A stretch of 64,000 bases of DNA. Origin: Gemmatimonas aurantiaca T-27. Lineage in GTDB: Bacteria > Gemmatimonadota > Gemmatimonadetes > Gemmatimonadales > Gemmatimonadaceae. The stretch covers positions 1,302,001 to 1,366,000 of the forward strand of contig NC_012489.1 of the NCBI RefSeq assembly GCF_000010305.1, read 5' to 3'. Made by a program: the position numbers and the translations under genes. The notes below the pieces were generated by a model. That model worked only from the letters and a program-made list of their open reading frames with translations, was not told where the DNA came from and made no database searches. Within the stretch, counting starts at the first letter, position 1, and each line of letters begins with the position of its first letter. Of the stretch, positions 1-64,000 are shown piece after piece.

Positions 1-70
1 ATGGTGCTACGCCACCGACATCTCACCATATCCATAACTCAACCTTCCAGAGCGGCTGTCAATGAGCCGC

Positions 71-84
71 GTCACAGAAGTGAC
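71..84. promoter_or_regulatory. Inverted repeat GTCAC-N4-GTGAC, possible operator
   Basis: GTCAC at 71-75 and GTGAC at 80-84 form a perfect dyad around AGAA. The same TCAC core recurs every 12 bases in the array that starts about 90 bases further right, so both may be bound by one regulator. No gene start lies just downstream on either strand inside the window; any controlled gene could lie to the left of the window edge. Function is inferred only. Confidence 0.3.
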
Positions 85-176
85 AGATTGCTCCATCGGT
101 GGTATGACGACCCGATCGCCATCCGGTTAACGAATTCGCGATGCGATAGATCACAACTCCGAGCATATCACGACGA

Positions 177-278
177 CATCACCAAACACATCACCAAACA
201 CATCACCAAACACATCACAGATGGCGTCACATTCGACGTCACAATGTGTGTCACAGTTCATGTCACATAGTGCGTCAC
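177..278. repeat. 12-bp-periodic array of YRTCAC units
   Basis: The bases 1-311 hold no convincing gene. Within them the hexamer YRTCAC (CATCAC, CGTCAC or TGTCAC) occurs nine times at an exact 12-base spacing, starting at 177, 189, 201, 213, 225, 237, 249, 261 and 273. The first three units (176-211) are identical 12-mers (ACATCACCAAAC). The later units keep only the TCAC core while the intervening six bases vary. The degenerate spacers with a fixed core fit a protein-binding array or a decayed microsatellite. A plus-strand frame (1-270) reads through it as a tetrapeptide repeat, but nothing else supports that frame as a gene. Confidence 0.6.
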
Positions 279-311
279 ACGGCGCGTCCTGCGCGGTGCT
301 ACGCGAGCGTG

Positions 312-1616
312 TCAGAGTACGCCGGCGTTCAGACCGTAGATGGCCTGCAGCAGGGCCAACGCCACAAAACCGACGAGGCCGCCAAGACCCAGGATGAGCA
401 TCGGCTCGAGCAATGCCACCACACGCGCGAGGGTGCGCTGAGCGTCCGTCTCCGATGCCGTGGCCGCGCGGGCGGCCAAAGGGCCCAAGGCGCTCGCCGC
501 CTCTCCCGCTTCGAGCAACTGGCGAGACAGTGGTGGTAGCTGTGGGCCCAGCGCGCTGGCCAACGAGCCCCCCTCACGCACCTCGCGTTCGGCCGGCTCG
601 AGGGCCGCCGCGAGGGCCACGTTTTGTACAGTGGCCCGTGCCAGCCCCATTGCGCGCAACAGGCTCACGCCGGAACCGAGCGCCAGGGCGAGCGTGCGCA
701 GATATCGGGCGATGTCCAGTTGACGCTCCGCCGCACCAGACACCGGCAGCGTCAGACGCCAGGTGTGCCACTGGCGACGTCCTTCGGCACTTTGCAGCCA
801 TTGCCGAAGCCCCACCATCGCCACCACGGCCACCATCGTCAGCAACCACCACCATTGTCCCACCAGGGCGCTGACGCCAACCAGGAGCTTCGTGCTGGTC
901 GGCAGTGGTGCGCCGGTGTCGGTCAGCAGGGCGGCAAACCGTGGCACCACCACGAGCACGATCACCAGAATCGCGATGGCCGACGACGAGGCCAGTAATG
1001 TGGGATAGGTGAGCGCCCCACGAACGCGGGCCCGCAGTTCCGCGCCCCGTTCCAGATACTCGGCCAATCCTTCGAAGGCCGAGGCCAGTGAACCGGTGGC
1101 TTCGGCCGCCGCCACCGTCGGAGCCATGATGCTCGGCAACGCTGATTCCGCCGCGCAGGCGGTCGACAACGATTCGCCGCGACGGACCGCATTCCTGATG
1201 CGGACAAATGGGGCGCGCCAGTGAACGTTTTCGCTCGATGCGGCATGGCTCAGCGCGCGATCGATGGGCACACCGGCCGCGAGCAGCGTCGCCATACTGC
1301 GTACCAGCGCGGCCAGCGTTTCGGCGTCCTGCCCGCTCACCCGCGACCACCATGCGCTCAGCACGTCGCCGAACCGGTCGACCATGCGGGGGGGGCGGTC
1401 CACGGTCGCCAACGTCGTGGCGTAGTTCACCATGACGGCGGCGTCACCGTGCACATTCGTTGATGTGGTTGTGGCCTGCGGTCGCAGGTCGATCACCCAC
1501 AACGTGCGTGCCCTGAGTTGCGCCAGCGCATCGTCGGCGTTGGCCGCAGAGAGAACACCCTCCTGCTCGCGGCCCGTGGTATCTGCCGCACGGTAGTGCC
1601 AGCGCCCTTCGTTCAC
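312..1616 (-). CDS. gspF: Type II secretion inner-membrane platform protein GspF
   Basis: GspF forms the inner-membrane platform that couples the GspE ATPase to pseudopilus assembly. The 434-residue product shows the family layout: a short N-terminal region, a first T2SSF domain with a hydrophobic helix (the stretch around AILVIVLVVVPRF), a second membrane segment, and a second T2SSF domain ending in a C-terminal helix (LILGLGGLVGFVALALL). The open frame runs further upstream to 1949, but the GTG at 1616 overlaps the gspE stop by four bases (GTGA) and begins the recognisable family sequence, so it is chosen. It is the last gene of the cluster; no clear terminator follows. PilC of type IV pili is related, but the neighbours favour type II secretion. 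Confidence 0.9.
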   Translation of the reverse strand: MNEGRWHYRAADTTGREQEGVLSAANADDALAQLRARTLWVIDLRPQATTTSTNVHGDAAVMVNYATTLATVDRPPRMVDRFGDVLSAWWSRVSGQDAETLAALVRSMATLLAAGVPIDRALSHAASSENVHWRAPFVRIRNAVRRGESLSTACAAESALPSIMAPTVAAAEATGSLASAFEGLAEYLERGAELRARVRGALTYPTLLASSSAIAILVIVLVVVPRFAALLTDTGAPLPTSTKLLVGVSALVGQWWWLLTMVAVVAMVGLRQWLQSAEGRRQWHTWRLTLPVSGAAERQLDIARYLRTLALALGSGVSLLRAMGLARATVQNVALAAALEPAEREVREGGSLASALGPQLPPLSRQLLEAGEAASALGPLAARAATASETDAQRTLARVVALLEPMLILGLGGLVGFVALALLQAIYGLNAGVL

Positions 1617-3112
1617 GCCGGGATGTCCGCATGCAGCACGTTCACCACGCGCCGCACTTCTTCGGGAGTCGTATGCCCGTCCCGCACGGCGCGCACGCCA
1701 TCGGCCGCGAGCAACTGCATCCCCTCTGTACGGGCAATGTCGTGCAACGTTCGCGACGTGGCCGACTGCGCGATAGCCTCTCGCATTCGATCGGACACGA
1801 TGAGCAATTCTGCGATGGCCATGCGTCCGCGATATCCCGTTTGTGCGCAGGCCGCGCAGCCACGGCCTGCAAACACCCGCTCGATGGATCCATCGAGCAT
1901 CCGCCGCTCCTCGGCGTGCGCCTCCCGCCAGACACCGCAGGCCGGGCACACTCGCCGCACGAGACGCTGGGCCAGGACACCCTGCAGCGTGCCGGTCAGC
2001 AGGTACGGTGGCACACCCATGTCCAGCAGGCGCGCCACGGCGCCCACCGCATCGGTCGTGTGCACGGTGCTCAGGACCAGGTGTCCGGTGAGCGCCGCGC
2101 GCACGGCGATCTCCGCTGTTTCTGCATCGCGCATCTCGCCCACCAGAATCACGTCGGGGTCATGACGCAGGATGGCCCGCAACGCCTGCGGAAAACCGAA
2201 TCCGGCGCGGGTGTTGGCCGGCAACTGTACCACGCTGTCGAGGCGGTACTCCACCGGGTCCTCCACCGACACCACCTTCACATCGGGGGTGCTGCGTTCG
2301 AGCAGCGAGGCGTGGAGTGACGTGGTTTTCCCCGACCCCGTGGGACCGCTTACGAGCAGCAGGCCGGCGCTGCGGGCCACGAGTGCACGCCAGGGGGCCA
2401 GGAGCGACGTATGGAGTCCGAGGCTCTCCAACGAACGCGGAGCGGCCGTATCGTGCCCGCCAGCGTCGAGCAGTCGCAGCACCACACTTTCGCCATGCAG
2501 CGCGGGTAGTGTGGACACACGCACATCCAACCATTGCTCCCCAACTCGCACCCGCACGCGACCGTCCTGCGGCAGACGACGCTCGGCGATATCGAGTTCG
2601 GCCAGCACTTTGAGGCGGGAAATGACCGCGGCGCGAAAGTCTGGCCCCAGACGCTGCACATCATGCAACACGCCGTCCAGACGCATGCGCACCCGCACAC
2701 CATCAGCCGTACTTTCGAAATGCAGGTCGCTGGCGCCGGCGCGTGCAGCTTCGGCCAGCAGCGCGTTCACCACTTGTACGACAGGTTCGCGGCTGGCCAT
2801 CGCCCGCAGATCGTCAGCGGCCACATCGTGATCCGCGGCTTCGGCTGTAGCCGGTGCTTCGGATGGCCGCGGTGCGGCAAGTAAGGCGGCGCGGATTTCC
2901 GCGGCTTCGTGCACCACCACCTCGATCTCGGCATCGAGATGCCGGGCCAGCACATCGCGCACGGCAACACTCAGGAAGCCCGTGGCAGCTACGCGAGCCA
3001 CCCCGTCGGCCAGCGCGAGGGGCAACACCGCGTGTTCATCGAGCCACCGGGCCGGGAAGCGGCGCGCCAGTGGCCCGGCCGCGGCGGCGCGCAGATCGCG
3101 TGCGTCGGTCAT
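1613..3112 (-). CDS. gspE: Type II secretion ATPase GspE
   Basis: Cytoplasmic hexameric ATPase that powers pseudopilus assembly. In the 499-residue product the Walker A motif GPTGSGKT lies at about 256-263, the Asp-box region VEDPVEY near 283, Walker B (DPDVILVGE) near 318-326 and a His-box LSTVHTTD near 348. The C-terminal domain has the four-cysteine zinc motif typical of GspE and PilB: CPAC at 389-392 and CAAC at 419-422. The N-terminal domain (1-110) is short and contains an Ala/Glu-rich linker. The ATG at 3112 starts 16 bases after the gspD stop; a longer in-frame extension would overlap gspD heavily and has no family similarity. Confidence 0.93.
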   Translation of the reverse strand: MTDARDLRAAAAGPLARRFPARWLDEHAVLPLALADGVARVAATGFLSVAVRDVLARHLDAEIEVVVHEAAEIRAALLAAPRPSEAPATAEAADHDVAADDLRAMASREPVVQVVNALLAEAARAGASDLHFESTADGVRVRMRLDGVLHDVQRLGPDFRAAVISRLKVLAELDIAERRLPQDGRVRVRVGEQWLDVRVSTLPALHGESVVLRLLDAGGHDTAAPRSLESLGLHTSLLAPWRALVARSAGLLLVSGPTGSGKTTSLHASLLERSTPDVKVVSVEDPVEYRLDSVVQLPANTRAGFGFPQALRAILRHDPDVILVGEMRDAETAEIAVRAALTGHLVLSTVHTTDAVGAVARLLDMGVPPYLLTGTLQGVLAQRLVRRVCPACGVWREAHAEERRMLDGSIERVFAGRGCAACAQTGYRGRMAIAELLIVSDRMREAIAQSATSRTLHDIARTEGMQLLAADGVRAVRDGHTTPEEVRRVVNVLHADIPA

Positions 3113-3128
3113 GAGGGCTGTGGTCCGC

Positions 3129-4994
3129 TCAACGCGGCGGCGGACGACGGGTGAGCGGCGTGTCATCGAGAGAGCCCGGCGACCGATCTTCCATGCGCTT
3201 GCGGATACGCTCCCGAATGCCATCCGCATCGGCGTCCGACCGCACCACATACGGCGTGACAAAGATCGCGAGCTCGGTGCGTTGCCTCGTCGACGATTGG
3301 CGTTTGAACAGTGCCCCAAGCCACGGAATGTCCTTGAGAATGGGCAATCCCTGATCCTGCGTCGTGCGGGTTTCGCCAATCAGACCGGCGATGACGGCGG
3401 TCTGCCCATCACGCAACACGGCGCGAGTGCTGGCTTCGCGGGTCGAGATCACCGGCGCACTGAGGGCCGCGGCCACCGTCTGCGGCGTGAGTGAACTCAC
3501 CTCCTGCAGCAACTGCACGCTGATGTACCCCTCGTCATTGATCGTGGGGATGATGGCGAGCTTGGTGCCCACGTCCTGATACTGCACGGCGCGATCGATG
3601 GAGATGTCGTTGCCGAGTCGTGTGGACGAGATGAACGGCACCTTGCTGCCGACGAGAATCGAGGCTTCCCGGTTGTTGGCCGCCATGATTTCCGGCGTCG
3701 CCAGTACCTGGACTTCGGACTTGGACGCAATCGTGCGCAGCAACGCCCGAACACCGGTACCATCGAGACGCACGACACGCAGCAGCGCCGATGTAGAGCC
3801 GGTGTCGGGAATCTCGGGATTTCCGAACTGGGCTTGCACATCACCGCCACGATTCACCGCGGCCCAGTCGATGCCAAATTCGAAGCCACGTCCCAGCGCG
3901 ATCTCGGCGATGGTCACCTCGAACAGCACCTGCGCCGGCCGGATATCCAAGGCCTCGATCGTTTCCCGCAGCATCGGGAAATTGGGAGGCGCCGTGCGAA
4001 TCACGAGCGAGTTGGTGGGTGTGTTGGCCACCACCGTGGTGCGACCAACCAACAGACCTGCTGCCGAGTCCCGTGCTACCGTGGCACCCGTCACGGGCGT
4101 GGCCGCGCCGGAGGAACTGGTGGTCTGACGCGTCCGAAACGTTTCCTGATCCCGCGCCCGGAAGGTGTCGAGGGCGCGCGAAAGCGAGCGATCGGACAAT
4201 GATCCCGCGCCGGCGTTGGCGACCTGCACCCCGTACAGCGATCCCACCACGCCGGCCATTTCTTCCGCCGACGCGTATTTGAGATTCACCACGTAGGTAC
4301 GCAGCCCCGATTCCCCATTGGGCGCGGCATCGAGTGTACGGAGTAGGTCGAGATAGCGCGCCATGTTGGCGCCGCGATCCACCAGGAGCAGCGCATTCGA
4401 GCGCGCGACGATTTCCACGCGTGCGCCCTTGGCGAGCACGGCCCGCAGGGCATCCGCTCCTTCGTCGGCCCGAATGGACTGCAGCGGCACCAACTGGGTC
4501 ACGAGCCCCAGCGGTGGTGGGTCGGGGAAGGGGAACCCGGAACGCAGTGTGCCCGTCATGGGCGCCTTGTCGTTGGGCATCACCTGGGCCACGGTGCCGC
4601 TCGACACGAGCATGAGACCGTGAGCCTCCAATACCGACTCCAGCACCCGCTCGAGATCCGATGTGCTGACCGCACTCGGCGTCGCAAAGGTGAGACGCAC
4701 ATCGGGGATGTCACTCAGGATGACCGTACGCCCGAGCATCGTGGCCAACGTGCGGATCACATCGGCCAAACGCGCATTGGCGAAATCGAGCGAACTACCA
4801 GGCTGTGCACGCCCGGCCTGGCCGGTGGAGTCGGTCACACGTCCTGTCGCACTGCCAGACACACGTTGCGCCTGCAGTGCCGCCGGATCGGCGATCACCA
4901 CCACGATGCTCAGGGCCGCCAGCAGGCCAATCAGTCGGCGATGCGATGCGCCCCACGGCGGACGACTGCGAATGCGATCAGGAAGAAGAGACAT
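3129..4994 (-). CDS. gspD: Type II secretion secretin GspD
   Basis: Outer-membrane secretin, the channel through which folded substrates leave. The 621-residue protein has an N-terminal hydrophobic signal (about 21-43, ending near AALQAQ), an N0-type domain (about 65-135) and N1/N2-type ring domains (about 165-350). A Ser/Arg-rich insertion lies near 260-315. The secretin core runs from about 355 (LFEVTIAEIALG) to about 590, with the family pattern IPWLGALFKR near its end. The ATG at 4994 overlaps the gspC stop by one base (TGATG); a GTG three bases earlier is possible. No pilotin-binding S domain is obvious, as the protein ends in a short charged tail. Confidence 0.93.
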   Translation of the reverse strand: MSLLPDRIRSRPPWGASHRRLIGLLAALSIVVVIADPAALQAQRVSGSATGRVTDSTGQAGRAQPGSSLDFANARLADVIRTLATMLGRTVILSDIPDVRLTFATPSAVSTSDLERVLESVLEAHGLMLVSSGTVAQVMPNDKAPMTGTLRSGFPFPDPPPLGLVTQLVPLQSIRADEGADALRAVLAKGARVEIVARSNALLLVDRGANMARYLDLLRTLDAAPNGESGLRTYVVNLKYASAEEMAGVVGSLYGVQVANAGAGSLSDRSLSRALDTFRARDQETFRTRQTTSSSGAATPVTGATVARDSAAGLLVGRTTVVANTPTNSLVIRTAPPNFPMLRETIEALDIRPAQVLFEVTIAEIALGRGFEFGIDWAAVNRGGDVQAQFGNPEIPDTGSTSALLRVVRLDGTGVRALLRTIASKSEVQVLATPEIMAANNREASILVGSKVPFISSTRLGNDISIDRAVQYQDVGTKLAIIPTINDEGYISVQLLQEVSSLTPQTVAAALSAPVISTREASTRAVLRDGQTAVIAGLIGETRTTQDQGLPILKDIPWLGALFKRQSSTRQRTELAIFVTPYVVRSDADADGIRERIRKRMEDRSPGSLDDTPLTRRPPPR

Positions 4995-5566
4995 CACGGG
5001 CGCCGGGCGCTGGAGTCGGATGGGAGCTGTCGTTGCAGCCGCAGGGTGCGAACCCCACCGGCTGACGCCAGCACAACGTGATCACGGCCGATACTGCGAA
5101 CGCGATAGGCGCCGATGCGATCGCCAGGAGCCACGAGGCGTGGCACCGTGGTCGCATCGTGCTCGCCATGCGGCACACGAAGAAGTGCTCGGGGTTCACC
5201 GTCACGGATGACGATGCCTTCGAGCAGGACGTCCGACGGGGACACGGCAGCATCGGAAGCCACATCCGATACCGCACGATCATCCGTCGCAGCAACACTG
5301 GGATCGTACAGGCCAGGGGCCACAAACGCCACGCGTGGTGCGCGGCGGGTCGCGCTGAACAGATTGCTGTTCACGATCTGCCCCGCCAGATCGCTCCCGC
5401 TGCTGCTTGGCACGTCAGACGTGCCCCCCGTCGCCACCGGCGCCGGTATCCTTGGTGAGGCGGGGGGCACATCTGAAGACACCGGCAACACTACCAACAG
5501 TGTCGCGCTCACCGTCAGCACGCCGGCCAGTATGTGCAACATCGAGACGGTCGTCGGGCGCTTCAT
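4994..5566 (-). CDS. gspC: GspC-like inner-membrane secretion protein
   Basis: The 190-residue product has one N-terminal transmembrane helix (about 9-30), a Pro/Ser/Thr-rich periplasmic linker (31-58) and a C-terminal domain (about 110-185). The latter contains LLEGIVIRDGEPRALLR and VAPGDRIGAYRVRSIGRDHVVL, matching the homology-region pattern of GspC and PilP. In type II systems this domain contacts the secretin N0 domain and links the inner and outer membrane parts. Its position directly before gspD supports this. No PDZ or coiled-coil extension follows, so it is a short GspC form. Start ATG overlaps the gspM stop by four bases (ATGA). Confidence 0.75.
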   Translation of the reverse strand: MKRPTTVSMLHILAGVLTVSATLLVVLPVSSDVPPASPRIPAPVATGGTSDVPSSSGSDLAGQIVNSNLFSATRRAPRVAFVAPGLYDPSVAATDDRAVSDVASDAAVSPSDVLLEGIVIRDGEPRALLRVPHGEHDATTVPRLVAPGDRIGAYRVRSIGRDHVVLASAGGVRTLRLQRQLPSDSSARRP

Positions 5567-6156
5567 TGGGCGCGTCCTTCGATCACCACCGGCGCGCGCA
5601 CCGTCATCGTGACCTGCACCACATCGGGCGCGCCTCGCAACGCACTGTTCTGCTGGACGGTGAGTGCCGACGGCACCACCACGCGTGCGCCGTGCGTCAA
5701 GGTGCTGAGCAGCGTGGCGAGGCCGCGTACATCACCGTACGCCGAAACGGTGCCGTGCGCGGCGCCGGTGCTGTCGAGCGTGGGTGAGATATCCACGCGG
5801 GTCACTACGAGGCCGGCCCCTTCGCTGGCCTCCTGCAACAGGGCTTGCAGCGTATTGGCGGCCAGCGAGGCCGAAGGCGCATGCAATGCGCGTCGCGGTG
5901 ACTCGGCGAGACGGCGCTCCGCCTCATTGGCCGCCGCGTCGAGAGCCGCGCTCCGTTCGACCAATCCGTGCAACTGTGCGACGCGATCACGCAGCGTTTC
6001 TATCTGCTGTTGCCCGTCGCGCCAGCGTCGCACTGCTGGCACGATGCCATAGCTGAGCAGTGCGCTCGCCAGGAGAACGATCACGGCCCCCATGACAACA
6101 CGACGCTCCCGCCGTTCACGCGGTGCAGGAAGAGCTGGGTTGCGTACGGCGCTCAT
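5563..6156 (-). CDS. gspM: GspM/PilO-like inner-membrane secretion protein
   Basis: The 197-residue protein has a basic N-terminus, one transmembrane helix (about 22-40, VVMGAVIVLLASALLSYGI), a heptad-like coiled segment (about 45-85) and a periplasmic alpha/beta domain. This is the plan of GspM and PilO, which dimerise with GspL or PilN in the inner membrane. The call rests on topology and on its place between gspL and gspC, since sequence conservation in this family is low. Both ends overlap neighbours by four bases (ATGA), so translation is probably coupled. Confidence 0.7.
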   Translation of the reverse strand: MSAVRNPALPAPRERRERRVVMGAVIVLLASALLSYGIVPAVRRWRDGQQQIETLRDRVAQLHGLVERSAALDAAANEAERRLAESPRRALHAPSASLAANTLQALLQEASEGAGLVVTRVDISPTLDSTGAAHGTVSAYGDVRGLATLLSTLTHGARVVVPSALTVQQNSALRGAPDVVQVTMTVRAPVVIEGRAQ

Positions 6157-7376
6157 GGCGTGTGTCCACTCCCGGCACCCATTGGCGCCGAAGGTGTGCC
6201 GGAGAAACGGAAGCCAATGGAGAACGAATTGCGTGGCCGTCCGCCGTCCATGAACCGTGTGCTGGGAGCGAGCGATTGCACATCGACGATGGCCGAGTCG
6301 GCGTCGAGCAGAGGGACCAGGCGCGCAGCGTCTACCGCGCTGCCGTCGATGCGCCACCGTTCCCCGTTCCATTCGAGTCGTTGCACAAATGCATCCGCCG
6401 GTACGATGGCACCGATGCGGGCGAGCGCACCAAGCGGTGATGCGAGTGCATCCGCGTCGCCCGTCGCCGCGTCGAGAATGATCTGCTCCTGCTGCGCAGC
6501 GACCATACGCAACTGTGCGGCGCGCGGAGCGCTCGACAGGGCTTCCAGTCGGGCATGTTCAACCCGGAGCGCCGCAATCGTGCGGGCTTGCCGAACCGAC
6601 AGCGCCCAGGCGAACAACAGTACCCCGGTGGCCACCAACGCCGCGGCGCGCCAGTGCCGTGCACGGCCTTGGCTCACCAGGCGTGCCTTCAATGTCGCGT
6701 CCAGCAACTGATCTGTGAGCGACACTCCATCGCGGGTGCCCAACAGGCGCCCGCACGTCGGCACATCGAGTGGCATGGCCGCACCGGTCGTTGCCCCGGA
6801 AGCGGTGCTTGCTGCAGCATCGGCACCGGCGCTCGCGATGTGGTCTGCTCTCGCGCTGTTGGTCGTGCGTGATCGCCGCACATCCGTGATGCCGCGTGAG
6901 GACACGGTCACCAGGCCCGATTCTCCTGGGCCGCATGGCACGGCCCAAGTGCCGGTGAGCCCACACAACCGAATGGCGGTGGGCAATGCCATCACGGCAC
7001 GAACCGTCGCGATCGCATTGAATGATTCCCACCAGTCCCGCATGGTGGTGGCTTCACACGCGAAGGCCCACGCGCCATCGACCACCACGGCCAACGGTCC
7101 GTCGGTCACGAAAAACCGTTCGTGGTCGGCCAGGAGCATGCGGTGTTGCACATCAGACGCCACAGGAGGCAATGCTGGTTGAGCTGCCTCGAGGAATGCG
7201 AGCCCCACGACCAGCACCAGAGATGTGGGGACACCACCACTGTCTTGCAACAGCGACACGACGGCATCGGACACCCACTCGGGATGCTGCGGTTCCCATG
7301 CCAGTGTCTGCGCCGCACCGCGGTCGGGTATCACATGCAATTGCGCATGTTCGAGCACCAGGGTGGCCGTGCGCAT
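6153..7376 (-). CDS. gspL: GspL-like inner-membrane secretion protein
   Basis: The 407-residue product fits GspL or a PilM-PilN fusion: a cytoplasmic N-terminal region (about 1-225), a transmembrane helix (about 242-260, AAALVATGVLLFAWAL), a short coiled-coil (about 262-300) and a periplasmic domain to the end. GspL recruits the GspE ATPase to the membrane and pairs with GspM. The actin-like ATP-binding motifs of PilM are not obvious, so the N-terminal half is assigned by position. The ATG at 7376 shares one base with the gspK stop (TGATG), which decides the start over an in-frame upstream codon. Confidence 0.7.
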   Translation of the reverse strand: MRTATLVLEHAQLHVIPDRGAAQTLAWEPQHPEWVSDAVVSLLQDSGGVPTSLVLVVGLAFLEAAQPALPPVASDVQHRMLLADHERFFVTDGPLAVVVDGAWAFACEATTMRDWWESFNAIATVRAVMALPTAIRLCGLTGTWAVPCGPGESGLVTVSSRGITDVRRSRTTNSARADHIASAGADAAASTASGATTGAAMPLDVPTCGRLLGTRDGVSLTDQLLDATLKARLVSQGRARHWRAAALVATGVLLFAWALSVRQARTIAALRVEHARLEALSSAPRAAQLRMVAAQQEQIILDAATGDADALASPLGALARIGAIVPADAFVQRLEWNGERWRIDGSAVDAARLVPLLDADSAIVDVQSLAPSTRFMDGGRPRNSFSIGFRFSGTPSAPMGAGSGHTP

Positions 7377-8284
7377 CAGCGACTTGCCTCCCGCCACCGT
7401 ACCAGCCGCAGTTCCGCATCCTGCACGGCAAACACCGCCTGGATTTCGCGCGTGAGCGCCGTGCCACGCTGCCAGCCACGGGCAATGACCACCACACGGG
7501 TTGGCCGGTCGCTCAATGAGCCACTGGCGGCGGCGAGCACCGAGGGCGAGGCCTGTCGGCGATCGATGGTTCCATCACCATCGATCGTGATCAGGTTGGC
7601 GATCGACCCCAGAGCGGCTGCATCCTCGCCGAGGAAGTCCTGCACCTCGTCCAGCGACTCAAAGGGGTGACGCACGCCGCGTCCCATTGACGTGCTGCCT
7701 ATTGGCGTGCCACTGAACAAGGCGCGCAGGGAATCGCGGGCCCGGAGTGCTTCGTCCTGCGCAGAGGGGAGGCCCACACGCGGTGCACCGGCCTCGGCAC
7801 CGCGCACCCGCGCGTCCAGGCGCTCGGCGATGCGCCGCGCCGTCGCTGCGTCTGTCGTGGTGCGGAGCAACGTCTCGATACCCTCCACACCGGCGTTGTT
7901 CAGATCGAGACGCGCGCTGGCATTCACCGCCGTCACGGCAAAAACGCCATCGTCGAGCGAATCCTGCAGCAGGACACGCCCAACCTCTCCCGTCCCATCG
8001 AACAATCCAGCAAACACGGCATCGACCGCCGTGGAGTCGCCGGTCTGTGTGCGCATGGCGTTCCGCAACTGTCCTTCGATTTCGGCCCGCGCCGCCACCA
8101 CGCCACTTTCCGCCATGAGTCGGGCGACCGTTTGCGCGCGCCGATTGGCGACGATCGACGCGGATCCGCGTGCCCGCTGACTCGCCATCGCCGTGAGTGT
8201 CGCAAGGATGGAGATCGCAAAGAGTGTCGCCAACAGCGCCGTTCCTCGTCGCGTTCGGCGATGCGTGGTACCGGCGTGCCTCAT
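7376..8284 (-). CDS. gspK: Minor pseudopilin GspK
   Basis: GspK caps the pseudopilus tip together with GspI and GspJ. The 302-residue product begins with a basic leader ending RRTRRG, followed by a hydrophobic helix TALLATLFAISILATL without Glu at +5, which is the known peculiarity of GspK. The body contains the helix-hairpin-helix-like stretch LDLNNAGVEGIETLLR seen in GspK proteins and a Phe-Glu-Ser-Leu-Asp-Glu region typical of the family. At 302 residues it matches the usual size. The start ATG overlaps the gspJ stop (ATGA). Confidence 0.85.
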   Translation of the reverse strand: MRHAGTTHRRTRRGTALLATLFAISILATLTAMASQRARGSASIVANRRAQTVARLMAESGVVAARAEIEGQLRNAMRTQTGDSTAVDAVFAGLFDGTGEVGRVLLQDSLDDGVFAVTAVNASARLDLNNAGVEGIETLLRTTTDAATARRIAERLDARVRGAEAGAPRVGLPSAQDEALRARDSLRALFSGTPIGSTSMGRGVRHPFESLDEVQDFLGEDAAALGSIANLITIDGDGTIDRRQASPSVLAAASGSLSDRPTRVVVIARGWQRGTALTREIQAVFAVQDAELRLVRWREASR

Positions 8285-8934
8285 GGTGACACCCCGGTGT
8301 TGGACAAGGTCTCCAGCGCTACGATCAACGGTGTCACGGTTGGCTCTGGGATCGATCGCCCATGCGGCTGCCATTGCAGCGCGATGGCAGCAGGTCGTGT
8401 TTGTGCCAACGGCCAGTCATGACGCCATTGTGCACCGCTGGTGCCCGTTGCCGTCTCCAGTACCTGGATGTCGAGCGCATCGACACCGGGAATGCGTGCG
8501 ACGAGGTGACCTGGCGAATCTTCAGAGGCTCCGAGCGTGGCACCGGACGCGCCTCGTGCAAGCGGTGTCGCCTGCAGCATCAGGCCGGCACCGTCCTGTC
8601 TCACAACAACCTCCCACACCGCGCCGGTACCAAACGGCTCGCGCACGCCTTGCGACAGGAAACGCAGTTCCGGGCCAGTGGTCGTTGCGGTGATGGTCAA
8701 CAGCGGACGATCAACACGCTCGGCGGGCGGTGCATGGCGCAGCATGTCCGTCAGGAGCGCACGCCACCGTGCGTCGGTTTCGCCATGCATCGCAAAGTTC
8801 TGCTGTGCTTCGGCGGTGCGCCGCGCCGCCCAGATGGCGCTCGCAGCCACGCCAGTGCTCACGGCCGTGAGCGACAGGGCGATCACCAGCTCGAGCAATG
8901 TGAAACCGGTACGCCGCCGCGTGGGGCTCTTCAC
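8281..8934 (-). CDS. gspJ: Minor pseudopilin GspJ
   Basis: The 217-residue product has a type IV prepilin signal: a basic ten-residue leader MKSPTRRRTG, the cleavage site G/F and the hydrophobic segment FTLLELVIALSL with Glu at +5. Gly-to-Phe cleavage would be done by a prepilin peptidase that is not encoded in this window. Length and place between gspI and gspK fit GspJ, which builds the pseudopilus tip. Start ATG overlaps the gspI stop by four bases. Confidence 0.82.
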   Translation of the reverse strand: MKSPTRRRTGFTLLELVIALSLTAVSTGVAASAIWAARRTAEAQQNFAMHGETDARWRALLTDMLRHAPPAERVDRPLLTITATTTGPELRFLSQGVREPFGTGAVWEVVVRQDGAGLMLQATPLARGASGATLGASEDSPGHLVARIPGVDALDIQVLETATGTSGAQWRHDWPLAQTRPAAIALQWQPHGRSIPEPTVTPLIVALETLSNTGVSP

Positions 8935-9308
8935 CGCTCTGCTCCGGCGGGATGTGCTGTGGGCAATGCGCTCCCCACGATCTGTCCGTGGTCGACCAGC
9001 CTGGTGAGTCGCACCAGACGCCCATCCGCATCGCGCACGGATACTTCGATACGCTGCACAGTACTGGCGGCACCATGACCGTACGGAATCCGGTGCACAT
9101 CCACACGGGCTTCATCGAGGCGGGCATCCTCGCGGCGTGCTGATCCACCTGTGGCAGCGGTTGCCATAACCGCTTCCGCGTGGGACAACGCACGCGATAC
9201 GGAAGCGGCCCTGTGCTGCAGGGTTGCGGCGCCGTGGGTGCCTTCGAGGCAGGCCACCGCCACGACGGCCAGGATGACCGTGGCCAGCAGCGCCTCCAGC
9301 AGCGTCAT
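8931..9308 (-). CDS. gspI: Minor pseudopilin GspI, apparently without a leader peptide
   Basis: The 125-residue product begins MTLLEALLATVILAVV, the conserved N-terminal helix of minor pseudopilins with Glu at position 5. No leader precedes it: upstream in frame the codons read, from stop, TAG CGC GCC GGA CGG TGC GTC ATG, so there is no alternative start and no Gly at -1. The initiator Met therefore sits where the first mature residue should be. The ATG overlaps the gspH stop (ATGA). GspI normally nucleates the tip with GspJ and GspK. The family call is sound; how the missing leader affects processing is unknown. Confidence 0.78.
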   Translation of the reverse strand: MTLLEALLATVILAVVAVACLEGTHGAATLQHRAASVSRALSHAEAVMATAATGGSARREDARLDEARVDVHRIPYGHGAASTVQRIEVSVRDADGRLVRLTRLVDHGQIVGSALPTAHPAGAER

Positions 9309-9775
9309 GACGCACCGTCCGGCGCGCTACCAGGGGAGGCAATCCCCCAACGGCACTGCGTGAGATCAAAGGCGCGACCAGGCGCATCAGATGGCGCGGC
9401 GGAAAACGACACAGGCCGGCACGATCCCAGCGGGTCGATTTCGAGCTGAAAGGACGCTGGCAGGTCGGGCGCGTCAGCCGGCAGGCGTGGATCGGACACC
9501 AGACGGCCTGTTGCCACGGTGTCGACGGCGGTGGTGCGCTGGGCACCACGCACCACCCACTGGCCGTCGTCGTGCACCTCGAGCAGCAGGTGCTGGCTGC
9601 GCGCCACCGCGAGCGTGCGGGCTTTCGCCGTCAGCGCACTCCTCGTGAGTGCGCCCTCGCGGCCCGATGGGTCACCTCGCCACCACGTGACGGTCACCAA
9701 CGCCGCACCGATGCCCATGATGGCGATCACCACCAGCAGCTCCACGAGGGTGAATCCACGGGAATCCGCACGCAC
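9305..9775 (-). CDS. gspH: Minor pseudopilin GspH-like, first gene of the secretion cluster
   Basis: The product carries the prepilin motif RG/FTLVELLVVIAIMGIG with Glu at +5. The frame stays open to 9916, but the GTG at 9775 gives a normal seven-residue leader (MRADSRG) and has a GGAG Shine-Dalgarno nine bases upstream, so it is preferred (156 residues). The globular part is a GspH/FimT-like beta domain with one cysteine pair (CRP and QCRW). It could replace GspG as major pseudopilin, but the family G hallmark (a calcium-binding C-terminal loop) is not evident. A 10-bp stem-loop separates it from the upstream gene. Confidence 0.72.
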   Translation of the reverse strand: MRADSRGFTLVELLVVIAIMGIGAALVTVTWWRGDPSGREGALTRSALTAKARTLAVARSQHLLLEVHDDGQWVVRGAQRTTAVDTVATGRLVSDPRLPADAPDLPASFQLEIDPLGSCRPVSFSAAPSDAPGRAFDLTQCRWGIASPGSAPDGAS

Positions 9776-9863
9776 GGCATCACGCTCCGAAGACGAAGTG
9801 TGCGCGTGATCACAGGTGGCGGATGGCGTCGAGGGCACATCCGCACAATCTCCGATCGCAACA

Positions 9864-9906
9864 GGGGAAGTCAACAAACCGGAGCAATTCCCGGTGTGAC
9901 TTCCCC
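9864..9906 (-). terminator. Long stem-loop between the secreted-protein gene and gspH
   Basis: GGGGAAGTCA at 9864-9873 pairs perfectly with TGACTTCCCC at 9897-9906, and ACCGG at 9878-9882 pairs with CCGGT at 9891-9895 inside the loop. It begins ten bases after the stop of the upstream minus-strand gene. There is no T-run, so it may be a weak terminator, an mRNA-end stabiliser or an attenuator before the secretion cluster. Confidence 0.5.
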
Positions 9907-9915
9907 TCACTCGCA

Positions 9916-10722
9916 CTACTTCTTGATCAGCGTCTTGACGGCGTCAGGAACCGCGAAGGCCGTGTCCGGCACATCGTTCACCGACACTTCACTGATCTTC
10001 AGCACGATCTTGCTGGGCCCAACCATCGCTTCGCTGCGCGTCGGAAACTTGCGGCCGGCGAAGTCTTTGTAGTCGCCCAGTACCGTCACCATGGTCGTGC
10101 TGCCCATGGCCGATTCCTGGGTCGCTTCCGAACCGATCAGCAGGCCACTGGCCACCGAGAAGTACTGCGTGCTTTCGCGGCCGGAGCCCTTACGGGTGAA
10201 CTTGACCTGGTACGCCTGTTCTCCCGCGAAGCTCACCACACCCACGGTCTCCATCTTCGAGAACCGGTCGGCAGCCAGCAGCATGTTGCCGTAGAAGTCC
10301 GCCGCTTCCCGCGCGTCCACCAACTCCTTTTCCTCGAGGAGTCGCGGACCCTGCATGGGGTTCACCTGCCAGGCCACGTCGCCGTTGGTGCCCGACACGA
10401 TCTCGCCGATACCAGGAATGCTGGCCTTCATCGACATCTTGTTCGGGGCCGCCGCATAGTTCTCGGCCTGCGCCTGTAGTCCCATCGAGGGCATTTCCAT
10501 CACGCCGCTCTGCCGGAGGGACGTGATTGACTTGAACGCCTCAGCACCACCGATGGCGGTCAGATGCTTGGCGACGAGTTCCGACGCGGCGGGCAATGCC
10601 TGAGCACCCAGTCGATGCGGCGCGGACACGGCCAACGCCGCGAGGGCTGCGGTCATGGCGAGAGAGCGACCCATGGACCGGGCGAAGGGGCGAGCGATCG
10701 AAGAACGCAACGTCTGCAGCAT
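9916..10722 (-). CDS. Secreted protein of unknown function, possibly LolA-like fold
   Basis: The 268-residue product has a signal peptide (about 1-41, ending near RLGAQA). It is followed by a region beginning ELVAKHLTAIGGAEAFKSITSLR, a pattern seen at the start of many secreted proteins that resemble lipoprotein carriers. The rest is predicted beta-rich (ASGLLIGSEATQ, DFAGRKFPTR). I do not recognise a defined family; a LolA-like or DUF4412-like role is only inferred. The ATG at 10722 is chosen over upstream starts because GGAG lies six bases before it. It follows the S41 peptidase gene by 47 bases on the same strand and may be cotranscribed. Confidence 0.6.
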   Translation of the reverse strand: MLQTLRSSIARPFARSMGRSLAMTAALAALAVSAPHRLGAQALPAASELVAKHLTAIGGAEAFKSITSLRQSGVMEMPSMGLQAQAENYAAAPNKMSMKASIPGIGEIVSGTNGDVAWQVNPMQGPRLLEEKELVDAREAADFYGNMLLAADRFSKMETVGVVSFAGEQAYQVKFTRKGSGRESTQYFSVASGLLIGSEATQESAMGSTTMVTVLGDYKDFAGRKFPTRSEAMVGPSKIVLKISEVSVNDVPDTAFAVPDAVKTLIKK

Positions 10723-10769
10723 ATCGTGCTCCATCTGGGAATGGCGAGAATCGGAGAACTGCGAGCCGG

Positions 10770-12230
10770 TCAGGGGACCGGAGGACGCGACACCTGAGTG
10801 GCGGCCCAATGCAGGGCCGCCTGGAGTGCGGGATCGCGCCCCTCAACCAACGCCCGAGCCGTGGGCGGGGTCACATGATCGGGTAGAACACCGGCCCCCT
10901 CCACCGGTGTTCCGGTGGGGCCCACAAAGTCGGCGATCGCGTGGTAGAGGATGTCACCGTTGGGAAGGCGCTCGGGGACCGACGGCAACGCCTGACCGGC
11001 CGTCCGGGTGCCGAACACGGTGGCGCGACGATGACCCTGCAAGCCGCCGGCAAAAATCTCGGTGGTGCTCGCCGAGAGCTCGTCCACCACCAGCGCCAGC
11101 GGACCGGCGAAGGGTTTCACCGCGCGGGCACGGGTGTCCACCCGACGCGGATTCGTGACCATGCGCAGCGTCGCGCCGCGCTGATGCATGGTGCCCAAGG
11201 TGAGCACCGTGTCCACAAAATGGCCGGCAAAGCCCATCGACATGCCGCCCACCCCGCCCAGATTGCCCCGCACGTCCAACACGATCGCATCGGCGCTGCG
11301 CAGGGAGTCGATGGCGGCGTCGAACTGGGCACTCAGCACTGGCATCCACGTGTTGAAGCGGATGACCCCCACGGTGCGCCCGCCCTGTCGCACCCGCTCC
11401 CATTCCAGGTGTGCCACCATCGGGGGCAGGTTGCCGAACTTGGTCACCGTCCCGGGTGCGGCCGCAAAGGTGAGTGTGTGGGTCTGGAGTCGGTGCTTCC
11501 CGTCGGTCAGCGACACCGCAATGCGGTCTCCTTCGCCCCCATCGAGCAGGCGACTGGCCAGTTGAAAGGCCCGCAAGGCCACATGACGTGGGTCGGGGTC
11601 GTCGGGCAGCGCGGCGAGCCTCGGCGCCAACGGGCATCCATCCACCGCCTGCACCGTCCAGCCGGCCCGCACACCCGCAGCCCAGGCCGGACCGCCGCTG
11701 TCCACACCCGTCAGAACCATCGCTCCGTCGAGATAGCGAAAACGCCATCCCAGCGATCCGCCACCGCCTCTGGCGGGCTGCCCGGCGGTGGTGGTGTCTG
11801 CCGATCGGTCGTTGTCGGCCAACTCCTGGGGGATGATGGCAAAGTGCGATTGCCGCAGGCGCCCCACCATTTCTGACAGGACCAGGCGGAGTTCACCCCG
11901 GGTATGGGCTGCCGCCGCCCGCGGGCGCAGTTCCTCGCGCAGGGCCAGCCAATTCACGCCATTGTACGTGGTATCCCAGTGCGTTCGGCGGATGATGCTC
12001 CAGGCGGTGTCGAACGTGGCCACGGGATTCACCACCGGCTCGGCACTGCGGGAACGGGCGACCGGCGCGGCGGCCTGCCCGCAGAGGGACGGACGCGCGG
12101 TGTGGGGCTCCAAAGGCTCGACGCGCCGGAATACCGGTGCACAGCCTCCCACCACGACGACGGTCGTGGCAGCCAAGGGCAGGCCGAGTCGGACAAGCCG
12201 ACCGGACCAGTGAGCTCTCTTGAGGGTCAT
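10770..12230 (-). CDS. S41-family peptidase, lipoprotein
   Basis: The 486-residue product has a lipoprotein signal with lipobox VVGGC (Cys at about 30), so it should be anchored in an outer or inner membrane leaflet. A helical cap region (about 70-150), a PDZ-like segment (GPAWAAGVRAGWTVQAVDG) and an S41 catalytic domain follow. The nucleophile motif is DELSASTTEIF. The Lys of the Ser-Lys dyad found in C-terminal processing peptidases is replaced in GTRTAGQAL, so it resembles the tricorn/retinol-binding branch rather than CtpA. The ATG at 12230 lacks a Shine-Dalgarno; a TACACT hexamer lies eight bases upstream. Confidence 0.8.
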   Translation of the reverse strand: MTLKRAHWSGRLVRLGLPLAATTVVVVGGCAPVFRRVEPLEPHTARPSLCGQAAAPVARSRSAEPVVNPVATFDTAWSIIRRTHWDTTYNGVNWLALREELRPRAAAAHTRGELRLVLSEMVGRLRQSHFAIIPQELADNDRSADTTTAGQPARGGGGSLGWRFRYLDGAMVLTGVDSGGPAWAAGVRAGWTVQAVDGCPLAPRLAALPDDPDPRHVALRAFQLASRLLDGGEGDRIAVSLTDGKHRLQTHTLTFAAAPGTVTKFGNLPPMVAHLEWERVRQGGRTVGVIRFNTWMPVLSAQFDAAIDSLRSADAIVLDVRGNLGGVGGMSMGFAGHFVDTVLTLGTMHQRGATLRMVTNPRRVDTRARAVKPFAGPLALVVDELSASTTEIFAGGLQGHRRATVFGTRTAGQALPSVPERLPNGDILYHAIADFVGPTGTPVEGAGVLPDHVTPPTARALVEGRDPALQAALHWAATQVSRPPVP

Positions 12231-12238
12231 GAAGGTCA

Positions 12239-12244
12239 AGTGTA
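12239..12244 (-). promoter_or_regulatory. TAnnnT hexamer 8 bases before the S41 peptidase start
   Basis: On the minus strand TACACT lies eight bases before the ATG at 12230. If it is a -10 element, transcription would begin close to the start codon and the mRNA would be almost leaderless. No convincing -35 was found. Confidence 0.3.
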
Positions 12245-12341
12245 TCACGCCAAAGGCGGCGGAAGTGCCCGTGATCGTAGTAAATTTGTCGGAATTGGCG
12301 CTGTTTCAGTAACGACACCGGATCCTCTCGACCCGAGGTCG

Positions 12342-12360
12342 TGCATCCGATTAGGATGCA
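12342..12360 (+). other. Stem-loop upstream of transaldolase
   Basis: TGCATCC at 12342-12348 pairs perfectly with GGATGCA at 12354-12360 around the loop GATTA. It lies 38 bases before the chosen ATG of the transaldolase gene and overlaps a possible earlier ATG at 12360, which argues that this stretch is 5' untranslated RNA. Confidence 0.4.
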
Positions 12361-12398
12361 TGGTTGTGTCGCAAAAGCCTGTCGCCTTTCTCCCAGTC

Positions 12399-13526
12399 AT
12401 GTCCACACGCCTTCACGCGCTGCACGCCGCCGGCCAGTCGCTCTGGTTGGACTACATCGATCGTGTCATGCTCTCCAACGGAGACCTGACCCGCCGGATC
12501 GCCGAAGATGCACTCACCGGGATGACCTCCAACCCGACCATCTTCGAGAAGGCGCTGGCCGAAGGCGCCGCGTACGATGCCCAGCTCGCGACGGTGGACC
12601 CGACGCTGAGTGATCGCGACGCGTTCTTCGTGCTGGCAACCACCGACGTGCGGGCGGCCTGTGACGCCTTTCTCGGTGTCTATGAGACGACGGCCGGCGT
12701 CGATGGATACGTCTCGCTCGAAGTCTCGCCCGACCTGGCGCGTGATGCGGCCGGCACGGTGGCCGAGGCGCGACGCCTGTGGGCGATCGTCGATCGACCG
12801 AATCTCATGATCAAGGTGCCGGGCACGGTGGAGGGCGCGGAAGCCATCCGCACGCTCATCGCGGACGGCATCAACGTGAACGTCACGCTGCTGTTCGCCA
12901 TCGACGCACACGCTCGGGTGATCGAGGCCTACATCGCGGGGCTCGAAGCACGCGCCGCGGCCGGCTTGCCGATCAACAACGTGGCCTCGGTGGCCAGCTT
13001 CTTCATCAGCCGTGTGGACTCGGCCATCGACAAGAAGCTCACGGCGATGGCGGCGTCGTCCAGCGCGCCGGCCGACGTACTGGCGCTCGAAGGCAAAGCC
13101 GCCATTGCCAACGCCAAACTCGCGTATCGTTTGTTCAGCGCGTCCTTCTCCGGTGCACGCTGGGAGGCGCTGTCGGCACTCGGCGCACGGGTGCAGCGGC
13201 CGCTGTGGGCCAGTACCAGCACCAAGAACCCGGCTTTCCGCGACGTGCTCTACGTGGAAGAGCTGATTGGCGCCGACACGGTGAATACGTTGCCGCCGGC
13301 GACACTCGAAGCGTTCCGCGATCATGGTGAGGTACGTCAGTCCGTGACGGAAAATGTCGCAGACGCCGACCGTACGCTGGCCGCGCTCGAAGCCCGTGGT
13401 GTGTCTTTGCAGGCCGTGACCGACGTGCTGCTCGCCGAAGGGCTGGCGTCGTTTGAGCAGTCCTTTGTGACGCTGCTGGGCGGTCTCGCCCGCAAACGCG
13501 CCACTCTTGCCGCCGGCACGCGCTGA
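12399..13526 (+). CDS. tal: Transaldolase
   Basis: Transaldolase moves a three-carbon dihydroxyacetone unit between sugar phosphates in the non-oxidative pentose phosphate pathway. The 375-residue product matches the longer Tal form found with glycolytic genes: it starts MSTRLHALHAAGQSLWLDYI, has GMTSNPTIFEK near 41-51 and the Schiff-base lysine in LMIKVPGT (Lys about 139). WASTSTKNP near 263 is another family signature. An earlier in-frame ATG at 12360 would add 13 residues without family similarity and lies in a hairpin. The stop overlaps the pyk start by one base (TGATG), so it heads a coupled operon. Confidence 0.92.
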   Translation: MSTRLHALHAAGQSLWLDYIDRVMLSNGDLTRRIAEDALTGMTSNPTIFEKALAEGAAYDAQLATVDPTLSDRDAFFVLATTDVRAACDAFLGVYETTAGVDGYVSLEVSPDLARDAAGTVAEARRLWAIVDRPNLMIKVPGTVEGAEAIRTLIADGINVNVTLLFAIDAHARVIEAYIAGLEARAAAGLPINNVASVASFFISRVDSAIDKKLTAMAASSSAPADVLALEGKAAIANAKLAYRLFSASFSGARWEALSALGARVQRPLWASTSTKNPAFRDVLYVEELIGADTVNTLPPATLEAFRDHGEVRQSVTENVADADRTLAALEARGVSLQAVTDVLLAEGLASFEQSFVTLLGGLARKRATLAAGTR

Positions 13527-15025
13527 TGCCGATCGAACCGATGACCATTCCCCGTACGGGTCCTGAACGTGCCGCGGTTGACGCGCCGATCCCCGAAGTG
13601 TCCACGAACTTCCGACGCCCGCATGTGCCGCGCACGAAGATCGTGGGGACGCTTGGACCGGCCAGCAACACGCCCGAGGGCATCCGCGCGCTGATCGATG
13701 CCGGTCTCGATGTGGCCCGCATCAACTTTTCGCACGGCACGCACGAAACACACGAGCGCACCATCAAGGCGGTGCGTGAAGTGGCCGCGGCGGCGGGCCG
13801 CCCCGTGGCCATTCTCGCGGACTTGCAGGGGCCGCGTATCCGCATCGGTGCGCTGCCAGCGCCGCGTGAGCTCGAAGTGGGTTCGGAAGTGGTGCTGGTA
13901 CCGGAAGATGTGGCCAGCGGCACCGAGATTCCGATCACGTATGCGGATCTGCATCACGATGTGAACCCCGGCAATCGGGTGCTCATCAACGATGGCCTGT
14001 TCGAACTCGTGGTCACGCGCGTGGACAGCCCGCGCGTATGGGCGACTGTGGTGCATGGTGGAACGCTCACCAGCAACAAGGGGATGAATCTCCCCGGCAT
14101 CGCCGTGTCGGCACCGTCGCTCACCGAGAAGGATCGCGCCGACCTCGCGTTCGCGGTGTCACACGAGCTGGACATGATCGCGCTCAGCTTCGTGCGTCGT
14201 GCGCAGGATATCGAAGAGCTCCGCGCGCTGATTCCGCGCACCATGCTCATCGTGGCCAAGATCGAGAAGGACGTGGCCCTCGAGAATATCGAGGAGATCA
14301 TGCGGGCCACGGATGCCGTCATGGTGGCCCGTGGTGATCTCGGCGTGGAACTGCCGTTCGAAGAAGTGCCGATTGCGCAGAAGAACATCATCGCGACGGC
14401 CAATCGCATGGGCCGCCCGGTGATCACGGCCACGCAGATGCTGGAGTCGATGATCGACAATCCGCGCCCCACGCGTGCGGAAGCCAGTGACGTGGCCAAC
14501 GCCATCATCGATGGTACGGACGCCGTGATGTTGTCGGCCGAAACGGCCGCCGGCCACCATCCGCGGCTGGCCGTGGAAGCGATGCGCCGCATCATCAAGG
14601 AAATCGAGATTCATCCGGCCGCTATTCACCCGCGCAAGTTCGAGCGGCGTGTACTGGCCGGTGTGAACACCGAAGAAGCCATCGCGGCGGCCACGGTCGC
14701 GGCGGTACGCATGTTGGATGCACCGCTGGTGGTGGTGTTCACGAAGAGCGGCTTCACGGCGCGCATCGTGGCGTCTCACCGTCCCAGTGTACCCATTCTG
14801 GCGCTCACCGATGAACCGCGGGTGTGCCGACAGCTCGCGTTGGTGTGGGGTGTGGTACCACGCCTCGTGCCGACGGCGCGTGGCTATGACCACATGGTGG
14901 CAATGGCGTTGCGCGAAGCACTCGATCTCAACCTCGTCACGAAGGGCGACCGGGTGTTGGTGACCGCCGGTGTGCCGTTCGACGTGCCCGGGACGACCAA
15001 TCTGCTCAAGGTCGAAACGGTGTGA
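13526..15025 (+). CDS. pyk: Pyruvate kinase
   Basis: Converts phosphoenolpyruvate and ADP to pyruvate and ATP, the last step of glycolysis. The 499-residue product contains RTKIVGTLGPASN (about 36-48), INFSHGTHETH for substrate and metal binding, LADLQGPRIRIG, the catalytic-lysine stretch IVAKIEKD, the signature MVARGDLGVELPFEEVP and ITATQMLESM. The C-terminal domain is of normal length. The N-terminus has about 33 extra residues before the barrel; an internal ATG at 13541 is an alternative start. It is coupled to tal upstream and to the hydrolase gene downstream by short overlaps. Confidence 0.95.
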   Translation: MPIEPMTIPRTGPERAAVDAPIPEVSTNFRRPHVPRTKIVGTLGPASNTPEGIRALIDAGLDVARINFSHGTHETHERTIKAVREVAAAAGRPVAILADLQGPRIRIGALPAPRELEVGSEVVLVPEDVASGTEIPITYADLHHDVNPGNRVLINDGLFELVVTRVDSPRVWATVVHGGTLTSNKGMNLPGIAVSAPSLTEKDRADLAFAVSHELDMIALSFVRRAQDIEELRALIPRTMLIVAKIEKDVALENIEEIMRATDAVMVARGDLGVELPFEEVPIAQKNIIATANRMGRPVITATQMLESMIDNPRPTRAEASDVANAIIDGTDAVMLSAETAAGHHPRLAVEAMRRIIKEIEIHPAAIHPRKFERRVLAGVNTEEAIAAATVAAVRMLDAPLVVVFTKSGFTARIVASHRPSVPILALTDEPRVCRQLALVWGVVPRLVPTARGYDHMVAMALREALDLNLVTKGDRVLVTAGVPFDVPGTTNLLKVETV

Positions 15026-15852
15026 CCCACACCGCGCGGACTCCGGGGATGCGTCTCATCTTCCTGGGGACCGGGACGAGCTTCGGCGTGCCGCAAATCG
15101 GTTGCGGTTGCCCCGTGTGCCGCTCCGAAGACCCGCGCGACAAGCGCACCCGGTGCGGCGCCGTCATCGAAGTGGATGGCGTAGAGGGCCCGGTGCGCCT
15201 GCTGATCGATACGCCGCCCGAGTTGCGTCTGCAGCTCGTGGCGGCGGGTGTGTCGTCGGTGGATGCGGTGCTGTATACGCACGAGCATGCAGACCACATC
15301 CACGGGATCGATGATCTGCGCGCCATCACCATCCGCCGCACGAGTCCACTGCCGATGTATGGCGAAGCGCACACGCTGACCACGCTGGCGGCGCGCTTTC
15401 CCTACGTGGTCGACCCCTCGATGCGCCCACTGCCCGGCACCACGCGGCCCGAGGGCACACCGATTGCCGTCACACCCGGTGTGGCGTTCGATGTGCGTGG
15501 CGTGACGGTGTTGCCGTTCACCGTGCCTCACGGCCGCATCACCGTGACCGCCTATCGCGTTGGTGACATTGGCTATGTCACCGATGCGAAGACGCTGCCA
15601 CCGGACGCGCTGGCCGCACTGACCGGTGTGCGCGTGCTGGTGGTGAATGCACTGCTGCGCCACACTCACCCGTCGCACCTGTCCATCGACGAAGCCATCA
15701 CGATGGCGCGCCTGGTGGGCGCCGAGCGCACGTACTTCACGCATCTCACGCACGACAATTTTCACGCAGCATTGGCGGCCGAGTTGCCGGCTGGCATCGA
15801 GCCGGCGTACGACGGCCTCGTGGTGGATCTCCCCGAACGATCGCACTCATGA
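15022..15852 (+). CDS. Metallo-beta-lactamase-fold hydrolase, PhnP-like
   Basis: The 276-residue product has the metal-binding motif THEHADH (about 90-96), a second His near VPHGR, an Asp in YVTDAK and a terminal LTHDN stretch, all typical of the metallo-beta-lactamase fold. The N-terminal part (IGCGCPVCRSEDPRDKRTR) with three close cysteines is characteristic of the PhnP-like branch, whose known member is a cyclic phosphodiesterase. Here it sits between pyk and pgi, not in a phosphonate operon, so its substrate is unknown; a phosphodiester or sugar-phosphate damage product is a guess. GTG at 15022 overlaps the pyk stop (GTGA); an ATG at 15049 is also possible. Confidence 0.85.
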   Translation: MTHTARTPGMRLIFLGTGTSFGVPQIGCGCPVCRSEDPRDKRTRCGAVIEVDGVEGPVRLLIDTPPELRLQLVAAGVSSVDAVLYTHEHADHIHGIDDLRAITIRRTSPLPMYGEAHTLTTLAARFPYVVDPSMRPLPGTTRPEGTPIAVTPGVAFDVRGVTVLPFTVPHGRITVTAYRVGDIGYVTDAKTLPPDALAALTGVRVLVVNALLRHTHPSHLSIDEAITMARLVGAERTYFTHLTHDNFHAALAAELPAGIEPAYDGLVVDLPERSHS

Positions 15853-17237
15853 CACTGACGCTCGATTTCACCAACATGATGGCCGGCGCGCTGCCAAACG
15901 GGGCAGGGATCACGGAGGCGCAGTGGCGTGAGGCGGCGGAGGCGTTCCGGTTGGCGCACCGGCAGGTGATGGGCCAGCAGGCGCAGCTCGGATTTCTCCA
16001 TCTGCCCACCAACGAAGAGTTGCTGCGAGCCAGCGTCGCCGTGGCGCAGGATACACGCGGCCGTTTCGACGATGTGCTGCTGCTGGGTATCGGCGGATCG
16101 GCACTCGGACCCATCGCGTTGCGTACCGCCTTGTGCGCGCCGCAGTGGAACGCGCTCACGCTGGAACAGCGTAGTGGCAATCCGCGCCTGCATGTGCTCG
16201 ACAACGTGGATCCGGCCACCATCGCCGCCACACTCGCCCGTCTCGACTTGTCGCGCACCCGCGTGCTGGTGGTGTCGAAGTCCGGTGGCACGGTGGAGAC
16301 GATGGCGCAGTATCTGATCGTGCGCGAGGCGCTGGCTCAGGCCGTGGGTGAGGAACAGGCGCGTGCGCATCTGGTGTTTGTCACCGACCCGGAAGTGGGT
16401 TCGCTGCGACGCATCGCGCGCGCGGAAGGCATCACCACACTGGATATCCCGGCCAATGTCGGTGGACGTTTCTCGGTATTCTCACCGGTGGGTGTGCTGC
16501 CGGCGGCCATCATGGGCATCGATGTGCGTGCCTTGCTGGGCGGTGCGGCGCATGTCACGCTGCTCGCCGAAGGGGAAGATGTCGCCCGCAACCTGCCGGG
16601 TGCCTTTGCCGTGCTACAGTGGCTGTCGGACACCCAACATGGTCGACGCATTCAGGTGCTGATGCCGTATGCCGACCCCCTGCGTGATCTGGCGCTGTGG
16701 TTCGTGCAGCTCTGGGCTGAGTCTCTGGGCAAGATCCTGCCTGACGGTACGTCGGTGGGGCCCACGCCGCTGCCGGCATTGGGTGCTACAGACCAGCACT
16801 CGCAGGTGCAGTTGTTCATGGAGGGGCCGCAGGACAAGACGGTGACCTTCATCGCGGTACGTGGGCGCACGGATGAGGGCCGCATTCCCGCCCGTCACGC
16901 CGATATCCCCGAACTCGGCTACCTCGGCGGACACACCCTCGGCGAGCTCATCGACATCGAGCAGCGGGCCACCGCTGGCGCGTTGGCAGCCCGGGGGCGC
17001 TTCAACGCCACGTTGCACATCGATGCCATCGATGCCTGGCACCTTGGCGCACTCATGCAGACCTTCGAGCTGGCGACCGCGTATGCCGGCGCCCTGTATG
17101 GCGTCGATGCGTTCAACCAGCCGGGCGTCGAGCTGGGCAAACAGTTCGCGTATGCGATGCTGGGGCGCGCCGGCAGTGATGCCGCCCGCACGGAATGGGA
17201 CGCTTTGCCCAAGCCGGATCCACGCTGGCGGTTGTGA
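15849..17237 (+). CDS. pgi: Glucose-6-phosphate isomerase
   Basis: Interconverts glucose 6-phosphate and fructose 6-phosphate in the cytoplasm. The 462-residue product shows LLLGIGGSALGPIAL (about 76-90), VVSKSGGTVET for phosphate binding, GGRFSVFSPVGVLPAA and the C-terminal signature QPGVELGKQFAY. At 462 residues it belongs to the shorter bacterial PGI group. Start ATG overlaps the preceding stop by four bases (ATGA), so the tal-pyk-hydrolase-pgi set is one coupled operon. The aldolase follows after 166 bases with structured leader sequence. Confidence 0.94.
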   Translation: MTLTLDFTNMMAGALPNGAGITEAQWREAAEAFRLAHRQVMGQQAQLGFLHLPTNEELLRASVAVAQDTRGRFDDVLLLGIGGSALGPIALRTALCAPQWNALTLEQRSGNPRLHVLDNVDPATIAATLARLDLSRTRVLVVSKSGGTVETMAQYLIVREALAQAVGEEQARAHLVFVTDPEVGSLRRIARAEGITTLDIPANVGGRFSVFSPVGVLPAAIMGIDVRALLGGAAHVTLLAEGEDVARNLPGAFAVLQWLSDTQHGRRIQVLMPYADPLRDLALWFVQLWAESLGKILPDGTSVGPTPLPALGATDQHSQVQLFMEGPQDKTVTFIAVRGRTDEGRIPARHADIPELGYLGGHTLGELIDIEQRATAGALAARGRFNATLHIDAIDAWHLGALMQTFELATAYAGALYGVDAFNQPGVELGKQFAYAMLGRAGSDAARTEWDALPKPDPRWRL

Positions 17238-17306
17238 GAGAGGGGTCCGCCGAGCGAGTTTGCGCAGTGGCGGGCTTGCCGCAGGGCTTCGTTTGGTAGG
17301 ATGTTT

Positions 17307-17384
17307 GGAAGGTTGGGCACCTTCCTGGCCTGGTGGACAGGTCACCCGTCGCCAACCCTGACACCGCCCGGTGCTCTGCCGGGC
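17307..17384 (+). promoter_or_regulatory. Two stem-loops in the aldolase leader
   Basis: GGAAGGT at 17307-17313 pairs with ACCTTCC at 17319-17325 (loop of five), and GCCCGG at 17366-17371 pairs with CCGGGC at 17379-17384 (loop of seven). They fill most of the 166-base gap between pgi and the aldolase gene, ending 20 bases before its ATG. Neither is followed by a T-run. They may terminate pgi, regulate the aldolase or stabilise the mRNA. Confidence 0.4.
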
Positions 17385-17403
17385 AGGACCACTGAACTCC
17401 TCC

Positions 17404-18825
17404 ATGACCGATTCGACGACATCCCCGGCTTCGCTGTTTGGCGGCGCCGTGAGCGTGGCCGATGGCCGCGTGCAGGTGCGAGACGCTGCGGCGCTGCAGA
17501 GCGCGCATCTCGACGCGCTGGTACAGCAGGCCGTCTTTGGCGCCACCGAAGGTGAGCGTGACTATGCGCGCTGGCTGATCTGGGAGATCGGACAGGCGGT
17601 GGGCGTGCGCGCCGCCTCCATCCACGATCTCTACATTGCGCGTGGCGAAGGCAAGTGTGCCGGATTCACGGTGCCGGCCATCAACGTGCGTGCACTGGCC
17701 TACGATACGGCCCGCTCCATCTTCCGCACGGCGAAGCAGATGGATGCCGGCGCGTTCCTGCTCGAGATCGCGCGGTCGGAGATTGCCTACACGGAACAGC
17801 GTCCCGCCGAATATGTGGCGGTGATGTTGGCCGCCGCCCTGCGGGAAGGTTTCCGTGGCCCGGTGTTCATCCAGGGCGATCACTTCCAGGTGAACCACAA
17901 GAAGTACGCCGTCGATCCGGTCACGGAAGTGAACGCGGTGAAGGCCCTCGTCACCGAGGCGGTTGCGGCGGGCTTCTACAACATCGACGTCGATACGTCG
18001 ACCCTGGTGGATCTGTCGAAGCCCAACCTCGACGAACAGCAGCGCCTCAACTACGAAGTGTGCGTGGATATCACGCGCTTCGTGCGCGATGCGGAGCCGG
18101 AAGGCGTGACCATCTCGATCGGTGGTGAGATCGGTGAAGTGGGCACGGAGAACAGCACGCCGGCCGAGCTCGAAGCGTTCATGGACGGCTTCAACCGTAC
18201 GCTGGCGGCGCAGGCGCCCGGCACGGCGGGATTGTCCAAGATCTCGGTGCAGTCGGGCACGTCGCACGGTGGTGTGGTGCTGGCCGACGGATCCATTGCC
18301 GACGTGGCGCTCGATCTCGATACGCTGGGCACGCTGTCCAAGATGGCACGTGATCGGTATCAGATGGCCGGTGCGGTGCAGCACGGTGCGTCCACGTTGC
18401 CGGATGGCGCGTTCAACAACTTCCCGCGTGTGGAAACGGCCGAGATTCATCTCGCGACGAACTTCCAGAACATCATGTACGATCACATTCCCGCGTCACT
18501 GCGTGAGGAGATCTACGCGTGGCTCGATGTGAACGCGAAGGATGAGCGGAAGGAAAAGGACAGCAACGAGCAGTTCTATTACAAGACGCGCAAGAAAGCG
18601 ATCGGCCCCTTCAAGAAGAAGTTGTGGGCGTTGCCGGCCGATGTGCGTCAGGCGCTTGGTGCGGCCTATGATGCGAAGTTCACGTTCCTGTTCACGCAAC
18701 TCGCCATCGGTGGCACGCGTCAGTATGTCGAGCAGTTCGTGAACGCACCGGTATTGCATCGCCCGCTGCCTGATGGCGCCTCGACGATCGTCGCGGCACC
18801 GGACGACGCGGATCTTTCGGACTGA
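17404..18825 (+). CDS. fba: Class II fructose-bisphosphate aldolase family protein
   Basis: The 474-residue product belongs to the zinc-dependent class II aldolase superfamily: GFTVPAINVRA near the N-terminus, the metal/catalytic stretch FIQGDHFQVN (about 157-166), the glutamate region GGEIGEVGTEN and the phosphate-binding VQSGTSHGG. It is longer than the E. coli enzyme (359 residues), with a C-terminal extension rich in Lys (about 375-420). Context with pgi, pyk and tal argues for fructose 1,6-bisphosphate cleavage or condensation. A tagatose-bisphosphate or other ketose substrate cannot be excluded. No Shine-Dalgarno is obvious before the ATG at 17404. Confidence 0.87.
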   Translation: MTDSTTSPASLFGGAVSVADGRVQVRDAAALQSAHLDALVQQAVFGATEGERDYARWLIWEIGQAVGVRAASIHDLYIARGEGKCAGFTVPAINVRALAYDTARSIFRTAKQMDAGAFLLEIARSEIAYTEQRPAEYVAVMLAAALREGFRGPVFIQGDHFQVNHKKYAVDPVTEVNAVKALVTEAVAAGFYNIDVDTSTLVDLSKPNLDEQQRLNYEVCVDITRFVRDAEPEGVTISIGGEIGEVGTENSTPAELEAFMDGFNRTLAAQAPGTAGLSKISVQSGTSHGGVVLADGSIADVALDLDTLGTLSKMARDRYQMAGAVQHGASTLPDGAFNNFPRVETAEIHLATNFQNIMYDHIPASLREEIYAWLDVNAKDERKEKDSNEQFYYKTRKKAIGPFKKKLWALPADVRQALGAAYDAKFTFLFTQLAIGGTRQYVEQFVNAPVLHRPLPDGASTIVAAPDDADLSD

Positions 18826-18921
18826 CGCTCGGTACGCAGTACGGGACACGGGCATCGGCGACTGGGCCGATGTCCGCCCCGGACTGCCGGCGCTGCCGTC
18901 ACCACCTGGAGGTATTTCAAC

Positions 18922-19416
18922 ATGGCCCGTGGATACGACGACGATCGCGTAGTCGTCATCGAGCGTGACGAGAGCAGCAACGGCATTGGGATGTTGCTGC
19001 TCGGACTGGCAGTGGGTGCCGGTGCCGCGCTGCTGTTCGCTCCGGCGAGCGGTCAGGAGACGCGTGAACGGATTTCCCGCGAGGCCCGCCGCGCGGGTCG
19101 TCGTGTGCGCGACCTCACAGACGAATTCGGCGAAAAGGTTGCCGATTCGGTGGAGCGTGCCCGCTCATCGGTCGATGATCGGGTGACTCGTGCCCGTTCG
19201 GCGGTGCAAACGCGCGTCGATGCGGTGAACGAAGCGGTGGACGCCGGCCGTGAAGCCGCCGCGCAGGCTCGGGTGGATCTCGAGCAGGCGGTGGCGGACA
19301 CCAAGCGTGCGTATACGGACGGCCGTCGCGCGTACAACGATCGGGTGCGGCGCCACGCCGATGACCTGACACCGAATGCGGACCAGCGCGCTGACGAGAA
19401 TCCGACAGAAGGCTGA
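18922..19416 (+). CDS. YtxH-domain membrane protein
   Basis: The 164-residue product has one short hydrophobic segment (about 22-43, GIGMLLLGLAVGAGAALLFAPASG) followed by the YtxH signature GQETRERISREARR and a long charged, Ala-rich helix. The latter resembles late-embryogenesis or apolipoprotein-like repeats (about 50-140). YtxH proteins are general-stress membrane proteins of unknown mechanism. A strong Shine-Dalgarno (GGAGG) precedes the ATG. The gene overlaps the next one by 41 bases in another frame, so the two are probably cotranslated. Confidence 0.82.
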   Translation: MARGYDDDRVVVIERDESSNGIGMLLLGLAVGAGAALLFAPASGQETRERISREARRAGRRVRDLTDEFGEKVADSVERARSSVDDRVTRARSAVQTRVDAVNEAVDAGREAAAQARVDLEQAVADTKRAYTDGRRAYNDRVRRHADDLTPNADQRADENPTEG

Positions 19417-20377
19417 GAGCTGGTGGGACATTGCCCGCCGCGTCTGGCAACAGAGCGCGGAGGACAATGTCCCATTCCTCGCGGGTGGGCTGGCATTCAA
19501 TATCCTGCTCGCGCTGGTCCCGTTTGTCCTGCTGCTCATTGGCGGCCTCTCGTTTCTGCTGGGCAACCAGCCAGCCGAAGCGGTGGACACGGTCACGTCG
19601 TTGGTGGGGCGATTACTCCCCAACGGATCCAATGCGGCTGATGCGCTCCTGCGTGGTGTCATCAGCGATGTGCTCGAAACACGCGGCGCCGTCACGTTGT
19701 ACTCCGCGATCGGCTTTGCGTGGTTCTCCACGCGCCTCTTCGGCTCGTTGCGCAGTGTGCTTGCGCTCACGTTCGACGGCTCCGATCGCAGCATTGTGGC
19801 CGGCAAGCTGTTCGACCTGCTGGCCACCGCCGTCGCCACGCTGGCCGTGGTGGTGTACGTCGTATTCAGCGCGTATCTCGATCTCGCCACGACGCGCGGG
19901 CTGACGCTGCTGCGGGAAGTGGGATTGCGGGAGTCGGCCATGGGCGGACTGGCCTACCTGATCGGTCGCGCCCTCGCGGTACTGCTGGTCTTCGCCCTGT
20001 TTTCCGCGCTGTACCGTGGACTGCCCCGAACCCGGCCGCCGGTGCGGGTGGCTTTCGTGGGCGGCGCGACGGCGGCCGTGTTGTTCGAAATCGCGCGACA
20101 CCTGTTTGCGATCGTCGTGCGCAATGCCGACCCCAGTTCGCTGTATACCGGCACCATCGCTGCCATCGTGGCCGTCGTGTTCTGGACATACTATGCAGCG
20201 TTCCTGTTTCTCATTGGTGGCGAAGTGGCGCAAGCCTACGACCTGCGTCAGCGGGAGCTGACGTTGCTCGAAGAGCCGCCGTTGCACGCCACCGTGAACC
20301 GGGTTGCCAGCACGACGCCTGCGATGACGCAGAAAGCCCAGAGCAGCAGCACGACCAAGCCCAAACCCCGTTCCTGA
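19376..20377 (+). CDS. YihY/UPF0761 family inner-membrane protein
   Basis: The 333-residue product has about six transmembrane helices (for example ALVPFVLLLIGGLSFLLG, AVATLAVVVYVVFSAYL, AVLLVFALFSALY, IAAIVAVVFWTYYAAFLFLIGG). It also has the family hallmarks DNVPFLAGGLAFNILLALVPF near the start and the RGLP motif in the fourth loop. The family was once called ribonuclease BN, but that activity belongs to another gene; its real function is unknown, with roles in envelope physiology suspected. The start overlaps the YtxH-like gene by 41 bases. The tail after 310 is a low-complexity Ser/Thr/Lys stretch. Confidence 0.88.
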   Translation: MRTSALTRIRQKAESWWDIARRVWQQSAEDNVPFLAGGLAFNILLALVPFVLLLIGGLSFLLGNQPAEAVDTVTSLVGRLLPNGSNAADALLRGVISDVLETRGAVTLYSAIGFAWFSTRLFGSLRSVLALTFDGSDRSIVAGKLFDLLATAVATLAVVVYVVFSAYLDLATTRGLTLLREVGLRESAMGGLAYLIGRALAVLLVFALFSALYRGLPRTRPPVRVAFVGGATAAVLFEIARHLFAIVVRNADPSSLYTGTIAAIVAVVFWTYYAAFLFLIGGEVAQAYDLRQRELTLLEEPPLHATVNRVASTTPAMTQKAQSSSTTKPKPRS

Positions 20378-20384
20378 TTCTCCG

Positions 20385-21437
20385 ATGTCCCAGTCGTCCT
20401 ACATGCTCGATCTCCGCAGTGACACCGTCACGCGTCCGACCGCGGCCATGCGCCGCGCCATCGCTGATGCCGAAGTTGGCGATGATGTGCTGGAAGGCGA
20501 TCCGACGACGGCGCGACTGGAGGCCACGGTCGCGGAACTCCTGGGCAAGGAGCGGGCGCTGTTTTTTCCCAGTGGTACGATGGCCAATCAGGCGGCGGTC
20601 TGGGTGCACACGACGCCGGGCACCGAGATTCTGATCGACGCCGAAGCGCATATCGTACAGTGGGAAATCGCCGGCGCGGCCGCGCTGTGTGGTGTGCAGA
20701 TCCGACCGGTCACCGCACGTGGCGCTGTGATGCAGGCCGACGATCTGCAGGCGGCGGTGCGCATGCCGTCGATTCATGCGCCCGAGGCCTCGCTGGTGTG
20801 TCTGGAAAACACGCACAACGGGGCGGGCGGTGTCGTCACATCGCTGGCAGACATGCAAGCGCTCCGCGATGTCGCTCGACGCGCCGGATTGCCCGTGCAT
20901 CTCGATGGGGCGCGGCTCTGGAACGCGTCGGTGGCCAGTGGCGTCTCATTGGCCGAGCTGGCGAGCTGCGCCGATACGGTGATGGTGTCGTTTTCGAAGG
21001 GACTCGGGGCACCCGTGGGCGCCTGTCTGGTCGGACCGGCGGATCTCCTCACGAAGGCACATCGCGTGCGCAAGCGGCTGGGTGGTGGCATGCGGCAGAG
21101 TGGTGTGCTCGCCGCTGCGGCCTTGCATGGACTCGAATTCCATCTGGACCGTCTGGCCGACGATCACGCCGCGGCCCGGGAACTGGCCGACATCGTGGAT
21201 GGTGCCGGGGGCGCGACCGTGGTGGCGCCTGACACCAATATCGTGATGATCGATTTGCCCACTCCGCGTGCGGCCGATGTGGCGGCCCGCGCGGCAGAGC
21301 TGGGAGTGCGCATCAGCGTCTGGCACGAGCGCCGCGTGCGCGCGGTGACCCATCTCGACGCGCCGCTCGAGGCCATTCGCGAGCACGGCATCCGACTCAT
21401 GAAGGCGCTGGAAGACACCACGTCCAGACTGGATTGA
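20385..21437 (+). CDS. ltaE: Low-specificity L-threonine aldolase
   Basis: PLP-dependent enzyme that splits L-threonine or allo-threonine to glycine and acetaldehyde. The 350-residue product starts with LDLRSDTVTRPTAAMR, has the GDDVLEGDPT signature, FPSGTMANQAA, the cofactor-binding HLDGARLWNA and the Schiff-base lysine in SFSKGLGAPVG (about Lys205). Length and motifs match the fold-type I threonine aldolase family. It starts seven bases after the YihY-like gene, so it may share that transcript. It ends convergent with the toxin gene. Confidence 0.92.
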   Translation: MSQSSYMLDLRSDTVTRPTAAMRRAIADAEVGDDVLEGDPTTARLEATVAELLGKERALFFPSGTMANQAAVWVHTTPGTEILIDAEAHIVQWEIAGAAALCGVQIRPVTARGAVMQADDLQAAVRMPSIHAPEASLVCLENTHNGAGGVVTSLADMQALRDVARRAGLPVHLDGARLWNASVASGVSLAELASCADTVMVSFSKGLGAPVGACLVGPADLLTKAHRVRKRLGGGMRQSGVLAAAALHGLEFHLDRLADDHAAARELADIVDGAGGATVVAPDTNIVMIDLPTPRAADVAARAAELGVRISVWHERRVRAVTHLDAPLEAIREHGIRLMKALEDTTSRLD

Positions 21438-21486
21438 GCGGTTTTCGATCGGTCTCTCGAACCTGTTTCAGATCGCTATCGACAAT

Positions 21487-22224
21487 TCAATACGACACTG
21501 TCGGGCACGCCTTGTCCATCCATTGCGCTATTTCTGGCGGCGCATCATCGCACCGAAGATCGAAATGCTGTTTCGTGCCAATCTGGACTCGGCACACTGT
21601 GTACGCCTCTTCGGGACTTCTGCTGTTGTCGACAAAGATGGTTGCGTCTGCGATGGGGGCTGCCTGTTGCACAGCGAACTGGGTACGCGGAAACCGACTC
21701 TCCAGTTTATCAATGTCCACCGCATGACCGCCTTTGGCCACGCGAGCCAGCACTCGTCCGATCGACAAATGATGACTGCTCAACCCGACAAAGATCAGGA
21801 TCACGAAATAGCCGTGGGTTTGCATGGCCCTGATCAGGTCAATTTTCGAGTCGATTTTGCCATGGGGCTGCACAATCCACTGCGAAAAGACCGTCTCCAT
21901 CGCAAAGGGCACCGTTCTGGCCAGTGCCTGCGCCACAAAAGCCTCCACGCCCTTTTGCGCCACAACCATCCAATCCGCGTTGCGGTCCCGCAGTGATGTC
22001 GCCCAATCTGGCAACGGATCGCCCTCTGCGGCCTTCTCGGGAAGAATCGACATCATCATTCGGTCCGCATTGATCAGCGGAATCTGCAGCAAATCCGCAA
22101 GCACACCGTACCACATGGTCGACTTTCCCGAGCCGTTATGGCCGGCGAGTATCACCGCGAGCGGCTTGTTTGCCTGACTCTGAACCTGGAGCAGTGTGTC
22201 TATCGCCTGCCCCAGAGATTTCAT
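21487..22224 (-). CDS. Zeta-type toxin (P-loop kinase)
   Basis: The 245-residue product has a Walker A motif AGHNGSGKST (about 27-36), NADRMMM near 52 and METVFSQ near 109, the pattern of zeta toxins that phosphorylate UDP-N-acetylglucosamine and block wall synthesis. Some members act on other substrates, so the target is inferred. It overlaps the upstream small gene by four bases (ATGA), the usual antitoxin-toxin coupling. Base composition is visibly less GC-rich than the flanking genes, suggesting acquisition by transfer. Confidence 0.82.
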   Translation of the reverse strand: MKSLGQAIDTLLQVQSQANKPLAVILAGHNGSGKSTMWYGVLADLLQIPLINADRMMMSILPEKAAEGDPLPDWATSLRDRNADWMVVAQKGVEAFVAQALARTVPFAMETVFSQWIVQPHGKIDSKIDLIRAMQTHGYFVILIFVGLSSHHLSIGRVLARVAKGGHAVDIDKLESRFPRTQFAVQQAAPIADATIFVDNSRSPEEAYTVCRVQIGTKQHFDLRCDDAPPEIAQWMDKACPTVSY

Positions 22225-22571
22225 GGCTTCGCTCGAAAGACGCCGTTCAGAAACTGTCCCGATTCGACCTTGTTGCCAGTTTGGCGAATAACGCGATCGG
22301 GGTCTTGCGGGTCGACCCGATACAAAGGGATCCCGGGTGTCTCAGAGATGGTCACGCCCACAGTTCGAATGCCGTCTGCGGCGCGCCGCAAAGCTTGTTG
22401 CCCACGCGCCACGTTTTGTCGTCGGACGCTCTCATGCGCGCGTTCGGTAGTGATTGTGACGTCTCCCACTTTGATGCTTACAAGGGAGTCGATGGAGGTT
22501 CCCAGTGGAATCGCCTCGGTGTTTGCCGCCGATTTGCTCGGTGTTCCCTTACGCGGTTTCGGCATCTTCAT
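22221..22571 (-). CDS. Putative antitoxin of the zeta-type toxin
   Basis: The 116-residue product is basic at the N-terminus (MKMPKPRKGTPSKSA) and has a central region with VGDVTITTERAHESVRRQN that could form a helix-turn-helix or ribbon element. The C-terminus (DPDRVIRQTGNKVESGQF) is of unknown fold. It does not resemble the epsilon antitoxin. The assignment rests on its size, its place immediately upstream of the toxin, and the four-base overlap. Two in-frame ATGs exist (22571 and 22565); the first is chosen because a promoter-like TGGACA-N16-TAGATT ends seven bases before it. Confidence 0.55.
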   Translation of the reverse strand: MKMPKPRKGTPSKSAANTEAIPLGTSIDSLVSIKVGDVTITTERAHESVRRQNVARGQQALRRAADGIRTVGVTISETPGIPLYRVDPQDPDRVIRQTGNKVESGQFLNGVFRAKP

Positions 22572-22578
22572 GCTTGAA

Positions 22579-22606
22579 AATCTAGTATGAGCTGGTAGCC
22601 TGTCCA
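22579..22606 (-). promoter_or_regulatory. Promoter-like hexamers before the antitoxin gene
   Basis: On the minus strand TGGACA (22606-22601) and TAGATT (22584-22579) are 16 bases apart, and the antitoxin ATG follows seven bases later. This would give a nearly leaderless transcript for the toxin-antitoxin operon, consistent with the lack of a Shine-Dalgarno. Confidence 0.4.
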
Positions 22607-22697
22607 TATTCCGCGGAGCACCAGACAAGAAGGGGCAGGGCCGCGATGAGAGTTCCGCAGGCAGTACCAAACCGATCTACCGCTACTTAGCTTCCAA

Positions 22698-22800
22698 GGG
22701 TCCCGGGTCCCGGAGGGCGTCAGACCGCCAACTCCGTCAGGACCCCGAAGGTAGCAGCGGTACGTGGATCCTGTCGTCGCTTCGTCAGGCCCGGGGCACT
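22698..22800 (+). ncRNA. ffs: Signal recognition particle RNA (small bacterial 4.5S type)
   Basis: The conserved apical domain that binds Ffh is clear: GTCAGGACCCCGAAGGTAGC at 22736-22755 followed by AGCGGTA, close to the bacterial consensus GTCAGGnCCGGAAGGnAGCAGC. The ends pair: GTCCCGGGTCC at about 22700-22710 with the GGCCCGGGGC region at about 22788-22797, giving a hairpin of about 100 nt. A strong Rho-independent terminator follows at once. The exact ends are estimates. The RNA guides membrane-protein targeting with Ffh and FtsY. Confidence 0.9.
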
Positions 22801-22850
22801 GCGCGCGGTAAGACTCGCTCGATGAGCGGATCTGCCGCGCGCTTTTTTTT
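22801..22850 (+). terminator. Rho-independent terminator of ffs
   Basis: GCGCGCGG at 22801-22808 pairs with CCGCGCGC at 22835-22842, an inner stem CGCTC/GAGCG (22816-22828) closes the loop, and eight T follow. This is the clearest intrinsic terminator in the window and fits the 3' end of the SRP RNA. Confidence 0.85.
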
Positions 22851-22901
22851 GCCCTCATTTCATCGCCGCGCCGACGGCGCCCGGGGCTGCCGTCGGCTCG
22901 C

Positions 22902-22907
22902 TAGATT
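22902..22907 (+). promoter_or_regulatory. TAGATT -10-like element 6 bases before dnaX
   Basis: TAGATT ends six bases before the dnaX ATG at 22914, and no Shine-Dalgarno is present. A -10 at this distance predicts a leaderless mRNA. The same spacing is seen before cinA and the symporter gene. Confidence 0.4.
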
Positions 22908-22913
22908 GCCAGC

Positions 22914-24710
22914 ATGTCGCTCGCTCTCGCCCGGAAATACCGACCGCGCAACTTCGCCACGGTGGCGGTGCAGAACCACGTGGCCAACACGCTCAAGGGC
23001 GCCATTGCCCGCGGTCGCGTCGCGCACGGGTATCTGCTGTGTGGTCCGCGCGGCACCGGCAAGACCACGTTGGCCCGTGTGCTGGCCATGGCGCTCAACT
23101 GCGAGCGGCGCGGTGAGCCGGAGTTGCAGGGCGAGCCCTGCGGACATTGTGGTAGCTGCCAGCGTATCTGGAGCGGCTCGGCGTCCCTCGATGTCGTGGA
23201 GATCGACGCCGCGTCCAATCGTGGTGTCGATGATGCGCGCGAACTGCGCGAGCGGGCCATGTATGCACCGTCGGGTGACGATCGCTACAAGGTCTACATC
23301 GTCGACGAAGCGCACATGCTCACGCGCGAAGCCTGGAACGCGCTGCTCAAGATCCTCGAAGAGCCGCCGCCACGGGTGGTGTTTGTGTTCGCCACCACCG
23401 AGCCGCAGAAGATCGCCCAGCAGGCTGCGCCCATTCTTTCGCGGCTGCAGCGCTTCGATCTCAAGCGCATCGGGCCGGCCGAGATTCGCGAGCGCCTGGC
23501 AGCGGTGCTGACCGAAGAGCAGGTGGCCTTCGAGGCCGATGCGCTGGGTATGATCGCGCGTGCGGCCGACGGTGGCTTGCGTGATGCGCTCTCGCTCACC
23601 GATCAGGTGTTGTCGCTGGGCGAAAGTGCGGCCGTCACGGCTGATCGGGTGCAGACGGCCTTGGGGCTCATTCCCGACGACGAGTATCTCGCGTTGCTCG
23701 ACATGGTCGCCGAACGGCGAGCGGTCGACGTCTTCGCGACCGTGCAGCGTCTGGCCGATGCCGGCGTGGATTTTGTGCTCGTGCTTTCCGGACTGGGTGA
23801 CCTGCTGCGTGCGCAACTGGCTATCGCGCTGGGCGGTGTGCCACCGGAATTGCCGGAGCGCATGCGGGCCGCGCTCGATGAGCGCAAGCAACGTCTCGCC
23901 GCGAACGACTTGCTGCGCATGTTGCATGCCTTGCTCGAACTCGAGCCCATGTACCGGCGCAGCGGACAGCCGCAGTTGTTGCTCGAAACCTTGCTGGTGC
24001 GTTTTGCGCTGCTCGATCGCACGATCGAATTGCAGGAAGTGCTGCAGGGCTTCGGCAGTGGTGGACGGGAAGACCCGCCGTTGCGTCGCGCCGCACATGA
24101 GTCTCGTGTGGCGTCGGCGCATGCGTTGCCCCCGGCGCCGCCAGCGGTGATGGCGCCCGCACCCGCCGTGTCATCAACACAAGCGGCCGCTCAGGTGCTC
24201 GCGCAGGCAGTGCCCACGCCGCGACCGGCGACGCAGCAGGTGGCCGATGCCGCCGCCGCCGCGCAGCGGGCCGATCGTCAGGCGGCTCCCCGTGTGCCCA
24301 CCACGCCCCCCACGGTCGAACAAGTCCTCAACCAATGGCGCGCCGTGGCCGACGCCATTCGGGCCAAGGGACGCGGGATGCTCGCACAGGCCGTGGAGCG
24401 ATTGGTGCCGATCACCATCACACCGAACGGTGGGCTCACGCTGGGGTATGACCCGCTCGACGACACATTTGCCCAGGCAGCGGAAAATTCGCGCGCTGAT
24501 GTGTTGGCCGCTGTGCAGGGAATCCTGGGCGGTGTGTCGGCGGTGGCCTTCAAGCCCTACACCCCGACCATCAGCGACAAACCGGCGCGTGACACCACCG
24601 TGCGTATGACCGCACACGATGTGCAGCGCCAGCGCACCGAACAGATCGCCTCTCGCAGTCCGTTGCTCGATGCCGCCGTGAAGGCGCTCGACCTCGAACT
24701 GCTCGACTGA
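22914..24710 (+). CDS. dnaX: DNA polymerase III subunit gamma/tau
   Basis: DnaX is the clamp-loader motor that ties together the replicase. The 598-residue product has Walker A GPRGTGKTT (44-52), the zinc-binding cysteines C63, C76, C79 and C82, Walker B in VYIVDEAHML, the sensor-1 region FVFATTEPQKI and sensor 2 in DGGLRDALSL. Domain III ends near 365, and an Ala/Pro-rich linker (about 400-470) leads to a C-terminal domain that resembles a tau tail. No evident slippery A-run for a gamma frameshift was seen. It lies with ybaB and recR, a classical replication-repair neighbourhood. Confidence 0.95.
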   Translation: MSLALARKYRPRNFATVAVQNHVANTLKGAIARGRVAHGYLLCGPRGTGKTTLARVLAMALNCERRGEPELQGEPCGHCGSCQRIWSGSASLDVVEIDAASNRGVDDARELRERAMYAPSGDDRYKVYIVDEAHMLTREAWNALLKILEEPPPRVVFVFATTEPQKIAQQAAPILSRLQRFDLKRIGPAEIRERLAAVLTEEQVAFEADALGMIARAADGGLRDALSLTDQVLSLGESAAVTADRVQTALGLIPDDEYLALLDMVAERRAVDVFATVQRLADAGVDFVLVLSGLGDLLRAQLAIALGGVPPELPERMRAALDERKQRLAANDLLRMLHALLELEPMYRRSGQPQLLLETLLVRFALLDRTIELQEVLQGFGSGGREDPPLRRAAHESRVASAHALPPAPPAVMAPAPAVSSTQAAAQVLAQAVPTPRPATQQVADAAAAAQRADRQAAPRVPTTPPTVEQVLNQWRAVADAIRAKGRGMLAQAVERLVPITITPNGGLTLGYDPLDDTFAQAAENSRADVLAAVQGILGGVSAVAFKPYTPTISDKPARDTTVRMTAHDVQRQRTEQIASRSPLLDAAVKALDLELLD

Positions 24711-24762
24711 TTCCCGTCGTTCGCTCCGAACACGCTCCCCAAACCCATCACCGCTGTTTGTT

Positions 24763-25077
24763 ATGGATCTTTTCAAGATGCTGGGCCAGTTCAAGGACAT
24801 GCAGGGACGCATGCAGACCATGCAGGAAGAGATGTCGCAGCGCACCTTCAGTGCGCTGGCCGGCGGTGGCTTGGTCACGGCTGACGTCGATGGCAAGATG
24901 CAGCTCAAGCGCATCAAGCTCGATGCCTCGGTGGTGAACCCGGGTGATATCGAGATGCTCGAGGATCTCATCGTGGTGGCGGTGGCCGAAGCTCAGAAGA
25001 AGGCCGCCGATGCCATGCAGATGGAGCTGCAGAAAGTGACCGGGGGAATCGACCTCCCCTTCAAGCTGCCGTTCTGA
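24763..25077 (+). CDS. ybaB: YbaB/EbfC nucleoid-associated protein
   Basis: The 104-residue product matches the YbaB/EbfC family of small dimeric DNA-binding proteins: an N-terminal helix MLGQFKDMQGRMQTMQEEM, the beta core with GGGLVTADVDGKMQLKRIKLD, and a C-terminal helix with DLIVVAVAEAQKKAADAM ending in a Gly/Leu/Pro tail. The conserved gene order dnaX-ybaB-recR supports it. Role is nucleoid association and possibly gene regulation. Confidence 0.93.
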   Translation: MDLFKMLGQFKDMQGRMQTMQEEMSQRTFSALAGGGLVTADVDGKMQLKRIKLDASVVNPGDIEMLEDLIVVAVAEAQKKAADAMQMELQKVTGGIDLPFKLPF

Positions 25078-25115
25078 GTCGCCGCGTTGCCGTCTTTGGG
25101 TTGAGCGGGTAGGCC

Positions 25116-25715
25116 ATGTCGGTCATCGACGAACTCACGAACGAACTGGCGCGTCTGCCGGGCATTGGTCGGAAGACCGCCCTACGGCTGACGTATCATT
25201 TGCTGCGGCAGCCGGCGTCCCAATGCCGGAATCTGGCGGACGCATTGGTGGCACTCACCGAGCGTGTGCGTAGCTGTGAGCGGTGCCACAACCTCACCGA
25301 GTCCACCCTGTGCCATCTGTGCGCCGATCCGCGCCGGGATGCGGCCACGCTCTGTGTGGTGGAACAGGCCAGTGACATTGCGTCCATCGAGCGGGCCGGG
25401 GAATTCCGGGGTCTGTACCACGTGCTGGGCGGGCGCCTGTCGCCATTGGATGGCGTAGGCCCGGACGACCTGCATGTGGCGGACCTGCTGGCTCGCCTCG
25501 AGGCCGAGGGGGTACGGGAAGTGATCCTGGCCACCAACCCCTCGCTGGAAGGGGAGGCCACGGCGCTCTATGTGCAGCGTCAACTGGCAGGCTCTGCGTC
25601 GAGCCATGCGATCCGGGTGACCCGGATCGCCCGCGGGTTGCCCGTGGGCGGAGACCTTGAATATGCCGATGGTGTGACGATCGCCCAGGCGATCGCGGCC
25701 CGGCGGGAGATGTGA
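25116..25715 (+). CDS. recR: Recombination mediator RecR
   Basis: RecR works with RecF/RecO to load RecA at gaps. The 199-residue product has an N-terminal helix-hairpin-helix (ARLPGIGRKTALRLTYHLL), a four-cysteine zinc finger (C54, C57, C66, C69), a Toprim domain (CVVEQASDIASIERAGEFRGLYHVLGG region) and a Walker-B-like C-terminal part (ARGLPVGGDLEYAD). Size and order are typical. Its stop overlaps the ATG of the next small gene by one base (TGATG). Confidence 0.95.
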   Translation: MSVIDELTNELARLPGIGRKTALRLTYHLLRQPASQCRNLADALVALTERVRSCERCHNLTESTLCHLCADPRRDAATLCVVEQASDIASIERAGEFRGLYHVLGGRLSPLDGVGPDDLHVADLLARLEAEGVREVILATNPSLEGEATALYVQRQLAGSASSHAIRVTRIARGLPVGGDLEYADGVTIAQAIAARREM

Positions 25716-25993
25716 TGGGGCGTTCCAAGACGGTGGGGTGGGTGCTGGCCAGCGTGGTCATCGGGGCGGCGGTAGGGGTGCTGGGGTGGAGCGTGCAGCT
25801 CCACCGGCACCGGCGATCCCTCTTTCACCCGGCTCCACGCAAGCGATTGGCGGCACTCGGTTACCTTCGCGCCCACCCGAGCGTTGATAGTGCGAGGCTA
25901 CTCCGGGACTATCTGGCCTGGGAGTCGCATCCGCTGCTGCGGCGTCGGGCCCAAAGGGTTCTGCGACGCACCGAGCGACTGTTACGTTCTTAG
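25715..25993 (+). CDS. Small membrane-anchored protein of unknown function
   Basis: The 92-residue product has one N-terminal transmembrane helix (about 6-27, TVGWVLASVVIGAAVGVLGW) and a strongly basic cytoplasmic or periplasmic tail rich in Arg and His (HRHRRSLFHP, RRRAQRVLRRTERLL). It matches no family I know. Translation is coupled to recR by a TGATG overlap; a GTG three bases earlier is also possible. A GC-rich hairpin follows its stop. Confidence 0.6.
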   Translation: MGRSKTVGWVLASVVIGAAVGVLGWSVQLHRHRRSLFHPAPRKRLAALGYLRAHPSVDSARLLRDYLAWESHPLLRRRAQRVLRRTERLLRS

Positions 25994-25995
25994 CG

Positions 25996-26013
25996 CGGGG
26001 GCTTGGGCCCCCG
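25996..26013 (+). terminator. GC-rich hairpin after the recR-linked operon
   Basis: CGGGGGC at 25996-26002 pairs with GCCCCCG at 26007-26013 around TTGG, three bases after the stop at 25993. No T-run follows, so it is a possible but not canonical terminator of the dnaX-recR operon. Confidence 0.5.
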
Positions 26014-26026
26014 TGGTGCCGGGCCT

Positions 26027-26039
26027 GTGACGCGGTCAC
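26027..26039. promoter_or_regulatory. Dyad GTGAC-N3-GTCAC upstream of mglB
   Basis: GTGAC (26027-26031) and GTCAC (26035-26039) form a perfect dyad 54 bases before the mglB ATG. It could be an operator for the mglBA-pgsA block. The same pentamers, in the opposite order, form the dyad at 71-84. Confidence 0.25.
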
Positions 26040-26093
26040 CTGCGTGACGGTCGCCTCGGCGATCACTGCCTGAGTCTTTCGCCCATTTTGTAC

Positions 26094-26585
26094 ATGCCTA
26101 TTGGCGCCGCCACCTGGTCGTTCACCGAGGACGATTTCGGGGCTATCACGATCACGCTTCAGCGGTTCCTGTACGACGCCAAGGCGCGCTGCGCCCTGCT
26201 GGTCGACCGGAGCGGTCAGCTTGTGGCGACGGTGGGCGAACCCCCCAATTTCGACGCCACCGCGTTTGCCACGCTCACGGCGGCCGATTTCAGCGCCAAT
26301 GATCAGTTGGCGCGCCTGATTGGTGAGAGCGACTTCAGCGTCCTGTTCCATCAGGGAGAACGCGAGTCGATGTACCTGGCCGACATCGCGCGGCGGGTGA
26401 TCCTCGTGGTGCTCTTCGACAATCGCACCACGTTGGGCCTGGTGCGGCTCCGCATGAAGAGTGCGGTGGAAGAGCTGACCCGCACGTTTGAAGGGGTCTT
26501 TGCGCGTGGCGCGTCGGCAGAGGCGGCCGCGCCGCCGGGGTTCCTGGCTGGGGCCGAAGACGAGATCGACCGACTTTTTCAGTAA
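26094..26585 (+). CDS. mglB: Roadblock/LC7-domain protein, MglB-like GAP
   Basis: The 163-residue product has the Roadblock/LC7 pattern (ITLQRFLYDAKARCALLVDRSGQLVATVG, then ADIARRVILVVLFDN and LGLVRLRMKSAVEEL). It lies 12 bases before an MglA-type GTPase gene. MglB homologues are GTPase-activating proteins that set the polarity of MglA in gliding bacteria and also occur in non-motile species. The C-terminal tail after 140 is Ala-rich and probably flexible. ATG at 26094 is preferred over an in-frame TTG six bases upstream. Confidence 0.85.
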   Translation: MPIGAATWSFTEDDFGAITITLQRFLYDAKARCALLVDRSGQLVATVGEPPNFDATAFATLTAADFSANDQLARLIGESDFSVLFHQGERESMYLADIARRVILVVLFDNRTTLGLVRLRMKSAVEELTRTFEGVFARGASAEAAAPPGFLAGAEDEIDRLFQ

Positions 26586-26597
26586 GGACGCGCAGCG

Positions 26598-27275
26598 ATG
26601 TCGATGATCAACTATGCGTCCCGCGAGATCAACTGCAAGATCGTGTTCTATGGGCCGGGGCTTGGTGGCAAGACCACCAATCTCGAGTACGTCTATGGCA
26701 AGGTCTCGCCCAGCACCCGCGGCAAGCTCATCTCGCTCGCCACCGAAACCGAGCGCACCCTCTTTTTCGACTTCCTGCCGGTCGATCTGGGTACGATCCG
26801 CGGATTCCGCACCCGATTTCACCTCTATACGGTGCCGGGTCAGGTCTACTACAATGCGAGTCGAAAGCTCATCTTGAAGGGTGTGGATGGAGTGGTGTTT
26901 GTGGCCGACTCGCAGGCGGAGCGGGCAGAAGCCAATCTCGAGTCCATGCAGAACCTGTACGACAACATGGCGGCCTACGGGTATGATCTGACCCGCATGC
27001 CGTTCGTGATTCAGTACAACAAGCGCGATCTCCCCAACGCGGCACCGCTGGAAGAGCTGCAGACCATGCTCAACCCGGGGTGGGAGATCACGGATCCCAC
27101 GCGGATGCGTCCGATGGCTGATCCGTTCCGACCGGGTGAGTATCTGGTGAACCAGTTGCCAACCGGGGAGTGGGTGGAGCGTGTGCCGTATTTCGAAGGG
27201 GTTGCGGTCACCGGTGACGGTGTCTTCGATACCCTGAAGGCTGTCTCCAAGCTGGTGCTCAAGACACTCGCCTGA
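26598..27275 (+). CDS. mglA: MglA-type small Ras-like GTPase with C-terminal insertion
   Basis: The 225-residue product carries the P-loop [10 protein letters not shown] (19-28), the [13 protein letters not shown] switch-2 region and the [10 protein letters not shown] base-recognition motif, as in MglA. Usual MglA proteins are about 195 residues. Here about 30 extra residues lie between MLNPG (near 158) and [15 protein letters not shown] (near 193), rich in Pro and Arg ([18 protein letters not shown]). MglA with GTP localises to one cell pole and controls motility or polarity in myxobacteria; here the output is unknown. A hairpin follows the stop. Confidence 0.92.
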
Positions 27276-27279
27276 TCGT

Positions 27280-27296
27280 CCCGTCGCGCGGACGGG
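27280..27296 (+). terminator. Hairpin after mglA
   Basis: CCCGTC at 27280-27285 pairs with GACGGG at 27291-27296 around GCGCG, four bases after the mglA stop. No T-run follows; it could be a weak terminator before pgsA, which starts about 90 bases later. Confidence 0.4.
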
Positions 27297-27382
27297 GTGG
27301 GTGACGCGGGCACCGTCCTTCGGGCAGGTCCTACGGGACGCTGTTCTACGGACACTGTCCGCCCTCCGAGAGTCCCGCGCAC

Positions 27383-28084
27383 GTGAACCTTCCCAACGCG
27401 ATCACCGTCGGCCGCATCGCCCTGACGCCTCTGATTGCGTGGCTGCCGTTCACCACGTCGTGGACGGCCCGCCTGATGGCCTTTGTGCTGTTCCTGGTCG
27501 CCGCGATCACCGACTATTGGGACGGTCATCTCGCGCGGCAGCACAACATGGTCACGGATCTGGGCCGCCTGCTCGATCCGCTCGCCGACAAGTTGCTGCT
27601 CGTGGCCACGCTGGTGCCGATGTACTTCCTGCAGCGGCATCCGCAGTTCATCGTGCCCGACGCTGCTTTCCCGATCAACAGTGGTGTCAGTGCCAGTGTC
27701 GATGTCGCACCGTTCCTGTTTGCGACACCCTTTGGTCATGTGTCGCTGCCGCTCTGGATCGTGCTGGTGGTGCTGGGACGCGAAGCCTTCATGACGCTTT
27801 TTCGGCAGGTCGCGGCGCGGCGCGGTCTGGTGATCAGCGCCATCGGGCCGGCCAAGTGGAAAACCACCTTTCAGAGCATCTGGCTGGGGGCGGCCTACTT
27901 CTGGTTCTTTGCGCTGACGCTGGCCGTGCGTGAAGGGTGGGAGCAGGACGCCACCTGGCAGGCGTTCGCGTGGTTCAATGGTTTTGTGGGGGTGACCAGC
28001 ATGATCGGTGCGGTTGCGCTCACCATGTACAGCCTGTGGTTGTATCTGCGCCGCTATGGCTCACAGGTGATGCGCCTGGCCTAG
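27383..28084 (+). CDS. pgsA: CDP-diacylglycerol-glycerol-3-phosphate phosphatidyltransferase
   Basis: Makes phosphatidylglycerol phosphate from CDP-diacylglycerol, in the inner membrane. The 233-residue product contains the CDP-alcohol transferase signature DG-N2-AR-N8-G-N3-D-N3-D (DYWDGHLARQ then LGRLLDPLADK, about 45-71) and about six hydrophobic helices. The start NLPNAITVGRIALTP is typical of PgsA. A loop between the second and third helix (about 85-115) is longer than in E. coli. GTG at 27383 is the start. It lies after mglA and may have its own promoter. Confidence 0.92.
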   Translation: MNLPNAITVGRIALTPLIAWLPFTTSWTARLMAFVLFLVAAITDYWDGHLARQHNMVTDLGRLLDPLADKLLLVATLVPMYFLQRHPQFIVPDAAFPINSGVSASVDVAPFLFATPFGHVSLPLWIVLVVLGREAFMTLFRQVAARRGLVISAIGPAKWKTTFQSIWLGAAYFWFFALTLAVREGWEQDATWQAFAWFNGFVGVTSMIGAVALTMYSLWLYLRRYGSQVMRLA

Positions 28085-28097
28085 GCCGGGGCGCCCT

Positions 28098-28904
28098 TCA
28101 TCGCTGCGTCCACAGCACCAGCGCACCACACACGGCCTGACCGCCTTTGTCGAATTCAGCAGGCACCTGCGCGGCCGAGTAGTACTCGGACGCCACCACG
28201 GGTGGACCGCCGGTCAGGAAGCCGATGTCCAAGGGCGATTCACCAATCCCGTTTGCGTACATCACCACATTGTCGACAATGATGTGCGGATAACATTCCG
28301 AACGAACGTCGCCGCGAAGACTGATCGCACCACGTCGTCTACCGGCAAAGGTGTAGCCCGAGCCGTAGATCGATTCGAAACGCACGATTCGCAAAAATGG
28401 CGTGTTGGTGGTCAACTGTGTCGCCCATTGCATCGGACCGTAGGCATGCAGCCTGGTCGAATCCATGAAGCGACCCCAGCCCCATCGTCGCCTTTGGTCG
28501 AATCCCCTCAGGTGCGCTTCGCGGGGCACTCCTCCGGCTTTGACCTCCACCCGGCCGAGCGTCGGAGGCAACAGAACCTCCAGCGCATCCAGCCCATCGT
28601 CGGGCACCACGAGCGGTATATCGAGCGGGGCAAACCCAAGGGCACGGATCAGCAGTCGATAGCGCCCTGGGAGGATATCCCACAGCGCGAAGACTCCCGA
28701 GGAGTCCGTGGTGGTCATGTTCCCATTGCCCACGAGCTCTACTTGGGCGCCCGCGATCGGTCGCTCGCCCTGCTCGGCAAGCACCGTTCCCAGCAAGGCC
28801 ACGCGACTCGCCGTCTGAGCCTCCACCTTCGCGGTAGAGGTGGTGAGTATGGCCAGGACCAACAGTGCCGCCACGGCTATCGATTTGCACCCGTCAGTCC
28901 ACAT
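28098..28904 (-). CDS. Secreted carboxypeptidase-regulatory-like domain protein
   Basis: The 268-residue product has a signal peptide (about 1-30, ending near KVEAQTA). A CarboxypepD-reg beta-sandwich follows (about 34-115, VALLGTVLAEQGERPIAGAQVELVG, then LPGRYRLLIRALGFAPLDIPL). The C-terminal half (about 120-268) resembles the plug region of TonB-dependent receptors (YPHIIVDNVVMYANG). In this phylum such proteins are commonly outer-membrane or surface associated. No full beta-barrel follows, so it is either a stand-alone plug-like protein or an adaptor. Substrate unknown. Confidence 0.72.
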   Translation of the reverse strand: MWTDGCKSIAVAALLVLAILTTSTAKVEAQTASRVALLGTVLAEQGERPIAGAQVELVGNGNMTTTDSSGVFALWDILPGRYRLLIRALGFAPLDIPLVVPDDGLDALEVLLPPTLGRVEVKAGGVPREAHLRGFDQRRRWGWGRFMDSTRLHAYGPMQWATQLTTNTPFLRIVRFESIYGSGYTFAGRRRGAISLRGDVRSECYPHIIVDNVVMYANGIGESPLDIGFLTGGPPVVASEYYSAAQVPAEFDKGGQAVCGALVLWTQR

Positions 28905-29033
28905 CAGGCCCTCGTGGTCATTGCCTCACGGTTTCTTCGGGAAACTACGGTCAGCGCGTCACGACGCCACGCCCAGTGCCCATTCTCGACCGACGGCCCT
29001 TGATTGCCTCCCGCGATCGGCCAACTTCGACAT

Positions 29034-29507
29034 ATGCGCGCCAGCCAACACCCCGCCGTCGTGGAGTTCCTCGACCGCTTCAGTGCCATGATGGAGCCGG
29101 AGGGATTGCCGCGCCCGGCCGGACGCATGCTCGGGCTGTTTTTTGTGGACGGCGGGCCCTTCACGGCCGAAGAGCTTTCGGAACGTCTGCAGATCAGTCG
29201 CAGCAACGTGAGCACCACCGTGCGGCTCCTGGAGTCCCTGGGCGTGGTGCACCGCACGCGGATGCCCGGTGAACGCACCGATCGTTTTCGCCTGCATGAC
29301 GATCCCTTCGTGCCCATGCTGCAGGCGAGTGTCATGCGGGCGAATCGTATGCGGACGCTGGTCAGGGAATGCCGTAGCGCGCTCCCGGCGTCGCTCAAAC
29401 CGGCGGCGCAGCGCCTCCGTCCGCTGGAACAGTTCTTTGGTCACGCCGCGGAATGGCTGGCCGGCATGGCCGGCGCGTGGCCCGGAGGCCGCCGCCCGCG
29501 CGGCTAG
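29034..29507 (+). CDS. GbsR/MarR-family transcriptional regulator
   Basis: The 157-residue product has a winged-helix DNA-binding domain: FTAEELSERLQISRSNVSTTVRLLESLGVVHR (about 43-74) followed by the wing RMPGERTDRFRLHDD. This is the GbsR pattern within the MarR superfamily. The C-terminal helix (about 95-145) would dimerise. It lies 78 bases before the methyltransferase gene, and the intervening gap holds a 10-bp-arm palindrome, so it probably represses that gene in response to an unknown ligand. ATG at 29034 is chosen; an earlier in-frame TTG has no support. Confidence 0.82.
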   Translation: MRASQHPAVVEFLDRFSAMMEPEGLPRPAGRMLGLFFVDGGPFTAEELSERLQISRSNVSTTVRLLESLGVVHRTRMPGERTDRFRLHDDPFVPMLQASVMRANRMRTLVRECRSALPASLKPAAQRLRPLEQFFGHAAEWLAGMAGAWPGGRRPRG

Positions 29508-29537
29508 GGGAGTGGTGTCGGGTGCTCGTTTGATTCT

Positions 29538-29567
29538 ATATTTCTGATAATTCAGAAATATCAGAAA
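29538..29567. promoter_or_regulatory. Palindromic operator between regulator and methyltransferase genes
   Basis: ATATTTCTGA at 29538-29547 and TCAGAAATAT at 29552-29561 are exact reverse complements around TAAT, and a third half-site TCAGAAA follows at 29561-29567. This is a typical site for a dimeric winged-helix repressor such as the adjacent GbsR-like protein. It is AT-rich in a GC-rich region and ends about 18 bases before the methyltransferase ATG, so it probably overlaps the promoter. Confidence 0.75.
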
Positions 29568-29585
29568 CATAGAAACGGGAGACTC

Positions 29586-30374
29586 ATGCGCCGCATACAG
29601 TTTTTCGAGATCGCCGATCAGTCCTGGTGCCCACGCATCGTGCGCGAGGGTGTCACCGACTATCTGCAGCATGCCATCGACGCCGGGCGTGTGTATGCCC
29701 CTGCCGCGCCGGTGTTGGCACGTGTGCTGCGTGAATCGGGACGCGATGCGATCATCGACCTCGCGGCCGGTGGCGGTGGGCCCTGGCAATCGTTGCTCCC
29801 GGTGTTGCATGCGGGAGGGATCCATCCCACGGTGACACTCACCGACTGGCGGCCCAACACGACCGCCTTTCAGCGCACGACCACGCACACACACGGGCAG
29901 GTGCAAGGTCATGTGGATCCGGTCGATGCGCGTGCCGTGCCACCCACCCTGCACGGCGCCCGCACCATGTTCTCGGCGTTGCATCATTTTCGCGAAGACG
30001 ACATACGACGCATGCTGCGCGATGCGGCCAATGCCGGTGAGCCGTTTCTCGCCTTCGAAGCCACACATCGCAGTGTGCGTGCGGTGCTGTTCACCTGTCT
30101 CACGCCGCTGATGGTGCTGTTGATGACGCCGGCGATCCGGCCGTTCCAATGGTCCCGGGTGTTGTTCACCTATCTGATTCCGCTCATCCCCCTGGTGGTC
30201 CTGTGGGACGGCATCGTGTCCTGTTTGCGGACCTACACACCGGAAGAGCTCGAGCGGTTGGCGACGAATAGTTCAGATGGTGACTATGAATGGCAAACAG
30301 CAGAGCTTGGTGATGGCCCATTGCCTGTGACGGCGTTGTGGGGGCGGCAACGCAATGAATCCATCACGAGGTGA
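29586..30374 (+). CDS. Membrane-associated SAM methyltransferase-like protein
   Basis: The 262-residue product has a Rossmann motif I (IIDLAAGGGGPWQSLL, about 56-71), an acidic-end beta2 (VTLTDWRPN) and FSALHHF in place of the usual motif IV, consistent with a class I SAM methyltransferase. Unusually, two hydrophobic stretches of about 20 residues (VLFTCLTPLMVLLMTPAI near 165 and VLFTYLIPLIPLVVLWDG near 195) suggest membrane association. Substrate could be a lipid or quinone; this is not evident. A GGGAG Shine-Dalgarno precedes the ATG. It lies downstream of a GbsR-like regulator with an operator between. Confidence 0.72.
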   Translation: MRRIQFFEIADQSWCPRIVREGVTDYLQHAIDAGRVYAPAAPVLARVLRESGRDAIIDLAAGGGGPWQSLLPVLHAGGIHPTVTLTDWRPNTTAFQRTTTHTHGQVQGHVDPVDARAVPPTLHGARTMFSALHHFREDDIRRMLRDAANAGEPFLAFEATHRSVRAVLFTCLTPLMVLLMTPAIRPFQWSRVLFTYLIPLIPLVVLWDGIVSCLRTYTPEELERLATNSSDGDYEWQTAELGDGPLPVTALWGRQRNESITR

Positions 30375-30450
30375 CGCGCATGCTGGTGCCGAGTTCATGC
30401 TGCACATGTGTAGCGCGGCCGCTCTAGGCCCAGGGTCCAAGTTGTTGCCA

Positions 30451-30503
30451 TCATCGAAGAAAGGGAGCTTGTGCGCCACATCTTCGATGACGAAGAGCTC
30501 TTC
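30451..30503 (+). promoter_or_regulatory. Stem-loop leader of the PEP-CTERM gene
   Basis: TCATCGAAGA at 30451-30460 and TCTTCGATGA at 30481-30490 are exact reverse complements with a 20-base loop, and the palindrome GAAGAGCTCTTC (30492-30503) follows. They lie just before the AAGGAG at about 30508 that serves the PEP-CTERM start, so they may control its translation or stabilise the mRNA. Confidence 0.5.
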
Positions 30504-30519
30504 CCTCAAGGAGTGGTGC

Positions 30520-31395
30520 ATGAAACGAGCAGTATTGGCCGGTCTGGTCTTCCTCGCGAGCTCGGCAGTAGCGGGTGCGCAGACGGTTGTTGTCACCGGT
30601 AGTGGAACCATGTTCACCGAGCCGGCCGGCATCAATGTCAACGATGCGTCCTGTGCTGCCAACGGTGAGTGGTGTGCCCGCAACGTGCGCAATGGTGGCG
30701 CGGTGGGCATCACCAACACCTACACCCGCAGTGGCAATGGTGCTCTCGAGTTCTCGCTTCCTGCGAGCGGGAACTCCAAGGCCGACTTCGACTACCTGTT
30801 CACCAACGCCAATTCGTCATTCGTGCCGTTTGCACTGTCGAGCTTGACGAGCTTCGGGTATGACTGGTTCCGCGATGCGTCGAGCAACAACAGCAATGTG
30901 CAGCATCCCGCACTCCGTTTGTACATCGACTATGATGGTGCGCCGGGCGGTGCTGGTGGTTATCTGATCTATGAAGGAGCCTACAACGGTTACGACAGCG
31001 GCAACCCGGCTCCCGAGGGCAGTTGGCAGTCGGTGGATGTTTCGGGGAACACGACGCTGTGGGCCAACCGATTCGGTTTTGGCAACTGCGCCAACATGGT
31101 GGACATGCACTCGTTTGCTGACTGGCAGTCCGGCGCGTATGGGTGCGGCGGCGTCGATATCATGACGAGCGCTGTGGTGTACGGCTTCAGTGTCGGTGTG
31201 GGCAGCGGTTGGTTCGATGGCTTCAACGGCGCCGTCGACAACGTGCGCTTCCAGACCTCCAACATGTCGGAAGCCAAGGTGTACAATTTCGAAGTGGCCA
31301 CCACGGTGCCCGAGCCTTCGACGTACGCTTTGATGGCGGCGGGGCTTGCTGGTCTGTTGGCCGTGAATCGTCGTCGCACGCGTCAGGCGAAGTAA
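30520..31395 (+). CDS. PEP-CTERM sorting-domain exported protein
   Basis: The 291-residue product has a signal peptide (1-20, ending AVAGAQ) and a C-terminal PEP-CTERM tripartite signal at about 263-291: VPEPSTYALM, a short hydrophobic segment (AAGLAGLLAV) and NRRRTRQAK. Such proteins are sorted to the surface by exosortase, often in extracellular-polymer producers. The body is Ser/Asn/Gly-rich with DGAPGGAGGYL and YGCGGVD stretches and four scattered cysteines. No exosortase gene is in the window. A good Shine-Dalgarno (AAGGAG) supports the ATG at 30520. Confidence 0.85.
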   Translation: MKRAVLAGLVFLASSAVAGAQTVVVTGSGTMFTEPAGINVNDASCAANGEWCARNVRNGGAVGITNTYTRSGNGALEFSLPASGNSKADFDYLFTNANSSFVPFALSSLTSFGYDWFRDASSNNSNVQHPALRLYIDYDGAPGGAGGYLIYEGAYNGYDSGNPAPEGSWQSVDVSGNTTLWANRFGFGNCANMVDMHSFADWQSGAYGCGGVDIMTSAVVYGFSVGVGSGWFDGFNGAVDNVRFQTSNMSEAKVYNFEVATTVPEPSTYALMAAGLAGLLAVNRRRTRQAK

Positions 31396-31421
31396 CAGAC
31401 CGCAGACGACTCGCGGACAGG

Positions 31422-31457
31422 GCGCGGTGTCATGCAACTCGCATGGCACCGCGCTTT
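31422..31457 (+). terminator. Long hairpin terminator after the PEP-CTERM gene
   Basis: A 14-bp stem (31422-31435 with 31441-31454, one T-G wobble) with loop AACTC is followed by three T. It lies 26 bases after the stop and is a good terminator candidate for the PEP-CTERM transcript. Confidence 0.65.
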
Positions 31458-31557
31458 GGCATCGGCGCCTGCATTTGCATCGGCGTCCTTGTGCGTGCGC
31501 CCATGACAACCCAGACCGGCATGCCGACCGGTTGAGGGAGCCCGTCTCTCCCCGCAG

Positions 31558-31563
31558 TATATT
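31558..31563 (+). promoter_or_regulatory. TATATT -10-like element 6 bases before cinA
   Basis: TATATT ends six bases before the cinA ATG, with no Shine-Dalgarno between. TTGAGG at 31532-31537 could be the -35 but the 20-base spacing is long. This layout suggests a leaderless mRNA. Confidence 0.4.
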
Positions 31564-31569
31564 TCCGCC

Positions 31570-32856
31570 ATGGACATAGAAATTGTCACCATCGGCGATG
31601 AACTGCTGTTGGGTTTCACCATCGACACCAACGCCGCGCATCTCGCGCGCGAGTTTGCGGCACTCGGTGTGCGCATCGTGCGTCGGGCCACCTGTGGCGA
31701 TGATGCCGAATCGATCGCCGCAGCGGTCCGTGAAGCGCTTGATCGCACCGGCGCCGTGATCACCACCGGCGGGCTGGGGCCTACGGCCGATGACATGACC
31801 AAGCCGGCCATCGCATCGATTTTTGGTCGGGGCATGGTGATGGACGCCGAGGTGTTGGCGAACCTCGAGCAACGCTGGCTCACGCGTTTTGGGCATACGT
31901 TGCCGGTGAGCAACCGCCAGCAGGCCATGGTGCCGGAGGGATGCACCATCCTTGCCAACCGGCATGGTTCGGCCCCGGGTATCTGGCTCGAAGATGACCA
32001 CGGACGCTGGGTGGTGATGTTGCCTGGTGTTCCCCGCGAAATGCGCGGGATGCTGGCTGACACCATCCTGCCGCTCCTGCGCGATCGTGTGCCGAAGGAC
32101 GGTCCGGTCATTCGCAGTCGTACCTTGCGCACGGCCAATATCGCCGAATCCGCGCTGGCCGATCGTTTGGGAGAACTCGCTCGCGGTGTCAACGGCATGC
32201 CGCTGGCCTTCCTGCCAGGCAATGATGGGGTGGATCTGCGCCTGACGTCCTGGTCACTGCCGTCGCGCGATGCCGAAGGAGCGCTCACACAGGCCGCCGC
32301 GCTGCTGCGGGAGAAGGTCGGGCGGTTCATCTATGGCGAAGGTGATGACGATCTCGCGGCGCTCATGCTCAGCGAATGTGCCATGCGCGATCTCACGCTC
32401 GCCGTGGCGGAGAGCTGCACGGGGGGCATGCTGGGGGAACGTCTGACCGCGATTCCCGGATCGAGTCGTACGGTGCAGGGCGGTGTCATTGCCTACGCCA
32501 ACGAGGTCAAGACGCGCGAACTCGGTGTGCCGGCCGAAATGATTGCGGCACATGGCGCTGTGAGTGAACCGGTGGCCCGGGCGATGGCCGAGGGGGTGCG
32601 CCAGCGGTTCGGCACGGGCATCGGCATCGGGATCACCGGTATCGCGGGGCCTGACGGTGGCACCCCGGAGAAGCCCGTGGGTACGGTGTGGGTGGCCGTC
32701 GATGTCGAAGGGGATGTCCGTGCGGTGCGGGCGCTTCTGCCGGGAAACCGCTTCGAAATCCGGTATCGCGCGGCCCAATTGGCCCTCGACCGGCTTCGCC
32801 GCGCCTTTGCGCGTGAGGCCGGTGACGACGCAGTCGGATGGACGTCCCGCGGCTGA
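31570..32856 (+). CDS. cinA: CinA-family nucleotide amidohydrolase
   Basis: The 428-residue product has both CinA parts. The N-terminal molybdopterin-binding-like domain (IVTIGDELLLGFTIDTNAAHLA, TTGGLGPTADDMT) is known in homologues to hydrolyse ADP-ribose-like dinucleotides. The C-terminal PncC domain (AVAESCTGGMLGERLTAIPGSSRTVQGG, then GITGIAGPDGGTPEKPVGTVW) deamidates NMN, returning NAD by-products to NAD synthesis. Linker near 170-255. Full length for the family. It is followed by grpE after about 100 bases. Confidence 0.93.
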   Translation: MDIEIVTIGDELLLGFTIDTNAAHLAREFAALGVRIVRRATCGDDAESIAAAVREALDRTGAVITTGGLGPTADDMTKPAIASIFGRGMVMDAEVLANLEQRWLTRFGHTLPVSNRQQAMVPEGCTILANRHGSAPGIWLEDDHGRWVVMLPGVPREMRGMLADTILPLLRDRVPKDGPVIRSRTLRTANIAESALADRLGELARGVNGMPLAFLPGNDGVDLRLTSWSLPSRDAEGALTQAAALLREKVGRFIYGEGDDDLAALMLSECAMRDLTLAVAESCTGGMLGERLTAIPGSSRTVQGGVIAYANEVKTRELGVPAEMIAAHGAVSEPVARAMAEGVRQRFGTGIGIGITGIAGPDGGTPEKPVGTVWVAVDVEGDVRAVRALLPGNRFEIRYRAAQLALDRLRRAFAREAGDDAVGWTSRG

Positions 32857-32916
32857 CGCGGGGTGCTATCCTTCGTGCGGACGCACGGTGCCTGACTCTC
32901 TGAGTAAACTTTGAGC

Positions 32917-32935
32917 GGTCCCGACCGTAGGGACC
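32917..32935 (+). other. Stem-loop upstream of grpE
   Basis: GGTCCC at 32917-32922 pairs with GGGACC at 32930-32935 (loop GACCGTA), 22 bases before the grpE ATG. It may be part of the leader of the grpE-dnaJ transcript. It does not match the CIRCE element of HrcA-controlled heat-shock genes. Confidence 0.35.
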
Positions 32936-32957
32936 CCTATGCCAAGACTTTCCTGCC

Positions 32958-33524
32958 ATGACTGATCCCAACGCGACCGGGGCAGATACGCCCCTCGACT
33001 CCATCCTCGACGCGGTGAACGCCGATGCTTCGGCCGATTCAGCCGCGACAGGCACGTCCACGGACACGGCCGACGATCGCCAGCGCGAACTCGATGAATC
33101 GCGCGACAAGTACCTGCGCCTGGCGGCGGAATTCGAGAATTTCCGCCGACGCGCCGTGAAGGAGCGTCAGGAAGCAGGCTGGCGTTCTCAGGGCGATCTG
33201 GTGCGTGGTATTCTCGACGCTCTCGACGACCTGAATCGTTTTGCCAACGTCGACCCGGCCACCGTGGATTCCAAGGCGGTCGTGGAAGGCGTATCCCTGG
33301 TCGAAAAGAAGATCCTCAAGTCGCTGGCTGGCCATGGTTTCGAAGTGATCGATCCCACGGGGCACCCGTTCAATCCGACGCTGCACGAAGCCGTCACCAC
33401 GACGCCGGCGGCATCAGCGGAAGAAGACGATCTGGTCGCTGCGTGTTTTCAGGCCGGCTATGTCATCAACGGTCTCGTGCTCCGTCCGGCGCGCGTGGTC
33501 GTCAAGCAGTGGGCCGGCGCCTGA
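32958..33524 (+). CDS. grpE: Nucleotide exchange factor GrpE
   Basis: GrpE releases ADP from DnaK and so resets the chaperone cycle with DnaJ. The 188-residue product has an acidic, Ala/Ser/Thr-rich N-terminus (1-42), the long helix with DKYLRLAAEFENFRRRAVKERQEA, the four-helix part and the conserved C-terminal beta domain (FEVIDPTGHPFNPTLHEAV, GYVINGLVLRPARVVV). dnaJ follows after 76 bases. dnaK is not in the window. Confidence 0.95.
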   Translation: MTDPNATGADTPLDSILDAVNADASADSAATGTSTDTADDRQRELDESRDKYLRLAAEFENFRRRAVKERQEAGWRSQGDLVRGILDALDDLNRFANVDPATVDSKAVVEGVSLVEKKILKSLAGHGFEVIDPTGHPFNPTLHEAVTTTPAASAEEDDLVAACFQAGYVINGLVLRPARVVVKQWAGA

Positions 33525-33600
33525 CGGCGCTGTTGCTCCTCACGTGAAGTGATACCAACCATTCGCGTCGTCACGTGCTCCGTGACGACTCCCGTCATAC

Positions 33601-34740
33601 ATGGCCAACGGCACTGACTACTACGCGGTTCTCGGGGTCCCATCGAGTGCGCCAGCCGATGAGATCAAGAAGCAGTACCGGCGACTCGCGAAGCAGTACC
33701 ATCCAGACGCGAACCAGAACGATCCCAAGGCGGCCGATCGCTTCAAGGAAATCTCCGAGGCGTACAACGTCGTGGGAGATGCCGAGAAGCGAAAGCAGTA
33801 CGATGACATGCGTCGTCTCGGCGCGTTTGGTGGCGTCGGCGGTTTCAATTCCGGCTCGGCGCGTCCGTCGTCCCGTCCGTCAGGGTTTGGTGGCACGGGG
33901 CCTGGCCAGGGTGGTCCGGGCACATTCAACGACTTCGATGTTGGTGGTCTGGGCGGACTCGGTGATCTGTTCTCGTCGATGTTTGGCGCCGGCGCCCGCG
34001 CCCGGAACAAGGGCCCCGAGCGCGGTCAGACCGTCGAGCAGACGGTGGAGATCCCGTTCCGCGTGGCGGCCACTGGCGGCAAGGTGCCAGTGGATATCGA
34101 GGTCAACGAAGAGTGCGCGGTGTGTCACGGCAACGGTGCGGCGCCTGGTGCGCAGCTCAAGCCGTGTACGGAGTGCAGTGGCCGCGGCGTCATCTCGTTC
34201 GGGCAGGGCAGCTTCGCGGTGAACCGGCCCTGTCCCGTGTGCGTGGGCCGTGGCAGCATCCCGAGCGAACGTTGTCCGACCTGCCGGGGTACGGGAGAAG
34301 CACGTGTGCGTCGCAAGGTGCTCATCAGCGTCCCGTCCGGTGCGGAATCGGGGCACAAGGTTCGTCTGCGTGGCCAAGGTGGCAAAGGCGCTGCCGGGGG
34401 CCAGGCCGGCGACCTGGTGATCACGTTCGACGTCCAGTCGGATCGCTTCTACAAGCGCGACGGGCTCGATCTCATTGCCACGGTCCCCATCAATGTGGCG
34501 CAGGCCACGTTGGGGTCCCGTGTGAGTGTGCGTACGCTCGATGGCAAGAAGGTGGCCATCCGCATTCCAGCCGGCACCTCGGCCGGAAAGCGGTTCAAGG
34601 TATCGGGGCAGGGGATCGAAAAGGACGGATCGAAGGGTGATCTGTTGGTCGAGGTCACGATCACTGTTCCCGGTGCGCTGAACGAAGCGCAGGAGAAGGC
34701 GATGCGCGATTTTGCCGAGGCGAGTGGCCTCAAGTACTGA
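33601..34740 (+). CDS. dnaJ: Chaperone DnaJ
   Basis: The 379-residue product has a J domain with the HPD tripeptide (YHPDANQNDP, about 34-43), a Gly/Phe-rich region (about 75-130) and a zinc domain with four CxxCxGxG-type repeats (CAVCHGNG, CTECSGRG, CPVCVGRG, CPTCRGTG). Two C-terminal substrate-binding domains follow. It delivers unfolded clients to DnaK and stimulates its ATPase. Complete type I DnaJ. Confidence 0.95.
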   Translation: MANGTDYYAVLGVPSSAPADEIKKQYRRLAKQYHPDANQNDPKAADRFKEISEAYNVVGDAEKRKQYDDMRRLGAFGGVGGFNSGSARPSSRPSGFGGTGPGQGGPGTFNDFDVGGLGGLGDLFSSMFGAGARARNKGPERGQTVEQTVEIPFRVAATGGKVPVDIEVNEECAVCHGNGAAPGAQLKPCTECSGRGVISFGQGSFAVNRPCPVCVGRGSIPSERCPTCRGTGEARVRRKVLISVPSGAESGHKVRLRGQGGKGAAGGQAGDLVITFDVQSDRFYKRDGLDLIATVPINVAQATLGSRVSVRTLDGKKVAIRIPAGTSAGKRFKVSGQGIEKDGSKGDLLVEVTITVPGALNEAQEKAMRDFAEASGLKY

Positions 34741-34780
34741 GCCCGTGCGTGGTTCGCGCGGGCTTCATGGAGGAAGGCCG

Positions 34781-35296
34781 ATGCGGAGAGCGGGAATCGC
34801 GTTGTTGTGTGCAGCACTGTGCGCGCCGAGTATAGTGCGCGCACAAGCGGACACGCGTCCCAGTGATGCACGCACCCCCGAGCGTTCTGCCCCTGAGTGG
34901 CAGTTCGAGCAGTGCATGGGGGGCATCACCTATGGCGCGCCGCTCAAGTGGGCGTTGTCGTACGGTATGGGGCTGGTGCGTGAGTCGGACAAACACGATC
35001 TCTGTTTTCTGGGCGCGGCAAAAATCGGATTTGGGGGTGCCAGTTTCTCCACGGGTCTCGCGAGCTCGCTGGGACCGTTTGGCAGTGGCACCGCCGTGAC
35101 CGGCGGTGTGCTGCGCACCTTCAATGATCCGATGGGCGCACTGGCCAAACGCACCTACCTGGGCGGCTCAGTCCACGTGTGGCCGTTGCTGGGATTGGGT
35201 GGCGAGATTGGTGTGTATCGCCGCATGGGCACCGATGCACCGGGCACGACGCAGGGGCGCAACATGATCATCTGGTCGGCTGGCTTCGGGTTCTGA
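34781..35296 (+). CDS. Secreted protein of unknown function
   Basis: The 171-residue product starts with a signal peptide (MRRAGIALLCAALCAPSIVRAQA, cleavage after about 21). The rest is Gly-rich with hydrophobic alternations (GGASFSTGLASSLGPFG, YLGGSVHVWPLLGLGGEIGVY, IIWSAGFGF) and ends in an aromatic Phe, resembling a small outer-membrane beta-barrel. Two cysteines (EQC and DLC) may form a disulfide. The family is not recognised. Start ATG has a strong Shine-Dalgarno (GGAGGAAGG). Confidence 0.65.
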   Translation: MRRAGIALLCAALCAPSIVRAQADTRPSDARTPERSAPEWQFEQCMGGITYGAPLKWALSYGMGLVRESDKHDLCFLGAAKIGFGGASFSTGLASSLGPFGSGTAVTGGVLRTFNDPMGALAKRTYLGGSVHVWPLLGLGGEIGVYRRMGTDAPGTTQGRNMIIWSAGFGF

Positions 35297-35299
35297 TTG

Positions 35300-35674
35300 A
35301 TGCCGGCCGCGGATCCGCTGCCGAAGCTGCGCGACGTGTGTCTCGCACTCGCCGAGGCGCATGAGGTGACGGCGTGGGGCGAACCGACGTTTCGCGTGAA
35401 GAACAAGTTGTTCGCCATGTATGCCAGCCCGCACACGCATCATGGGCAGGGACGTCCGGCGGTCTGGATCAAGGCGCGTCCCGAGAATCAGCGATTGCTC
35501 ATCGAGGCGGACCCGTCGCGCTATTTTGTGCCGCCCTATGTGGGGCCCAGCGGTTGGGTGGGGGTGTGGCTCGACAAACGTCCGCGGTGGCGTGACGTGA
35601 TGGAATTGCTGCAGGACGGCTATCGCCAGATTGCACCAAAGTCGCTCCTCGCGCGGCAAGGGGACCGGGTGTAG
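35300..35674 (+). CDS. MmcQ/YjbR-family protein
   Basis: The 124-residue product matches the MmcQ/YjbR family: LRDVCLALAEAHEVTAWGEPTFRVKNKLFAMY at the start, WIKARPENQRLLIEADPSRYFVPPYVG in the middle and GWVGVWLDKRPRWRDVMELLQDGYR at the end. The fold is DNA-binding-like (CyaY-type) but the function is unknown. ATG at 35300 follows the previous stop after three bases. Confidence 0.85.
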   Translation: MPAADPLPKLRDVCLALAEAHEVTAWGEPTFRVKNKLFAMYASPHTHHGQGRPAVWIKARPENQRLLIEADPSRYFVPPYVGPSGWVGVWLDKRPRWRDVMELLQDGYRQIAPKSLLARQGDRV

Positions 35675-35677
35675 GTT
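35672..35677 (+). promoter_or_regulatory. TAGGTT hexamer 6 bases before the symporter gene
   Basis: TAGGTT lies six bases before the ATG at 35684 and includes the TAG stop of the previous gene. The spacing equals that before dnaX and cinA. As this overlaps a stop codon it may be coincidence. Confidence 0.25.
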
Positions 35678-35683
35678 CGCGCG

Positions 35684-36976
35684 ATGGTTGCTGCTCCATC
35701 CTTCGCATCGAACGTGAGACGATCGCCACTGCGATCGCCGGGTGTCCAGGTCACGCTGGGTCTCGCACTGGGACTCGCCCTGGGCATGCTGCTCTCGCAT
35801 GAACCCACGCCGTCGGCGTTCACCACATCATTGCTGTCCGTGCTGGATATCATCGGCACGGGATGGATCAACGCGGTGCGCATGACGGTGATTCCGCTCG
35901 TCGTGCCATTGCTGATCGTTGGTGTGGCGGGCGGCGGCGATCTGTCGGTCACGGGGCGCGTGGGCGCCAAAGCGTTTGCCTGGATGTTGGCACTGCTCGT
36001 TGCATGTGCCGCTTTCTCGGCGTTTGTCTCGCCGATCTGGTTCGAATCGTTGCAGCTCGATCCTGCGGCCACGGAACGGCTGCGGGCCACGGCAAAGATC
36101 GAGATTCCGCCATCGGATGCGCTATCGCTGCGGACCTGGGTGTTGAGTCTTATTCCACTCAATCCGATCAAAGCGGCAGCGGATGGCACGTTGCTGCCCG
36201 TCGTGCTCTTCACGCTGCTCTACGCGTTTGCGCTCGGTCGGGTGGACGACACGCCACGACAGGCGCAGCTCGCGTTTTTTCGCGGCATGGCCGACACCAT
36301 GTTGGTGGTGGTGCGCTGGATGTTGGCGATCGGTTGGCTCGGCATTTTTGCGCTGGCCACGGTGCTTGGCCAGAAACTCGGATCGTCGGTGCTGGGCGCG
36401 ATCGGCTTCTACATCATGGTGCTGATCGTGCTGCACCTGGTGGCCACAGCGGGCATTTACGTGGTGATTGCCGTGAATCGCCGTGTGCCGCTACGGGCCT
36501 TCGCGCGCGCCCTGTTGCCGTCGCAGGCGGTGGGCATGGGGTCGCGCAGTTCACTCGCGGCATTGCCGGCCATGGTGAAGGGCGCCACCGATGTGCTGCA
36601 TCTGCCACCGACGGCGACGGGCTTTGTCTTGCCGCTGTGCGCCAGTGTCTTCAAGCTGACGAGCGCGATCTACTGGCCTATCGGCGCGCTGTTCGTCGCA
36701 AAGCTGTACGGCATCGATCTGTCGACGTCGAGCCTGTTGCTCGTGGCAGCGTCCAGCGTGGTGCTCAATTTCAGCACGCCCGGAATTCCCAGCGGGGGGA
36801 TGCTGCTGCAGGTGCCGCTGTACATGAGCGTCGGTCTGCCGGTCGAAGGGATCGGCATCCTGATCGCCCTCGATACGCTGCCCGACATGTTCAAGACACT
36901 GCTCAATGTCACGGCCGACATGTTCGTGGCGGTCATGACGGTGCCACGCACGGTGGACGGATCGGCAACGGGTTGA
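35684..36976 (+). CDS. Dicarboxylate/amino acid:cation symporter
   Basis: The 430-residue product has the DAACS (GltP/DctA) plan: about eight transmembrane helices (LGLALGLALGMLLS, MTVIPLVVPLLIVGV, and so on), the serine-rich re-entrant loop SRSSLAALPAM (about 286), the NFSTPGIPSGGMLL stretch that corresponds to hairpin 2, and a final helix with TADMFVAVM near the substrate-coordinating region. It would import C4-dicarboxylates, glutamate or aspartate with protons or sodium. It is transcribed alone after the YjbR gene. Confidence 0.88.
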   Translation: MVAAPSFASNVRRSPLRSPGVQVTLGLALGLALGMLLSHEPTPSAFTTSLLSVLDIIGTGWINAVRMTVIPLVVPLLIVGVAGGGDLSVTGRVGAKAFAWMLALLVACAAFSAFVSPIWFESLQLDPAATERLRATAKIEIPPSDALSLRTWVLSLIPLNPIKAAADGTLLPVVLFTLLYAFALGRVDDTPRQAQLAFFRGMADTMLVVVRWMLAIGWLGIFALATVLGQKLGSSVLGAIGFYIMVLIVLHLVATAGIYVVIAVNRRVPLRAFARALLPSQAVGMGSRSSLAALPAMVKGATDVLHLPPTATGFVLPLCASVFKLTSAIYWPIGALFVAKLYGIDLSTSSLLLVAASSVVLNFSTPGIPSGGMLLQVPLYMSVGLPVEGIGILIALDTLPDMFKTLLNVTADMFVAVMTVPRTVDGSATG

Positions 36977-36997
36977 ACGACCGGGTCAACGACCGGC

Positions 36998-39475
36998 TCA
37001 ACCCCAATCGTTGGCGTCGCTGATGTGGCCGACGGGGGGCTCGTTCCACACGTCCTGCTGACCACGTGGCAACGGCAGAATGTCATCCGATTCATCGGCC
37101 ACCGGATGCAGGTCTGTTTGCTGCAGCAGGTCGTCGATGAACATCGGCCGCGTGAAGTGGAATCCCTGGACGATGGAGATGCGCGTATAGCGCGTCAGAT
37201 ACTCCAGCTCTTCCGCGGTTTCCACGCCTTCGGCCACGAGGTCCGCGCCGAGTCCCATGCAGAGCGATTCGATGGCGCGCAGGATGCCCTGACTGCGGGG
37301 GCGCTGATGAATCTCGGTGATCAGTGAACGATCGACCTTCACTTCGTCGACCGTCATGTCGGCCAGCATGGCCAGCGAAGAATAGCCGCTGCCAAAATCA
37401 TCGATGGCCAGGCGGCCGCCGGCAGCTCGCAGTTGTGGCAGGACGCCCCGTTCGAAACGATGGGTCACCAGCACTGCATCTTCGGTCAGCTCGAGCATGA
37501 TGCGATCGGCGATGCCACGGGCCTGCAGCCGCTCGATGAACTGTGTCATGAACGACAGATCACCGGCCTGACGCGCCGAGATGTTGACGCTGAATGAAAC
37601 GTCGCGACCAAAACGTTCTGTCAGGATGGGCATGTGCTCTGCCACCTGATCCACCACGAACTCGGTGATGGCATCGAGCAACCCCAGTTCGGAGGCCAGT
37701 TCGATGAAGGAGTCCGGCATGTGCACCGTGCCATCCGAGTCCACCCAACGCACGAGGGCTTCGAATCCCACCACGCCCCGATTGCGCATGCCGAACTTGG
37801 CCTGGTACGCGACCCGGAAGCGGCGATCGCGAATGGCCATGCGCAACCGTTGCTCGGTGTCCATGCGAGCCGTGAGCGCGTGCCCCATCGAGTCATTGAA
37901 GTAGGTGGCACTGCCTTTGCGATCGCGCTTGGCGCGATACATGGCCCCGTCCGCGCAGCGACACAACGCTTCGTACGTGGCGCCATGCAACGGATAGATG
38001 CTGGCTCCCATCGACGCCGAGGTCATGATCTCGTGTCCTTCGATTTCGAAGGGCTGTTTCAGCGCCTCGATGACACGATCGATGAGAGGCGGGAGATCCG
38101 ACTCGTCCTGCAGCGGATCGATCAACAGCAGAAACTCGTCGCCGCTGATGCGGGCCAGCGTATCGCCACTGCGAATATGCTGCGTGACGCGCTTGGCGAC
38201 CGCCTTGAGCAGGGCGTCACCCAGCGCATGGCTGTAGTAGTCGTTGATCTGCTTGAAGTTGTCGAGATCGATGAACGCAAGCGCGAACATGCCCCCGTCG
38301 GTGTGTCGACGCAGCGACGACGCGACGATGTCCTGCATCCGCACGCGGTTCGGCAACCCCGTGAGCGGATCGTGGAAGGCGCGGCGTGACAAGTCACGCT
38401 CCAGCAGTTTCCGCTCGGTGATATCGAGTGCCGTAGAAACCAGCAGCGGATCATCCAGGATGCGCACCGGCTTGCCGGTCACGAGCAGCGTGCGCTCCTG
38501 ACCATTGTGCAACACGGTGTATTCACCGGAGCGCTGCTCGCCGCTCTCGAGGTGCTCCTGGAATGCACGCAGGTGGCGATCGCTCTCGGCCTCATCATCC
38601 GCCCGCAAATCGAAGGGCAGGCCCGAGGCTTTGGGCAGGAGATCGGTGTGCGACCCGCGTCCCAGCGTAGGGGCAATGGCGTCATTGACCAGCAGCAGAT
38701 TGCCGCTCTGATCCTGTACGACCACGCCCACCGGCAGCACGCCCATGAGCGCCTGCAGTAGCTGGGCATTCCGTCGCGTCGCCTGCTCGCTGGCCCGGAG
38801 TTGGCGCGTGATTTCACGCAGTCGCCGACCTTCCGCCGCATTCTTGTTCGCCGACCGGCTGGCGAGGGCATGCGACACCAGCAGCGAGAATCGACGCGCC
38901 AGTGTCACATCGGTGCGCTGGAAGCCTCCGTCGCCGGGCGCGCGCAGCAGGATCAGCACGCCGCGCTGATCATGCGCCCGCACAGGCAGGTGCAACGCGG
39001 ATTGCTGCATGGCTCCCCGCACCCAGTCTGCCTGCGCATCATCACCCGCAGCCACCTGACACCATTCCCGCGTGGTTTCGTTCGAGAAGGTGGCAATCAC
39101 CTTGTCGTCCATCACCTTGCGAAACAGCGTGTCGACGGGCCAGCGCGATCCCTGCAGCAGCGGAGGATCGGCGACGATGCACTCCAGTTGATCAGGTGCG
39201 TCGTCGGCATCACCCGGTGCGTCCCTGCGCTCGACGAGCATCAGGGCGCTGGAAAAGCTGAAGACCTTTCTCAGGGAGATGAACACACGCCCGAAAGGAT
39301 CGTCATTGGCGTCAACGGCCAACAACGACTCGAGGGCATCGAGCAACGTCTGCGCCTGGACACCGCCCAGGGCCAGCAGCTCGTTCTCCCGACGCAATCG
39401 GAACAGCGCTTCACGCAGTTCTTCGGCGCTTTCGATGCCCGGTGACGGGATCTCCAAGGTGGCGTGTGCAGGCAT
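36998..39475 (-). CDS. GAF-PAS-GGDEF-EAL dual cyclic-di-GMP enzyme candidate
   Basis: The 825-residue product has a GAF-like domain (about 45-205), a PAS domain (about 235-355), GGDEF (about 360-520) and EAL (about 535-785). The cyclase motif is SGDEF (444-448) with an inhibitory I-site RSGD (435-438) at the standard five-residue distance. The EAL domain keeps E572 (FEALVRW), N631 (SVNIS), E662/E665 (LELTE), D692/D693 (IDDFG), K713 (VKVDR), E749 (AEGVET) and Q770, so hydrolysis looks possible. It is cytoplasmic (no transmembrane helix). The FIST sensor gene lies 13 bases upstream. Confidence 0.93.
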   Translation of the reverse strand: MPAHATLEIPSPGIESAEELREALFRLRRENELLALGGVQAQTLLDALESLLAVDANDDPFGRVFISLRKVFSFSSALMLVERRDAPGDADDAPDQLECIVADPPLLQGSRWPVDTLFRKVMDDKVIATFSNETTREWCQVAAGDDAQADWVRGAMQQSALHLPVRAHDQRGVLILLRAPGDGGFQRTDVTLARRFSLLVSHALASRSANKNAAEGRRLREITRQLRASEQATRRNAQLLQALMGVLPVGVVVQDQSGNLLLVNDAIAPTLGRGSHTDLLPKASGLPFDLRADDEAESDRHLRAFQEHLESGEQRSGEYTVLHNGQERTLLVTGKPVRILDDPLLVSTALDITERKLLERDLSRRAFHDPLTGLPNRVRMQDIVASSLRRHTDGGMFALAFIDLDNFKQINDYYSHALGDALLKAVAKRVTQHIRSGDTLARISGDEFLLLIDPLQDESDLPPLIDRVIEALKQPFEIEGHEIMTSASMGASIYPLHGATYEALCRCADGAMYRAKRDRKGSATYFNDSMGHALTARMDTEQRLRMAIRDRRFRVAYQAKFGMRNRGVVGFEALVRWVDSDGTVHMPDSFIELASELGLLDAITEFVVDQVAEHMPILTERFGRDVSFSVNISARQAGDLSFMTQFIERLQARGIADRIMLELTEDAVLVTHRFERGVLPQLRAAGGRLAIDDFGSGYSSLAMLADMTVDEVKVDRSLITEIHQRPRSQGILRAIESLCMGLGADLVAEGVETAEELEYLTRYTRISIVQGFHFTRPMFIDDLLQQTDLHPVADESDDILPLPRGQQDVWNEPPVGHISDANDWG

Positions 39476-39488
39476 GACGCCGCCCTCC

Positions 39489-40709
39489 TCAGGCGGCGAA
39501 GCTGACGGCGGAGATCATCAGATTTCCGTGCACGTTGCGATCGTTCAACAGTCCCTGTTCACCAAAGGTGAAGCAGCCGATGAACGGCGCATCGCCGAAC
39601 GCCTGGCTCACGTTTGCGCTCACGTGGCGAATGTCTTCACCGACCGCCATGCGACAACCACCGCAGTACACGATCAGTCCACCGGCCAGAGAGGCCGTCG
39701 AAGGCAGGCCACGGCGGGCCTGCTCTGCGACACGACCCGCGCGTTCGATGAGACGCTGGCGATCGCCGCGCATGGCATACACGCGGTCTCCCACTTCGAT
39801 GTTGCGGAACGTGCTGAGGGAACCGTCCTGGCCGATGGCCTCGGGGTGTACGAGCAGGTAGGTCGTCACGCCATCGATGCGGCCCGCGTCGGTGGCAATC
39901 GGCTGCATGGTGGTGTCCTGCAGGATCGTCCCCCCCGACGGCAGGTGCACGTCGAGCCGCTGGTCGAGCCAACGGCTGTACACTGCAGCGGCGGGTTCAC
40001 CATCGATCGACAGGATGGTGCGACCTTCGCTGGCGGTGACCACACCACTGTCACCAGCCGGGGTGTACCCGATGCCAGTGACGATGCCATTGGGGCCGGC
40101 GGGCTCATAGCCGCCCTGGAACGCATATCCGACCTGGCTTGCCGGGAACAACACGGCCACGACCAGGCCATCGGAATGTGTGGAGTCGGTGCCAAGCTGG
40201 CGCCAACGACCCGAGACGTCATTGTCCGCCGCCGAACCGCCGATGATGGGGCAGCCGTCGCCGACGAGCCGCCGCAGGCCGGCGATCACGGCTTCTTCAT
40301 TGCCAGGGGCCTGGTAGATCCAGATCAATTCAGGCAGTTGTCCTTCACAATCGCACGAGGCCAGCGCCTCCTTCAGCAGGCGTTCAGCGGTCGCCGCCGG
40401 ATCGTCGCCCAAGGCACCGGCCGCTACGCCGTAGCTGCCGTCTGCGTCGTCGACGAGCAGCAGGCCAATGCTGTTGGCATCCCAAAGGCCCTGATCGGTG
40501 ATGAATCCACCGGAGGAGCTGCCGCCCAGCAGAGCCGCGTCGGGAAAGCGCCCGCGGAGAAAGTGGCGCAGTTGTTCGTCATCGTGATCGCAGCCATAAA
40601 AGGCGATCACGAGCCGTGCGGACGCTTCGCTCGGAATCTGACGATCGAGTGCGTCGAGTGCCGCAGCGGTGGACGAGTGGCTGGCCGCGACGGTCTGAAG
40701 CTGTGGCAC
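39489..40709 (-). CDS. FIST-domain sensory protein
   Basis: The 406-residue product has an N-terminal FIST domain (about 20-220, with ARLVIAFYGCDHDD and LLGGSSSGGFITDQG) and a FIST_C domain (about 230-385, ending GCFTFGEQGLLNDRN). FIST domains bind small ligands, possibly amino acids, and are often coupled to c-di-GMP or histidine kinase proteins. Here the gene precedes the GGDEF-EAL gene by 13 bases, so it probably provides its ligand input. GTG at 40709 has an AGGGA Shine-Dalgarno about six bases upstream. Confidence 0.87.
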   Translation of the reverse strand: MPQLQTVAASHSSTAAALDALDRQIPSEASARLVIAFYGCDHDDEQLRHFLRGRFPDAALLGGSSSGGFITDQGLWDANSIGLLLVDDADGSYGVAAGALGDDPAATAERLLKEALASCDCEGQLPELIWIYQAPGNEEAVIAGLRRLVGDGCPIIGGSAADNDVSGRWRQLGTDSTHSDGLVVAVLFPASQVGYAFQGGYEPAGPNGIVTGIGYTPAGDSGVVTASEGRTILSIDGEPAAAVYSRWLDQRLDVHLPSGGTILQDTTMQPIATDAGRIDGVTTYLLVHPEAIGQDGSLSTFRNIEVGDRVYAMRGDRQRLIERAGRVAEQARRGLPSTASLAGGLIVYCGGCRMAVGEDIRHVSANVSQAFGDAPFIGCFTFGEQGLLNDRNVHGNLMISAVSFAA

Positions 40710-40949
40710 TGTGTATTCCCTGTATGGTTCGCGGCGCGGGAGCTACTCGGCGTCTCATTGTCCGCCTGGTACTGGCGTCAGCGGCAAAAAATGCGAGCGG
40801 GCCTCATCATCGGTCCGCCCACAGCCATGCTGACACTCCCGGCCATGTATACAGGGGTATTTCGGCAGGCGTCGCCGATTCTTGAGTCAGTCCCTGGTCT
40901 TACCCGACCAAATCCCGAAATTCACGCAACAGGCCAGGCCAGGCGCCGG

Positions 40950-42128
40950 TCAGGCGGCCAGAATAGGCAGTCTTTTGCCCGGCACGCGGTCGGGAGCGGC
41001 ACGCATGCCACGTTCGATGATGCCGCCGCCAAGGACCACGTCGCCATCAAAAACCACGAGTGACTGACCGGGCGAAATGGCCTGCACGGCCTCGTCGAGC
41101 GCGAGTTCGATGCCCTGGGGATCCACCCGCACGATGGTCGCGGGGGACGGGCGGGCCCGATTGCGAACCTGCACCTGCACCTGTGCCCCAACGGGAGGCG
41201 CTTCGGCGAGCCAGTTGAGCTCACGGGCTTCCACACCGCGGCCCAGCAGGGCCTCGCGTGGGCCGACCACCACCGCGCGCTCCGACGGCACGATTTCCAC
41301 CACGAACATCGGCTCGGCGAAACCGCCCGGCAGCCCTTTGCGCTGACCAATGGTGAAACGCGCGAAGCCCTGGTGTTCGCCAATGATCTCCCCACTCGCC
41401 AACCGCAGCGGGCCTGGCTGCAGGGCCGGCGCATCGGCGCCGAGGTGTTCGGCAATCACGCGCACGTGATCCCCATCGGGCACGAAGCAGATGTCCTGGC
41501 TTTCGATCTTCTCGGCCGTGCGCAGGCCAAAGCGGCGCGCGATGTCGCGCGTCTCCGCCTTCGTCTGTGCCCCGATGGGCAGCACGAGACGATCCAGCAC
41601 CGGCCGATCGATGCCCCAGAGGAAATAGCTCTGGTCTTTGCTCGTATCGAGCCCCCGCACCATGACGGCCTGTCCATGACGGTGGCCGATGCGCGCATAG
41701 TGGCCGGTGGCGAGCCACGGCGCGTCGATGGCGTCGGCCTTGTGCAGGAGATCGCGAAACTTCGTGAACGTGTTGCAGCGCACGCAGGGGATGGGGGTGC
41801 GCCCACGGGCGTACTCCTGCACAAAATCGTCGAGCACATCGTGGCTGAAATGATCCACGAGGTTGGTCACGTAGTGCGGGATGCCAAGCTTTTCACACAC
41901 ACGACGTGCGTCGCTGGTGGCGTCGAGCGAGCAGCACGGGCGATCGGGCACATCGGCGCCGTCACCGTGCAGCTTCATCGTCACGCCCACCACGTCGCAG
42001 CCATGCTCCATGAGGATGGCGGCGGCTACGGACGAATCCACGCCGCCGCTCATGGCGACCAGCACCCGTGCGCCCTTGGGCGGCAGCCCGGCCATCACCA
42101 GACCAGACGTATCGTCAGACACTGTCAT
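40950..42128 (-). CDS. mnmA: tRNA-specific 2-thiouridylase MnmA
   Basis: MnmA puts sulfur on uridine 34 of Lys, Glu and Gln tRNAs. The 392-residue product has the PP-loop SGGVDSS (27-33), catalytic Cys in PCVRCNTF (about 115-118) and second Cys in SQDICFVPDGD (about 214), ATGHYARI, SKDQSYFLWG and the C-terminal beta-barrel. The sulfur donor is supplied by the cysteine desulfurase just upstream (17-base gap). The open frame extends to 42440 through the desulfurase gene, but ATG at 42128 is the plausible start. Confidence 0.94.
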   Translation of the reverse strand: MTVSDDTSGLVMAGLPPKGARVLVAMSGGVDSSVAAAILMEHGCDVVGVTMKLHGDGADVPDRPCCSLDATSDARRVCEKLGIPHYVTNLVDHFSHDVLDDFVQEYARGRTPIPCVRCNTFTKFRDLLHKADAIDAPWLATGHYARIGHRHGQAVMVRGLDTSKDQSYFLWGIDRPVLDRLVLPIGAQTKAETRDIARRFGLRTAEKIESQDICFVPDGDHVRVIAEHLGADAPALQPGPLRLASGEIIGEHQGFARFTIGQRKGLPGGFAEPMFVVEIVPSERAVVVGPREALLGRGVEARELNWLAEAPPVGAQVQVQVRNRARPSPATIVRVDPQGIELALDEAVQAISPGQSLVVFDGDVVLGGGIIERGMRAAPDRVPGKRLPILAA

Positions 42129-42145
42129 CGCGTCATGTCCACGCT

Positions 42146-43336
42146 TCAGAAGTCGACCACGGCAAACGTGGCTGCGGCGGACGGCGCATGACCACCACGC
42201 GCCTTGAGCGCGAGTGCGGCCAGCACTTCGACGGTGCGATCGACGCAGGCCTCGGTGCTCAGGGCCCCAAAGGACAGGCGCAACGCCGCATTGGCCAGCG
42301 ACGTGGGCACCCCCATCGCCGTCAGCACATGCGACGCCGAGACACTCCCGCTCTGACAGGCAGAACCGGCGCTGCAGGCGATGCCGCGCAGGTCGAGCGC
42401 CATGAGCATCGATTCGCTGTCGGTGCCGGGAATGGAGCAATTGCTGATGTGCGGGGCACGTGCGGCGCCGGCGCCGTGAATGACGATATCGGGTATCTGC
42501 GCGCGCAGCGCCGTCTCGAAGCGTTCACGCAGTGCGCCCAGCCGCTGGCCTTCGATTTCGTGTTCGGCGAGCACCAGTTCGGCGGCTGTTGCAAGACCGA
42601 CCGCGAAGGCCACGTTTTCCGTGCCCGGGCGACGACCACGGTCCTGCGAACCACCATGAAACATGGGTTCGAGTGGCGTGTCGCGACGGATGTAGAGCGC
42701 ACCAATGCCCTTGGGAGCACCGAGCTTGTGTCCCGAGAGCGTGAGGAGATCAAACGGGGTGTGTCGCGCGTCGACAGCCACCTTGCCGAATGCCTGCACG
42801 GCGTCGGTGTGGAACACGGCACCCGCCTGTCGCGCGGCAGCAGCCAGTGCGGGGATGTCCTGAATGACCCCGACTTCGTTGTTCACCCACATCACACTGG
42901 CCACGGCGGTCTTGTCATCGAGCAGGGCGGCAAAGTGCTCGGCATCCACCAGACCATCGCTCGTGACGCGCACCAGATGCTCCTCACCACCTTCCTGGGC
43001 GACGCGGTGGACGGCAGCGAGCACCGCCTTGTGTTCGATGGGCGTGGTGATGGCCGTGGTGCGCCCGCTGGTGCGCTGGGTACGAAAGGCGCCCAGGATG
43101 GCGAAGTTGTCACCCTCGGTGCCCCCCGAGGTGAAACAGACTTCATCGGGATGCGCCCCGATACAGATGGCGAGTCGTTCGCGGGCTTCGTCGAGCGCCA
43201 CACGGGCCTCGCGTCCCCATCGATGCACGCTGCTCGGGTTGCCAAAGCGGGGGCCAAAAAACGGCGCCATGGCGGACATGACCTCGTCGCGCACCGGTGT
43301 GGTGGCAGCGTGGTCGAGGTACACGGGCTGAGTCAT
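42146..43336 (-). CDS. iscS: Cysteine desulfurase IscS/NifS-type
   Basis: Takes sulfur from cysteine as a persulfide. The 396-residue product has YLDHAATTPVRDEV at the start, TSGGTEGDN, the Schiff-base lysine in SGHKLGAPKG (Lys204), RPGTENVAFAVGLA and the active Cys in SACQSGS (Cys327) on a longer, IscS-like loop. It is followed by mnmA, so its main job is probably tRNA thiolation, though Fe-S cluster or other sulfur uses are possible. A TAATTT hexamer ends five bases before the ATG. Confidence 0.94.
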   Translation of the reverse strand: MTQPVYLDHAATTPVRDEVMSAMAPFFGPRFGNPSSVHRWGREARVALDEARERLAICIGAHPDEVCFTSGGTEGDNFAILGAFRTQRTSGRTTAITTPIEHKAVLAAVHRVAQEGGEEHLVRVTSDGLVDAEHFAALLDDKTAVASVMWVNNEVGVIQDIPALAAAARQAGAVFHTDAVQAFGKVAVDARHTPFDLLTLSGHKLGAPKGIGALYIRRDTPLEPMFHGGSQDRGRRPGTENVAFAVGLATAAELVLAEHEIEGQRLGALRERFETALRAQIPDIVIHGAGAARAPHISNCSIPGTDSESMLMALDLRGIACSAGSACQSGSVSASHVLTAMGVPTSLANAALRLSFGALSTEACVDRTVEVLAALALKARGGHAPSAAATFAVVDF

Positions 43337-43341
43337 CCCTT

Positions 43342-43347
43342 AAATTA
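43342..43347 (-). promoter_or_regulatory. TAATTT hexamer 5 bases before iscS
   Basis: On the minus strand TAATTT is followed by AAGGG and then the ATG at 43336. The AAGGG is too close to the start for a Shine-Dalgarno. A near-leaderless iscS transcript is inferred. Confidence 0.3.
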
Positions 43348-43430
43348 GGGGGGTCGGCCAGAGAGAGGCACCCTTGACCCCGAGTCCGTCGGCACTCCGT
43401 CGATCCCGCTTCTGATACGGCTCCCGGAAC

Positions 43431-44501
43431 ATGTTCACGACCTGCATCCACTGCACGACCGATCTGGGCCGGAATGAAGCCTTCGAGGCGTTTCCGGTGG
43501 GCTCACGGCTGGCGTTCGACGCTCGGCAGGGGCGCCTGTGGGTGGTGTGTCGGCACTGCGCGCGCTGGAACCTCTCCCCGCTCGAGGAACGCTGGGAGGC
43601 GATCGAGGCCATGGAGCGCCGGTTCACCGATTCGCGGCTCCGGGTGAGCACCGACAACGTCGGGCTGGCACGGCTGCGCGAGGGGGTGGAACTGATCCGT
43701 ATCGGCGCACCCCAACGGCCGGAGATGGCGGCATGGCGCTACGGCGACCAGTTCGGTCGCCGCCGGCGCCGGCAATTGTTGGTCACCGGTGTCATCGTGG
43801 GCAGTGCGACAGCCATCATCGGCGGGGTGATGGCCCTGGGCGCATCGGTGGGCAGTTTTGCGGGCGTGTACGCCAATGGCGGGCTGTGGCAGACGCTCAT
43901 TCATGGCCGCCAGCGAAAGTCGATCGGCAAAGTACACCTGCCCGATGGCACGCTGGTGGATGTGCAGCGTCGGCATGCGCGCATGAGTGCGTTGCAGTAC
44001 GCCTCGCCCGATGCGCCGCTGCAACTGCGCTTCGAGCATGTGGGCGGCACGTCGCTGCTGCTCGGCGATGACGCGATGCGTGTGGCGGCGCGGCTCATGC
44101 CCACGGTGAATCGTTTTGGGGGATCGGCGTCCAAGGTGCAGGACGCGGTGCAGTTGCTGGAAACCGCCGGTTCGCCGATGGGCGTGTTGCTCAACGCGCA
44201 GCAGCAGTCCGGATGGCGTGCCGGTGACAAGCAGTGGGGTGGTGACACACCAACCCAGGGTCGTGATCGGCGCACGATGGTGCAGAAGCTGCCCGGCACC
44301 CTGCATTCGCTGTCGGTGGAGCAGCGCCTGGCCATCGAGATGGCCGTGCACGAAGAAAGTGAGCGGCGTGCGATGGAAGGTGAACTGCAATTGCTCGAGC
44401 AGGCGTGGCGTGATGCGGAAGAGGTGGCGAAGATCGCCGACAACATGTTCACGCCTGCTGCCATCGAGTCGCGGCTCGATGCGCTGCGCCGCGAGCGCTG
44501 A
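43431..44501 (+). CDS. Zinc-ribbon membrane protein of unknown family, paralogue 1
   Basis: I do not recognise this family. The 356-residue product has a four-cysteine zinc ribbon (C5, C8, C40, C43: CIHC and CRHC), then a conserved helical part (RWEAIEAMERRF). The core GAPQRPEMAAWRYGDQFGRRRRR is followed by a transmembrane segment (about 115-145) and a linker. The C-terminal coiled-coil helix (HEESERRAMEGELQLLEQ then AWRDAEEVAKIADNM) is conserved with the next gene. The two paralogues are 18 bases apart. The N-terminus faces the cytoplasm or not; topology is undetermined. Confidence 0.72.
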   Translation: MFTTCIHCTTDLGRNEAFEAFPVGSRLAFDARQGRLWVVCRHCARWNLSPLEERWEAIEAMERRFTDSRLRVSTDNVGLARLREGVELIRIGAPQRPEMAAWRYGDQFGRRRRRQLLVTGVIVGSATAIIGGVMALGASVGSFAGVYANGGLWQTLIHGRQRKSIGKVHLPDGTLVDVQRRHARMSALQYASPDAPLQLRFEHVGGTSLLLGDDAMRVAARLMPTVNRFGGSASKVQDAVQLLETAGSPMGVLLNAQQQSGWRAGDKQWGGDTPTQGRDRRTMVQKLPGTLHSLSVEQRLAIEMAVHEESERRAMEGELQLLEQAWRDAEEVAKIADNMFTPAAIESRLDALRRER

Positions 44502-44519
44502 TTCCCACGCGTCCGCGCG

Positions 44520-45608
44520 ATGTATCAGACCTGCATCCATTGTCTGCGCCCACTTGGCGTGAACGAGTCGATTGAAGCCTTGCCGGTGGGGCGTCGGTTG
44601 GCGTTCGACGCGGCGAAGGGTCGTCTGTGGGTGATCTGCCAGGCCTGCGAACGCTGGAACCTCGCACCATTCGAGCAGCGTTGGGAAGCGATCGAACAGG
44701 CGGAGCGTGTGTATCGCGCCACGCGGGTGCGTGTGAGTACCGATCACATCGGGCTCGCGCGTTTGCCCGACGACACGGAGTTGGTGCGGGTCGGTGCGCC
44801 ACAACGTCCGGAGTTTGCCGCCTGGCGGTATGGCGATCAGTTCGGTCGACGTCGTCGACGCACCATTGTGATGAGTTCCGGTGCGGTCCTCGGCGTAGGT
44901 GCGGCCGTCGGTGGTGCCGTCGTCGCCGGTGCGGGCATCATCGCCATGTTGCCGCTGCTGCAACTGCTGAATGCCGCAGCGATTGTGTCCCGCACGCATC
45001 AGACACGTCGATCGTTTGTGTTGCCGGATGGTGGTGTGTTTGTGCCGGTGGGACTGCCGCGGCTCGTGAAGGGCGGCCCCGACGATTGGGGTGTGGATGT
45101 CGGCTATACGGTGTTGCGCAGACCGGACGATCCCAAGCCACTGCCGGGGTGGTTCGCGCCAAGCTGGGACGGAGAAGGCAAGAACGAAATGGGCCGACTG
45201 CAACTCTACGGCGCTGATGCCTTGCCATTGCTGCGTTGGGCCATGCCACGGGCCAATCGGGCGGGGGCCAGTCGTTCCACGATTGCCGAAGGCGTGCGGT
45301 TGATCGAGGACGCGGGGGGCCCGGACACGTATCCGGTGTGGGCGGCACAGCAGGTGCGCGGATGGGCCGCTCGTTCGTCGTTCGGCGACACCGGGGCTCT
45401 CGATGCGATTCCGGCGCCGGCACGACTCGCGTTCGAAATGGCGCTACACGAAGACAGTGAGCGGCGCGCCATGGAGGGAGAGCTCGCGTCACTCGAGCAG
45501 GCATGGCGGGACGCGGAAGAGGTCGCGGCGATTGCCGACAATCTGCTGGTGCCTGCGTCTGTGATGCAGCGGCTGGCGCAGTTCAAGCGTGCATTCGGAC
45601 GCGTGTAG
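44520..45608 (+). CDS. Zinc-ribbon membrane protein of unknown family, paralogue 2
   Basis: Tandem paralogue of the previous gene, 362 residues. It keeps C5, C8, C40 and C43 (CIHC, CQAC), LAFDAAKGRLWVIC, the block GAPQRPEFAAWRYGDQFGRR, the membrane segment (about 117-155) and the terminal helix (HEDSERRAMEGELASLEQ then AWRDAEEVAAIADNL). The middle region (about 155-260) differs strongly from paralogue 1. This suggests a shared scaffold with diversified central domain. The start ATG lies 18 bases after the first gene's stop, so they are cotranscribed. Confidence 0.72.
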   Translation: MYQTCIHCLRPLGVNESIEALPVGRRLAFDAAKGRLWVICQACERWNLAPFEQRWEAIEQAERVYRATRVRVSTDHIGLARLPDDTELVRVGAPQRPEFAAWRYGDQFGRRRRRTIVMSSGAVLGVGAAVGGAVVAGAGIIAMLPLLQLLNAAAIVSRTHQTRRSFVLPDGGVFVPVGLPRLVKGGPDDWGVDVGYTVLRRPDDPKPLPGWFAPSWDGEGKNEMGRLQLYGADALPLLRWAMPRANRAGASRSTIAEGVRLIEDAGGPDTYPVWAAQQVRGWAARSSFGDTGALDAIPAPARLAFEMALHEDSERRAMEGELASLEQAWRDAEEVAAIADNLLVPASVMQRLAQFKRAFGRV

Positions 45609-45646
45609 GGCCGCGCGGCTGGATCTTGATGTTGGCTGGCCAAGGG

Positions 45647-45661
45647 GCGCCCTTCGGGCGC
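45647..45661 (+). terminator. Hairpin after the zinc-ribbon gene pair
   Basis: GCGCCC at 45647-45652 pairs with GGGCGC at 45656-45661 around TTC. No T-run follows. It could be a terminator for the plus-strand gene pair, just before the larger inverted repeat. Confidence 0.4.
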
Positions 45662-45663
45662 GC

Positions 45664-45771
45664 TACCTGCAGGATCAACAGCCGGATCAAGCGGTCAATG
45701 GCGTTGCTGTATTCAATCCCCCAAAACGCCCGTCATATCCTGCAGTTATCCGGCTGTTGATCCTGCAGGTA
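45664..45771. repeat. Large inverted repeat between convergent genes
   Basis: A 24-base segment at 45664-45687, beginning TACCTGCAGG, is the exact reverse complement of 45748-45771, ending CCTGCAGGTA. The 60-base loop holds further short repeats (ATCCTGCAG near 45738). Outward pairing continues for a few bases after one mismatch. It lies between convergent genes. A bidirectional terminator or a small inverted-repeat (MITE- or REP-like) element both fit; no target duplication was noticed. Confidence 0.7.
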
Positions 45772-45830
45772 TCGCCGCCACAGGCGGCCCCACCAGGCCT
45801 CACCATACTCCAACACCAATCGAAAGCCCA

Positions 45831-46469
45831 TCAGCCAACCCGCCGCCGCAGCAGCGCGCGCACGGGCGCCGCATCGGCGCCGATCACGGCAAGCGGCGGT
45901 GCGATCAGTTCATACACGCCGGTTTCGATATGACGCAGGTCGAGGTTCTCGAGCACGAACGTGCCACGCCCCAGCAAGGCGTGGTGTACGTCGAGCGACT
46001 TGCTCTGACGACGATCGACACTGGGAGCATCCACACCCCACAACTTCACGCCGCGATCCACCAGCCAGGTGGCGGCTTCTGCAGTGAGGGCGGGCCAATC
46101 GTCGGGAAAAATGCCGGCCGCCGATGTGTGCCCCGTGCGCAGCAGCACGCGGGACACGGCATGTTCTCCGATCAGGCGTTGCAGCAGTGGCAGGTCGATG
46201 TCTTGTGCCACCCCGTGCGAGGCTGGCAACGCGACCACCAGTGCTTCGCCGACGAACGCACCCAACTCGAGTCCATCGGAGGCCGGCCACTCGGAGTGCA
46301 CATGCACCGGCGCATCGGCATGGGTGCCGACGTGAAAGCTGGTCGTGATCGCCGCCAGATTGACACTCTCACCGTCCTCGCGCCGCATGGTCCAGCCACA
46401 GGTGAACGGATGATCACCCGGCCATTCGGGCGTACCGGCACCGAGCGGTACGGAGATGTCATGCCACAT
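45831..46469 (-). CDS. Cyclase-family hydrolase, kynurenine formamidase-like
   Basis: The 212-residue product has the metal-binding motif HVGTHADAPVHV (about 45-56) of the cyclase/KynB family, WHDISVPLGAGTPEWPGD at the start, LLRTGHT and the conserved terminal region WGVDAPSVDR. KynB hydrolyses N-formylkynurenine in tryptophan breakdown, but the family has other substrates and no kynurenine genes are near. ATG at 46469 gives the normal N-terminus. It lies next to a BshB1-like gene on the same strand. Confidence 0.85.
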   Translation of the reverse strand: MWHDISVPLGAGTPEWPGDHPFTCGWTMRREDGESVNLAAITTSFHVGTHADAPVHVHSEWPASDGLELGAFVGEALVVALPASHGVAQDIDLPLLQRLIGEHAVSRVLLRTGHTSAAGIFPDDWPALTAEAATWLVDRGVKLWGVDAPSVDRRQSKSLDVHHALLGRGTFVLENLDLRHIETGVYELIAPPLAVIGADAAPVRALLRRRVG

Positions 46470-46485
46470 ACGATTCCTCAGCAAC

Positions 46486-47217
46486 TCAGAACGTGGACAC
46501 ATCGAGTGTGGTGACATCGTCCACACGCATCGTTTCTTCCGTGTAGAACGGCTCACCGTAGCGCGCGCGGATCAGCGATCCATAGTGTGCCGCATGGTGA
46601 GTCACGATGTCGTACAGCGGCTCTCCATTCGGATACACTTCGCCCGCCTGTGTCGCGCCGTCGAACTGCGACCCGAAACACTTGATGGCGGCGAGCTTGC
46701 GCTCGAACTGCGTGGAGATATCGACCACGAAGGTGGGTTTCACGTAGTCTTCGCGATACGCGATGACATGCAGCAGCTTCGTGGGCCGGAACGCGGGGTG
46801 ATCACCAGGGGCATACTTGGCGAGTCCGCTCAGGAAACACGCATCGCGCACCAGTTCGGTGGTCCGGCGGTGATCGGGATGTCGTCCGCGCAGGGCTGGG
46901 GCAATCACGATACGCGGACGCAGGGCCCGCAGCATGTGCACCAGGCGCACACGGGTGGCGTCGTCATTGGTGATGCCGGCGTCAGGCAGCCCGAGATTCT
47001 CGCGGACATGGATGCCCATCACCTGCGCCGAGGCGGCGGCTTCCGCCGCCCGCAACTCGGCCGATCCCTTGGTCCCCATCTCACCCTGTGTGAGATCGAG
47101 AATACCCACGCGGTGACCGGCATCGATCGCCTTGATCAGGGTACCGCCGCAGGTAAGTTCGGCGTCGTCACGGTGTGGCGCGACGGCGAGCAGGTCCAGA
47201 GACTGAGGGGAAGTCAT
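46486..47217 (-). CDS. bshB1: BshB1-like N-acetyl-sugar deacetylase
   Basis: The 243-residue product has the PIG-L/LmbE metal motif APHRDDAELTCGG (about 13-25, Arg in place of the usual Pro) and the GRHPDHR motif (about 110-116). It matches BshB1, which deacetylates N-acetylglucosaminyl-malate in bacillithiol synthesis. Other PIG-L enzymes act on different N-acetyl sugars. bshA and bshC are not in the window. A TACGTT hexamer ends five bases before the ATG. Confidence 0.85.
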   Translation of the reverse strand: MTSPQSLDLLAVAPHRDDAELTCGGTLIKAIDAGHRVGILDLTQGEMGTKGSAELRAAEAAASAQVMGIHVRENLGLPDAGITNDDATRVRLVHMLRALRPRIVIAPALRGRHPDHRRTTELVRDACFLSGLAKYAPGDHPAFRPTKLLHVIAYREDYVKPTFVVDISTQFERKLAAIKCFGSQFDGATQAGEVYPNGEPLYDIVTHHAAHYGSLIRARYGEPFYTEETMRVDDVTTLDVSTF

Positions 47218-47222
47218 ATCGG

Positions 47223-47228
47223 AACGTA
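47223..47228 (-). promoter_or_regulatory. TACGTT hexamer 5 bases before bshB1
   Basis: On the minus strand TACGTT is followed by CCGAT and the ATG at 47217. It is a weak match to a -10, but its position fits the near-leaderless pattern seen before other genes. Confidence 0.2.
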
Positions 47229-47282
47229 CGCCGCCGGCAAAGAGCAGGGAAGCGTGTTCGGAAGGGCTCCCGTACTACGTGA

Positions 47283-48245
47283 TCAGCGCCAGTCGCGCGG
47301 CGCGAGCATGGCGATGAGGCGTGCCTCGAATGACCCTTCCGCGTACTCCGGCGCGTACTGCCACATCGCGAGCGGTGGAAGGCTCATCAAGACACTCTCC
47401 ACGCGGGCGTTGGTCTGCAAACCGAAGGTGGTGCCGCGGTCGTGTACCAGATTGAACTCCACGTATCGTCCTCGGCGCACCAACTGAAAAGTGCGTTCGG
47501 GTTCACCGTAGGTGGTGTCACGACGGCGGGTCACGATCGGTTCGTACGCTGCGGGAAGCACCCGGGCCACATCGCTCACAAATAGCGCCACGGCTTCGGC
47601 ATCCAGACCGTGTGCGGGATCGTTGGCGCGCAGATGATCGAAAAAAATGCCGCCGACTCCACGCGCTTCATTGCCACGATGCGTGTTCACGAAATACCGA
47701 TCACACCAGGCCTTGAAGTGATCGTAAAACGTGGCGTGATGCCGGTCGCACATGGCACCCAACCCACGATGAAAGGTGTGCGCGTCGTCCTCGTGCGGAT
47801 AAAACGGCGTCAGGTCGGTGCCACCGCCAAACCAACTGTCGGTGAGCGTGCCCTGTTCATCCGTGAGTTCGAAATAGCGCACGTTCAGATGCACCGTAGG
47901 GATCATCGGACTGCGCGGATGCACCACCAGGCTGACGCCGGTGGCGAAGAAGTGCGTCGTGCCCGTGGCCGCCCCGACACCGCCCAAGCGCTGCGCTGCG
48001 GCATCCGGCAGCACGCCCATCACCACCGAACGATTGATCCCCGCTTTTTCGAACGTGATCCCGTCACTCAATACGCGCGCCACACCACCACCACCGCCGG
48101 GCCGTTCCCATCGATCTTCGCGAAACGTGCCACCCTCATCGAGGCGGGTGAAAAAGGCCGTCAGTTCGTCATGCAACCCTTCCATGCGCGACGCGATCTG
48201 GTGGCGCCGCAGATCACTGACCGAACTCCCGCTCTCGGGGCTCAT
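47283..48245 (-). CDS. hemF: Coproporphyrinogen III oxidase, oxygen-dependent
   Basis: Oxidatively decarboxylates coproporphyrinogen III to protoporphyrinogen IX using oxygen. The 320-residue product has REDRWERPGGGGGVARVL, SVVMGVLPDAAAQ, HLNVRYFELTD, the conserved WFGGGTDLTPFYP and the GVGGIFFDHL and RRGRYVEFNLVHDRGTTFGLQT signatures. The gene follows hemE with two bases between stop and start, so the two heme enzymes form an operon. Confidence 0.95.
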   Translation of the reverse strand: MSPESGSSVSDLRRHQIASRMEGLHDELTAFFTRLDEGGTFREDRWERPGGGGGVARVLSDGITFEKAGINRSVVMGVLPDAAAQRLGGVGAATGTTHFFATGVSLVVHPRSPMIPTVHLNVRYFELTDEQGTLTDSWFGGGTDLTPFYPHEDDAHTFHRGLGAMCDRHHATFYDHFKAWCDRYFVNTHRGNEARGVGGIFFDHLRANDPAHGLDAEAVALFVSDVARVLPAAYEPIVTRRRDTTYGEPERTFQLVRRGRYVEFNLVHDRGTTFGLQTNARVESVLMSLPPLAMWQYAPEYAEGSFEARLIAMLAPRDWR

Positions 48246-48247
48246 GC

Positions 48248-49303
48248 TCAGCGATGCTCCGCGAGACGCTCTGGGGTCCACTCCCATTCTTTCACGGCAT
48301 CCACGAATGCCTTTGCGTGTGCCGGCGGCACATCGGGCAGGATGCCATGTCCGAGATTGGCGACATGCCCAATGGGTCCGAACTCGGCGATCATGGCGTG
48401 AGCACGTGCACGGATTTCGGCGGGTGTGGCGTAGAGCGCACATGGATCGAGATTGCCCTGCATCGCCACATTGAACGGCGCGAGCTGACGGCGCGCCTGC
48501 GCTGGTGTGGTATGCCAATCCACCCCCACCGCATCCGCTCCCGTGGCGGCGGCGATCTCGCCCAGTGCCCAGCTCGCGCCGGGCGCAAAGACGATGACCG
48601 GAACGCCCGCTTCCCGTGCACGACGGGCAGCCTTGGTGAGATACGGCAACACGAAGGTGCGGAACTCCTGTGGCGACAGCGCGCCGGCCCACGATTCGAA
48701 CAACTGGACCACCTGCGCCCCTGCGGCGACCTGCGCCACGAGGAAATCACCCACGGCTGTGGCCAGCCTGTCCAACAGGGCGTGTGCCATGGCGGGCTGC
48801 TCGAACAACATGCGCTTGGCGACCGCGAACTGCTTGGTGCCTTTGCCTTCCACCATGTAGGCCGCCAGCGTCCACGGCGCGCCGGCAAAGCCGATGAGCG
48901 GCACTCGATTGTTCAACGCGCGACGAGCCAGGCGCAGGGCATCGAGCATGTACCGCAACTGATCCTCAGGGTCCACCGTGCGAAGTCGTGCCACATCGGC
49001 CGGAGTGCGCAACGGGGACGGGAACTGCGGACCCACGCCTTCATCGAGCGTCAGGTGCATGCCCATCGCTTCCGGGATGACGAGGATGTCGCTGAAGATG
49101 ATCGCGGCATCCACGCCGATGAGGTCCACCGGCTGCAGGGTGACTTCCACGGCGAGTTCCGGCGTGCGGCACATGGTCAGGAAGTCGGACCCGGCTCGCA
49201 CCGCGCGATACTGCGGGAGATATCGACCAGCCTGGCGCATCATCCAGACAGGGGGCCGCGAGACAGGTTCACGGCGAAGGGCACGCAGCAGCAGATCGTT
49301 CAT
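48248..49303 (-). CDS. hemE: Uroporphyrinogen decarboxylase
   Basis: Converts uroporphyrinogen III to coproporphyrinogen III. The 351-residue product has the signatures RPPVWMMRQAGRYLPQYR and IIFSDILVIPEAMG, plus GFAGAPWTLAAYMVEG, QLFESWAG and GNLDPCALY near the active site. It is of normal size. The start is ATG at 49303; a GTG nine bases upstream is in frame. It is separated from the chemoreceptor gene by a strong hairpin. Confidence 0.95.
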   Translation of the reverse strand: MNDLLLRALRREPVSRPPVWMMRQAGRYLPQYRAVRAGSDFLTMCRTPELAVEVTLQPVDLIGVDAAIIFSDILVIPEAMGMHLTLDEGVGPQFPSPLRTPADVARLRTVDPEDQLRYMLDALRLARRALNNRVPLIGFAGAPWTLAAYMVEGKGTKQFAVAKRMLFEQPAMAHALLDRLATAVGDFLVAQVAAGAQVVQLFESWAGALSPQEFRTFVLPYLTKAARRAREAGVPVIVFAPGASWALGEIAAATGADAVGVDWHTTPAQARRQLAPFNVAMQGNLDPCALYATPAEIRARAHAMIAEFGPIGHVANLGHGILPDVPPAHAKAFVDAVKEWEWTPERLAEHR

Positions 49304-49359
49304 CGGAGACACGTCGGAAACTCACGAAGGACATCACGCCCTGACAGGCATGATGCACA

Positions 49360-49388
49360 GAGGCTCCCGTCCATCGGACGGGAGCCTC
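49360..49388 (-). terminator. Strong hairpin between the chemoreceptor and hemE
   Basis: A perfect 13-bp stem (49360-49372 with 49376-49388) with loop ATC lies 87 bases after the chemoreceptor stop on the minus strand. No T-run follows on that strand. It is probably the end of the chemoreceptor transcript or a leader of hemE. Confidence 0.55.
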
Positions 49389-49475
49389 GGACTGCCCGAA
49401 ACGTACTCGCCTGCACCTATCCGGCCGCCTCCGAATCTCTACGGAGGCACGCCATTCGCGTCGATATCGGCGGTA

Positions 49476-51056
49476 TCAGGCCGCGGCGCGCGTGCGGGTC
49501 GACCCGCCTTCCCCGCGCCGTGCTTTGTGTGCCTGAGAGGACGCGTGTCGATTGGAGAGGACAAAATTGCCCACCAACTCATCGAGGCTGTGTGCCTGAC
49601 TGGACAGCTCCACGGCGGCCGCGGCGGCTTCTTCCGCGTTGCTGGCCACGGTCTGTGTCGACGCGTTCATCAGGTGGGCCGCCTGCGTAAGCTGGTCCAC
49701 ACCCTGCGCCTGCTGCGTACTCGTGGCCGAAATCTCGTCGATGACACCGCTGAGCTGCCGAATCTGTCCATCGATATCGTCGAGTTGACGCTGCACCACA
49801 CCCTGTCGCTGGTTGCCTTCCTGCGCGTGGCGCACGCTCTCTTCGATCATCGTGGCCGTGCTCTTGGCGGCGTCGGCACTCCGAATGGCCAGGCTGCGCA
49901 CTTCGTCCGCCACCACGGCAAAGCCCTTGCCCGCATCACCGGCGCGAGCGGCCTCCACGGCCGCGTTGAGCGCCAGCAGGTTGGTCTGGAACGCGATCTC
50001 ATCGATGGTCTTGATGATCTTCGCTGTTTCGACGCTCGATCGGGCGATGCGCTCCATGGCGATCGATAGTTGCGCCATCTCGGAAACACCCTGCGCCGTG
50101 CTGGTGTGCGCCGTCTGCACGAACCGACTGGCCTCGACGGTGTGCTGCGCATTGTTCCGCGCCATGGCCGCGAGTTCTGTCAGGCTGCTCGTGGTTTCTT
50201 CGAGGCTGGCCGCCTGATCGGCCGCACCGTGCGCCAGCGCATCGCTGCCGGCACTGATCTCGGTACCGGCATTGGAGACTTCCGATGCCGCGACGGCCAC
50301 GCGCTGCAGCGCCGAGTCGAGGTTGCCCACGGCTTCGTTCAGCGCCGTCTGCAACACGAGATAGTCACCCAGATAGGTGCCTTCCATACGGGCGGTCAGA
50401 TCGCGACCCGCTACCCGTTGCAAGGTGCCGGACGCTTCCTGCAGCGGCGTGCTGACGGCATCCATCACCCGATTGAGACCGATCGCGAGGTCGGCGTAGC
50501 TGCCCTCATGACGCTGGATATCCGCCCGACGGGACAAATCGCCGGCCCGCGCCGATTCATTGAGCGTGGCCGAATCGGTGACGATGGCCAGCACATTGCG
50601 CTGGGCCGCGTTGAGCGATTCGATCGACGCCTGACACGTGGCGATGATGCCGTTTACCGTGGCAGCCAGTTCGCCGAGTTCGTCCTCGCGTTCGATTTCG
50701 ATGAGCGTGGTCGTCGCTTCGAGTTTGCCCGTCAGATCGCCGTGCGCCATGCCGGTGGCGATGCGCTCGATGCCGGCAATGCAGTTGCGGCGCAGCTTGG
50801 TCGCGCGGTCCGCAATCTCGTGCAGGGGAGCGAGCGTACGACGCACCATCGTGTACGCGGCGCCACCCGCACACGACAGCACCACCGCCGTGCCGATGAG
50901 CATCCAGCGCGTCAACGCGATGGCGGGATTGCCTTCGAGCGTCGGGAGCAACCACAAGGCGGCCAGATCACTGGCCAACGCGATGCCTGTGAGTCCGCCG
51001 ATCAGAATCCCGACGCGTTGTGAGACAGACCTGGTGCTGGACATGAGACCACTCAT
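49476..51056 (-). CDS. Methyl-accepting chemotaxis protein, membrane-bound
   Basis: The 526-residue product has two transmembrane helices close together (about 14-37 and 47-70), so almost no periplasmic sensor, then HAMP-like segments (about 70-270) and a signalling domain. The latter has the conserved hairpin tip [23 protein letters not shown] followed by [15 protein letters not shown]. It probably senses something through its membrane or cytoplasmic part. A globin-coupled receptor lies next to it upstream. No CheA, CheW or flagellar gene is in the window. Confidence 0.92.
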
Positions 51057-51174
51057 TGGAGATTGGAGAACCGCGGGGGAACGGCGTCAGTCATTGACGC
51101 CGGTAAGAGCCATTGATAGGGAATATCGGCGCCCTCCCTGACAACGTGGCTATCATTTTTGTAAGTCTTAGGGC

Positions 51175-52683
51175 CTATGCGATTCTCTTGAGACGAGGGC
51201 CGTTGCGCGTTTCGTCGGCCCGAAAGCGCTCGACAGCACTGCCGAGCACCGCGGCGCGATCGCTGAGCTCCATGCTGGTGGCACTGCCTTCCTCGGCGTT
51301 GGCGGCCACGGTTTGTGTCACAGTGTTGATCTGGTCGATGGCCTTGGAGATTTGCTGCACGCCTTCCTGCTGCTGACCCGCAGCCGCTGCGACCTCCGAC
51401 ATCACCACACGGACCCGATCGGCCTGTCGTACGATCTCGGAGAGCGTGCCCAGTACCGTCTCGTTGAGGCGCACCCCTGCGTTGGTGCTCGACATCGACT
51501 CTTCGATGAGCGCCGTGGTGCTGCGGGCGGCTTCGGCACTGCGCATGGCGAGGCCGCGCACTTCATCAGCGACGACCGCAAATCCGCGACCGGCATCCCC
51601 GGCCCGGGCCGCTTCGACTGCCGCATTGAGCGCCAACAGATTGGTCTGGAATGCAATCTCATCGATGGTCTTCACCACGCGAGCGGTGGCATCCGACCCC
51701 GCCTTGATGCGGGTCATCGCATCGGCCAACTGCTGCATGGAGCGTTCACCGCCCGCTGCCGTATCGCGCGCCTGTTCCGCCAACGTACGCCCTTCTCGTG
51801 CGTGTGTCGCGCTGGACTGCGTCATGCTCGTGAGTTCCTGCAAGCTGGCCGCCACTTCTTCCAGCGAAGCGGCCTGACTGGAGGCGCCCTCGCTCAGCAC
51901 ACCACTGGCGTCGCGTAGCGAAGTGGACGTGCCCAGGATCTCGTCGGCCGACTGCCGTACCACGTGCATCGCGCCCTGCAGCTCCTGCAGCGCCGAATTG
52001 AAATGCACCTGCACTTCGGCGTTGCGGCCGGTGTAGGTGCCGGTGAGACGAACGGTGAGATCGCCCTGGGCCAGTCGTGAGAGAGCCGTGCTGATATCGT
52101 CGAGGAACCGCATGGCTTCACCCTTGAGGATGGCTTCGATGCGTTCCTGACGGGCGTTGGTGAGCGACGTGATGACGATGGCGATGTCGGCCTGCAGCAA
52201 GCGGTCGAAGGCCCGCTGGAAGCGATACAACTCCGCGGGGGTGGCGTCGCTGCGTTCCACGGCCGAGAACATGTGCTCGCGGATGACCTCGTACATCGCG
52301 ACGTACCAATTCGAGTCCAGATCAATGCGTTCGTGCACCTGACCCACGAGGCGACGATAGGCGATGTAGCCATCGTCGATCACGCCGCTGAACATGGCCA
52401 GCAGATATCGTGTGATCAGCGGACGCTGGCGGTCCACCGAGGTATGCCGATCGAGAATCTCTTTGGTCGCTCTCGTGCCGGCGATGTGGGCATAAAAATC
52501 GTCGATCATGGCATCACAGGCGGCGCGGCACACGGATTCCCACGCCTGCACCACACCGAGGTCGGTATTGGTGAGCTTCAGGAAATCGAGACGGCGGCGC
52601 ACTTCGACGTCGGTGACTTCAATGCGCCCCAGCGGATACACACGCTCGACGTTTTTCTTGGAGACGGAACGGAACCAGACCAT
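51175..52683 (-). CDS. Globin-coupled sensor chemoreceptor (HemAT-like)
   Basis: The 502-residue product has no transmembrane helix. An N-terminal protoglobin domain (about 25-185) with a probable proximal heme His in [10 protein letters not shown] (about H117) is followed by a linker (about 190-240) and an MCP signalling domain with [27 protein letters not shown]. This is the plan of HemAT oxygen sensors that drive aerotaxis. It would signal to CheA when oxygen or another gas binds. The start ATG lacks a clear Shine-Dalgarno. Confidence 0.9.
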
Positions 52684-52924
52684 TGCCTGCAGTCGGATGA
52701 GTCGCGACCGTAGAGTCCCCGACGTCGAGGAGTGGCAGCCCGGAAGCCGGGTGATGATCGCGATTGCCTACAGGCAGCTATCGGACGTGTGCACTACGAT
52801 GTGCAGTCGCGGCGGCGTATTTACGCGATTGTAATTCACGATTTTTTTCGCGCGCCGATTCATCACGCCGGTACAGCGTGTCAGCAAGAAAAAATCCTGC
52901 TATTGGCATGGCGATGTGCGCAAA

Positions 52925-52949
52925 GCGGTCTCCGTACAGCGGTCTCCGT
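52925..52949. repeat. Direct repeat GCGGTCTCCGT
   Basis: The 11-mer GCGGTCTCCGT occurs at 52925-52935 and again at 52939-52949, three bases before the end of the last permease gene. The rest of 52684-52952 holds no gene; it carries A/T runs near 52841 and 52888 and the likely promoter of the globin-coupled receptor. Confidence 0.55.
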
Positions 52950-52952
52950 CGG

Positions 52953-54209
52953 CTATTCGTGTCGGAGCGCTTCCACGGGATCGAGACGGGATGCGCGCAA
53001 CGCGGGCAGCATACCAAAGGCCACACCGGTCACGGCACTCGCCAGGACGGCGGTCACCATGATGCTTGTTGGTACCGATGCGGGCAGCGAGCTGTTGCTG
53101 CGGATGATCCACGCCAGCAGGGCACCGACCGCCAATCCGATGAACGCACCGATACTGGTCAGCGTCGCGGCCTCCACCAGAAACTGCCATCGAATGGTGC
53201 CCGCCGTCGCTCCCAAGGCTTTGCGGACGCCGATTTCGCGGGTACGCTCGGTCACGGAAATCATCATGATCGCCACCACACCAACACCTCCCACCAGCAA
53301 TGCCACCGCCGACAGGGCGAGGCCCACGGCGAAGATGGTACCGAAGAGCTGGTTGAAGGTGTCCATGATGCGATCCTGCTCCACGAGATAGAACGTGTTG
53401 CGATCGCTTGGGCGCAGTCCCCGTCGTGCCCGCATCGAGGCCATCACTTCGTCCATCACCTCTGCCTGGCTGATGTCACTGCGGGGACGCACCATGAGCG
53501 TGAGACTTCCGCGAAACGCATCGAGCTGCCGCACGGCCGTGGACGTGGGCACGATGGCGCGCGGTGTTTCCGGCCCACGCCCTTCAAGCGAACGCAGAAA
53601 GCCGGCGCGTGGATTGTAGACGCCGATGACGGTGAACTGGCGACCACTGATCGTCACGGGCTTGCCGATCGGTTCGGAATCGCCGAACAACTGAGCCTTG
53701 AGGGTGTCGTTGAGCAGCACGACCGGTTGTCCTGCCTCATACTCGGCACGCGTGAAATTGCGTCCCGGGGCGATATCGGATGCGTTGACGGCCGGCCATT
53801 CCACGCTGTAGGCGTCGTAGCCCACGTTGTCCACGCGACTGTTGCGATAGGCGAAGTTTGCTTGCCCCGCCATCGTGCCGATGACTTCCTGCACACCCGG
53901 CAAGCGCCTGATCATGTCCCACTCGGCGAACGAGATGGGCGGATTGCGGCGATCGGGACAGTTCTCATCGGTGCCGTCGCAGGCGTTGATGCCGCTGCCG
54001 CGTCGCTGCACGATGAAGGTGGTGGCGCCGATTTCTTCGAGATCCTGCTGAAATGAAGCGCGGATCCCGTTGACCACCGCGCCCATGGCCACGACCACGA
54101 ACACGCCGATCGCGACACCGGCAATGGTCAGCGCCGCACGCACTTTGTTGCCACGGATGGCTTCGAGCGCCATGCTCACTCCTTCGAGTGCGAGCAAGAT
54201 GCCGTTCAT
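52953..54209 (-). CDS. MacB-type ABC permease, type A, copy 3
   Basis: The 418-residue product has the FtsX/MacB plan: one N-terminal helix (about 23-50, NKVRAALTIAGVAIGVFVVVAMG), a large periplasmic MacB-core domain, and three C-terminal helices with the conserved GGVGVVAIMMISVTERTREIGVRKALGA. Its periplasmic part starts with a Cys pair at C77 and C84 (CDGTDENC), shared with the other type A copies. It has no ATPase domain; the ATPase is encoded upstream in the same locus. Last gene of the locus. Confidence 0.9.
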   Translation of the reverse strand: MNGILLALEGVSMALEAIRGNKVRAALTIAGVAIGVFVVVAMGAVVNGIRASFQQDLEEIGATTFIVQRRGSGINACDGTDENCPDRRNPPISFAEWDMIRRLPGVQEVIGTMAGQANFAYRNSRVDNVGYDAYSVEWPAVNASDIAPGRNFTRAEYEAGQPVVLLNDTLKAQLFGDSEPIGKPVTISGRQFTVIGVYNPRAGFLRSLEGRGPETPRAIVPTSTAVRQLDAFRGSLTLMVRPRSDISQAEVMDEVMASMRARRGLRPSDRNTFYLVEQDRIMDTFNQLFGTIFAVGLALSAVALLVGGVGVVAIMMISVTERTREIGVRKALGATAGTIRWQFLVEAATLTSIGAFIGLAVGALLAWIIRSNSSLPASVPTSIMVTAVLASAVTGVAFGMLPALRASRLDPVEALRHE

Positions 54210-54213
54210 GACC

Positions 54214-55455
54214 TCATTCCTGCCTCAGGGCGGCGATGGGATCGAGTTGTGCTGCACGGCTGGCGGGATAGAGACCGGCGGCGATGCCTACACCAGCACC
54301 GGTCACGAGCGCGGCCACGATCGACCACGGGGCAACAGCGGCCGGTAGGGGCGTGAGCGCCGCGATCAGTTTGGCGAGTCCAATACCCAGCGCGATGCCG
54401 ATGGCCGCACCGAGCGTGCTGAGCGTGGCGGCTTCCACCAGAAATTGCGACAGGATGTCCGAGCGTTTGGCGCCGAGTGCCTTGCGCACCCCGATTTCGC
54501 GGGTGCGTTCGGCAACAGCCACCAGCATGATGTTCATGATGACCATCGCCCCGACCACGAGACTGATGGCGGGCAGCGCGGTTCCAAAGAGGACCAGGCG
54601 TCCCTTCAACTGCTTGATGAAGCCGAAGGCCGCATCCTGCGTCACGAGCCCGAAATTGTCCGCCTCACCGGCGCGGAGACCGCGAAATGCGCGTAGCGCG
54701 CTGCGCGCCGCTTCGACTCCCTCGGCGAGGTCGGCCTGCGACGGCGCCTGCACGATGAGCGAGGAGATATCGCGCATGGGGCGGATGATACGGCCCATCG
54801 GCGACGTGTACGGCGCAATGGCCATGCGATCGAGCGAGAACCCGAAGACGGACCCTTGTTTTTCGATCACACCGATGACGGTGAAGGGCACACCGCTGAC
54901 ACGAATCTGACGACCTTCGGGGTTGAGGCCGGGAAAGAAGTGCTCCGCGACTTCCACGCCGATCACCAGGACTGGTGATCCCGCGCGGACCTCCTGCTCG
55001 GTGAACGCGCGCCCCTGCGTCACGGCGAACTTCTTGATGGCGAAGTACTCGGCGTCGGTGGCGATGGCCTGTACCTGCCGCGGCCGGGCCCCTGGGGCGG
55101 CCCCGTACTTGAACGTCTCACTCGAGATCGACGATCGCATGGACGAGGGAAGCGCCGCGCGCACCACGTCGACATCCGTCATGCGCAGGAGCGGGCGACG
55201 GCGAGCCTCTCGCACATCGAATCCACGGTTGCCCCCGGGCCCCACGTTGTCGAAACGCCGGAGGGTGAACGTGTTGGTCCCGATCAGTCGCGAGGCAAAG
55301 TCCTCTTCGACATAGCGGCCCATGCCTTCCACGATGGAAACCACCGCGATGAGGAACATGACGCCGATCATCACGCCGAGCAGCGTGAATGCGCTTTTGA
55401 GCTTCTGGACCCGGAGCTGGTTGAAGGCCAGCCGGACTGCATCGAGGGTTGTCAC
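54214..55455 (-). CDS. MacB-type ABC permease, type B, copy 3
   Basis: The 413-residue product starts with the type B helix KLKSAFTLLGVMIGVMFLIAVVSIVEGMG and has a periplasmic core without the Cys pair of type A. The C-terminal part has MIMNIMLVAVAERTREIGVRKALGA. It pairs with the type A copy that starts four bases after its stop. GTG at 55455 is the start. It probably forms a heterodimer with type A. Confidence 0.9.
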   Translation of the reverse strand: MTTLDAVRLAFNQLRVQKLKSAFTLLGVMIGVMFLIAVVSIVEGMGRYVEEDFASRLIGTNTFTLRRFDNVGPGGNRGFDVREARRRPLLRMTDVDVVRAALPSSMRSSISSETFKYGAAPGARPRQVQAIATDAEYFAIKKFAVTQGRAFTEQEVRAGSPVLVIGVEVAEHFFPGLNPEGRQIRVSGVPFTVIGVIEKQGSVFGFSLDRMAIAPYTSPMGRIIRPMRDISSLIVQAPSQADLAEGVEAARSALRAFRGLRAGEADNFGLVTQDAAFGFIKQLKGRLVLFGTALPAISLVVGAMVIMNIMLVAVAERTREIGVRKALGAKRSDILSQFLVEAATLSTLGAAIGIALGIGLAKLIAALTPLPAAVAPWSIVAALVTGAGVGIAAGLYPASRAAQLDPIAALRQE

Positions 55456-55552
55456 CCCCTATTCTAACGTGCGCCGACCCATCGTGGGACGAATGGCGGG
55501 CCGGTACGCGACCCGCCAGAGGGCCTGACTCGAGATGAGGGGCTCGCTGGCC

Positions 55553-56818
55553 CTACTCGTGCCGGAGTGCTTCCACGGGATCGAGGCGGGATGCGCGCAA
55601 GGCCGGCAGCATGCCGAACACTACGCCGGTGGCGATACTGGCGATGATCGCGGTCGCGATGGCGGATCCGGGAATGGATGTGGGAATGGACGTATTGCTG
55701 CGTACGATCCATGCGAGCACGGAGCCGGCAATCAGCCCCACCGATGCTCCGATCGACGTGAGCGTCGCCGCTTCGACGAGGAACTGCCAGAGAATGGTCA
55801 CGCGCGTGGCCCCGAGCGCCTTGCGCACGCCAATCTCGCGCGTGCGTTCGGTCACCGAGATCATCATGATGGCCACCACACCGACGCCGCCGACGAGCAG
55901 GCCAACGGCGGACAGTGCCAGTTCCACCATGAAGATCGCGCCGAAGAGCTGGTCAAACGTCTCCAGCATGCGATCCTGCGCCACCAACGCAAAGTTGTTC
56001 GGTTGCGCCGGCTTGAGTCCACGTCGTCCACGCAACATCTCCGTGACGGCGTCCATCACCACGGCCTGCTGAATTCCGGGGCGTGGCTTGACCATGATCA
56101 ACAGCCCGCGCCGCCAGACGTCGAGATGGCGGTAGGCCGTCATCATCGGGAGAATGGCGCGCGGTTTGTCCGGTCCGCGTCCGTCCATCGACTTGAGAAA
56201 TCCGGCCTTGGTGTGAAACACACCAATCACCGTGAACTGCTTTCCCTCTACGGCGATCTGCTTGCCGATCGGATCGGAATCGCCGAACAGACGGTTCTTC
56301 AAGGTGTCGTTGATGACCACCACCTGCGCCGCTCCATCGTGCTCCGCGCGGGAGAAGCTGCGGCCCGGTGAGATGTCTGCTACGTCGGTCTTGATCCAGT
56401 CGGTGCTTTGCGCATCGTAGCCGACGTTGGTGACGTGCCGATCCTTGTAGTCGAAGCTGGTCTGTCCGGAGAGCCATGCCGTGGCAGTTTCCACATCGGG
56501 CATGTTCCGGATCGTGTTCCACTCATCGAGCGTGATGGCCGGGTTGCGGCGATCGGGACAGGTGTCATCGGTGCCATCGCAGGAGTTGAATCCCACGCCA
56601 CGTCGACGCACCTGAAACGAGGTGGCCCCGAACTCATCGAGGTCGGATTGGAAGCTCTGGCGAATGCCGTGCACGGTGGCCCCCATCGCCACCACGACAA
56701 ACACGCCGATCGCGACACCGGCGATGGTGAGTCCCGCGCGTACTTTGTTGGCGCGGATCGCATCGAGCGCCATGCCGATGCCTTCGAGTGCGACGAACAA
56801 TCGGTCGATGAATCGCAT
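55553..56818 (-). CDS. MacB-type ABC permease, type A, copy 2
   Basis: The 421-residue product is close to copy 3 of type A: ANKVRAGLTIAGVAIGVFVVVAMGATVHGI, Cys pair C80 and C87 (CDGTDDTC), PDRRNPAI, and the C-terminal GGVGVVAIMMISVTERTREIGVRKALGA. It starts three bases after copy 2 of type B. A 97-base gap follows before copy 3 of type B. Confidence 0.9.
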   Translation of the reverse strand: MRFIDRLFVALEGIGMALDAIRANKVRAGLTIAGVAIGVFVVVAMGATVHGIRQSFQSDLDEFGATSFQVRRRGVGFNSCDGTDDTCPDRRNPAITLDEWNTIRNMPDVETATAWLSGQTSFDYKDRHVTNVGYDAQSTDWIKTDVADISPGRSFSRAEHDGAAQVVVINDTLKNRLFGDSDPIGKQIAVEGKQFTVIGVFHTKAGFLKSMDGRGPDKPRAILPMMTAYRHLDVWRRGLLIMVKPRPGIQQAVVMDAVTEMLRGRRGLKPAQPNNFALVAQDRMLETFDQLFGAIFMVELALSAVGLLVGGVGVVAIMMISVTERTREIGVRKALGATRVTILWQFLVEAATLTSIGASVGLIAGSVLAWIVRSNTSIPTSIPGSAIATAIIASIATGVVFGMLPALRASRLDPVEALRHE

Positions 56819-56821
56819 GGA

Positions 56822-58057
56822 CTACTCCTGCCTCAGGGCGGCGATGGGATCGAGGCGCGCCGCGCGGCTCGCGGGATAGATACCCGCGGCGATGCCCACA
56901 CCCGCGCCGACCACCAGCGCCGCCACCACGGACCACGGCGCCACGGCCGCAGGGAGCGGCGTCAGCGCGGCAATCGTCGCCGCGAGCCCAACACCGAGTC
57001 CGATACCAACGGCCGCGCCAACCACGCTCAGCGTGGCCGATTCCACGAGAAACTGGGACATGATGTCGCGCCGTCGTGCGCCCAGTGCCTTGCGCACACC
57101 GATCTCCCGCGTGCGTTCGGCAACGGCCACCAGCATGATGTTCATGATGACCATGGCACCCACGACGAGGCCGATCGCCGGCAGCGCGGTGCCAAACACC
57201 ACCATCTTCGACTTGATCCCGTCGAAGAAGGCCAGCGCTTCGTCCTGTGTTTCCAACGCGAAGTTGTCCGCCTTGCCGGGCGGCAGGCGCCGCGCCGCAC
57301 GAAGCACCTCACGCGCCGCATCCATACCGTCCGTGACCAGCACGGCAGAGGGAGCCTGTACCACCATCGATTCGATGTCCCCCCGCGGCCGAATGGCCCG
57401 GTGCAGGGGACTGGTGTACGGCGCGATGGCGAGTCGATCGAGCGAGAATCCGAAGATCGTCCCCTGTTTCTCGATCACCCCGATCACTTCGAACGGCGTG
57501 CCATTGAGTCGCAGCTCACGTCCGATGGGATCGAGCCCCTGGAAGAAGTGTTCCGCCACTTCCACGCCGATCACGATCACCCGTGCACCGATGTTGACTT
57601 CCTGCTGCCCGAATGCACGACCGCGCTCGAGATTGAACTTCTTGATCGTGAAGTACGAGGCTTCCGTCGCGACCGCCTGCACCTGGCGTGGGCGGTTGTA
57701 AGGCGAATTGGCGGACATGAACAACTCGCTCGCGATTGCCGACAGACTACCCGGCGGCAGCACTCCGCGCACCAGTGCCGCATCCTGTGGGAAGAGTCGC
57801 GGTCGGCGCTGGATCTCGCGCCAGTCGAGATTGTCATCCGTATTGAAGTCGTTCCAGCGGCGCAACGTGAAAGTGTTCACGCCGAACAGCTTGCCGGCAA
57901 AGTCGTTCTCCACGTAACGACTCATGCCTTCCACGATGGATACGACGGCGATGAGGAACATGACGCCAATGGTCACACCGATCAACGTGAAGAAGCTTTT
58001 CAGCTTCTGCACACGAATGGTGGCCAGCGCCAACCGGACGGCTTCGAAGAATGCCAT
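56822..58057 (-). CDS. MacB-type ABC permease, type B, copy 2
   Basis: The 411-residue product is type B: KLKSFFTLIGVTIGVMFLIAVVSIVEGMS, no Cys pair, and the C-terminal MVIMNIMLVAVAERTREIGVRKALGA. It has an AGGAGG Shine-Dalgarno about nine bases before the ATG at 58057, so it is probably translated independently of copy 1 of type A, which ends 64 bases upstream. Confidence 0.9.
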   Translation of the reverse strand: MAFFEAVRLALATIRVQKLKSFFTLIGVTIGVMFLIAVVSIVEGMSRYVENDFAGKLFGVNTFTLRRWNDFNTDDNLDWREIQRRPRLFPQDAALVRGVLPPGSLSAIASELFMSANSPYNRPRQVQAVATEASYFTIKKFNLERGRAFGQQEVNIGARVIVIGVEVAEHFFQGLDPIGRELRLNGTPFEVIGVIEKQGTIFGFSLDRLAIAPYTSPLHRAIRPRGDIESMVVQAPSAVLVTDGMDAAREVLRAARRLPPGKADNFALETQDEALAFFDGIKSKMVVFGTALPAIGLVVGAMVIMNIMLVAVAERTREIGVRKALGARRRDIMSQFLVESATLSVVGAAVGIGLGVGLAATIAALTPLPAAVAPWSVVAALVVGAGVGIAAGIYPASRAARLDPIAALRQE

Positions 58058-58121
58058 CGGTGGTGCCTCCTGAATTGTGGTGCGACGGATTGTCGGCTAC
58101 AGGCCCGGTGTCGGGCGTGAA

Positions 58122-59375
58122 CTACTCGTGGCGCAGTGCTTCGACGGGGTCGAGCTTCGATGCGCGGCTGGCCGGCAGCATGCCGAACAACACGCCGGTC
58201 ACGCAGCTCGCGCCCAGTGCGGCCACCACCGCCATCGGCGGAATGCTCGCATCGATGGGTGTGAAGTTCCGGATGAGGAGCGCGCCGAGCCATCCCACGA
58301 AAAGACCGATGGCGCCACCAATGCCCGTGAGCGTTGCGGCTTCCACCAGAAATTGCCACAAAATGGTGGCACGTGTGGCACCCAGTGCCTTGCGCACGCC
58401 GATCTCGCGCGTCCGTTCCGTCACGGAGATCATCATGATGGCGATCACCCCCACGCCACCAACGATCAGGCCGACGCCGGACAGGGCAATCATCACGAGG
58501 AAGAACATGCCGAAGATCGAGTTGTACGTCTCGAACAACTTGTCCTGCGTGATGATGGCGAAGCTCGACTCTTCAGCCGGTCGTGTACCACGCATGCCGC
58601 GCAATCCGGCCGTCACGTCGTCGATAACCTGATCACGCGACACGTTGCTGCGCGGCTTCACCGCCAGGCCGATATTGCTGGCGCGCGCACCCACATAGCG
58701 GATGAGCGCCTGCACGGGCATGACGGCCTTCGGACGCTCGCCACCCGACAGGAAGCTGCTGTTGTCCTTGTACACACCGATCACTTCGAACGGCACGTTG
58801 TTGACGAGCAGGGTCTTGCCGATCGGATCGAGTTCACCGAACACGCGCTCCACCATGAGCGTCGTGATCACGACCACCCGTGCGCCGGTCCGCGCCTCGG
58901 CGGACGTGAAGGCACGCCCGGGATACACATCCGGGGCGCCGATCGTGGTCCACTCGGCCGAGTAGCCTTCCACGGACGCCTGCGAGAGCTCGCGATCGCG
59001 ATACTTCACCTTCGCACCCCAGTCGAGACGCTCGCCAACCGCTTCAACGGACGACAGGCGGCGCAGCATCTCCACTTCGTTCGAGCGAAGGGGCGGATTG
59101 CGGAGCCACTTGCACGTTTCATCGGAGCCGTCGCAGGCCTCGAAGGAAATGGGGTATCGCGTGACAAAAAACGTCGTCGGACCGGTGCTGGCGAAGTCCT
59201 TCTCGACCGACTTGTTGATGCCGTGCACAGCCGCGGAGATGGCGACCACCACGAACACACCAACGGCGATGCCGAGGATGGTCAGACCGGCGCGCACCTT
59301 GTTGGCGCGCACCGCATCGAGCGCGATGCGTACGCCTTCGGAAACGGCGGACAGGCGGGTGCTGAAGGCAGACAT
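58122..59375 (-). CDS. MacB-type ABC permease, type A, copy 1
   Basis: The 417-residue product is the most divergent type A copy: ANKVRAGLTILGIAVGVFVVVAISAAVHGI, Cys pair C81 and C88 (CDGSDETC), but KWLRNPPL where the others have PDRRNP. Its periplasmic core differs from copies 2 and 3. C-terminal GGVGVIAIMMISVTERTREIGVRKALGA is conserved. Starts three bases after the stop of copy 1 of type B. Confidence 0.9.
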   Translation of the reverse strand: MSAFSTRLSAVSEGVRIALDAVRANKVRAGLTILGIAVGVFVVVAISAAVHGINKSVEKDFASTGPTTFFVTRYPISFEACDGSDETCKWLRNPPLRSNEVEMLRRLSSVEAVGERLDWGAKVKYRDRELSQASVEGYSAEWTTIGAPDVYPGRAFTSAEARTGARVVVITTLMVERVFGELDPIGKTLLVNNVPFEVIGVYKDNSSFLSGGERPKAVMPVQALIRYVGARASNIGLAVKPRSNVSRDQVIDDVTAGLRGMRGTRPAEESSFAIITQDKLFETYNSIFGMFFLVMIALSGVGLIVGGVGVIAIMMISVTERTREIGVRKALGATRATILWQFLVEAATLTGIGGAIGLFVGWLGALLIRNFTPIDASIPPMAVVAALGASCVTGVLFGMLPASRASKLDPVEALRHE

Positions 59376-59378
59376 GAC

Positions 59379-60626
59379 CTATTCCTGACGCAGGGCGGCA
59401 ATCGGGTCGAGCCGCGACGCGCGACTGGCCGGATAGACACCGGAAACGATGCCAACGCCGGCGCCAAGGGCCACACCCACCACGATGGACCACGGCGCCA
59501 CGCTCGCCGGCAACGGCGATACGAGCGAGATGAACTTGGCGAGGCCGATACCCAGCGCCACGCCGATGGCCGACCCCACCGTGCCCAGCGTACTGGATTC
59601 GATGAGGAACTGCAGCAGAATGTCGCGCCGCTTGGCGCCGAGTGCCTTGCGGATACCGATTTCGCGCGTGCGCTCGGCGACCGCCACGAGCATGATGTTC
59701 ATGATGACGATCGCGCCGACCACCAGACCAATGGCGGGCAGGGCGACGCCGGCCACCACCAGGTAGCCTTTCATCTTGTTCCAGAACTCGAGTGCGGTGT
59801 CGGCCGTCTGCAGCGCGAAGTTGTCCTTCTGCGCCGGGCGCAATCGACGATTGGCCCGCATGGCCGCCCGCACGTCTTCCATGGTCTCGCGCATGGCCGG
59901 TTCACTCGGCAACTGGATCGCGATCGCGTCAACGATGTTCGGACGCGGATTCACGAGCCGGCGCACGGGTGACCGCCACGTGGTGACGAGGAAGTTGTCC
60001 ATCGACATGCCGAAGATCTGGCCCTGCGTTTCGGCGATGCCGACGATGCGATACGGCACACCGCCCAGGCGCACCTCGCGATCGACAGGATCGAGGCCCG
60101 GGAAGAGGCGCTTGGCGGCGTCGATCCCGATCACGGCGACCTTTTCACCGCGGCTGAGCTCCTGTTCGGAGAGCACGCGCCCTTCCGACACGCCGAGCTT
60201 CTTCATGTTGAAGTAGTCACCGTCCACTGCGGACACCTGAACCTGCCGCGGCTTGCCACTCACCGTGGTGGATGCTGTGACCTGGCCATCGCTCACGATG
60301 TACCAATTGGCATCCGCCGGCAGGGCACTGGTGACGGGCTCCACATCGGTGATTTCGATCCGCGGCCGGCGACGGTACTCCTCCCACGTCGCGGCATCGA
60401 CATCGCCGATGTTGATGTTCGGACGATTGCGCACTTCGAAGGTGTTCAGGCCGATCAGCTTCCCGACCAGGTCATCCTCCATGTAGCGCCCCATCCCCTC
60501 GACGATCGATACGACGGAGATGAGGAACATGACACCGATACACACTCCGAGCAGCGTGAACGCGCTCTTGAGCTTCTGGGTGCGGATGGTGCTGAGTGCC
60601 AGGCGAATGGCTTCGAAGAACGGCAC
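59379..60626 (-). CDS. MacB-type ABC permease, type B, copy 1
   Basis: The 415-residue product is type B: KLKSAFTLLGVCIGVMFLISVVSIVEGMG, a periplasmic core without the Cys pair, and VIMNIMLVAVAERTREIGIRKALGA near the C-terminus. It is the first permease after the ATPase, 24 bases away. GTG at 60626 is the start. Pairs with copy 1 of type A. Confidence 0.9.
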   Translation of the reverse strand: MPFFEAIRLALSTIRTQKLKSAFTLLGVCIGVMFLISVVSIVEGMGRYMEDDLVGKLIGLNTFEVRNRPNINIGDVDAATWEEYRRRPRIEITDVEPVTSALPADANWYIVSDGQVTASTTVSGKPRQVQVSAVDGDYFNMKKLGVSEGRVLSEQELSRGEKVAVIGIDAAKRLFPGLDPVDREVRLGGVPYRIVGIAETQGQIFGMSMDNFLVTTWRSPVRRLVNPRPNIVDAIAIQLPSEPAMRETMEDVRAAMRANRRLRPAQKDNFALQTADTALEFWNKMKGYLVVAGVALPAIGLVVGAIVIMNIMLVAVAERTREIGIRKALGAKRRDILLQFLIESSTLGTVGSAIGVALGIGLAKFISLVSPLPASVAPWSIVVGVALGAGVGIVSGVYPASRASRLDPIAALRQE

Positions 60627-60650
60627 AGAGGGATCGGCGAAAGGCGGAGT

Positions 60651-61454
60651 TTAGTGCGCGACGCTGACGCCGACGCGCTCGACGAACTGATTGCGACGCT
60701 CGTCGCTGGCGATGACACCGTCACGCAACACGACCACACGCCGTGCATTGGCCGCGATATCGGGTTCGTGCGTCACCATGACCACCGTCTGCCCTTCGCG
60801 CGACAACTCGTCGAACACCCGCATGATTTCCGAGGATGTCTGCGAGTCGAGATTACCCGTGGGTTCGTCGGCCAGCAGGATGGACGGACGGTTCACCAGC
60901 GCCCGGGCGATGGCGACACGCTGACGCTGACCACCGGACAATTCGTTGGGACGGTGGTGCATACGCTGGCCGAGCTGCACGCGCTCCAGCGCTTCCGTGG
61001 CGCGCTTCTTCCGTTCTTCCGCCGACACACCGGCGTAGACCAGCGGCAGCTCCACGTTTTGCAGCGCCGAGGCGCGTGGCAGCAGGTTGAACGTCTGAAA
61101 GACGAACCCGATTTCCTTGTTGCGCACGCGCGCGAGCTGGTCATCGCTCATCGTCGAGACGAGCATGCCGTTCAGCCAGTATTCACCGCCGTTGGGTGTG
61201 TCGAGGCAGCCGATGAGATTCATCAGCGTCGACTTGCCCGAGCCGGACGGACCCATGATGGCCACGTATTCGTTGCGTCGGATCGCGAGGTCGACCCCGC
61301 GAAGAGCGCGGACGATTTCGCCGCCCATGTCGTACTGCCGTGTGAGCTGGCGGGTGACGATCACCCAATCCTGTCCCGGGGTCGCTCCCGGGGCACCCAC
61401 CACCGCACGCCGTTCGCCGGTCGTGCTGAGGCCGATTTCGTCCGCGCTGCTCAT
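60651..61454 (-). CDS. ABC transporter ATPase, LolD/MacB-type
   Basis: The 267-residue product has Walker A GPSGSGKS (68-75), Q-loop (about 120), ABC signature LSGGQ (172-176), Walker [10 protein letters not shown] and the H-loop VTHEPD. It belongs to the LolD/MacB/FtsE class that drives FtsX-like permeases. It is the only ATPase in the locus and so probably serves all six permeases. It has about 35 extra N-terminal residues. ATGA overlap with the adaptor gene upstream. Confidence 0.92.
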
Positions 61455-62740
61455 GACTTGCTTCCTGCCGCCGGCGCCTTCTTCTCTTCCGGCTTGTTGA
61501 CCTTGATCAACGCGCCGTCCTTGAGTTCACGGATCGCCTGGTAGGTACCGGCCACGATCGTCTCGCCGGTCTTGAGACCATCCAGCACTTCGAAGTGACG
61601 CTCACCCGCGATGCCGACCTTCACAGGGCGGAAGGTGACCTTGTTGTCCGCGCCGACGATGAACACGCCTTCCACATCGCGCTTGCCCACTTCCTTCGTG
61701 GGCTGCCGTCCGCCGACAGCCATCGCGGAATCACCGCTCGGCAGGCTCTCGTTCTCGCGCACGGTCAGGGCGATGATCGGGATGCTCAGCACCTTGGTCC
61801 GAGTGGCCGTGACAATCTTGGCCGTGGCCGAGAAGTCGGGGCGGGTATCCACCGGCGGATTCAGGAGCTGCACCCGCACTTCGTAGTCGATGGCCTGGTC
61901 ACCGGTGTTGGCGGTGGCGGTCTTCGTGACCGAGCTGTTGGAGATTTCCACGACCTTGCCGACAAACGTCGTGTCGGGGAAGGCGTCGATCTGGATGAGT
62001 GCCGAGTCGCCGACATTGATGCGCGCCACGTCGGTTTCGTCGACCTTCACCTTGGTCTCGAGCACGGCCATGTCGGAGATCGTCAGCAGGGTCGCCGCGT
62101 CCTTGTTCAGCGTGCCCATGATCGCCGTTTCGCCTTCTTCCACGTTCAGGCGGGTGATCTTGCCGCTCATCGGCGCCACGATCGTGGTGCGGTTGAGGGC
62201 CTGACGCGCGTCACGCACCGACGCCACGGCCTGCTCGACCGAGTAGTCGGCCGCTTCGGCGAGTGCCTTGTTCACTTCCATCTGCGTCTTGAGCTGCTCG
62301 ATCTGTTCGACGCTCACCAGCGTGGGCGTGGACTGCTGGATCTTGAGCGAACGCTCGTAGTTGCGCTCGGCCTGGATCAGATTGGCGCGCGCCTGCGCCG
62401 CCTGCGCCTTGGCCGACGCCTGTCCGGCTTCGGACCGCTGCAAGGCCGCCGTGGGCTGCTCCGGATCGATCTGCAGCAGGAACTGTCCCTTCTTCACGAT
62501 GTCGCCTTCCTTCACGGACAGGCGCACGATCTTGCCGGTCACGTCAGCCGAGACGTTGACCATGGTGCGGGGCTGGATCTGTCCGCTGGCGGTCACCGAC
62601 GCCACGAGATCCCGCGCTTCCACCGCCTCGGTGCGCACTTCGACCGGCTTGGTGGTGTTCTTCTTGGCGGCGACAAAGGCCAGGGCGGCCACAGCGACGA
62701 CGACAGCACCGCCGATGCCGTACTTCACGGTCTTGGTCAT
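61451..62740 (-). CDS. MacA-like periplasmic adaptor protein
   Basis: The 429-residue product has an N-terminal membrane anchor (about 8-25), a lipoyl/barrel-sandwich domain split around a coiled-coil hairpin (about 75-190), a beta-barrel domain and a membrane-proximal domain. [20 protein letters not shown] and [14 protein letters not shown] are typical of MacA/HlyD adaptors. It links the inner-membrane permease to the outer-membrane factor encoded 12 bases upstream. Confidence 0.9.
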
Positions 62741-62752
62741 GAATGATCTCAG

Positions 62753-64000
62753 TTAGCGAAGGGGGCGACCGACGGCGTTCTCGAGTGCCGCGAAGGCCCG
62801 TTGCACGTCGTAAATGGCGGTGATGCGATCCGTGGCAGCGCGCTCGTAGTCACCACGCGCCTGCACGAGGTCCACGATGCTGATCGCGCCGACGCGATAG
62901 CGTTCCTGGGCCAGTTCGAGCGCCGTGCGCGCGCTGCGCACGTTCTCTTCCTGCATGGTGACCGTCTGCTGCGCGGTATTGAGCTGCAGATAGGCCGCCG
63001 TGACGTCCGACGAGATGCGCAGTTCCTGATTGCGCACTTCGATCTGGGCGTTACGCTGATTCACGCTCGCCTGTTCGATCTGCTGCTCGCGGCGGAAACC
63101 GTTGAAGATCGGCAGAGAAAACGTCGCGCTCAGGCCGTACGGGTTGCGCGTGAAATCGAGGGGATACTTGCCCTGCGAATCCCGAATCGCCTGTTCGTCG
63201 GCCGGTGTGAAGGCCATGCCCTGACACTGCGTGAGCCGGTTGTCGAGATTCAGGCGGGCCCGGACTTCTTCCGTGCGAATGCAGGAGGCCTGCGACGACA
63301 GCACACCAGCCAGTCCCTGTTGGATGAGGGCGTTGGTGTTGGTGTAGCGGTTGGTGAAGCCCGAGATGTTGGCCGACAGCGCCAGCGTCGGGATGTACCC
63401 GCTGCGGGCGGACGCGATCGAACGCCGCGCACTTTCCTGGCGCGTCCGTGCGGCATCGAGCGTGGGGTTGTCGCTGCGTGCGCTGGCGAGCACCGACTGC
63501 AGATCGAGCGTCGGCGTGGGAGCCAGGGCGGTGTCGAGTCGGGTCTCCAGCACCGGCGGCAAGCCGATCTGCTGATAGAGACGCACGATTTCGATGGCGG
63601 CCTGATTGCGTGCATTGAGCGCGGCCACGCGCTGCTGTCCGTGCGTGACCTCGGCCCGCTGCACATCGAGCTGCGTGCCGGAGCCCACCTGCAGGCGCGC
63701 CTGGGCCAACTGCAACTGCGCCGACGTGGTGGTCAGCAACGTGTCCTGTAGCTGCGCGCGTGCCTGCTGCTGCAGCGCCGCCATGTACTGCACCGTCACG
63801 TCGTTGCGCACCCGCTGTTCGGCGGCCTGGATGTCCGACTCGGTCGCGTCCTGGTTGGCCTTGACCGCCCGGCGGTCATTGAGCGCCGCCATGGACAGGT
63901 TCAGGCTCGCACCGGCGGAGACGTCGGTGGACAACTGATCGTTGGTCGAACCGAACCCCTGACCCTGGAAGAACGTCTGACGGCCTTCGCGATAGCTGCC
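62753..64000 (-). CDS. TolC-like outer-membrane efflux protein, truncated at window edge
   Basis: The visible 415 residues are the C-terminal part of a TolC/OMF protein: coiled-coil helices with Gln/Ala-rich repeats (QQARAQLQDTLLTTTSAQLQLAQARLQVGSG), and the repeated second half ending RVGAISIVDLVQARGDYERA and AFAALENAVGRPLR. The frame stays open to the window edge, so the N-terminus and signal peptide lie outside. It forms the outer-membrane duct for the MacAB-type system. Two Cys in the central part (SCIRTEE, TQCQG) are unusual. Confidence 0.9.
   Translation of the reverse strand, partial: GSYREGRQTFFQGQGFGSTNDQLSTDVSAGASLNLSMAALNDRRAVKANQDATESDIQAAEQRVRNDVTVQYMAALQQQARAQLQDTLLTTTSAQLQLAQARLQVGSGTQLDVQRAEVTHGQQRVAALNARNQAAIEIVRLYQQIGLPPVLETRLDTALAPTPTLDLQSVLASARSDNPTLDAARTRQESARRSIASARSGYIPTLALSANISGFTNRYTNTNALIQQGLAGVLSSQASCIRTEEVRARLNLDNRLTQCQGMAFTPADEQAIRDSQGKYPLDFTRNPYGLSATFSLPIFNGFRREQQIEQASVNQRNAQIEVRNQELRISSDVTAAYLQLNTAQQTVTMQEENVRSARTALELAQERYRVGAISIVDLVQARGDYERAATDRITAIYDVQRAFAALENAVGRPLR

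Follow-up and report, generated by a model that had tools for sequence, protein, structure and literature searches.

The window analysed here is a stretch of 64,000 nucleotides from the genome of Gemmatimonas aurantiaca T-27, which is a single contig of 4.64 Mb. It holds an operon-like run of genes on the minus strand that reads, 5' to 3', outer-membrane factor (OMF), adaptor, ATPase and three permease pairs, A1–B1, A2–B2 and A3–B3 (Table 1). A first-pass annotation of this DNA had described six tandem permeases with one ATPase, a MacA-like adaptor and a TolC-like factor, and this was confirmed, the six permease genes lying where it placed them. For each of the six permeases, MacB_PCD and FtsX were both far over their cut-offs. 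The OMF gene is complete at locus L010 (14754–16271) and encodes 505 aa. The order B-A-B-A-B-A, as first given, holds for the plus strand read left to right; in the direction of transcription, A comes before B. Gaps within the A1–B1, A2–B2 and A3–B3 pairs are 3, 3 and 4 nt, respectively, and those between pairs are 64 and 97 nt, with no terminator-like site in either between-pair gap (weak evidence in itself).

Table 1. Genes of the operon-like run in T-27 (window coordinates)
Feature	Position	Strand	Remarks
TolC-like outer-membrane factor	62753..64000, past window end	-	OEP 146.6 bits
MacA-like periplasmic adaptor	61451..62740	-	HlyD_D23, Biotin_lipoyl_2; RND_mfp over cut-off; MacA 140 bits
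ATPase, MacB-like NBD, separate polypeptide	60651..61454	-	ABC_tran 118.7 bits
Permease A1 (type I cassette, first)	59379..60626	-	MacB_PCD + FtsX; model pLDDT 85.5
Permease B1 (type I cassette)	58122..59375	-	MacB_PCD + FtsX; model pLDDT 84.5
Permease A2 (type II cassette)	56822..58057	-	MacB_PCD + FtsX; 54.5% identity to A1
Permease B2 (type II cassette)	55553..56818	-	MacB_PCD + FtsX; 50% identity to B1
Permease A3 (type III cassette)	54214..55455	-	MacB_PCD + FtsX; 68% identity to A2
Permease B3 (type III cassette)	52953..54209	-	MacB_PCD + FtsX; 65% identity to B2

Other genes lie nearby. Just past the window end, at L010 16371–17291, is a gene for a secreted protein with a weak match to DUF6134. 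Such a protein, again by a weak match, is encoded upstream of the OMF in 48 operons and may be part of the exporter system. A protoglobin–MCP fusion (a globin-coupled sensor) is encoded at window positions 51175–52683, with an adjoining MCP-like gene at 49476–51056.

The permeases fall into two kinds. Identity between A and B proteins of the operon is 31–36%, and within each kind A3 is as far from A1 as A2 is (54.5%), and B3 as far from B1 as B2 is (50%). In the structure models, A1 and B1 each have four TM helices plus a periplasmic domain and a long stalk. Their top fold match is MacB (5gko), and they lie nearest to MacB and the pneumococcal permease of 5xu1, followed by LolCDE. With both Pfam domains in all six proteins and MacB as the top match of the A1 and B1 models, these are MacB-type (type VII) permeases.

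The ATPase had at first been called LolD-like. Yet its top NCBIfam score is MacB and its top PDB match is 5xu1, and it is closer to the MacB NBD and to Spr0694 (5xu1) than to LolD. To assess how widely the system occurs, we took a family sample of 61 genomes from 29 genera, each at least 90% complete, and located every A permease and close ATPase. Of the 61 Gemmatimonadaceae genomes, 60 have one and only one ATPase orthologue (identity of at least 76% and a score of at least 430 bits, the next best ATPase in any genome scoring at most 276 bits), as against 154 A permeases; in the remaining genome, the first A gene is cut by a contig end. All 60 orthologues have intact Walker A, Q-loop, signature and H motifs. 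Other MacB-type ATPases, several per genome, show 45–62% identity, and no second ATPase is present within the 19 kb T-27 locus. Further ATPase genes outside the locus, accompanying the extra permeases, were what the first-pass annotation had named as speaking against its proposal, and none turned up.

All 61 family genomes tested carry the system, as do 114 of 121 genomes from the phylum as a whole, which makes a basic envelope function likely. Relatives traced via the ATPase show that the layout recurs across Gemmatimonadota, the phylum within which we searched systematically for multi-pair arrays. The order of OMF, adaptor and ATPase is the same in those operons examined that escape contig ends. 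The number of pairs varies, from one to four per genome: the operon holds one pair in 15 genomes, two in 24, three in 18 and four in 2, and the other 2 of the 61 were scored as having none because of contig breaks. Three pairs, as proposed at the outset, is thus correct for the T-27 operon and not a special number, since family members carry one to four in the operon plus unlinked ones, and T-27 itself has a fourth. In contrast to pair number, pairing itself is invariant. B is the next gene in 153 of the 153 cases where A does not run into a contig end, with a median gap of 3 nt; the sole unpaired A (1/154) does run into one. This obligate pairing supports a predicted LolCDE-like heterodimer of two non-identical permeases.

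Genes inserted between pairs vary by lineage. Hybrid histidine kinases are encoded between the second and third pair at L101 9839–13752, where a gene for a periplasmic-binding-type receptor accompanies the kinase, and at L103 6085–8850; their position suggests regulated cassettes. In one genus the same place is taken by an MFS transporter gene (L139 2529–3722, L143 10203–11390 and L151 8457–9647), assigned by a Pfam match run for L139, the L143 and L151 genes looking alike. At L129 9847–13000 (identical to L036), the last pair has the opposite orientation to the operon.

Where do the pairs differ? We compared the coupling loop after TM2 with the periplasmic core. Between paralogues of different types in one genome (type C, described below, left out), the loop is 85% identical for A and 92% for B, whereas the core is only 42 and 41% identical. 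Among orthologues of one type, the corresponding values are 80 and 87% for the loop and 58 and 58% for the core. At equal membrane divergence, paralogues exceed orthologues by 15 points of periplasmic divergence (scatter 6 points). Nearly all types also emerge when the tree is built on membrane columns only, so this excess does not simply reflect the use of the core to define the types. The contrast between a nearly fixed ATPase contact loop and diverged periplasmic cores, noted at first reading for T-27, therefore holds. As it is chiefly the periplasmic core that sets the pairs apart, a difference in substrate is most likely, although paralogous pairs could instead differ in regulation. We also asked whether coupling helix and ATPase have co-adapted within individual genomes, and saw no effect: for the same type pair, loops are no more alike within than between genomes. 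The loop is thus simply held fixed, and its conservation indicates no more than that every pair still couples to an ATPase of this kind.

A tree of joined A and B sequences shows that the pair types are old. The T-27 operon carries types I, II and III, and the type IV pair of this genome is unlinked; in several other genera, type IV lies in the operon. Type C (44 pairs) nearly always takes the last place in the operon; T-27 lacks it, though its genus mates have it. The A3 clade includes G019, G040 and others, so A3 is not a recent copy. More generally, even the closest paralogue pairs are 30% apart in A and 34% apart in B and thus not recent copies either; near-identical duplicates with undiverged cores, which would have told against the original proposal, are not what the tree gives. 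These data bear on the possibility that only the ATPase-proximal pair exports with the ATPase, adaptor and TolC-like channel, the others being dosage duplicates or, for example, sensors that use neither adaptor nor channel. MacB-family permeases such as those of BceAB and FtsEX can act as sensors instead of transporters, and the first pair is the one directly linked to the ATPase. Yet the proximal slot is held by differing pair types, in G024 and G045 by type C on its own, coupling loops are well kept in all pairs, and a divergence of at least 30% argues against dosage copies. We consider this explanation unlikely.

Not all pairs reside at the ATPase locus. Across the 61 genomes, 27 pairs lie elsewhere, with no MacB-type ATPase in the flanks examined. 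For 17 of these, the flanks free of such an ATPase extend at least 5 kb on each side; contig ends may have truncated some of the remaining ten. Among the 17 is the fourth pair of T-27 (L180 10702–13218, genome position 4,094,701 on), whose type IV orthologues lie in the operon in G004, G007, G010, G011 and others. On the pair tree, at least eight switches between operon and distant location are needed. The T-27 unlinked pair is flanked by two S41-family peptidase genes (L009 5110–6462 and 10758–12164). Conserved neighbours of unlinked pairs were considered as a clue to substrate and set aside, the commonest, an ADOP-like family of 900–1000 aa, occurring at only five loci.

Unlinked pairs might be served by other MacB-type ATPases, which would confine engine sharing to the operon. 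Each genome does encode several such enzymes, at the 45–62% identity given above. In T-27, however, they adjoin permeases of their own, and the unlinked pairs have orthologues among the operon pairs and have changed location repeatedly. Acidobacteria, described below, offer a further argument, as there ATPase and pair are complementary singletons. Taken together, this makes service by other ATPases a distinctly unlikely arrangement. From the sequence comparisons we infer that unlinked pairs use the distant operon ATPase. With a single orthologue in 60 of 61 genomes and pairs elsewhere that lack an ATPase, the earlier suggestion of one engine for several A–B pairs gains ground, and we strongly infer that this ATPase is common to them. 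If so, a modular exporter would account for permease pairs without an adjoining ATPase. T-27 also has FtsX-type permeases without an adjoining MacB-type ATPase at L181 (~9458), L182 (~8142) and genome positions 3,499,711–3,501,258 (two single, one double).

The nearest relatives of the ATPase outside the phylum are found in Acidobacteria, behind an adaptor and with no permease after. All five acidobacterial genomes (L187–L196) have this adaptor–ATPase locus without a permease, plus one unlinked A–B pair without a nearby ATPase. The pair keeps the A–B order and, in complete genome G147, lies 500 kb from the ATPase. In a tree, acidobacterial A groups with A and acidobacterial B with B (support values of 88 and 93; some branches are long), which indicates that A and B had already separated when the phyla diverged. 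ADOP proteins had been considered as clients of the acidobacterial ATPase, an idea that became unneeded once the unlinked pair was found. An hpnI-related gene follows the pair in 4 of the 5 genomes, and the two tested passed the HpnI cut-off. This raised the idea of hopanoids as a common substrate, which is unlikely because no hopene cyclase was over cut-off in the Gemmatimonadaceae tested.

Could A and B mix freely across pairs, giving combinatorial heterodimers and no fixed cassettes? This is sterically conceivable, as the membrane and coupling regions of the A type are alike between pairs, and is nonetheless highly unlikely: all 153 pairs keep A and B together, the two have a common history, and free mixing would permit unequal numbers of A and B, which were not seen. 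Distances among A proteins track those among B proteins with r = 0.958; shuffling partners inside each genome lowers this to 0.05 on average. Such a correlation is expected from linkage alone, so it demonstrates inheritance as a unit, not contact. The initial proposal, in which neighbouring A and B could form heterodimers, is thus upheld in part: the pairing and the joint inheritance bear out an obligate unit, while the heterodimers themselves and the three substrate specificities are still predictions.

We therefore return to fixed A–B cassettes and assign a probability of about 0.7 to the reading that they are heteromeric and that each, together with one common ATPase, adaptor and channel, makes up a MacAB-TolC-like pump. 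Each pair would be one heterodimeric type VII transmembrane unit, whose conserved coupling helix would bind the same ATPase dimer and which would dock to the same adaptor and OMF. MacB-type units are described as working by mechanotransmission on the periplasmic side (PMC5985334). By analogy, ATP would drive closing of the A–B stalk and periplasmic domains, so that a substrate from the periplasm or the membrane is pushed into adaptor and channel, and the diverged periplasmic cores would select it, giving each pair a distinct predicted substrate. Put simply, soil and water bacteria of the Gemmatimonas type probably have one motor and one set of outer parts with one to four swappable pairs, each making a different version of the pump. 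The broader picture is of a phylum-wide modular exporter, in which one MacB-type ATPase, adaptor and channel drives a changing set of heterodimeric cassettes that each have a substrate of their own and are located in the operon or in trans, and which has an ancient origin common to Acidobacteria. We hold this to be a little better than an even bet. Cassettes with a constant motor interface and a varied periplasmic core would also allow a direct test of the specificity region in MacB-type permeases.

Several known systems share part of this design. Like T-27, MacAB-TolC (E. coli, Acinetobacter) combines a MacB-type permease fold with periplasmic core, a MacA-like adaptor and a TolC-like channel, and in T-27 the ATPase, adaptor and TolC-like factor are encoded with the permeases. 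Yet in MacAB-TolC the NBD is fused and MacB is homodimeric, whereas in T-27 the ATPase has its own gene, there are two distinct permease chains, and several permease pairs go with each ATPase. Spr0693–0695 of S. pneumoniae (5xu1, the best solved match of the T-27 ATPase) and YknXYZ of Bacillus also have a separate ATPase, a MacB-like permease and an adaptor. Unlike T-27, they have one permease gene, as described in the 5xu1 entry and PMC5985334, and no outer-membrane factor. LolCDE has a separate ATPase and two type VII permeases, which form a heterodimer (PMC5985334), but the T-27 permeases score at most 61.6 bits against the 362-bit cut-off of the LolC/LolE model TIGR02212, and LolCDE uses LolA and LolB whereas the T-27 system has an adaptor, a TolC-like factor and multiple pairs. 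In ADOP (TIGR03434), two MacB-like halves occur, often in many copies per genome; these halves are fused in one chain, however, and proteins of the T-27 window score 118–141.5 against a 622-bit cut-off. As far as the available sections of a review of the MacB family go, its members are homodimers, the LolCE heterodimer or fused forms, with no multi-pair case (PMC5985334). A literature search, which most subscription journals lay outside, found no description of multi-pair MacB systems or of a shared ATPase in MacB-type exporters. To our knowledge, tripartite ABC exporters have been described as having one permease type per pump.

Sharing of an ATPase has precedents among importers. MceG of Mycobacterium tuberculosis appears to serve both Mce1 and Mce4, each thought to have YrbEA–YrbEB permeases with a conserved coupling loop (PMC9947336). 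This too is one ATPase for several two-permease transporters, but they are lipid importers of another ABC type, not MacB-type, with the pairs in separate full operons. MsmX/MsmK likewise energises several permease sets that lack an ATPase of their own (PMC7658222), though these are type I sugar importers with binding proteins. A multi-pair MacB-type exporter would thus be a new variation on shared ATPases already known for importers such as those of MceG and MsmX and, if our reading is correct, the shared-engine design of importers now extends to tripartite exporters.
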